This document shows positions 1 to 32,787 of a DNA stretch of 32,787 nucleotides, in pieces. The notes beneath the pieces were generated by a model. It had not been told where the DNA came from. It did not search any database and saw only the letters and a program-made list of their open reading frames with translations. Position numbers and translations under genes: made by a program. This DNA is from Gallionellaceae bacterium (GTDB lineage Bacteria; Pseudomonadota; Gammaproteobacteria; Burkholderiales; Gallionellaceae). Each line of letters begins with the position of its first letter. The first letter of the stretch is position 1. The DNA is taken from the NCBI GenBank assembly GCA_006218055.1, contig VBWD01000026.1:1-32787 (forward strand). Direction: 5' to 3'.

Positions 1-76
1 CGCATGTCTCGGCATGCATCACCTTGCCGAGTTGCAAGTCTATGACGTGCAGTCGCTGCACCGTCGTTTCAATTAA
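1..76 (+). CDS. carB: Carbamoyl-phosphate synthase large subunit, C-terminal end (partial)
   Basis: Only the last 24 codons and the stop (TAA at 74–76) are in the window, read in the frame that starts at position 2. The peptide ends in a stretch with LQVYDVQSLH, which matches my memory of the C-terminus of betaproteobacterial CarB (the allosteric MGS-like domain). The stop lies 11 bases before greA, and carB–greA adjacency is common in this class. CarB makes carbamoyl phosphate for arginine and pyrimidine synthesis. The fragment is short, so the call rests on the C-terminal pattern and on gene order. Confidence 0.72.
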   Translation, partial: ACLGMHHLAELQVYDVQSLHRRFN

Positions 77-87
77 GGAAGCATCCC

Positions 88-564
88 ATGAGCAAGGTTC
101 CATTGACGGTCGTCGGCGCAGAGACATTGCGCAAAGAATTGCATAACCTGAAGACGGTTGAACGTCCTTGGGTGATCAACGCCATTTCAGAAGCGCGCGC
201 GCAGGGCGACTTGTCGGAGAACGCCGAATACGAAGCGGCCAAGGAAAAACAGTCTTTCGTCGAAGGTCGTATTATCGAATTGGAATTCAAGCTGGGCAGT
301 GCGCAGATCATTGATCCCAAGACATTGAATGCGGATGGGCGCTGTGTGTTCGGTTCGACTGTGGTGCTGGAAGATGTGAACAACGGCGACGTGGTGACCT
401 ATCAGATCGTGGGCGATGATGAAGCGGATATCAAAAAGCGCAAGATATCCATCAGTTCCCCTATCGCGCGTGCACTAATCGGTAAATCCAGCGGTGATGT
501 GGCGGAAGTACAAGCACCGGGTGGGGTGCGCGAATACGAAGTGGTGGAAGTTCAGTACATCTAG
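88..564 (+). CDS. greA: Transcription elongation factor GreA
   Basis: This 158-residue protein has the usual GreA length and both of its domains. The N-terminal coiled coil (about 1–75) includes the tip motif DLSENAEYEAAKE, with acidic residues D41 and E44 that reach the RNA polymerase active site and stimulate transcript cleavage. The C-terminal FKBP-like domain (about 80–158) holds the motif SSPIARALIGKSSGDVAEV. GreA rescues backtracked polymerase. The ATG at 88 is preceded by AAGGAAG at 76–82, which supports this start. It follows carB by 11 bases and probably shares its transcript. Its 3' end faces yhbY, with an imperfect inverted repeat between them that could stop both transcripts. Confidence 0.96.
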   Translation: MSKVPLTVVGAETLRKELHNLKTVERPWVINAISEARAQGDLSENAEYEAAKEKQSFVEGRIIELEFKLGSAQIIDPKTLNADGRCVFGSTVVLEDVNNGDVVTYQIVGDDEADIKKRKISISSPIARALIGKSSGDVAEVQAPGGVREYEVVEVQYI

Positions 565-571
565 AGGTTGG

Positions 572-643
572 GAAGGGGTAAGAGGGAAGGGGAAGCCATT
601 TCTTCGAAGAGAGTCGGGTTTGTTCCTTCCCTCTTTACCCTTC
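572..643. terminator. Inverted repeat between convergent greA and yhbY
   Basis: The arms at about 572–590 (GAAGGGGTAAGAGGGAAGG) and 625–643 (CCTTCCCTCTTTACCCTTC) are complementary except for about one bulged base, with a 34-base loop that contains a small palindrome TCTTCGAAGA. The element fills the gap between two converging genes, which suits a bidirectional terminator, but the loop is long and there is no clean T-run. It could instead be a dispersed repeat, since similar purine/pyrimidine-rich arms occur at 32314–32467. Confidence 0.5.
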
Positions 644-647
644 GCTT

Positions 648-992
648 TTAAGTGCGGCTTCCCAGTTGCTTCTTAGTGAGTGCTTTGCCTGAGCGTTTTT
701 TAGGTGCTTTGGCGATGGGAACGGCGAGTGGACGATAGATCACCAAGATCTTGCCGATGCGCTGCACAGGCCCCGCATTCAGGAGCTCGCAGATTTCAGT
801 CATCATGGTGGCGCGCACGTCACGGTCATCATTCATCACACGAACCTTCAGCAAGTCGTGACTTTTTAAAGAACGCTCGATCTCGTCCAATACGGAAGGT
901 GTCAGACCGGCATTGCCGATGAGGACGATGGGTTTGAGCGCGTGGGCGCGACCTTTGAGTTCGAGGCGCTGCGATACAGATAGATTCAACAT
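648..992 (-). CDS. yhbY: YhbY-family ribosome assembly RNA-binding protein (CRM domain)
   Basis: The 114-residue protein is a single CRM (KH-like) domain. It contains the family's signature near residues 20–32 (KPIVLIGNAGLT) and the pattern LLKVRV at 47–52. The E. coli family member, about 97 residues, associates with pre-50S ribosomal particles. This one has an extra basic tail (about 94–114, rich in K and R) that may add RNA affinity. It runs opposite to its neighbours: convergent with greA and divergent from rlmE, whose start is 36 bases away, so the two promoters must lie in or overlap that short gap. The yhbY–rlmE–ftsH neighbourhood is conserved in proteobacteria, which strengthens the call. 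Confidence 0.9.
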   Translation of the reverse strand: MLNLSVSQRLELKGRAHALKPIVLIGNAGLTPSVLDEIERSLKSHDLLKVRVMNDDRDVRATMMTEICELLNAGPVQRIGKILVIYRPLAVPIAKAPKKRSGKALTKKQLGSRT

Positions 993-1028
993 ATTGACCT
1001 TATTCGATTAAGGCGCGGATTCTAAACG

Positions 1029-1652
1029 ATGAAGGCTACTAAAACCAGCAAACAATGGATGATGGAGCATGTGAACGACCCCTATGTGCAGCGTGCGCAG
1101 AAGGAGGGATACCGTTCGCGTGCGGCCTACAAACTGATGGAGTTAGACGAGCGTGACAATCTGATCAAGCCGGGCATGGTGGTGGTGGACTTGGGAGCTA
1201 CCCCCGGGGGGTGGTGCCAGGTAGTGGCGAAGAAGATGGGGATGCATGGTCGCATCATTGCGCTGGATCTGTTGCCCTTGAATCCGTTGCCCCGGGTCGA
1301 GTTCATCCAAGGTGACTTTCGTGAGGACAGCGTGTTGGCGCAGCTCGAAAAAATGCTCGATGGACGTCAAATCGGCCTTGTAATGTCGGATATGGCCCCC
1401 AATATCAGTGGCGTTGGATCAGCCGATCAGGCGCGCTCCATGTATCTGGCGGAGTTGGCTTTGGACTTTGCCGCCAAACATCTCGCTCCCGGCGGTTCCT
1501 TCGTGGTGAAGATATTCCAAGGCGTCGGTTTTGAAGACTATCTGAAACTAGCGCGCGGCCACTTTGAGAAGGTGGTCACACGTAAGCCCAAGGCGTCTCG
1601 TGATCGTAGTAGCGAACAGTATCTTGTGGGGTTAGGTAAGCTTGAGAAATAA
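1029..1652 (+). CDS. rlmE: 23S rRNA (uridine-2'-O)-methyltransferase RlmE (FtsJ/RrmJ)
   Basis: This 207-residue protein matches RlmE in length and motifs. The SAM-binding motif [11 protein letters not shown] spans 52–62. The catalytic K-D-K-E tetrad is visible as K35 (AAYKL), D121 ([10 protein letters not shown]), K161 (VVKIFQG) and E196 (SSEQYLV). The enzyme methylates the 2'-OH of U2552 (E. coli numbering) in the 50S A-loop, a late step in ribosome maturation. It lies just upstream of ftsH, as in many proteobacteria, with a 51-base gap, and is divergent from yhbY. No strong Shine-Dalgarno sequence precedes the ATG. The first residues ([11 protein letters not shown]) agree with family starts. 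Confidence 0.96.
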
Positions 1653-1703
1653 GCACGGAACGTGTCTAATGCAACTTCGTTTTTCGCTCGGTAAGGAGCT
1701 GGT

Positions 1704-3602
1704 GTGAACAATCTATTCAAGAGTGTCGGAATCTGGATGGTCGTGGCTTTGGTGCTGATGACCGTATTCAACCAATTCAATGCGCGTCAGCAATCGACGG
1801 CACAGGTGCAATTGGATTATTCGCAATTCTTGGATGAGGTGCGCGCGGGGCATGTAGACAAAGTGGTCATTGAAGGCCGTACTTTGAAGGCGACCACCAC
1901 TGACGGTAAGCGCATCAGCACATTTGCACCTAGCGACATCTGGTTGGTTTCCGATCTACTTAAGAACGGCGTGAAGGTCGAAGCTAAGCCAGAAGAGGAG
2001 CAGAGCTTTCTCAGTCAAATCTTTATCTCTTGGTTCCCCATGCTGTTGTTGATCGGCGTGTGGATATTCTTCATGCGTCAGATGCAGGGCGGCGGAAAAG
2101 GCGGTGCGTTCTCGTTCGGCAAGAGCAAGGCGCGCCTGTTGGATGAAGCCAAAGAACGCGTCACATTCGCGGATGTGGCGGGTTGCGATGAGGCCAAGGA
2201 AGAAGTCTCCGAATTGGTCGATTTCCTGCGTGACCCGACCAAGTTCCAGAATCTGGGCGGACGCATTCCGCGCGGTGTGTTGATGGTGGGCAGCCCGGGA
2301 ACGGGTAAGACGCTGTTGGCCAAGGCCATCGCGGGCGAAGCCAAGGTACCTTTCTTCTCCATCTCCGGTTCTGATTTTGTCGAGATGTTCGTGGGTGTCG
2401 GTGCAGCTCGTGTGCGCGACATGTTCGAGCAAGCCAAGAAACAAGCGCCCTGCATCATATTCATCGACGAGATCGATGCGGTGGGTCGCCAACGTGGCGC
2501 AGGTCTGGGTGGGGGTAATGATGAACGCGAACAGACACTGAATGCCTTGCTGGTCGAGATGGATGGTTTTGAAGGGGCGAGCGGCGTGATCGTTATCGCC
2601 GCGACCAACCGTCCGGATGTATTGGATGCGGCGTTGTTGCGTCCCGGTCGTTTTGACCGTCAGGTCGTGGTGCCGTTGCCGGACATCCGTGGTCGTGAAC
2701 AGATCCTGATGGTGCACATGCGCAAAGTGCCGTGTGCGCCTGACGTGAATGCCAATGTGTTGGCGCGTGGTACGCCTGGTATGTCAGGCGCAGATCTCGC
2801 CAATCTGGTGAACGAGGCTGCTCTGTTTGCGGCGCGTCGCAGCAAACGCTTCGTCGAAATGGACGATTTTGAGGCCGCCAAGGACAAGATTTTCATGGGT
2901 GCGGAACGGCGCTCGATGGTGATGCCGGAAGAGGAACGTCGCAACACGGCGTACCACGAATCGGGTCACGCACTGGTTGCGCGCTTGATGCCTAAGACAG
3001 ACCCGGTTCATAAAGTCACCATCATTCCACGCGGTCGCGCCTTGGGATTGACCATGCAATTGCCTTCGGAAGACCGTTACAGCATGGATAAGATTCGTAT
3101 CCTTTCGACCATCACCGTGCTGTTTGGGGGACGTATCGCGGAAGAGGTGTTCATGGGGCAGATGACCACGGGCGCATCCAATGACTTCGAGCGTGCCACC
3201 GATATGGCACGCAAGATGGTCACACAATGGGGTATGTCCGAAGCCTTGGGGACGATGGTGTATGGAGAGAACGAGGGCGAGGTTTTCCTAGGCCGTTCTG
3301 TCACGACACATAAGAACATCTCCGAGACCACGATGCAGAAGGTGGATGCCGAGATTCGCCGTATCCTCGATGAGCAATACGCCTTGGCGCGTAAACTCAT
3401 TGAAGAGAATCGCGACAAGATGGAGGCGATGACCAAAGCACTGCTGGAATGGGAGACCATCGATGCCGATCAGATTGATGACATCATGGCGGGCAATCCA
3501 CCGCGCGCACCTAAACCGACACCAAGCGTTAAAGCCAGTGAGCCACCGAAAGATGATGCACCCACTGCACCCGTGGTCGATCAACCGGCTGAAGGCATTT
3601 AA
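1704..3602 (+). CDS. ftsH: ATP-dependent zinc metalloprotease FtsH
   Basis: This is a full-length 632-residue FtsH. There are two membrane segments (about 5–23 and 106–124) around a periplasmic domain. The AAA+ module has Walker A GSPGTGKT (196–203), Walker B IIFIDE (251–256) and the second region of homology [20 protein letters not shown] (300–319). The M41 protease domain carries the zinc motif HESGH (418–422) and the third ligand, probably D494 ([10 protein letters not shown]). FtsH degrades damaged membrane proteins and regulators such as LpxC and sigma-32. Translation starts at a GTG (1704) behind AAGGAG at 1693–1698. The proline-rich C-terminal tail is normal for the family. The next element is a hairpin at 3611–3630. 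Confidence 0.98.
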
Positions 3603-3610
3603 TTCTTAAC

Positions 3611-3630
3611 ACGGGGGCGAAAGTCCCCGT
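3611..3630 (+). terminator. Hairpin after ftsH, directly before folP
   Basis: A 7-bp stem (ACGGGGG / TCCCCGT, with one G·T pair) and a loop of six bases are followed by TTTT. It looks like a short intrinsic terminator for ftsH. It ends only six bases before the folP ATG, so it sits where the folP ribosome-binding site should be, and no purine-rich site is visible there. Confidence 0.55.
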
Positions 3631-3636
3631 TTTCGT

Positions 3637-4464
3637 ATGTTCCATTGCGGCAAATTCCACTTCGATCTTTCGCGCCCTCTCGTGATGGGCATCGTCAATG
3701 TCACGCCTGACTCTTTCTCGAATGGTGGGCACCATGTATCGACTCAAGCCGCTATCGATCACGCACGACGATTGATCGAAGAGGGCGCAGATATCCTCGA
3801 TATCGGTGGTGAATCCACTCGCCCTGGCGCTGCCTTTGTTAGCGAACAGGAAGAGTTGGATCGGGTGTTGCCAGTCATTGAAGGACTACACAGTATCGCT
3901 ACTCCAATCTCTATCGACACCTATAAGCCATCAGTGATGCGTGCCGCGCTGGCGGCAGGGGCGAGCATGGTCAATGATGTGAATGCCTTGCAGTCTGAAG
4001 GAGCGCTGGATGTGGTTGCGATGAGTGATACAGGGATATGTCTGATGCACAAGCAGGGCACACCTGAGACGATGCAGCAACGCCCTGTTTACCAAGATGT
4101 GGTCGAAGAGGTCAGCACCTTTCTGCGTGAGCGTATCTCAGTGCTTGAAGCAGCTGGTGTGGCGCGAGGACGTATCGTGATTGATCCGGGGTTTGGTTTC
4201 GGTAAGACTGTCGAGCATAATCTCGCACTATTGAGACACTTGGAGTCGTTGAATACACTGGGGATACCAATTCTGGCGGGGCTATCGCGTAAATCGATGC
4301 TGGGGGCGATCACGGGACGTGATGTAGATGACCGCGTCGCTGCCAGCGTTGCCTCTGCATTGCTTGCAGTACAACGCGGTGCATCCATTGTTCGTGTGCA
4401 TGATGTGCGCGAGACAGTCGATGCACTGAAGATTTTGAATGCGGTAAACAAGGAAACGAGATGA
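3637..4464 (+). CDS. folP: Dihydropteroate synthase
   Basis: The 275-residue protein shows both dihydropteroate synthase signatures: [15 protein letters not shown] (17–31) and [12 protein letters not shown] (53–64), which bind the pterin and its diphosphate. It also has the GLSRKSMLG motif with the p-aminobenzoate and sulfonamide-site lysine, and a C-terminal IVRVHDV. It joins p-aminobenzoate to hydroxymethyl-dihydropterin diphosphate in folate synthesis. The start MFHCGKF resembles family starts, so the ATG at 3637 is likely correct even though no Shine-Dalgarno sequence is seen and a hairpin ends six bases upstream. The stop overlaps the glmM start (ATGA), which implies translational coupling. 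ftsH–folP–glmM order is widely conserved. Confidence 0.96.
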
Positions 4465-5816
4465 GCAGAAAATATTTTGGTACGGACGGTGTGCGCGGAC
4501 GCGTGGGCGATCATCCCATCACGCCACAGTTTGTGATGCATCTGGGGTATGCGGCGGGCAAGGTGTTGGCTAGCGCCGAACATGCACAAGGCGAGCGTCC
4601 TGCTGTGCTGATCGGCAAAGACACGCGTATCTCCGGCTATATGCTGGAGTCGGCGCTGGAGGCCGGCCTTATCGCGGCAGGCATCGACGTCTATCTGGCA
4701 GGGCCGATACCGACGCCCGCAGTGGCTTACCTCACACGAGCTTTGCGCTTGCAGGCAGGCGTCGTTATCTCCGCTTCGCACAATCCGTTCGAAGACAATG
4801 GCATCAAGTTCTTCTCCGGCAACGGCACGAAACTGCCGGATGCGATCGAGACCGCGATCGAGGACGAATTGGATAAACCGATGCAGACCAATGCCTCCGA
4901 GGGCTTGGGGAAGGCGAAACGTATCGACGATGCAGTGGGGCGTTACATCGAATTCTGCAAAAGTACCTTCCCGGCGGACATGAATCTGCGCGGCCTCAAG
5001 ATCGTGGTGGACTGCGCGCACGGTGCGACCTATCACATTGCCGGCCACGTGTTCCATGAGCTCGGTGCGGATGTGGTCACCATCGGTGCGCAACCGAATG
5101 GCAAGAACATCAACGACGGCTACGGTGCGACGAAACCGCAGAACCTGCAAAAGGCCGTGGTCGAGAACAATGCGGATATCGGTCTTGCACTGGACGGTGA
5201 TGGTGATCGTCTCATCATGGTGGATGCGCAAGGCAAACTGTATGACGGCGACCAACTGCTCTATGTCATTGCTAAGCACCGTCAAACGCAGGGGACGATG
5301 AAGGGGGGCATGGTGGGTACGCTGATGACCAACCTTGCTTTTGAACATGCAATGCAGAAGCTGGGCATCCCGTTCGCGCGCGCCAAGGTGGGCGATCGTT
5401 ACGTGATGGAGTTGCTACAGCAAAAAAGTTGGCAACTCGGAGGTGAGAATTCTGGACACATCATTTGTTTGGACAAGCACAGCACTGGTGATGGCATCGT
5501 CTCGGCACTGCAAGTTCTTGAGGCGTTGCGCTCCAGCAAGCAGACGCTTGCACAAGCCGCGCAAGATCTTGTGATGTATCCGCAGATACTCATCAACGTT
5601 CGTGTGACGGGCAAGGCAGCGGAGTTGCTGGATCGTGCCGAAGTGAAAGCGGCATCAGCGGAGGCTGAAACGATGCTCAACAGCAAAGGTCGGGTGTTGT
5701 TGCGTCCTTCCGGTACCGAGCCGCTGTTACGTGTGATGGTCGAGGGGGAAGATGGTGCCTTGGTTAAGCAGTGTGCGGAGAAGATCGCGGCTGTAGTAAA
5801 AGAAGTCGCGGCATAA
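4461..5816 (+). CDS. glmM: Phosphoglucosamine mutase
   Basis: The 451-residue protein has the four-domain phosphohexomutase layout. The phosphoserine loop is VVISASHNP (101–109), with S106 the likely phosphorylated serine. The metal-binding loop is DGDGDR (about residues 249–254), the sugar-binding loop GGENSGH is near residue 330, and the C-terminal phosphate-binding loop reads [14 protein letters not shown]. It converts glucosamine-6-phosphate to glucosamine-1-phosphate for peptidoglycan and LPS precursors. The N-terminus [10 protein letters not shown] is typical. It overlaps folP by four bases and ends before a strong hairpin shared with the converging pst operon. Confidence 0.97.
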
Positions 5817-5836
5817 TTATTTCGAAGTAAGGAAGT

Positions 5837-5863
5837 AAAACGCCGAGCGATGCTCGGCGTTTT
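5837..5863. terminator. Bidirectional intrinsic terminator between glmM and pstB
   Basis: A perfect 12-bp stem (AAAACGCCGAGC / GCTCGGCGTTTT) closes on a 3-base loop. It is A-rich on one side and T-rich on the other, so it can act in both directions between the converging glmM and pst transcripts. Confidence 0.9.
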
Positions 5864-5885
5864 GTATTTGAAACAGTATGCGAAG

Positions 5886-6662
5886 TTAGCCGAAACGCCC
5901 AGTGATGTAGTCTTCAGTCTCTTTACGTTTCGGATTAGTGAATACGGTGCTGGTGTCGCCGAATTCGATGAGGTCGCCCAGATACATGTAGGCGGTAAAG
6001 TCGGAGATACGTGCCGCCTGTTGCATGTTGTGGGTGACGATAACGATGGTGAAATCTTTCTTCAACTCATCAATGAGCTTCTCTATATGTGCAGTGGAGA
6101 TAGGGTCGAGTGCAGAGGTTGGCTCGTCCAGTAACAGTACCTGCGGTTTTACAGCGATAGCGCGAGCGATACACAGACGTTGTTGTTGTCCGCCAGACAG
6201 GCCCGTTCCGCTCTGTTTCAGTTTGTCTTTGACCTCACCCCACAGTGCTGCTTTCTTCAGTGCCCATTCGACGCGCTCGTCCATCTCGTTGCGATTAAGG
6301 TTTTCGTAGAGTTTTACGCCAAACGTGATGTTGTCGTAGATGGACATCGGAAATGGGGTCGGTTTTTGAAACACCATGCCGATCTTGGCACGCAGTGTGT
6401 TCAGGTCTTGTTTCTTGTCTAGCAGGTTCTGACCATCCAGTAGCACTTCTCCTGTAGCACGCTGATTGGGATAGAGCTGGTACATGCGGTTGAAGGTGCG
6501 TAGCAGCGTGGATTTCCCGCAGCCAGAGGGGCCGATGAAGGCAGTGACCATCTTTTCCGGGATAGTCAGATTGATGTCTTTGAGCGCGCGATCTTTTCCA
6601 TAGAAAAAGTTGAGATCGCGCACGATCATCTTGGGTGTGGTGGTGATGGTTTCGACGGTCAT
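5886..6662 (-). CDS. pstB: Phosphate ABC transporter ATP-binding protein PstB
   Basis: This 258-residue ABC ATPase has Walker [10 protein letters not shown] (44–52), Q-loop [14 protein letters not shown] (98–111, the PstB-type sequence), signature LSGGQQQR (155–162), Walker B LLLDEP (176–181) and the switch histidine H211. These are PstB features rather than those of a general ABC protein. It powers high-affinity phosphate uptake through PstC and PstA. The ATG at 6662 has AAGGAC upstream. It is the last gene of the minus-strand pst operon, and no phoU follows: the next gene is the converging glmM. Confidence 0.97.
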
Positions 6663-6674
6663 TGCTATTCGTCC

Positions 6675-7529
6675 TTAGTGACTGTTTGGATTTTGGCGGA
6701 ACAAGATTCGCGCCACGATATTGAGTGTCAGTACGCTCATGGTGATGAGTAGTGCGCCAGCCCATGCCAGACTTTGCCAGTCTGCGTAGGGGCTCATGGC
6801 GAACTGGAAGATGACCACTGGCAAGTTGGCCATCGGCTGATTCATATTGGTGCTCCAGAACTGGTTGTTCAGTGCGGTGAATAGGAGTGGGGCAGTCTCA
6901 CCGCTGATGCGGGCGACGGCCAGCAGCACACCCGTCAATATCCCTGCACGGGCCGCACGCAGGGTGACGAAGTTGATGATCTTCCATTGTGGCGTTCCCA
7001 GCGCGGCAGCGGCTTCGCGCAGGCTGTTGGGGATGAGACGCAGCATGTTTTCGGTTGTGCGAATCACCACGGGGATAACTAGGATCGAGAGTGCCAAGGT
7101 GCCGCCCCAGCCAGAGAAATGGCCGACCTTGACGACATAGATTTCGTACACAAACAATCCGATGACGATAGAGGGCGCAGACAGCAAAACGTCATTGATG
7201 AAACGCGTGACGGGGGCAAGCCAACCTCGTTGTCCGAATTCGGCGAGGTAGGTGCCTGCCAAGATTCCGATGGGGGTGCCGATGAAGGTGGCGATGACGA
7301 CCATCATCACGCTGCCGAAGATGGCATTGATCAAGCCCCCACTACTGCCTGGAGGTGGGGTGGTTTGCGTGAATACATGCATGCCTAAGCCGGGCAGGCC
7401 ATGCTCAAGCAGTGTCCATAGAATCCAACCTAGCCAGAACAAACCAAACAACATGGCGAGTACGGAGACCCCCAAGCCGATGGAGTTGATGATGCGGCGG
7501 CGCAAATAGAGATCGAACATATCAGGCAC
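6675..7529 (-). CDS. pstA: Phosphate ABC transporter permease PstA
   Basis: The 284-residue membrane protein has about six hydrophobic segments and the EAA-like cytoplasmic loop [15 protein letters not shown], which docks the ATPase. A substrate-path motif [13 protein letters not shown] is also present. It forms the inner-membrane phosphate channel with PstC. I chose the GTG at 7529, eight bases inside pstC and behind an AAGGG stretch. An ATG at 7520 (MFDLYLRRR) is a reasonable alternative. The pst order S-C-A-B confirms the assignment. Confidence 0.95.
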
Positions 7530-8484
7530 CGTGCCCTTCGCGTTTTTGCAATTTATGCAGCATGAGGCGAGCGAGCGAAAGCACCACGAAGGTGATGAAG
7601 AACAAGATTAAGCCAAGCTCGATGAGGGATGAGGTGTATAGCTCGCCCACGGCCTCGGCGAATTCGTTGGCCAGTGCGGAGGAGATGCTGTTGCCAGGCA
7701 TCAATAGTGATTGGCTCAGTTCATGCGCATTGCCAATGACGAAGGTGACCGCCATAGTCTCACCCAGTGCGCGTCCCAGCCCCAGCATGATGCCTCCGAC
7801 GACGCCGATTTTTGTATAGGGCAACACGATATTCATCATCACTTCCCATGTGGTCGCACCCAATCCATAGGCGGATTCTTTGAGCATGGTAGGGACGACA
7901 TCAAACACATCTCGCATCACTGAGGCGATGAAAGGAATGACCATGATGGCTAGGATGATGCCAGCGGTCAGCATGCCGATTCCCATCGGTGGGCCGGAGA
8001 AGAAGGGGCCGATGAAGGGCCATGTGCCGATATGGTCGTTCAGCCACGGTTCCACATGGTCTGCAAACAAGGGGGCGAAGACGAACAACCCCCACATGCC
8101 GTAGATGATGCTGGGAATGCCTGCCAGCAATTCGATAGCGATACCCAAGGGGCGCCTCAACCAACCAGGTGATAGCTCGGTCAGGAAAATGGCAATGCCA
8201 AGGCTGACCGGGATTGCGATTAATAGCGCAATCCCTGAGGTGATCAGGGTGCCGACGATGGGGATGAGTGCGCCATATTGGTCGTTGACTGGATCCCATT
8301 CAGGACTGGTGATAAAGCCAAATCCGAACGCGTGGATAGCAGGCATGCTACCCACGACCAAAGAAGCGATGATGGCGGCGAGCAATGCAAGTACCGAAAA
8401 TGCGGCGATGCGTGTCAGGTTACGGAACGATGCATCAAGCACTGTCTGTCGTTTATGTAGCGATTCGCGGAGTAAATTCGGCAT
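7522..8484 (-). CDS. pstC: Phosphate ABC transporter permease PstC
   Basis: The 320-residue protein has about six membrane segments, a long N-terminal cytoplasmic stretch before the first, and the conserved permease loop [15 protein letters not shown] followed by [16 protein letters not shown], typical of PstC. It is the second permease subunit of the Pst system. The gene starts 72 bases after pstS, with a hairpin in the gap, and its end overlaps pstA by eight bases. No clear Shine-Dalgarno sequence precedes the ATG at 8484, which could lower its translation relative to pstS. Confidence 0.95.
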
Positions 8485-8510
8485 GTTCGGGTCGATTGTT
8501 TATAAATGAT

Positions 8511-8533
8511 GCGGAGGGCCTAAGCGCCCCCGC
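8511..8533 (-). promoter_or_regulatory. Hairpin in the pstS–pstC gap
   Basis: A GC-rich stem of eight pairs with one bulged A lies just after the pstS stop and is not followed by a T-run on the minus strand. A hairpin here would stabilise the 3' end of a pstS-only message or partly stop transcription, giving more binding protein than permease. That role is inferred from position. Confidence 0.45.
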
Positions 8534-8556
8534 GATTGTAACTTAATACACGCAAT

Positions 8557-9603
8557 CTACTTCCACAGGGCTTTGCCGGAGCTGTCTTTCACTTGCTCTT
8601 TCCAGGCATCGTGGATGGTGGCTTTCAACTTGGCTGGCAGGGGCACGTAGTCGAGGTCGGATGCCATCTTGTCGCCATTGGCGTAAGCCCAGTCGAAGAA
8701 CTTGAGTACTTCTTTGGCGTTCTCGATCTTCTCGGGAGATTTTGGGATCAATACGAAAGTCGCGCCGGTGATTGGCCAGCTAGCTTTGCCTGGTTCGTTG
8801 GTCAGAATCTCGTAGAAGCCATTGTTCTTATCCCATTTTGCGTTCGCGGCCGCAGCCTTGAAGCTGTCGTCGTTCGGCTTAACGAATTGGCCATCACGGT
8901 TCTTCAGTTGCACGAAATTCATCTTGTTCTGCAGGGCGTAAGCGTACTCGACATAGCCGATGGAATTTTTAATGGTCTGCACGAAGGAAGCTACCCCTTC
9001 ATTGCCTTTGCCGCCGGTACCGACTGGCCATTTCACCGCCTTGTCCGCCCCAACATCGGTTTTCCATGAGGTGCTGACTTGCGCAAGGTAGGTTGTGAAG
9101 ATGAAGGTGGTGCCCGAGCCGTCGGCACGATGTACGACAGTGATCGTTTTGTCAGGCAGGGAGAGGCCAGCGTTGTCGGCGACGATGCGCGAATCATTCC
9201 ATTTTGTGATCTTGCCCTGGTAGATGTCGGCTAATACTTGACTAGTCAGCTTCAGTGTTCCAGTCGAGACACTCTCAAGATTGACGACAGGAACAACCCC
9301 GCCGATGACGGTCGGGAATTGGGTGAGGCCATTTTTTGCGAGCTCTTCTGGGTGCAATGGGGCGTCAGAAGCGCCGAAGTCAACCGTCTTGGCTTGAATC
9401 TGTTTGATGCCGCCGCCAGAACCTATGGATTGATAGTTCATGCCCGCGCCAGTCTGAGCCTTGTATGCCTCAGCCCATTTCGCATAGATAGGGTAGGGAA
9501 ATGTCGCGCCAGCGCCAGTGATGTCAGTCGCCAATGCAGTGGTAGATACCGCTAAAACTGCTGACAGTGTCGCGATTCGTAGAATCGAATTCATCTTACT
9601 CAT
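8557..9603 (-). CDS. pstS: Periplasmic phosphate-binding protein PstS
   Basis: With the ATG at 9603 the protein is 348 residues. A Sec signal peptide runs to about residue 25 (hydrophobic core, then STTALA before TDITGAG). The mature start ITGAGATFPYPIYAKW, the segment YQSIGSGGGIKQI, the SDAPL motif and HRADGSGTTFIFTTYL are the phosphate-binding elements of PstS. It captures phosphate in the periplasm for PstCAB. The open frame extends to 9672, but GGAGG lies about ten bases before 9603 and the signal peptide fits that start. It is the first gene of the pst operon and faces away from tpiA. Confidence 0.97.
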   Translation of the reverse strand: MSKMNSILRIATLSAVLAVSTTALATDITGAGATFPYPIYAKWAEAYKAQTGAGMNYQSIGSGGGIKQIQAKTVDFGASDAPLHPEELAKNGLTQFPTVIGGVVPVVNLESVSTGTLKLTSQVLADIYQGKITKWNDSRIVADNAGLSLPDKTITVVHRADGSGTTFIFTTYLAQVSTSWKTDVGADKAVKWPVGTGGKGNEGVASFVQTIKNSIGYVEYAYALQNKMNFVQLKNRDGQFVKPNDDSFKAAAANAKWDKNNGFYEILTNEPGKASWPITGATFVLIPKSPEKIENAKEVLKFFDWAYANGDKMASDLDYVPLPAKLKATIHDAWKEQVKDSSGKALWK

Positions 9604-9683
9604 ATCTTTCGTTCCTCCATTTGTTGCTGTTGAGCGGCTAATTTTTACACCCCTAAAACTAGCGGGGTGCATCCTATTCGATG

Positions 9684-9716
9684 ATTGTTACGTAATTATT
9701 ACACAGCCGTAACAAT
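9684..9716 (-). promoter_or_regulatory. Candidate Pho-box-like region upstream of pstS
   Basis: On the minus strand three 7-base units spaced 11 bases apart (TTGTTAC, GTGTAAT, ACGTAAC) lie about 80–115 bases before pstS. Their spacing fits the PhoB direct-repeat pattern (CTGTCAT units every 11 bases), but the match is only four or five of seven for the best units. The same stretch is also an inverted repeat with 9-base arms (ATTGTTACG / CGTAACAAT), so another regulator is possible. Confidence 0.35.
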
Positions 9717-9782
9717 TGATAGTCAGCCTGAATAATCGTTAACTTCACTCAACCTTTATCTGTAAGTAGTCGAAGTGTCGGA

Positions 9783-9811
9783 TTGACCGAGACGCGTTTC
9801 ATCGTTACTAT
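9783..9811 (+). promoter_or_regulatory. Candidate sigma-70 promoter for tpiA
   Basis: TTGACC (9783–9788) and TACTAT (9806–9811) are separated by 17 bases, five and four matches to the -35 and -10 consensus. Transcription would start near 9818, 26 bases before the tpiA ATG. This is judged by eye only. Confidence 0.42.
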
Positions 9812-9843
9812 CGCAGGCCTCAAAACGTACAAAAAGAAACCAA

Positions 9844-10596
9844 ATGCGTCGTAAGTTAGTGGTTGGGAACTGGAAGATGTACGGCAATCTGGCACGCAAC
9901 AAGGTGTTGCTGGAGGGGGTCGTCAGTGGGGTTCGTGAGTTGCGCGCTGCCGATTACGGTGTCTGCGTACCTTATCCTTATTTGGCACAAGCTCAATCCC
10001 TGTTGCAGGGAAGTAACATTGCTTGGGGCGCTCAAAACGTAAGCCAGAACGAGCAAGGCGCATTCACAGGCGCAGTCGCTGCGGGTATGTTGGTCGATTT
10101 TGGTTGTCGTTATGTCATCATTGGTCATTCTGAACGTCGCGCGCTCTTCCATGAGAGCAACGATATCGCAGCTTCCAAGTTTGATACAGCGATCAAGGCG
10201 GGGTTGACCCCCATATTCTGTGTGGGTGAGACCTTGGCTGAACGCGAGAGTGGTGTGACCGAGCAAGTAGTTGCGCGTCAGTTGGAAGTCATTCTTAATC
10301 ATGTAGGTGCGCAAGCGGTAGCCAAGTCGGTCATCGCTTATGAGCCTGTGTGGGCGATTGGTACAGGAAAGACGGCGACTCCAGAGCAGGCGCAGGCAGT
10401 ACATGCGTTCATCCGTCAGCGTGTCGCACAATTAGATGCATCGGTTGCGCAAGGTTTACAGATTTTGTACGGCGGCAGTATGAAGCCGAGTAACGCGGTG
10501 GAGTTGCTCGCACAGCCGGACATAGATGGTGGTTTGATTGGTGGCGCCTCGCTGGTGGCCGAAGAGTTCGTGGCGATATGTCGCGCGGCGCAATGA
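9844..10596 (+). CDS. tpiA: Triosephosphate isomerase
   Basis: The 250-residue protein has all the catalytic residues: K11 in GNWKM, H95 in GHSERR and E167 in [12 protein letters not shown]. The phosphate-binding end ILYGGSMKP and GGASL is also present. It interconverts dihydroxyacetone phosphate and glyceraldehyde-3-phosphate in the cytoplasm. The N-terminus [12 protein letters not shown] is standard, which fixes the ATG at 9844, though only a weak A-rich ribosome site precedes it. It heads the group tpiA–secG–tRNA-Leu–nuo, and secG starts 22 bases after its stop. Confidence 0.98.
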
Positions 10597-10618
10597 TTTT
10601 TTGTGGTTGGAGTCAAGT

Positions 10619-10957
10619 GTGGAAACAATAGTTTGGGTAGTGCATATCATCACAGCAGTCGTCTTGATCGGTTTGGTTCTGATTCAGCACGGTAAAGGCG
10701 CCGATATGGGCGCGGCGTTCGGTACGGGTTCGGCAGGTAGTCTGTTCGGTTCCAGCGGTTCGGCGAATTTCTTGAGTCGTAGCACTAAGTATGCGGCGGC
10801 GGTTTTTTTCGTGACTAGCTTGTCGCTGACATATCTCTATGCCAAGCCACAGCAGTCTGCGGGTGTGATGGACAGGGTTGACGTAAACGCGTTGCAAAAG
10901 GACGCCCCAGTTGTTGTCGATACCTCCGACTCCAAGGCAAAAGAAATACCGAAGTAA
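10619..10957 (+). CDS. secG: Protein-export membrane protein SecG
   Basis: The 112-residue protein has two membrane segments (about 3–22 and 52–70) with the SecG loop between them, reading [20 protein letters not shown] and then a glycine/serine-rich [12 protein letters not shown]. SecG is the accessory subunit of the SecYEG translocon. I chose the GTG at 10619 ([12 protein letters not shown]) because TTGGAG lies about seven bases upstream and family members start here. The longer open frame from 10538 runs back into tpiA. The charged tail after the second segment is variable in the family. tRNA-Leu follows nine bases after the stop. Confidence 0.93.
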
Positions 10958-10966
10958 AAGAATCAA

Positions 10967-11053
10967 GCGGAGTTGGCGGAATTGGTAGACGCGCAGCCTT
11001 GAGGTGGCTGTGTCCGAAAGGACGTGAGGGTTCGAGTCCCTTGCCCCGCACCA
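10967..11053 (+). tRNA. tRNA-Leu (anticodon GAG)
   Basis: An 87-base class II tRNA folds with D-stem GCG/CGC, anticodon stem CAGCC/GGCTG and loop TTGAGGT (anticodon GAG, reading CUC and CUU). It has a long variable arm closed by GAAA, T-loop TTCGAGT, and an encoded CCA at 11051–11053. The acceptor stem has an A·C mismatch at pair 5–68 and a U·G at 7–66. It lies between secG and nuoA, a position found in many betaproteobacteria. Confidence 0.95.
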
Positions 11054-11144
11054 AACATAGTTAGAACCAAGGCCACATAGGCGAAGGTCGAACAAATAGA
11101 GTAAGTTAATATTGCGAGCCTTCACAGGGAGGGGGAACTCAAAT

Positions 11145-11501
11145 ATGTTAGAGAATTACTTTCCAGTTCTGCTGTTCATCGGCATTGCATTGGTGATGGG
11201 AATTGCTCCCATCGTGTTGGGGATGTTGGTCGGCCCCAATCGTCCAGACGATAAGAAACTGTCACCTTATGAGTGTGGCTTCGAGGCTTTCGAAGACGCG
11301 CGCATGAAGTTCGACGTACGTTTCTATCTCGTTGCCATCCTGTTCATCCTTTTCGATCTTGAGATCGCATTCCTCTTCCCTTGGGCGATCGTCCTTAAAG
11401 AGATCGGCACCTTCGGTTTCGTTTCCATGATGGTCTTCTTGGCCATTCTTGTGGTTGGCTTCATCTACGAATGGATGAAAGGAGCTTTAGAGTGGGAATA
11501 G
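11145..11501 (+). CDS. nuoA: NADH-quinone oxidoreductase subunit A
   Basis: The 118-residue protein has three membrane segments and the conserved loop after the first one, with [14 protein letters not shown] and [19 protein letters not shown], the NuoA/ND3 signature. The loop sits near the quinone channel of complex I and its cysteine (YECG) is the one whose exposure marks the enzyme's state. The ATG at 11145 follows a strong AGGGAGGGGG site. An upstream in-frame TTG at 11112 is less likely. It is the first gene of the nuoA-N operon and overlaps the GTG start of nuoB by ten bases. Confidence 0.95.
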
Positions 11502-11964
11502 AGGGAATTCTGGAAAAAGGCGTCGTCACCACGACTGCCGACACCATCATCAACTATGCGCGCACTGGTTCTCTGTGGCCGATGACGTTTGGTTTGGCGT
11601 GCTGTGCAGTCGAGATGATGCATTGGCGCGTTATGACTTGGACCGTTTCGGTGCGGGTGCTTTCCGCCCCAGTCCGCGACAATCTGATGTGATGATCGTA
11701 GCGGGAACGCTGTGCAACAAGATGGCGCCGGCCTTGCGTAAGGTCTATGACCAGATGGCTGAGCCGCGTTGGGTGATTTCGATGGGTTCGTGTGCCAACG
11801 GTGGTGGCTACTACCACTACTCCTACTCTGTCGTGCGCGGATGTGATCGCATCGTTCCTGTTGATATTTACGTTCCTGGGTGTCCTCCGACTGCTGAAGC
11901 GCTTTTGTATGGCGTGATCCAGTTGCAGAACAAGATCAAACGCACCAATACCATCGCGCGCTAA
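11492..11964 (+). pseudogene. nuoB: NADH-quinone oxidoreductase subunit B, frameshifted
   Basis: NuoB is normally about 158 residues, but this gene is split. Frame 1 starts at GTG 11492 (AAAGGAG just upstream) and gives 44 good residues up to EMMH, including the C37–C38 pair that binds cluster N2. It then turns to nonsense and stops at 11692. From about 11623 the next frame continues as [10 protein letters not shown] and runs to 11964 with [24 protein letters not shown] and [11 protein letters not shown], the other N2 cysteines. Family members usually have about two more residues at the junction, so one or more bases (net one, modulo three) are missing. NuoB links the peripheral arm to the quinone site. 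The rest is well conserved, so this may be a sequencing or assembly error or a very recent mutation. Confidence 0.92.
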
Positions 11965-11969
11965 AGACT

Positions 11970-12599
11970 ATGGCTACTGATCTGAACATACTGAGTTCCA
12001 ATCTGACTGAGGCGTTCGCCGACAAGGTCGTGAATCTGGAAGAAAAGCTGGGTGAGTTGACCTTGGTCGTCAAAGCGGTAGACATGCTAAGTGTGTTCAC
12101 TCGTTTGCGTAACGAGGCTGACTTTAGTTTTGAAGAATTGATTGATGTGTGTGGTGTTGATTACTCGACCTACGGGAGCGAGACTTCCGAGGATGGAAAA
12201 TATCTGGCGGATATCGAGCGTTCCGGCGCGCGATTCGCGGCTGTATACCACTTGCTTTCGATCACTCACAACATCCGTCTGCGCGTGCGAGTATTCGCTG
12301 AAGATGATGCGATGCCGATGTTGGATTCTGCAATCGGCGTTTGGTCTTCTGCGAATTGGTACGAGCGCGAAGCGTTCGATCTTTACGGCATCATCTTTGT
12401 GGGACACCCCGATCTGCGTCGCATTCTTACCGACTACGGTTTTGTCGGTAACCCATTCCGCAAAGACTTCCCGCTGTCGGGCACGGTGGAGATGCGTTAC
12501 GACGCGGCACAACAACGTGTGGTCTATGAGCCGGTCTCTATCGAGCCGCGCGAGATCACCCCGCGTTCGCTGCGTGAAGAGAATTTTGCACGTCACTAA
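11970..12599 (+). CDS. nuoC: NADH-quinone oxidoreductase subunit C
   Basis: The 209-residue protein carries the 30-kDa subunit signature ERE(A)[16 protein letters not shown] near residues 130–150, followed by [10 protein letters not shown]. NuoC is part of the peripheral connecting module and lies against NuoD and NuoB. It starts five bases after nuoB, with no strong ribosome site visible, and ends 22 bases before nuoD. It is a separate protein here, not the NuoCD fusion of enterobacteria. Confidence 0.96.
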
Positions 12600-12621
12600 C
12601 CGAACTTAAAGAAGGCATGTT

Positions 12622-13875
12622 ATGGCGGAGATAAAGAACTACACCATGAACTTCGGTCCGCAGCACCCCGCTGCGCACGGTGTGTTGCGTTTGGTGCTGG
12701 AGTTGGATGGCGAAGTGGTTGAACGCGCGGATCCTCACATCGGTCTGCTGCATCGCGCGACTGAAAAATTGGCTGAGCACAAGACCTACCTGCAATCTGT
12801 TCCCTATATGGATCGTCTGGATTACGTGTCCATGATGGTCAACGAACACGCCTATGTGATGGCCATCGAGAAAATGGCGGGCATTCAAGTGCCGCTGCGC
12901 GCTCAGTACATCCGTGTGATGTTCGACGAGATCACGCGCATCTTGAATCACCTGTTGTGGTTGGGTGCTTCCGGTATCGACTTGGGCGCGATGACCATGT
13001 TCTTCTACACCTTCCGTGAGCGTGAAGATTTGTTCGATGTGTACGAGGCGGTTTCTGGTGCGCGCATGCATGCGGCTTACTACCGCCCAGGTGGTGTGTA
13101 TCGCGACCTGCCCGATACGATGCCGCAATACCAGCCGAACAAGATTCGCAGTGCAGCTGATGTGAAACGTATGAATGAGAATCGCCAAGGCTCCGTGCTG
13201 GACTTCTTGGAAGATTTCACCAATCGTTTCCCCGGCTATGTGGACGAATACGAAACGCTGTTAACTGACAACCGCATTTGGAAACAACGCACGGTGGGTA
13301 TCGGTGTCGTTACACCTGAGCGTGCGATGGCGATGGGCTTCACTGGCCCGATGCTGCGCGGTTCCGGTGTGGTGTGGGATCTGCGTAAGAAGCAACCGTA
13401 CGAAGTGTATGACCGTGTGGATTTCGATATCCCGGTCGGCGTCGAGGGAGACTGCTACGACCGTTATTTGGTACGTATCGAAGAGATGCGCCAATCCAAT
13501 CGCATCATCAAACAATGTATCGACTGGTTACGCAAGAATCCAGGCCCAGTGATCGCTGACAGTGTCAAGTTCGTGCCGCCCAAACGCGAATCCATGAAGC
13601 AGAACATGGAAGAGTTGATCCATCACTTCAAGTTGTTCACAGAAGGCTTCCAAGTGCCAGCAGGTGAGGCTTATGCCGCTGTCGAACATCCCAAAGGTGA
13701 GTTCGGTATCTATCTGGTATCAGATGGCGCGAACAAACCCTATCGTATGAAGATCCGTGCGCCGGGATTTCCGCATCTGGCCGGCTTAGATGAGATGGTG
13801 CGTGGACACATGATCGCTGACGTGGTTGCCATCATCGGCACACAAGACATCGTTTTCGGGGAGATTGACCGCTGA
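12622..13875 (+). CDS. nuoD: NADH-quinone oxidoreductase subunit D
   Basis: This 417-residue protein is the 49-kDa subunit. It has [16 protein letters not shown] at the start, [14 protein letters not shown] (about 41–54), YYRPGGV near residue 154 and the end DIVFGEIDR that marks the family. With NuoB it forms the quinone-binding pocket. It descends from the large subunit of NiFe hydrogenases but lacks the metal-binding cysteines, as expected. An AAGAAGG site precedes the ATG, and the stop overlaps the nuoE ATG by one base. Confidence 0.98.
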
Positions 13876-14360
13876 TGCTATCCCAACAAGTCACAACGCT
13901 CATCGACAAAGAGCTGAAGAAATATCCCGCTGACCAACGTCAGTCTGCTGTGATGGCGGCGTTGCGTTTCGTACAAGATGAGAAGGGTTTGATCACGCCA
14001 GAAGATATGGCCGATGTCGCCGCCTATCTGGGGATGCAACAGATGGCGGTGTATGAAGTCGCCACCTTCTACCACATGTACAACTTGAAGCCGATGGGTA
14101 AACATACTTTGACTGTATGTACCAACCTGTCATGCACGCTTTGCGGATCGGGAGACACGGTCTCTTATCTGGAGAAAAAGTTGGGCATCAAGATGGGTGA
14201 AGTGACTGCCGACGGTAAGTTCGGTCTGCGTGAAGGTGAGTGCATGGGCGCATGTATCGACGCTCCCTTGCTGACACTCAACAACAAGAAGATGTGCGGC
14301 AAGCTGACGACGGCAAAGATCGACAAGATCTTGGCGGATCTTGAAGGGGGGAAAGCATGA
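13875..14360 (+). CDS. nuoE: NADH-quinone oxidoreductase subunit E
   Basis: The 161-residue protein is the 24-kDa thioredoxin-fold subunit. The [2Fe-2S] cluster N1a ligands are C82 and C87 (CTNLSC) and C123 and C127 (CMGAC). ATFYHMYN at 63–70 is a family motif. It works with NuoF in the NADH-oxidising tip. Its ATG overlaps the nuoD stop and its stop overlaps the nuoF start by four bases, so the three are probably translationally coupled. Confidence 0.97.
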
Positions 14361-15619
14361 GCAACCCTATCCTTCTTGTAACAGCGGCAGAGGGTCTGGC
14401 TAATCTGGACAATTACGTGAAGGCTGGTGGCTATCAGGCTTTGCGCAAAGTGCTGACTGAAAAGATATCCCCCGAGGCGATCATCGCTGAGGTTAAAGCT
14501 TCCGGTCTGCGTGGTCGTGGCGGTGCCGGCTTCCCCACAGGTTTGAAGTGGAGCTTCATGCCTCGCAACTACCAGGGCGATAAATACATCGTGTGTAACT
14601 CGGATGAAGGCGAGCCAGGTACTTGCAAAGACTGGGACATCCTGCGTTTCAACCCACACGCACTGATCGAAGGTATGGCTATCGCGGCCTACACCATCGG
14701 TGCGAAGACGGGATACAACTATATCCACGGTGAGATCTTCGAGGCGTACGAAGTCATGGAAGCGGCCTGTGAAGATGCGCGCAAAGCGGGCTATCTGGGC
14801 AAAGGCATTTTGGGCGCGGATTTCGAATTTGACCTGCACAACCATTTGGGTTATGGCGCATATGTGTGTGGTGAAGAGACTGCCTTGCTCGAATCCATCG
14901 AAGGTAAAAAAGGTCAGCCACGCTTCAAGCCGCCTTTCCCAGCCAGCTTTGGTCTGTATGGCAAGCCAACTACCATCAACAACACCGAGACTTTGGCAAG
15001 CATCCCCTACATCATCAACAAGGGCGGTAAGAATTTCGCAGATATCGGCGTGCCCAACAGTGGTGGCTTCAAACTGTTCTCTGTCTCCGGTCATGTGAAC
15101 AATCCGGGCAACTTTGAAGTGCCGATGGGTACGCCTTTCGCCAAACTGTTGGAGATGGCCGGCGGTGTGCGTCACGGCCATAAGCTTAAGGCGGTCATCC
15201 CAGGAGGATCTTCCATGCCTGTGTTGCCAGGCGAAATCATGATGGACGTGAACATGGATTACGACTCTCTGCAAAAAGCAGGTTCGTATCTCGGCTCTGG
15301 CGCAGTCATCGTGATGGATGACACCACTTGTATGGTGCGCGCACTGGAACGCTTGTCCTATTTCTATCACGAAGAATCTTGTGGTCAATGCACGCCGTGC
15401 CGTGAAGGTACGGGCTGGTTGTATCGCATCGTGCATCGCATCGAAAAAGGCGAAGGCAGGCCAGAGGATCTCGATCTGCTGTTGGATCTGTGTGACAACA
15501 TCGCAGGGCGCACCATCTGTGCGTTGGGAGATGCCGCAGCTTGGCCGGTTCAAGGCATGCTGAAGCATTACCGCAAGGAATTCGAATATCACATCGAGCA
15601 TAAACGCTGCTTGGTATAA
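14357..15619 (+). CDS. nuoF: NADH-quinone oxidoreductase subunit F
   Basis: The 420-residue protein is the NADH- and FMN-binding subunit. The glycine-rich [10 protein letters not shown] (53–62) and the segment [10 protein letters not shown] bind NADH and FMN. Cluster N3 is held by the cysteines of [12 protein letters not shown] (about 341, 344, 347) and a further one near residue 387 ([12 protein letters not shown]). Electrons enter complex I here. It overlaps nuoE by four bases and is followed by nuoG after 20 bases. Confidence 0.98.
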
Positions 15620-15639
15620 GGCTGACGGACGGGTGAGCA

Positions 15640-17922
15640 ATGATCAACATCGAAATTGACGGCAAGCACATCGAAACGGAAAACGGTTCAACCGTGATCG
15701 AAGCCGCGCATAAAGCCGGTATCGCCATTCCGCATTTCTGCTATCACAAAAAACTGTCCATCGCGGCGAACTGCCGTATGTGTCTGGTACAAGTAGAGAA
15801 GGCGCCTAAGCCCTTGCCCGCTTGTGCGACGCCTGTGACAGAAGGTATGAAGGTATTCACGCATTCCGACCAAGCAGTGAAAGCACAAAAAGGCGTGATG
15901 GAATTCCTGCTCATCAACCACCCGCTGGATTGCCCGATCTGCGACCAGGGCGGCGAGTGCATGTTGCAAGATATGTCGGTTGGTTACGGTGGCGGTCATT
16001 CGCGCTATCAAGAAGAGAAGCGCATGGTCTTGAGCAAGGACATCGGCCCGCTGGTCTCTGCTGAGGAGATGAGTCGTTGCATCAACTGCACCCGTTGCGT
16101 GCGTTTCGGTCAGGAGATCGGTGGCAAGATGGAATTGGGACAAGCGTTCCGCACCGAGCATGCTGAGATCGTATCTTTCCTGTCTGGTACGGTGGATTCA
16201 GAACTCTCCGGCAACATGATCGACCTGTGCCCAGTTGGCGCACTCACCAGCAAACCTTTCCGCTACAAAGCACGTTCGTGGGAGTTGTCACGTCGCCGTT
16301 CCATCAGCGCGCACGACAGCCTAGGTTCCAATCTGGCTGTGCAAACCAAGAACAATCAAGTGTTGCGTGTTCTCCCCATCGAGAATGAAGACATCAACGA
16401 ATGCTGGTTGTCGGACAAAGACCGTTTCGCCTATGAGGGGCTGAATACACCAGATCGTTTGACCAAGCCGATGATCAAGCAAGACGGCAAGTGGCAAGAA
16501 GTGGAATGGCAAGTCGCGCTTGAATATGCAGCGAACGGTTTGCGCCACATCGCCAATGGGGCGGGAACTGAACAAGTTGGCGCTTTGGCAACGGGTGGCT
16601 CGACCCTTGAAGAGATGTATTTGCTGCAGAAACTCATGCGCGGCATGGGCAGCGACAACATCGACTTCCGCTTGCGTCAGTCCGATTTCAGCGCTGATGC
16701 AAAACAGCAAGGTGCACCTTGGTTGGGTATGGCTGTCGCAGACATCAGTCGCGCGGATCGTCTGTTGATCGTGGGTAGTTTCCTGCGCAAGGATCATCCT
16801 GTGTTGGCCGCCCGCATCCGTCAGGCAGTGAGGAAGGGATTGCAAGTCAGTCTCATCCATTCCGTGGATGACGACCAATTGATGAATGTGGCACATAAGG
16901 CTGTGGTTGCCCCCGATGCGCTGGTGGGTACATTGGCGCAAGTGGCGCAAGCAGTTGCGTCGAAGAATACTGAAGGCATCGCAGGTAGCTTGGTCAGCGG
17001 CGAACGCGTTGCTGTGCTGTTGGGTAACTTCGCGCAACAACATCCACAAGCCGCTCAACTTCAAGCACTGGCACAACAGATCGCCACGGCGACGCACGGT
17101 AAATTCGGTTTCTTGGGCGAAGCGGCTAACAGCGTTGGCGGATATATCGCGCAAGCGACACCGGGTGCGAATGGCCTGAATGCAGCATCAATGATGGCAT
17201 CGCCGCGCAAAGCCTACGTGTTGCTGAACGTCGAGGCAGAGTTGGATTGCGCTGATCCTCAACAAGCTGTGGCAGCACTGCAATCTGCAGATACGGTCAT
17301 CGTGTTGTCTGCCTACAAACACAAGGCGCTGGACTACGCCGATGTGCTGTTGCCGATCGCACCATTCACTGAAACCTCGGGTACATTCATCAGCACCGAA
17401 GGTCGTGCACAAAGCTTTAAAGGAGCAGTGAAACCTTTGGGTGAAGCGCGCCCGGCGTGGAAGGTATTGCGTGTGTTGGGAAATCTGCTCAAAGTTGACG
17501 GTTTCGATTTCGATACCTCCGAGGCTGTGCGCGATGAGGCACTCAAAGGCGTGGATATCACTGCCAAATTGAATAATGCCATCGCGGGTGTCGAAGTGAA
17601 GGCTGCTTCTTCTGCATCGGGTATGCAGCGTGTGAGTGATGTGCCTATCTATACAACGGATGCCATTGTTCGCCGTTCCGCACCTTTGCAAGCGACTGCG
17701 GATGCCGCCACTCCGAAAGTCTGGATGCACAGCGAAGAGTTGAACAATATCGGTGTCAAATCCGGCATGAACGTCAAAGTCATCCAAGGTGCAGGTAGCG
17801 TCAAATTGGCGTGCTGTGCCGATGATAGATTGCCCAAAGGCGTAGTGCGAGTCGCGGCAGGTCATCCTGCGACCGCGGTGCTGGGTGCGATGTTCGGAAC
17901 GATCACAGTGGAGCGTGCATGA
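15640..17922 (+). CDS. nuoG: NADH-quinone oxidoreductase subunit G
   Basis: The 760-residue protein is the 75-kDa subunit. The N-terminal part carries three cluster sites: the [2Fe-2S] site with C34, C45, C48, C62; the N5 site with H94, C98, C101, C107; and the N4 site with C147, C150, C153, C197. A molybdopterin-oxidoreductase-like domain without metal ligands follows (about 215–760). I do not see the extra cysteines of the N7 cluster found in enterobacterial NuoG, which fits betaproteobacterial forms. The stop overlaps the nuoH start by four bases. Confidence 0.97.
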
Positions 17923-18986
17923 TGGAGCTGCTACAAACGTTACAACTGCTAGGGCAGGATCTTCTAGGACCCGCATGGTTGCCGGTTTGGACCGCCATCA
18001 AGATCATGGTCATCGTGCTGCCTATCATGGGCGGTGTGGCTTACCTGACCTTGGCAGAGCGCAAGGTGCTAGGTTTCATGCAGATACGTCCGGGCCCGAA
18101 TCGAGTGGGTTACTGGGGTTTGTTGCAACCCGTTGCCGACGGCCTGAAGTTGCTCACAAAAGAATTCATCATTCCTAACGGTTCAAACAAATTCCTATTT
18201 GTGGCAGCGCCTGTGTTGGCACTGACACCGGCATTGGCTGCTTGGGCGGTGGTACCGTTCGATGACGGCATGATTTTGGCGGACGTGAATGCAGGCTTGT
18301 TGTACCTTTTGGCGATGACCTCGCTGGGTGTCTACGGCATCATCATTGCGGGCTGGGCGTCCAACTCCAAATATGCATTCTTGGGCGCGTTGCGTTCTGC
18401 TGCTCAGATCGTCTCTTACGAACTGGCGATGGGCTTCGCACTGGTGTGCGTGTTGCTGGCGGCACAGAGCATGAACCTGGGTGAGATCGTACGCGGTCAA
18501 TCGCACGGAACCGGTATGTTGGGTTGGTACTGGATCCCGTTGTTCCCGATGTTCATCGTGTATTTCATCGCTGGTGTGGCGGAGACCAACCGTGCACCGT
18601 TCGACTTGGCCGAAGGTGAGTCCGAGATCGTGGCTGGTTTCCACGTTGAATATTCCGGCATGGGCTTCGCCATCTTCTTCTTGGCGGAATACGCCAACAT
18701 GATCTTGATCGCAGCCATGACATCGGTGATGTTCTTGGGCGGTTGGCTCAACCCCTTTCATGGCTGGCCGGTGCTCGGCGCGATGACCGATGCGATCCCC
18801 GGATTGATCTGGATGCTGGGCAAGATGTCCGTCATGCTGTTCATCTTCCTGTGGTTCCGTGCGACGTTCCCGCGTTACCGCTATGACCAATTGATGCGCC
18901 TAGGTTGGAAGGTATTCATTCCGCTCACACTGATCTGGGTGGTGGTGGTTGCGGCGTGGATGCAGACTCCCTATTGGCTGTGGTAA
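17919..18986 (+). CDS. nuoH: NADH-quinone oxidoreductase subunit H
   Basis: This 355-residue protein has about eight membrane helices. Conserved pieces are [20 protein letters not shown] near residues 44–63, the quinone-tunnel segments [21 protein letters not shown], and [22 protein letters not shown] near the end. It links the peripheral arm to the membrane arm and lines the quinone entry. It overlaps nuoG by four bases and nuoI starts 32 bases after its stop. Confidence 0.97.
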
Positions 18987-19018
18987 GCGGTCAAGGACAG
19001 GATATTTAGGGACAAACC

Positions 19019-19507
19019 ATGAATAAACTAATCAAATTCTTCAAGAGTTTCCTGCTGCTGGAATTACTTAAAGGCATGTCGGTGACGGGCAAATATTTCT
19101 TTGCGCGCCACATCACTGTCGAGTATCCGGAAGAAAAGACACCGCAGAGCTTCCGTTTCCGTGGCCTGCACGCACAACGTCGTTATCCCAATGGCGAAGA
19201 GCGTTGCATCGCTTGCAAGCTGTGCGAAGCCGTTTGTCCTGCGTTGGCAATCAAGATCGAAGTTGCCGAGCGTGAAGACAAATCACGCCGCACCACGCAA
19301 TATGACATTGATCTGACCAAGTGCATCTTCTGCGGTTTCTGCGAGGAGTCTTGTCCGGTCGATGCCATCGTCGAGACTCGTGTATTTGAATATCACGGCG
19401 AGAAGCGCGGCGACCTGTACTACACCAAAGAGATGTTGTTGGCCGTGGGCGATAAGCACGAAGAGCAGATCGCCAAAGACCGCACCGCCGATGCCAAGTA
19501 TCGGTAA
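19019..19507 (+). CDS. nuoI: NADH-quinone oxidoreductase subunit I
   Basis: The 162-residue protein carries two ferredoxin-type [4Fe-4S] motifs, C63-C66-C69-C73 ([12 protein letters not shown]) and C102-C105-C108-C112 ([12 protein letters not shown]), which hold clusters N6a and N6b. An amphipathic N-terminal helix (about 1–28) lies on the membrane, as in the family. It passes electrons to N2 in NuoB. It sits 14 bases before nuoJ. Confidence 0.97.
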
Positions 19508-19521
19508 ATAGAGGACACCAC

Positions 19522-20154
19522 ATGAACTTTGAAACCATCCTGTTCTACTTGTTCGCCGCAGTGATCGTGTTCGCGGCCCTGCGCGTCATTACGGCACGTA
19601 ATCCCTTGCATGCGGTTCTGTTCCTTGTGCTGGCCTTCGTCAGTAGCGCGGGTATCTGGCTATTGCTGGAAGCCGAGTTCCTCGCCATCACCTTGGTGCT
19701 GGTGTACGTGGGGGCGGTGATGGTGCTGTTCCTGTTCGTGGTGATGATGCTAGATATCAATCTGGAACAACTGCGCAAGGGCTTTTGGCAGTGGCTACCT
19801 GTTGGAGCCATGTTGGCCGCGCTGATCGTGGTGCAGATGGTGTATGTGTTGGGAGACAAGGCAACAGGTGCCGGCATGACTGCCGTCAGACATGCGGCCG
19901 ATTACGACAATACAAAAGAACTTGGGCGTTTGATCTATACCGATTACGTGTATCCGTTCGAGCTGGCAGCAGTGTTGTTGCTGGTCGCCATGGTGGCGGC
20001 GATCGCCTTGACCTTCCGTCGTCGTCGCGACACCAAGACACAAGACATCAGCAAGCAAGTCAGCGTTAAACGAGCAGATCGTATCCGTCTCGTTTCTGTG
20101 CCAGCGGTAAAAAAACAGGATGCGCATGAGTCAACGACTCATGCCGCAAAATAA
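19522..20154 (+). CDS. nuoJ: NADH-quinone oxidoreductase subunit J
   Basis: The 210-residue protein has five membrane segments. The family motif GAVMVLFLFVVMMLDI (helix 3, with the pi-bulge region) is near residues 61–76. After the last membrane segment (about 151–168) a basic cytoplasmic tail with KRADRIRLVSVP follows, common in betaproteobacterial NuoJ. It starts behind a GAGGA site and is followed by nuoK after nine bases. Confidence 0.95.
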   Translation: MNFETILFYLFAAVIVFAALRVITARNPLHAVLFLVLAFVSSAGIWLLLEAEFLAITLVLVYVGAVMVLFLFVVMMLDINLEQLRKGFWQWLPVGAMLAALIVVQMVYVLGDKATGAGMTAVRHAADYDNTKELGRLIYTDYVYPFELAAVLLLVAMVAAIALTFRRRRDTKTQDISKQVSVKRADRIRLVSVPAVKKQDAHESTTHAAK

Positions 20155-20163
20155 GGAGATGCC

Positions 20164-20478
20164 ATGTTGGAATTAAGCCTGTCGCATTATCTGGTGTTGG
20201 GAGCGGTATTGTTCGCGATCAGCGTGGTCGGCATCTTCCTCAACCGTAAGAACCTCATCGTGTTACTGATGGCGATCGAGCTGATGTTGTTGGCGGTGAA
20301 CACCAATTTCATCGCGTTCTCGCACTACCTGAATGATGCATCGGGTCAGGTCTTCGTGTTCTTCATTCTGACAGTGGCTGCGGCTGAAGCGGCCATCGGT
20401 TTGGCAATATTGGTAGTGCTGTTCCGCAATCTGCGTACGATTAACGTGGATGATCTGGGTACTGATGGATATGCATAG
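20164..20478 (+). CDS. nuoK: NADH-quinone oxidoreductase subunit K
   Basis: The 104-residue protein has three membrane helices with the two conserved membrane glutamates in [10 protein letters not shown] and [11 protein letters not shown], which take part in proton translocation. The start follows AAGGAG. It runs into the nuoL reading frame, so the two overlap by eight or more bases depending on the nuoL start. Confidence 0.96.
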
Positions 20479-22462
20479 TCTGTATCTGGTCGTTCCCTTA
20501 GCACCGTTGTTGGGTGCCATTGCCGCCGGTCTGTTCGGTAAGTGGCTAGGACGCACGTGGTCTCATCGCATCACGATCACTTTGGTAGCAGTCTCCTTCT
20601 TTGCATCGCTGGCGATCTTCCAAGACGTATCTGCCGGCAACACCTTTAATGGGCCTATCTACACTTGGCTGACATCGGGTGACACCAGCTTCCAAGTGGG
20701 CTTCCTGATCGACAAATTGACGGTGACGATGATGCTGGTAGTGACTTTCGTGTCGCTCATGGTGCACATCTACACCATCGGTTACATGGAAGAAGATCCC
20801 GGTTACCAGCGCTTCTTCAGCTACATCTCATTGTTCACTTTCTCCATGTTGATGTTGGTGATGGCGAACAACTTCATGCAATTGTTCTTCGGTTGGGAAG
20901 CGGTGGGTCTCGTGTCCTATCTGCTCATCGGCTTCTGGTACACCAAGCCCACAGCGATCTACGCCAACCTCAAAGCGTTCCTAGTCAACCGTGTGGGTGA
21001 CTTTGGTTTCTTGTTGGGCATCGCTTTGGTGTTGATGGTGTTTGGTACCCTGGATTACCAAACCGTATTCGCCAATGCGCATAACTATGCGAACGACCTG
21101 GCGCCTATCCCCGGTGTCTCTTGGAATCTGATCACCGCGATCTGTATCTTGCTGTTCATCGGTGCGATGGGTAAGAGCGCGCAGTTCCCCTTGCACGTCT
21201 GGCTGCCCGATTCGATGGAAGGTCCAACACCGATCTCAGCACTGATCCACGCGGCGACCATGGTGACCGCCGGCATCTTCATGGTGGCGCGTATGTCACC
21301 CTTGTTCGAGATGTCCGATACCGCGTTGTCGTTCGTGCTCATCATCGGTGCCATCACCGCCTTGTTCATGGGTTTTTTGGGCATCATCCAGAACGACATC
21401 AAACGTGTGGTCGCTTACTCGACTTTGTCGCAACTGGGCTATATGACCGTAGCGCTGGGCGCTTCGATGTACACCGGTGCGATCTTCCATCTGATGACGC
21501 ACGCCTTCTTCAAAGCATTGCTGTTCTTGGCTGCGGGCTCCGTCATCATCGCCATGCACCATGACCAAGACATCCGTAACATGGGCGGCTTGCGCAAGTA
21601 CATGCCCATCACTTGGATCACCTCCTTGATTGGTTCCTTGGCCTTGATCGGTACGCCGTTCTTCTCCGGCTTCTATTCGAAGGACAGCATCATCGAAGCT
21701 GTACAACTGACCAACATTCCCGGATCCAGCTTCGCGTACTTTGCGGTGGTCGCCGGTGTGTTCGTCACCGCCTTCTACTCTTTCCGCATGTACTTCCTGG
21801 TGTTCCACGGCGAAGAACGATTCGGTAAAGCCCATCACGGCCATGACGACCACGGTCATGATGAGCATCACGGCTTGGCTCCAGGTCAGAAACCGCATGA
21901 GACATCATGGGTCATCACACTGCCTTTGATCTTGTTGGCGATCCCATCGGTGGCGATCGGCTTCTTCACCATCGGTACTTTCCTGCATACGGATTATTTC
22001 GGCGATGCCATCTTCATCTCGGACGATCATCCTGCGATGCATGAGATGTATGAGCATTACGAAGGCGCAGTGGGAATGGCCTTGCATGGCATGACGACCT
22101 TACCATTCTGGTTGGCGGTCGCGGGTGTGGCTTCTGCGTGGTTCCTATACCTGAAACGTCCAGAGATACCGGCACTCATCCAAAAGAGATTCTCCTGGGT
22201 GTACACCTTGCTCGATCAAAAGTACTACTTCGACCGTTTCAACGACTGGTTCTTTGCAGGTGGCGCACGCGGTGCGAGCCGCTACTTGTGGAAATTCGGC
22301 GACGTGAAACTGATCGACGGTTTCTTCGTCAATGGTTCGGCAAAAGTGGTTGGTATGTTCTCGGGCGTGTTGCGTGGTTTCCAAACTGGCTATGTCTACC
22401 ACTATGCGTTTTGGATGATCGTCGGGGTATCGCTCCTATTGACGGTACGTACTTGGTTCTAA
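20465..22462 (+). CDS. nuoL: NADH-quinone oxidoreductase subunit L
   Basis: The protein is about 665 residues, an antiporter-like subunit with some 16 membrane helices and the lateral helix at its C-terminus. The pump-site motifs [20 protein letters not shown] and [10 protein letters not shown] are clear. A histidine-rich loop (about residues 455–466, [13 protein letters not shown]) sits between helices. Possible starts are ATG at 20450, 20465 or 20471. I use 20465 because [15 protein letters not shown] fits the family, but no clear Shine-Dalgarno sequence decides it. All overlap nuoK. Confidence 0.95.
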
Positions 22463-22497
22463 TGGCGCAGCACTAGAGAAGAACTGAAGGAATAAGC

Positions 22498-23982
22498 ATG
22501 ATTTTTGGATATCCACTGTTAAGCGTCGCCATCTGGCTTCCCATCATCTTTGGTTTGCTGGTGTTGGCGACTGGTAATGATCGAAATGCACCGTTGGCAA
22601 GAATCATCGCCCTCGTGGGTGCGGTGTTGGGATTGTTGGTGACCATCCCGCTCTACACGGGTTTCGACCGTATGACGAGCGCGATGCAGTTCGTTGAAAT
22701 GAAGGATTGGATACGTCATTTCAACATCCACTACCACTTGGGTGTGGACGGCATTTCCATGCTGTTCATCCTGCTCAACAGCTTCTTCACAGTGATCGTG
22801 GTGGTCGCGGGGTGGACAGTCATCGAGAAGCGTGTGGCGCAATACATGGCGGCCTTCTTGGTCATGTCAGGCCTCATCAACGGGGTGTTCGCCTCACTCG
22901 ATGCGATGTTGTTCTACGTGATGTGGGAAGCGATGTTGATTCCGATGTTCCTCATCATCGGCGTGTGGGGCGGTCCGAATCGCGTGTATGCGGCGGTCAA
23001 GTTCTTCCTGTACACCTTGCTTGGCTCCTTGTTGATGTTGGTGGCCTTCTTGTACCTGTACCTGCATTCAGGTGGCAGCTTCGAGATCCTTGATTACCAC
23101 CAACTGCCTATCCCACTGGATGCGCAGATACTCATCTTCATCGCCTTCTTCTTCGCCTTCGCGGTGAAGGTGCCGATGTTCCCCGTCCATACTTGGTTGC
23201 CGGATGCGCACGTTGAAGCGCCAACAGGTGGTTCCGTCGTACTGGCCGCCATCATGTTGAAGGTGGGTGCCTACGGTTTCATCCGCTTCTCTATGCCTAT
23301 CGCGCCCGATGCCAGCCACGAACTGGCCGGATTCATGATCGCTCTGTCCCTGATCGCGGTGGTGTACATCGGCTTGGTCGCATTGACACAAGCCGATATG
23401 AAGAAGCTGGTGGCTTATTCATCCATCTCGCACATGGGCTTCGTCACCCTTGGCTTCTTCATCTTCAATGCCTACGGTATGGAAGGTGCGTTGTTGCAGA
23501 TGATCTCGCACGGCTTCGTGGCAGGCGCACTCTTCCTATGTATCGGTGTGATGTATGACCGCGTGCATTCGCGTCAGATCGTGGACTACGGTGGTGTGGT
23601 GAATACCATGCCCGTGTTCGCCGCCTTCTTCATGTTGTTCGCCATGGCCAACAGTGGTTTGCCCGGAACCAGTGGTTTCGTGGGCGAGTTCATGGTCATC
23701 ATGGGCGCAGTCAAAGTGAACTTTTGGTACGCCTTTGCTGCAGCTAGCACGCTGGTGTTTGGCGCCGCTTACACCCTGTGGATGTACAAGCGCGTCGTGT
23801 TCGGTGCAGTCGCGAACGACCATGTCAAACATCTACACGACATTGGCGCACGGGAGATCGTTGTCTTGTCGCTACTGGCAATTAGCGTGTTGGTGATGGG
23901 TCTGTATCCGTTACCTTTGAGCGAGATCATGCATGCTTCAGTGAACGACTTATTGGTTCACTTGGCACGCTCAAAAATCTAA
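22498..23982 (+). CDS. nuoM: NADH-quinone oxidoreductase subunit M
   Basis: The 494-residue antiporter-like subunit has about 14 helices. The conserved proton-path residues lie in VMWEAMLIPMFLIIG (the membrane glutamate), KVPMFPVHTWLPDAHVEAPT and KKLVAYSSISHMGF. The end of helix 12 carries NSGLPGTSGFVGEF. An AAGGAA site precedes the ATG at 22498. The stop is nine bases before nuoN. Confidence 0.97.
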   Translation: MIFGYPLLSVAIWLPIIFGLLVLATGNDRNAPLARIIALVGAVLGLLVTIPLYTGFDRMTSAMQFVEMKDWIRHFNIHYHLGVDGISMLFILLNSFFTVIVVVAGWTVIEKRVAQYMAAFLVMSGLINGVFASLDAMLFYVMWEAMLIPMFLIIGVWGGPNRVYAAVKFFLYTLLGSLLMLVAFLYLYLHSGGSFEILDYHQLPIPLDAQILIFIAFFFAFAVKVPMFPVHTWLPDAHVEAPTGGSVVLAAIMLKVGAYGFIRFSMPIAPDASHELAGFMIALSLIAVVYIGLVALTQADMKKLVAYSSISHMGFVTLGFFIFNAYGMEGALLQMISHGFVAGALFLCIGVMYDRVHSRQIVDYGGVVNTMPVFAAFFMLFAMANSGLPGTSGFVGEFMVIMGAVKVNFWYAFAAASTLVFGAAYTLWMYKRVVFGAVANDHVKHLHDIGAREIVVLSLLAISVLVMGLYPLPLSEIMHASVNDLLVHLARSKI

Positions 23983-23991
23983 GAGGAAGTC

Positions 23992-25443
23992 ATGACTTAC
24001 ATCTCCACATTATTCCCCGCCTACGCTGAGATATTCCTGCTCATCATGGTGAGCATCATCTTGATACTAGACGTACTCATTCCTGGCTATACCAGAACGA
24101 TGACTTACCTGTTGGTGCAGGTGAGTTTGCTGGGGTGCTCGTTGATCACCGTCGCCACACACGAAATGGGTGTTGCGCATCTGTTCAACAATATGTTCGT
24201 GGACGATCTGATGTCCGACGTGCTCAAGTTGCTCACCTATCTGTCGGTTTCTATGATGTTGGTGTATTCGCGTAGCTACCTCATTACGCGTGGATTGTTC
24301 ACCGGTGAGTTCCTCAGCTTGGTATTGCTTTCCACCCTCGGCATGATGGTGATGATCTCGGCCAGCAACTTCGTTACCCTCTACATGGGCCTTGAGATAC
24401 TGGCCTTGTGTCTGTATGCGATGGTGGCGTTGCAACGCGATTCCGCTACCGCGACTGAATCTGCCATGAAGTATTTTATTCTGGGCGCGATGGCATCTGG
24501 CTTCTTGTTGTACGGCATGTCCATGATTTACGGCGCGACGGGTTCGCTTGACATCCAAACGATCTCCAACGTCATCGCACACGGCACACCTAATGTTGAG
24601 TTGCTGGTGTTCGGCTTGGCGTTCTTGGTTGCTGGGCTGGCTTTTAAGTTGGGCGCAGTCCCATTCCATATGTGGGTGCCAGATGTGTATCACGGCGCAC
24701 CGACTGCGATGACCATGTTCATTGGTTCCGCTCCCAAGTTGGCTGCCTTCGCCTTCTTGATGCGTATCTTGGTGGAGACACTGCAACCGATGATGATCCA
24801 TTGGGCAGGCATGTTGATGGTGTTGGCCGTGCTGTCCATGGCCGTGGGTAATATCACCGCTATCGCGCAGACCAATCTGAAACGCATGTTCGCTTACTCC
24901 ACCATCGCACACATGGGCTTCATGTTGATCGGTGTCTTGAGCGGTTCCATCGAAGGTTACGGCGCGGCCATGTTTTACGCCGTGGTCTATGTGCTGATGA
25001 GCTTGGGCGGATTCGCCATGATCATGTTGCTATCGCGCGAAGGTTTTGAAGCGGACAGCATCAATGATTTCAAGGGACTCAACCAACGCAGCCCGTGGCT
25101 GGCATTCATGATGATGTTGTTGATGTTCTCAATGGCCGGTGTGCCGCCTACAGTCGGTTTCTATGCCAAATTCTCGGTGTTGAATGCAGCGGTGCAGGCA
25201 GGCCATATCCCGTTGGTCGTCATGGCCGTGCTGTTCTCGTTGATCGGTGCGTTCTACTACCTGCGCATCGTCAAGCTGATGTACTTCGATGCGCCCGAGA
25301 GCCACGAAAAGATCTACGTGCAACCGGACAGCGCATTGCTCATCTCCATCAACGGCCTTGCTGTGCTGGCCTTGGGTATCTTGCCGGGCGCATTGATGTC
25401 GGTGTGCGCGGTAGCGGTGCAACAGTCTTTGCTTTTGCATTGA
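23992..25443 (+). CDS. nuoN: NADH-quinone oxidoreductase subunit N
   Basis: The 483-residue antiporter-like subunit has about 14 helices, with GLEILALCLYAMVA, LAFKLGAVPFHMWVPDVYHGAP and KRMFAYSTIAHMGFM carrying the conserved lysine and glutamate residues, and SMAGVPPTVGFYAKF near helix 12. AGAGGAAG precedes the ATG. It is the last nuo gene, and a strong terminator follows 20 bases later. The small DUF2818 gene often seen next in other betaproteobacteria is absent. Confidence 0.97.
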   Translation: MTYISTLFPAYAEIFLLIMVSIILILDVLIPGYTRTMTYLLVQVSLLGCSLITVATHEMGVAHLFNNMFVDDLMSDVLKLLTYLSVSMMLVYSRSYLITRGLFTGEFLSLVLLSTLGMMVMISASNFVTLYMGLEILALCLYAMVALQRDSATATESAMKYFILGAMASGFLLYGMSMIYGATGSLDIQTISNVIAHGTPNVELLVFGLAFLVAGLAFKLGAVPFHMWVPDVYHGAPTAMTMFIGSAPKLAAFAFLMRILVETLQPMMIHWAGMLMVLAVLSMAVGNITAIAQTNLKRMFAYSTIAHMGFMLIGVLSGSIEGYGAAMFYAVVYVLMSLGGFAMIMLLSREGFEADSINDFKGLNQRSPWLAFMMMLLMFSMAGVPPTVGFYAKFSVLNAAVQAGHIPLVVMAVLFSLIGAFYYLRIVKLMYFDAPESHEKIYVQPDSALLISINGLAVLALGILPGALMSVCAVAVQQSLLLH

Positions 25444-25463
25444 TCGCATGGTTTAAATGAATG

Positions 25464-25494
25464 AATACTCCCGCTACGGCGGGAGTATTTTTTT
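25464..25494 (+). terminator. Intrinsic terminator of the nuo operon
   Basis: A perfect 11-bp stem (AATACTCCCGC / GCGGGAGTATT) with loop TACG runs into seven T residues. It lies 20 bases after the nuoN stop. Confidence 0.94.
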
Positions 25495-25507
25495 GTAGAG
25501 AGTGGAA

Positions 25508-26050
25508 ATGGACCTCACGGAAAAGCAGATTGACAGCGAACTCGTCTACGACGGCGGCTTTCTAGAAGTGCGCAAAGACCGCGTGCTGTTACCGGATGGC
25601 TCTAGCAGCAGCCGTGAGTATCTGGTTCATCTGGGAGCGGTTGTGATGCTGGCCATATTGGAAAACGGTAATCTAGTGATGGAGCGCCAGTATCGTTATC
25701 CACCGCGTCAGGAGTTCATCGAGTTGCCTGCGGGCAAGATCGATAAGGGGGAGGACATTCTCGCCACTGCACAACGGGAACTGTTGGAAGAGACCGGCTA
25801 CGTAGCAAGCGAATGGATGCATCTCACCTCGGCATACCCATGCATCGGTTACTCGGATGAACGCTTGGAATACTTCATCGCGCGCGGTCTGACACACCAG
25901 GGTAGCAGGCTGGATGAAGGCGAGTTCCTCGAAGTGTTCGAACTCTCATTGAGCGAAGCCATCGAGTGGGTACGCCTAGGCAAGATCACCGATAGCAAAA
26001 CCATCGTGGGGTTGTTCTGGCTGGAGAAACATCTCAAAGATTGGAAGTGA
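25508..26050 (+). CDS. Nudix hydrolase, ADP-ribose pyrophosphatase type
   Basis: From ATG 25508 the protein is 180 residues. The Nudix box is complete at 76–98 (G-x5-E-x7-REL-LEETGY), with the metal-binding glutamates E91, E94 and E95. The layout, with ERQYRYPPRQEFIELPAGKID before the box and YSDERLEYFIARGL after it, is that of NudF-type ADP-ribose pyrophosphatases, which cut ADP-ribose to AMP and ribose-5-phosphate. The exact substrate is inferred. A GTG at 25502 is an alternative start, and neither has a strong ribosome site. The gene lies right behind the nuo terminator, a frequent position in betaproteobacteria, perhaps linked to NAD turnover. Confidence 0.87.
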   Translation: MDLTEKQIDSELVYDGGFLEVRKDRVLLPDGSSSSREYLVHLGAVVMLAILENGNLVMERQYRYPPRQEFIELPAGKIDKGEDILATAQRELLEETGYVASEWMHLTSAYPCIGYSDERLEYFIARGLTHQGSRLDEGEFLEVFELSLSEAIEWVRLGKITDSKTIVGLFWLEKHLKDWK

Positions 26051-26055
26051 TCCGG

Positions 26056-26103
26056 CGCACCTGAATGGTGCGAATCAATGGTGCGATATACGTAATGCGC
26101 ACC
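26056..26103 (+). promoter_or_regulatory. NtrC-type enhancer sites upstream of amtB
   Basis: CGCACC-TGAAT-GGTGCG at 26056–26072 is a perfect dyad with the GCACC-N5-GGTGC form of the NtrC consensus. Two more half-sites follow at 26080–26085 (GGTGCG) and 26098–26103 (CGCACC), in the reverse order and 12 bases apart. The dyad is about 115 bases upstream of the -24 element, a normal enhancer distance. Confidence 0.65.
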
Positions 26104-26177
26104 GTTTCGGCACATTCATCTCGATGGATCACATTGCGTTTATTGGCACCCTTATATTTTTCAGTCAGTTATAGATC

Positions 26178-26195
26178 GGGAACGGTTCTTGCAAG
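26178..26195 (+). promoter_or_regulatory. Sigma-54-type promoter for amtB
   Basis: GG at 26179–26180 and GC at 26191–26192 are exactly ten bases apart, within GGGAACGGTTCTTGCAA, close to the -24/-12 consensus (TGGCACG-N4-TTGC). Transcription would begin near 26204, some 23 bases before the amtB ATG. It matches the NtrC sites upstream and the nitrogen-related gene downstream. Confidence 0.66.
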
Positions 26196-26226
26196 CAGTA
26201 TGCCGTTCGCACATTAGGAGAGCAGC

Positions 26227-27444
26227 ATGGAAGAGTTGAAATTTAGCAATGACGTTTTATTCGTTTTGTTAGGCGCCATCATGGTGCTGGCAATGCACGC
26301 AGGGTTCGCATTCCTCGAACTGGGTACGGTGCGCAAGAAGAACCAAGTGAATGCCTTGGTGAAGATACTGAGTGACCTAGCCGTTTCTACATTGGCCTAT
26401 TTTTTCATCGGTTACAGCATCGCTTATGGCGTCAATTTCTTTGTGGGGGCAGAGCAGCTCGCTCAGAAGAACGGCTATGACCTCGTCAAATTCTTCTTCC
26501 TGATGACCTTCGCGGCAGCTATCCCAGCCATCGTTTCGGGCGGTATCGCAGAGCGTGCGAGATTCAACCCACAACTCGCCGCTACTTTCCTGCTGGTCGG
26601 ATTCGTCTATCCCTTCTTCGAGGGTATCGCTTGGAACAATCACTACGGCATCCAAGATTGGTTGAAGACGACCTTCGGTGCGGGTTTCCATGACTTCGCT
26701 GGATCGGTCGTCGTGCATGCGGTGGGCGGTTGGATCGGCTTGGCAGCCGTATTGTTGCTCGGCGCGCGGCGTGGTCGCTACAACAAAGAAGGCCGTATCT
26801 CTGCGCATCCACCTTCCAGCATCCCATTCTTGGCGCTTGGCGCTTGGATCCTAACGGTGGGTTGGTTCGGCTTCAACGTCATGTCAGCCCAGACCATCAC
26901 CGGCATCAGCGGCCTCGTCGCGGTGAATTCATTGATGGCCATGGTGGGCGGTACGCTCACTGCACTGTGGTTGGGTAAGAACGACCCCGGCTTCGTGCAT
27001 AACGGCCCACTCGCAGGATTAGTCGCCGTCTGCGCTGGTTCGGATGTGTTCCATCCAGTCGGTGCGCTCATCGTTGGCGGTGTTGCTGGCGCGCTGTTCG
27101 TTGTTATGTTCACACTCACCCAGAACCGCTGGAAGATAGACGATGTACTCGGTGTGTGGCCGTTACATGGTTTGTGCGGTGCTTGGGGAGGTATCGCTGT
27201 GGGTATTTTCGGTGCACAAGCACTGGGCGGCACCGGCGGTCTAGCCTTCGGGGGCATCAGCTTCATGTCGCAACTTATCGGCACACTGATGGGTGTAGGG
27301 ATCGCCCTTGGAGGCGGTTTCATCGTGTACGGATTGTTGAAGCGATTTGTCGGAATCCGTCTTGATGCAGAAGAAGAATTCAACGGTGCCGACCTCTCAA
27401 TCCATAAGATCACCGCTACGCCAGAGCGCGAATCAGGCTGGTAG
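26227..27444 (+). CDS. amtB: Ammonium transporter (Amt family)
   Basis: The 405-residue protein has about eleven membrane helices. The Amt pore residues are present: D156 in the DFAGS motif and the twin histidines H164 (VVVHAVGGW) and H314 (WPLHGLCGAWGG) that carry deprotonated ammonium. It has no signal peptide, and its C-terminal tail (from about 380, EEEFNGADLSIHKI) differs from the usual PII-contact sequence, so it belongs to a less common Amt branch. AGGAG precedes the ATG. No glnK gene is adjacent, although amtB is usually paired with one. NtrC and sigma-54 sites upstream point to induction by nitrogen shortage. Confidence 0.93.
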   Translation: MEELKFSNDVLFVLLGAIMVLAMHAGFAFLELGTVRKKNQVNALVKILSDLAVSTLAYFFIGYSIAYGVNFFVGAEQLAQKNGYDLVKFFFLMTFAAAIPAIVSGGIAERARFNPQLAATFLLVGFVYPFFEGIAWNNHYGIQDWLKTTFGAGFHDFAGSVVVHAVGGWIGLAAVLLLGARRGRYNKEGRISAHPPSSIPFLALGAWILTVGWFGFNVMSAQTITGISGLVAVNSLMAMVGGTLTALWLGKNDPGFVHNGPLAGLVAVCAGSDVFHPVGALIVGGVAGALFVVMFTLTQNRWKIDDVLGVWPLHGLCGAWGGIAVGIFGAQALGGTGGLAFGGISFMSQLIGTLMGVGIALGGGFIVYGLLKRFVGIRLDAEEEFNGADLSIHKITATPERESGW

Positions 27445-27500
27445 TTTCTGGTGTGTGTTTCGTGACAATAAAGTCTTGAACAGTTGTAATCGGAACTAAT

Positions 27501-27536
27501 GGTAGGCAACCTGCTGAGGTGGCAGCGTTGCCTACC
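27501..27536. repeat. Hairpin after amtB
   Basis: A 10-bp perfect outer stem (GGTAGGCAAC / GTTGCCTACC) encloses a 4-bp inner stem (CTGC / GCAG) with a bulge. It is not followed by a T-run. It may end or protect the amtB message, or mark the left side of the accessory segment. Confidence 0.6.
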
Positions 27537-27566
27537 AATAAGTACATCTCAAATACTGCGTGGCAT

Positions 27567-27630
27567 ACTCACGAATCCCTGTTACTTCAGGATATCGATG
27601 ATCTCAGTGATGACGCCCGGATCGTTGATA
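27567..27630 (-). pseudogene. Decayed fragment of the prpE 3' end
   Basis: Over 60 bases (27570–27629) this matches the intact prpE end (30395–30454) at 53 positions, counted by hand, in the same orientation. Read on the minus strand it gives INDPGVITEIIDILK, then a TAA where prpE has CAA, then QGFV. In prpE the same place reads IDDPGVIPEIIDILKQQGFVK. The similarity fades upstream, so only the terminus is present. It cannot work as a gene. It forms a direct repeat with the true prpE end on either side of the lipoprotein operon. Confidence 0.85.
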
Positions 27631-27798
27631 CGATGTGGGCGATCCACAATTAGGTCAGCGTCACTGGCAAGATCCTATTGTTGGCTCAGGCGGCATTCAT
27701 TTTGGAAATCCCTCTTACTTCCACCAATCTGAAATATGTTGGTGTGAGTTACCTGAATCGTTAATTAATCTCGCCCTACCATACGTATGGTCTTAATG

Positions 27799-27846
27799 AT
27801 ATATGCCGGAATGCATAGGCCTAGATATAGGCCAACAGGCATATAT
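27799..27846. repeat. Nested inverted repeat upstream of the lipoprotein operon
   Basis: The outer arms ATATATGCC (27799–27807) and GGCATATAT (27838–27846) enclose a second perfect hairpin, GGCCTA–GATA–TAGGCC (27818–27833). A 10-base palindrome CATACGTATG lies just before it at 27780–27789. The function is unknown. The region could be part of the operon's control region or a remnant of an insertion end. Confidence 0.6.
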
Positions 27847-27888
27847 GTTTATCTTCAGATGTAGCGTACAACCCTAATCGGTCATAGA

Positions 27889-27906
27889 AAAACGAAATTT
27901 CGTTTT
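27889..27906. promoter_or_regulatory. 18-bp palindrome, possible operator
   Basis: AAAACGAAATTTCGTTTT is a perfect palindrome 44 bases before the first lipoprotein gene. A further copy of the half-site TTTTCGTTT occurs at about 27917–27925. Position and symmetry suit a repressor or activator site, but no regulator is encoded nearby. Confidence 0.45.
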
Positions 27907-27949
27907 CTTTGAGCCATTTTCGTTTGGAGTTCACTTCTGGAGGCTGTTC

Positions 27950-28930
27950 ATGCTGTTCTTCTCTTCCCATTCAAAATCCACCATAACAATATTGGCTGCA
28001 TCATTAGGGCTCTTTGGTTGCGCAGTCACCGATAAGCCCAAGCAAGAAGTAGAAGTACCCGTCTCGCGCCAGCAACAAATCGAAGCTCAGAAAGTGGCCA
28101 TTCAAGTCGAAGAGAAAACCTTGAAGCGCAAGGTAGCTATAGGACGCTTCACAAACGAGACTAATTACGGAAAGACATTTCAAGTTGATGAAAATTCGGA
28201 CCCCTTGGGTAAGCAAGCATCAGATATGTTGGCAAGCCGATTGGTGGCATCCAACAAGTTTTTAGTATTTGAGCGCCAAGATGCAAGCAAGATTAAGGCT
28301 GAACAGGCAATACTGAAAGAGGGAGAATTGATTGGAGTTGATGCTCTGATTCTTGGCTCGGTTACCGAATTCGGTCGCGGCACAACTGGCAAGTCAGGTT
28401 TCCTAAGTGCGACAAAGATTCAAACTGCTCGAGCGAAAGTCGAAGTTAGGCTGGTTGATGCGAGAACCGGTTACTCGTTCTTCTCAGCATCTGGCACAGG
28501 CGAGGCAAGCACACAGTCTGGTGAAGTGGCTGGCTACGGCAGCAAAGCTGACTACGATGGATCGTTAAACGACAGAGCTATCGGTGCCGCCATATCAGAC
28601 CTACAAGTTGCGCTAATGACCAAACTCCAAGAGCGTCCATGGAGAACTGACATTCTGAAGGTATCCGGTAATCAACTCATTATCTCTGGTGGGCAACGCC
28701 AAGGAATAAAGGTCGGTGATCATCTTTCAGTCATGACTCAGGGAGAAACAGTTAAAAGTGGCCAAACAGGTTTTTCTATAACACTTCCCCCAACAGAAAT
28801 TGGCAAAGCAAAAGTTATCAGTAGCTTCGGTGATAACGAAAGCAACGAAGGGTCGATTGCCGAACTAGTATCTGGGAAAGCCTCTTCCACAAACGGTAGC
28901 GTTGTATTTATCAGTGAATCCAAGGAATGA
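27950..28930 (+). CDS. CsgG/HfaB-family outer-membrane lipoprotein
   Basis: The 326-residue protein has a lipoprotein signal with lipobox LFGC (C24); alanine at the next position favours the outer membrane. The body (about 55–230) is CsgG-like, with KRKVAIGRFTNETNYGK, LASRLVASNKFLVFERQD, GVDALILGSVTEFGRG and VEVRLVDARTGYSFFSASG. Known CsgG forms an oligomeric outer-membrane channel for curli subunits, but curli genes are absent here, so a different cargo or a scaffold role is more likely. The C-terminal part (about 240–326) is an extra small beta-rich domain. CTGGAGG precedes the ATG. It is first in a run of four lipoprotein genes. Confidence 0.85.
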   Translation: MLFFSSHSKSTITILAASLGLFGCAVTDKPKQEVEVPVSRQQQIEAQKVAIQVEEKTLKRKVAIGRFTNETNYGKTFQVDENSDPLGKQASDMLASRLVASNKFLVFERQDASKIKAEQAILKEGELIGVDALILGSVTEFGRGTTGKSGFLSATKIQTARAKVEVRLVDARTGYSFFSASGTGEASTQSGEVAGYGSKADYDGSLNDRAIGAAISDLQVALMTKLQERPWRTDILKVSGNQLIISGGQRQGIKVGDHLSVMTQGETVKSGQTGFSITLPPTEIGKAKVISSFGDNESNEGSIAELVSGKASSTNGSVVFISESKE

Positions 28931-28934
28931 CATC

Positions 28935-29246
28935 ATGAAAATTATTCTCTCAATATTTGTTGCGCTAACACTTACAGCATGCGCACTCCCCGAGACAGGT
29001 GTTCGTACTGGCTCGCCCAGGCCAACTCTCTATATAAAGGGTGATGTCAAAGGCATGGATCTTTATATTGATGGCATACAGATTGGCTTAGCCGAACAGT
29101 TTGATGGCAACCCTAAGGTGCTTGTTGTAGAAGAAGGCGCTCACATCGTTCAAATCAAGAAAGCTGGCTCAGTGGTGCATTCTGAAAAAACTTTTGTAAG
29201 TAATGGCGAGTCACGAGCCATCACTGTGAATGCAGGAGCTAAATGA
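28935..29246 (+). CDS. Small lipoprotein with a PEGA-like domain
   Basis: From ATG 28935 the protein is 103 residues. The lipobox LTAC places the lipidated cysteine at C16. The rest resembles a PEGA-type beta domain, with the pattern DLYIDGIQIG, then VEEGAHIVQIKKAG and a final SRAITV strand. PEGA-like domains are found on bacterial surface proteins, and the function here is unknown. AAGGA lies nine bases before the ATG. It begins four bases after the CsgG-like stop and its own stop overlaps the next start by four bases. I do not recall it as a fixed part of the related CsgG–DUF4810–DUF799 clusters, so it may be an addition. Confidence 0.75.
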   Translation: MKIILSIFVALTLTACALPETGVRTGSPRPTLYIKGDVKGMDLYIDGIQIGLAEQFDGNPKVLVVEEGAHIVQIKKAGSVVHSEKTFVSNGESRAITVNAGAK

Positions 29247-29608
29247 TGCGTACCTACTTACCTTTATTGCTTCTAACACTGATGGGCCTAACGGGTTGTG
29301 TTGCACCGACCAAATATGATTGGGGAAGTTATGAGTCTTCTTTGTATTCTTATTACAAAGACCCAGCAAAGATTGCCGAACTGTCTAAATCACTTGCAGA
29401 CACGATCAGCACCGCAGAGAAGTCGAATAAGCCAGTGCCTCCAGGCGTATACGCGGAGTATGGATTCATATTGCATCAACAAGGAAAATCAAGTGAAGCA
29501 TTACTTTTTTTCGAAAAAGAAAAGAGCAAATGGCCTGAATCTTCTACCTTGATGGATTCAATGATCCAAATGGCATCCAGATCCAATAAATCGGTGAAAC
29601 CACTATGA
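29243..29608 (+). CDS. DUF4810-family lipoprotein
   Basis: The 121-residue protein has lipobox LTGC (C19). Its body shows the DUF4810 pattern: KYDWGSYESSLYSYYKDP, then VPPGVYAEYGFILHQQGKSSEALLFFEKEKSKWPES, a tetratricopeptide-like helix pair. The function of DUF4810 is not known to me. It usually sits between CsgG-like and DUF799 lipoproteins, as here. The ATG at 29243 (or 29246) overlaps the previous stop, and the stop overlaps the next start by four bases, so it is probably translated by coupling. Confidence 0.84.
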   Translation: MMRTYLPLLLLTLMGLTGCVAPTKYDWGSYESSLYSYYKDPAKIAELSKSLADTISTAEKSNKPVPPGVYAEYGFILHQQGKSSEALLFFEKEKSKWPESSTLMDSMIQMASRSNKSVKPL

Positions 29609-30267
29609 ACGCCCGTATTCAGATTGCAAGTCTGGCCTTAGTTAGTTTGCTCTTGGGCGGCTGTGCCACCCCTCCCAACAAGCCTAATTACACTCAATTC
29701 AGAACGGAGAATCCCCGTTCAGTTCTAATTGTTCCAACAGTTAATCGAAGTGTTGATGTCGACGCACCTGATTATTTCTTAGCAACGATTTCTAGACCTA
29801 TTGCTGAACGCGGCTACTACGTCTTTCCAGTTCATCTCGTTAAGTCTGTGATGGAAGAAAGTGGACTGAATGATGCAAACATGGTTCATAGCAATGATCC
29901 GACTCGGCTCGGGAAGTTGTTCAATACCGATTCAATCATGTACATCACAATCGAGCGGTGGGACGCTAGATACGCAGTGCTATCTACAACCACCACTGTT
30001 GAATTGACTTACGTACTCAAGAGCGCAAAGACAGGCGAAACTCTTTGGAATAATCATCAAACAATTGTCTATCAGCCCCAGCAAAATAATTCGAATGGTA
30101 TCGCAGGTCTAATTGCAAGTGCGGTTGTCGCCGCAATGCAAAAAGCGGCACCCAATTACATTCCACTGGCGCAGCAAGCGAATAATCAGGCAGTGAATAC
30201 AAGAGGACTAGGCGTGCCTGCTGGTCCCTACGATTCTCATTACTTGAAAGATCAGTCTGAGTTCTAG
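29605..30267 (+). CDS. DUF799 (GNA1162-like) lipoprotein
   Basis: The 220-residue protein has lipobox LGGC (C20). It matches the DUF799 family, with PRSVLIVPTVNRSVDVDAPDYF, ISRPIAERGYYVFPVHLV, LGKLFNTDSIMYITIERWD and ETLWNNHQTIVY. The Neisseria member, GNA1162, is a surface-associated lipoprotein from a similar gene neighbourhood. This one probably forms an envelope complex with the CsgG-like and DUF4810 proteins (inference from their conserved linkage). It is the last gene, and a strong terminator follows. Confidence 0.87.
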   Translation: MNARIQIASLALVSLLLGGCATPPNKPNYTQFRTENPRSVLIVPTVNRSVDVDAPDYFLATISRPIAERGYYVFPVHLVKSVMEESGLNDANMVHSNDPTRLGKLFNTDSIMYITIERWDARYAVLSTTTTVELTYVLKSAKTGETLWNNHQTIVYQPQQNNSNGIAGLIASAVVAAMQKAAPNYIPLAQQANNQAVNTRGLGVPAGPYDSHYLKDQSEF

Positions 30268-30333
30268 TGTGAGATAGCAAAGTCGGTTTTGAGAATTAGC
30301 CGATGCGGTTCTTCAATGCCGCGTTCTGGGGAT

Positions 30334-30377
30334 CCAAAGTAAAAAGGCTCACATCACTGTGAGCCTTTTTACTTTGG
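30334..30377. terminator. Bidirectional intrinsic terminator between the lipoprotein operon and prpE
   Basis: A perfect 20-bp stem with loop TCAC, A-rich in the left arm and T-rich in the right arm, so it serves both converging transcripts. It sits 66 bases after the DUF799 stop and 11 bases from the prpE stop. Confidence 0.95.
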
Positions 30378-30388
30378 CGAACTACGCC

Positions 30389-32278
30389 TTACTTCACGAA
30401 ACCCTGTTGCTTCAGGATGTCGATGATCTCAGGAATGACGCCCGGATCGTCAATGGTGGAGGGCACTTGATACTCTTGGCCGTTAACGATCTTGTTCAGT
30501 GTCTTACGCAAGGTCTTGCCGGAGCGCGTTTTGGGTAGACGTTTCAGGATGACGGTGTCCTTGTAGCAGGTGATGGCACCGATGGCTTCCCTCACACGAT
30601 TGACCAGTTCCTTTTGCAAGACTGCATCGTCAATCGTTACGCCAGACTTCAGCACCACCAAACCCATCGGCACCTGCCCCTTCAGGTCGTCGTCGCGCGC
30701 GATGACGGCACATTCCGCAACGGCGGGATGGCCTGCCACTACTTCTTCGATCTCACCGGTGGAGAGTCGGTGTCCGGCCACGTTGATGACATCGTCCACG
30801 CGCCCCATCACGAACACATAACCCTCGCTGTCGATGTAACCGCCGTCACCGGTGGTGTAGTAGCCGGGCAGGAATTGCAGATAACTCTCACGGAACTTGT
30901 TGTCGTCGCCCCACACGCGATTCATGCATGAGGGAGGCAGCGGCAACTTGATGGCGATGTAGCCTTGCTCGTTGGCCGCCATCTGTTTACCGTTCTCATC
31001 GAGGATGCGCACATCGAAGCCGGGAGTGGGCAGGGTAGAGGAGCCGAGCTTCACGGGCTTGGGTTCCACGCCCCACAGGTTGGCGGTGATGCCCCAGCCC
31101 GTTTCGGTCTGCCACCAGTGGTCCACCACGGTCTTGCCGCTCTTCTCGGTGAGCCATTCTTGTGTCGGGGGATCGAGACGCTCACCGGCGGAGAAGATGA
31201 CTTGCAACTTGCTCAAGTCATATGGCTTCATCAGTAAGGCATCGGGGTCTTCTTTCTTCACGGCTCGGAACGCAGTGGGCGCGGTGAAGAACGATTTCAC
31301 TTTGTATTCCGAGATGAGACGCCACAACGCGCCCGCATCCGGTGTCATGATGGGTTTGCCTTCATACACGATGGTCGTGCAACCTTGCAGCAATGGGCCA
31401 TACACGATGTAAGAGTGACCGACCACCCAACCCACGTCTGACGCAGCCCAGAACACATCACCTGCATCCACGTTGTAGATGGCTTTCATGCTGTACTTCA
31501 ATGCCACGGCATGGCCGCCGTTCTCGCGCACCACGCCTTTAGGTTTTCCCGTCGTGCCTGATGTGTAGAGGATGTACAGCGGGTCGCTGCCTTTCACCGA
31601 TGTGCAACCCACAGCTTTTGATTTTGCCAGCAACGTCGCCCAGTCATGGTCGCGTCCTGCAACGAGTGGTGCGTTGCATTGTGGACGTTGGAACACCACG
31701 CAGCTTTGCGGTTTGTGCTTCGACAAGTCGATGGCCTTGTTGAGCAAAGGCATGTATTCGATGACGCGCTTGATCTCGATGCCGCACGAAGCGGTGAGGA
31801 TGACCTTGGGTGTCGAGTCGTCGATACGCTGTGCCAGCTCAGGTGGTGCGAAACCGCCGAACACTACCGAGTGGATCGCACCCAAACGTGCCACCGCCAA
31901 CATCGAGATGACCGCCTCGGGGATCATCGGCATGTAGATGATGACGCGGTCGCCTTTGACCACGCCCAAGTCAGCCAGCATGCCCGCAGTGCGTGCCACT
32001 TCATCGGTCAGCTCTGAATACGTGTACTTGCGTTTGGTATTGGTGACAGGAGAGTCGTAGATGATCGCCGTTTGATCGCCGCGTCCATTCTTCACGTGAT
32101 AGTCCAGCGCCATGTAGGCCGTGTTCATCTCACCATCAGCGAACCAGTGACCGATACCGTCTGTATCGGTCGTCAGGATCGTCTGCGGAAACTTGGTCCA
32201 CTCCAGCGCTTTGGCTTGGTCACCCCAGAAGCCTTTCGGGTCCTTCATCGAACGGTCGTACTCGGTTTGGTAGCTCAT
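30389..32278 (-). CDS. prpE: Propionate–CoA ligase (propionyl-CoA synthetase)
   Basis: The 629-residue AMP-forming acyl-CoA synthetase carries the ATP-binding loop YTSGTTGKPKGVV (238–250) and the adenylate motif WWQTETGW. The catalytic lysine is K588 in PKTRSGKTLRK, the site that acetylation commonly silences. GVVRENGGHAVAL following the loop is of the PrpE type and separates it from acetyl-CoA synthetase, and prpF upstream agrees. It activates propionate for the methylcitrate cycle. I chose ATG 32278 because GAGGAG lies about eight bases upstream. An in-frame start at 32296 would add MRGVKH. Its 3' end is repeated at 27570–27629. Confidence 0.93.
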   Translation of the reverse strand: MSYQTEYDRSMKDPKGFWGDQAKALEWTKFPQTILTTDTDGIGHWFADGEMNTAYMALDYHVKNGRGDQTAIIYDSPVTNTKRKYTYSELTDEVARTAGMLADLGVVKGDRVIIYMPMIPEAVISMLAVARLGAIHSVVFGGFAPPELAQRIDDSTPKVILTASCGIEIKRVIEYMPLLNKAIDLSKHKPQSCVVFQRPQCNAPLVAGRDHDWATLLAKSKAVGCTSVKGSDPLYILYTSGTTGKPKGVVRENGGHAVALKYSMKAIYNVDAGDVFWAASDVGWVVGHSYIVYGPLLQGCTTIVYEGKPIMTPDAGALWRLISEYKVKSFFTAPTAFRAVKKEDPDALLMKPYDLSKLQVIFSAGERLDPPTQEWLTEKSGKTVVDHWWQTETGWGITANLWGVEPKPVKLGSSTLPTPGFDVRILDENGKQMAANEQGYIAIKLPLPPSCMNRVWGDDNKFRESYLQFLPGYYTTGDGGYIDSEGYVFVMGRVDDVINVAGHRLSTGEIEEVVAGHPAVAECAVIARDDDLKGQVPMGLVVLKSGVTIDDAVLQKELVNRVREAIGAITCYKDTVILKRLPKTRSGKTLRKTLNKIVNGQEYQVPSTIDDPGVIPEIIDILKQQGFVK

Positions 32279-32313
32279 GTGTTTGACTCCTCTCATTTAG
32301 AACTTCGTTCATT

Positions 32314-32467
32314 CCCTCCCCCTTGCAGGGGGAGGGCTAGGGAGGGGGTAGAAACTGTGAGTCTGGACACTTCTACCCCCATCCGTGCGTGTGTTGTTGG
32401 CGCTTTAGCGCCGTACAACCACGGCCTGCCCCTTGCGGGTACAACCTTCCCCCTGCATGGGGGAAGG
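32314..32467. repeat. Repeat-like patch of hairpins between prpF and prpE
   Basis: Four inverted repeats follow each other: CCCTCCCCC/GGGGGAGGG (32314–32336), GGGGGTAGAA/TTCTACCCCC (32344–32380), GGCGC/GCGCC (32399–32412) and CCTTCCCCC/GGGGGAAGG (32445–32467). A direct repeat GTACAACC occurs at 32413 and 32439. This composition resembles dispersed REP-type elements of proteobacteria. It fills most of the 218-base gap, so it may set 3' stability of the prpF message or expression of prpE. Confidence 0.7.
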
Positions 32468-32496
32468 AGTGTGTGCAGTGCTACCGAAAAACTCGG

Positions 32497-32787
32497 CTAA
32501 AAACTATCACTGGGAACACGCACCCAGCCTTCCATTAGCACGCGCGCGCTGCGGCTCATGGTCACTTTCTCGACTTTCCATTCGCCACCGTTCTGGCTGG
32601 CGGCGGCACCGACTCGCAATGTGCCGGAGGGATGGCCGAACTTCACCACATCGCGTTCTCCGCCACCCGCGGCCAGGTTGACCAGCGTGCCGGGAATCGC
32701 TGCCGCCGTACCGATCGCCACCGCTGCCGTGCCCATCATGGCATGGTGCAGTTTGCCCATCGACAGGGCGCGCACCAGCAGATCGAC
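32497..32787 (-). CDS. prpF: 2-Methylaconitate isomerase PrpF, C-terminal part (partial)
   Basis: Ninety-six codons and the stop are in the window, and the frame is open through its right edge. The peptide has the PrpF end: GKLHHAMMGTAAVAIGTAAA, GGGERDVVKFGHPSGTLRVGA and MSRSARVLMEGWVRVP. PrpF works with the AcnD-type dehydratase to isomerise 2-methylaconitate in the methylcitrate cycle, so the flanking genome probably holds acnD, prpC and prpB. It lies upstream of prpE on the same strand. Confidence 0.9.
   Translation of the reverse strand, partial: VDLLVRALSMGKLHHAMMGTAAVAIGTAAAIPGTLVNLAAGGGERDVVKFGHPSGTLRVGAAASQNGGEWKVEKVTMSRSARVLMEGWVRVPSDSF

Follow-up and report, generated by a model that had tools for sequence, protein, structure and literature searches.

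How did the 3' end of one gene come to stand on both sides of four lipoprotein genes? The window, by which we mean the whole 32,787-nucleotide stretch of DNA from a Gallionellaceae bacterium, carries these genes between amtB and prpE, with the prpE 3' end present both in the intact gene and as a 61-nt scrap on the far side of the lipoprotein genes. An earlier note on this DNA proposed that the block had arrived by insertion at the 3' end of prpE, the element supplying a new gene end and leaving the displaced one as a remnant, or else by recombination between strains. The features on which the question turns are listed below.

26227 to 27444, plus strand: amtB, ammonium transporter (Pfam), the last gene of a conserved left-hand block
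27501 to 27536, no strand: strong hairpin between amtB and the prpE scrap
27569 to 27629, minus strand: scrap of the prpE 3' coding end, 61 nt, sharp-edged, with a premature stop (CAA to TAA) and without the prpE terminator
27950 to 28930, plus strand: CsgG-family lipoprotein (open reading frame, Pfam, operon elsewhere)
28935 to 29246, plus strand: small lipoprotein, no Pfam family assigned, also conserved where the operon occurs elsewhere
29246 to 29608, plus strand: DUF4810 lipoprotein (Pfam, operon elsewhere)
29605 to 30267, plus strand: GNA1162-like (DUF799) lipoprotein with a sequence match to PDB 4hrv (Pfam, operon elsewhere)
30334 to 30377, no strand: palindrome with perfect 20-bp arms and T runs on both strands, between two convergent units; the ancestral prpE terminator
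30389 to 32296, minus strand: prpE, named as in the earlier note (Pfam AMP-binding, AMP-binding_C and ACAS_N), the first gene of a conserved right-hand block
30394 to 30454, minus strand: the matching native 3' end within the intact prpE

Over the core of the repeat, 27569-27625 and 30394-30450 are identical at 52 of 57 positions (91% over 57 nt), and extension to 61 nt (27569-27629 against 30394-30454) gives 54 of 61. The repeat had been described as 60 bases with 53 identical, and a recount over the same positions returns 53/60. When positions 27540-27720 were searched against the organism's own genome (G000, an assembly of 1.66 Mb in 100 contigs, 71% complete), the pair had an E-value of 8.8e-17, and no third significant copy was found in that genome, the next best matches being 23 nt or shorter with E-values of about 0.5 or worse. 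With codons read from the alignment, the seven sites at which the scrap differs from its own prpE comprise four synonymous changes, two amino-acid changes and the one change of CAA to a TAA stop. The stop is in frame, and the 30-residue open frame of the scrap has no Pfam family even at an E-value of 10; the scrap was accordingly rejected as part of another gene, and the description of the copy at 27570 as a decayed prpE end is borne out. It was likewise rejected as a structured RNA, its folding being barely better than that of shuffled sequences (z -1.49, with 16 shuffles as good). The edges of the scrap are sharp: neither the sequence upstream of the 27569 copy, compared with the genome's own prpE, nor the sequence downstream, compared with the prpE 3' flanks of G000, G015, G048 and G044, showed similarity above shuffled controls, and in all 12 similarity tests outside the 61 nt at least 33 of 200 shuffles equalled the real score. 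We take the scrap to be a non-coding relic. Among the prpE loci compared, G000 alone showed such a copied scrap of a neighbouring gene.

The composition of the block between the copies is foreign. The GC profile drops from about 50-60% around it to 43-49% over the cassette, and the cassette genes have 42-47% GC and 37-43% GC3, as against 53-57% GC and 64-74% GC3 for prpE, amtB and two neighbours of amtB that are presumably nuoN and a nudix gene. Its coding part gave no DNA match at an E-value of 0.001 in any of 33 congeners (up to eight best candidates per genome). Besides the terminator palindrome, noncoding parts of the cassette matched over 27-33 nt in three of the 33, again among up to eight best candidates each. 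A protein search of 24 congeners and 16 further genomes turned up relatives in just two, G009 and G002 (31-34% identity); the nine congeners G041-G049 entered the DNA comparison only. No second copy of the cassette was found among up to eight best candidates in its own genome. The lipoprotein genes look foreign to this genome, and the claim that the cassette was acquired is upheld by a lineage-specific block of low GC and GC3 whose coding DNA is absent from the 33 congeners. A phage origin was rejected, as the noncoding stretch 27440-27960 has no match in 50,697 phage records and the GNA1162-like protein no relative in viral contigs. A plasmid origin is not indicated either: relatives of that protein occur in 12 of 72,556 plasmid records, the best at 65%, and nine of these 12 records exceed 1 Mb.

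The four genes form a complete operon, as had been proposed, with all four reading frames open and three of the four assigned to Pfam families (CsgG, DUF4810 and GNA1162-like). A lipobox-like cysteine was read by eye in each of the four N-termini (GCAV, ACAL, GCVA and GCAT). The GNA1162-like protein matches the sequence of the solved GNA1162 structure 4hrv with an E-value of 1.1e-28, and it has a weak match to LpoB below the cut-off (E 0.0007). Judging from the family names, the products are likely outer-membrane lipoproteins forming a periplasm-facing assembly. A scan with the GNA1162-like protein, covering 84,980 species by a single genome apiece, found the operon at 25 loci elsewhere (51-70% identity in that protein), 19 of them under names that we take to belong to Burkholderiales. 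Because all 25 loci keep the four genes in the same order, we regard the operon as a widespread accessory unit; DUF799 and DUF4810 are seldom named in the literature searched. No relatives of prpE or amtB (tblastn, E ≤ 1e-5) lie beside the 25 loci within flanks of up to about 8 kb a side. Flanking direct repeats were rejected as a habit of the operon, since only one of 24 tested loci stood clearly above its control and the other 23 reached at most 30.1 bits; one locus (L160) was left out for too short a flank, and another (L143) offered only 492 bases on one side. The exception is L155, in a Spirochaetes metagenome-assembled genome, with a flanking direct repeat of 32 nt at 94% identity (50 bits against 26.5 for the control).

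Which of the two copies is the native end of prpE? Raw identity is near-equal: against G015, G048, G044 and G001 the intact end agrees at 57, 57, 56 and 54 of 61 positions, and the scrap at 54, 55, 56 and 54 of 61. The flanks decide which one appears native. The spacer and hairpin behind the intact end are orthologous to those of G015 (94% over a 258-nt match), G048 (93%) and G044 (89%), and because its spacer and terminator match the prpE flanks of these three genomes, the intact end is the native one. The proposed alignment of the two repeats with their homologues thus separates them little, and it is the spacer and terminator that favour the intact copy and speak against the scrap as the ancestral end. 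The palindrome at 30334-30377, 44 nt long, had been assigned to the operon as its own terminator. It is instead the ancestral terminator of prpE, present behind prpE in G015, G048 and G044, all of which lack the lipoprotein operon. Its folding energy is about -33 kcal/mol on both strands, with shuffles at -10 to -11, and from this strong folding on either strand we infer that the operon and prpE could both be terminated by it. A consensus terminator scanner did not call the palindrome as a terminator. A structured RNA was also considered and rejected, the single Rfam match lying on the terminator and far under its gathering score.

The synteny of relatives points in the same direction. Positions 2939-27442 of C10, the contig that carries the window, are collinear with 189001-213571 of contig C8 in G015, and positions 30334-39112, with further pieces as far as 54443, follow a different G015 contig, C15, in reverse from 204599. 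By this comparison C10 is a fusion of two conserved blocks, with the cassette exactly at the junction. The earlier note had predicted that strains without the lipoproteins would have prpE close to amtB. No such empty site was seen: the 31 amtB stretches from congeners contained no prpE, and the 18 prpE stretches from congeners no amtB, several of these stretches extending less than 1 kb beyond the gene. In three genomes assembled as a single contig the two genes lie about 112 kb (G041), 750 kb (G004) and 1.3 Mb (G024) apart. Among congeners whose stretches continue for 800 bases or more past the gene, the first 2.5 kb behind amtB had no protein in common with G000 in any of 27, and the first 2.5 kb behind prpE had none in any of 25. 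In the 34 genomes of the genus, the exact 10-nt arms of the hairpin at 27501-27536 were found nowhere else. The neighbourhood of amtB and a tmRNA in G015 was tried as an island clue and set aside, the G015 tmRNA matching none of 30 other congeneric amtB stretches. ARAGORN placed a permuted-type tmRNA about 1.3 kb behind amtB in stretch L081 of G021.

Related species carry different genes at the site behind the prpE terminator. Just past the terminator the sequence differs among G000, G015, G048 and G044, and new DNA has therefore settled there repeatedly: lipoprotein genes in G000 and, in what we take from the translations to be their identities, a YidB-like open reading frame in G015, an HD-GYP-like gene in G048 and a HipA-like gene in G044. 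The difference between G015 and G048 is local, because both share a further gene (97%) slightly downstream. Grouped by shared protein in the first 2.5 kb behind prpE, 15 of 26 genomes, including G001 and G020, form one group, and 11 stand alone, G000 among them; four of these 11 have less than 1.5 kb of sequence. The genes behind prpE in G015 were mostly not found in G000, with one 70% match on another contig, a result that means little at 71% completeness.

We consider it probable, if well short of certain, that a common four-lipoprotein operon was acquired at a rearrangement junction and that the prpE scrap is the scar of a secondary copy. The accessory operon would have been gained horizontally, the foreign DNA entering directly behind the native prpE terminator hairpin, and the same or another event would have joined the prpE region on the right to the amtB block on the left. 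During the insertion or the rearrangement, the scrap would have been copied from the nearby prpE by illegitimate duplication or template switching, whether as a short tandem duplication that was later truncated or as a patch made on a template at the left junction, and would then have decayed as noncoding DNA. We infer the order of these events and the mode of copying, the latter from one genome, with no intermediate found. Compared with G015, G048, G044 and G001, the scrap has four private changes in 61 nt, and prpE differs by 0.28 at fourfold sites from G044, the nearest relative compared; tiny as this sample is, the changes are compatible with an origin of the scrap after the split from G044. 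The flanking repeat at the Spirochaetes locus goes mildly against rearrangement.

An integrative element might instead have used the prpE 3' end as its attachment site, in which case the two copies would be attL and attR, the integrase would have been lost, and the element, coming from a relative, would have brought a prpE end and terminator with it. A gene-end direct repeat in the same orientation does lie at both borders of the acquired block, as in an element of the e14/icd type; a short copy of the very end of a coding sequence beside acquired DNA is what integration at a 3' end leaves, and four of the seven differences from the own prpE are synonymous. The e14 prophage, which sits at the 3' end of icd in E. 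coli K-12 and has displaced a 163-bp end, is a precedent (PMC6379469), and e14 in icd is mentioned again in PMC4632033. Against this, the orthologous spacer and terminator stand at the intact end, the remnant has neither, and no original end with its native downstream flank is found at the far border, where the sequence downstream of the scrap has no similarity above shuffles. The logic of a displaced original end is thereby not supported: the original terminator should then lie behind the scrap, where it is absent, and the model would need an element that carried in both gene end and terminator from a relative. Moreover, the scrap matches prpE and nothing else in the loci compared, and amtB and prpE adjoin at an empty site in none of the congeneric stretches examined. 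The earlier observation that no integrase or transposase is left agrees with our Pfam results, in which none of the four cassette proteins belongs to such a family (three fall in other families, one in none), and PF00589 has no match on C10 among the two of five G000 matches listed. Transposon ends were rejected, the two cassette borders having no word in common, direct or inverted, that was longer than in shuffles. The attachment-site logic appears mostly contradicted by terminator position and synteny, and we hold this origin to be rather unlikely; of the two routes first proposed, insertion at the gene end is weakened by these points, and recombination fits better.

A particular form of recombination, in which homologous exchange between strains brought in scrap and cassette together from a donor of the same genus and the scrap was never part of this lineage's prpE, finds some encouragement in the codons. 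At two codons the scrap reads ATC against ATT in the genome's own prpE; at a further codon, GGT in that gene, the third base of the scrap is A, as it is in G044 (GGA) and G001 (AGA). The scrap is also slightly nearer to G044 (56/61) and G048 (55/61) than to its own prpE (54/61). These states could, however, just as well be ancestral or the product of recurrent synonymous change, a sequence of 61 nt is too short to be placed, and the operon stands beside prpE in none of the 33 congeners (up to eight best candidates each). We find such a donor unlikely.

It is very improbable that the prpE 3' end and terminator form an unreported attachment site for small cargo moved in trans, with the lipoprotein operon as one cargo; further cargoes would then be the differing genes that follow prpE in related species. 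An assembly chimera, in which the blocks are not really joined, would suit a fragmented assembly and a cassette flanked on both sides by strong hairpins, but is hardly to be expected, since prpE and amtB share G044 as nearest relative (six relatives compared for prpE, seven for amtB), as expected for one organism, and since neither the exact left hairpin nor, among up to eight best candidates, the cassette has a second copy in the genome, so that no contig-joining shared repeat was found.

The operon at this junction can be set beside three known systems. The four genes and their identical order are those of the CsgG-DUF4810-GNA1162 (DUF799) operon of Burkholderiales and others; unlike the operon elsewhere, this one lies between amtB and prpE, with GC under that of the neighbouring genes. 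Variable intergenic sites between conserved gene blocks are hotspots of insertion or rearrangement, and the different genes past the prpE terminator in G000, G015, G048 and G044 conform to this pattern, whereas the scrap copied from the neighbouring gene, seen only in G000, does not. The literature searched held nothing combining prpE, genomic island, integrase and direct repeat. As in the e14/icd case (PMC6379469), two partial direct copies of the 3' end of a metabolic gene flank accessory DNA, one of them a displaced pseudo end; here, in contrast, the cassette yielded no integrase, the intact gene keeps its native terminator and the flanks lie apart in relatives. A gene-end repeat around foreign genes can mimic the footprint of integration, and in this window rearrangement is the reading favoured by where the terminator lies and by synteny in relatives.

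The tmRNA gene of the Gallionellaceae bacterium itself is found in two pieces, each at the end of a contig:

L108 10784-11103, tmRNA piece at the end of contig C94
L107 10458-10553, tmRNA piece at the end of contig C77

Since the gene is split across C94 and C77, and a short identical end sequence is common to both, these contigs probably adjoin each other in the genome. Among the congeners, the tmRNA gene of G015 lies about 60 bases behind the ammonium transporter gene amtB (L077 5633-6002), and its sequence matched none of the 30 other congeneric amtB stretches. For G021, ARAGORN calls a permuted-type tmRNA (L081 9670-10001) at a distance of about 1.3 kb behind amtB.

A strong hairpin at 27501-27536 of the window stands between amtB and the 61-nt copy of the prpE 3' coding end; across 34 genomes of the genus, no other place has exactly these arms. 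Several small palindromes, spotted by eye at 27630-27949 upstream of the CsgG-like gene, may be sites for a regulator. A search of 27400-30500 gave no consensus sigma-70 promoter, although shuffled sequences average 4.9 of them.

Relatives of the lipoprotein genes are located at other places in two congeners:

L110 5040-6613, lipoprotein-gene relatives in G009
L111 3534-4151, lipoprotein-gene relatives in G002

The strong divergence of these relatives (31-34% identity) suggests that they were acquired separately. The same four-gene operon is present in a Spirochaetes MAG (L155 6319-8585), where it is flanked by a 32-nt direct repeat (94%).
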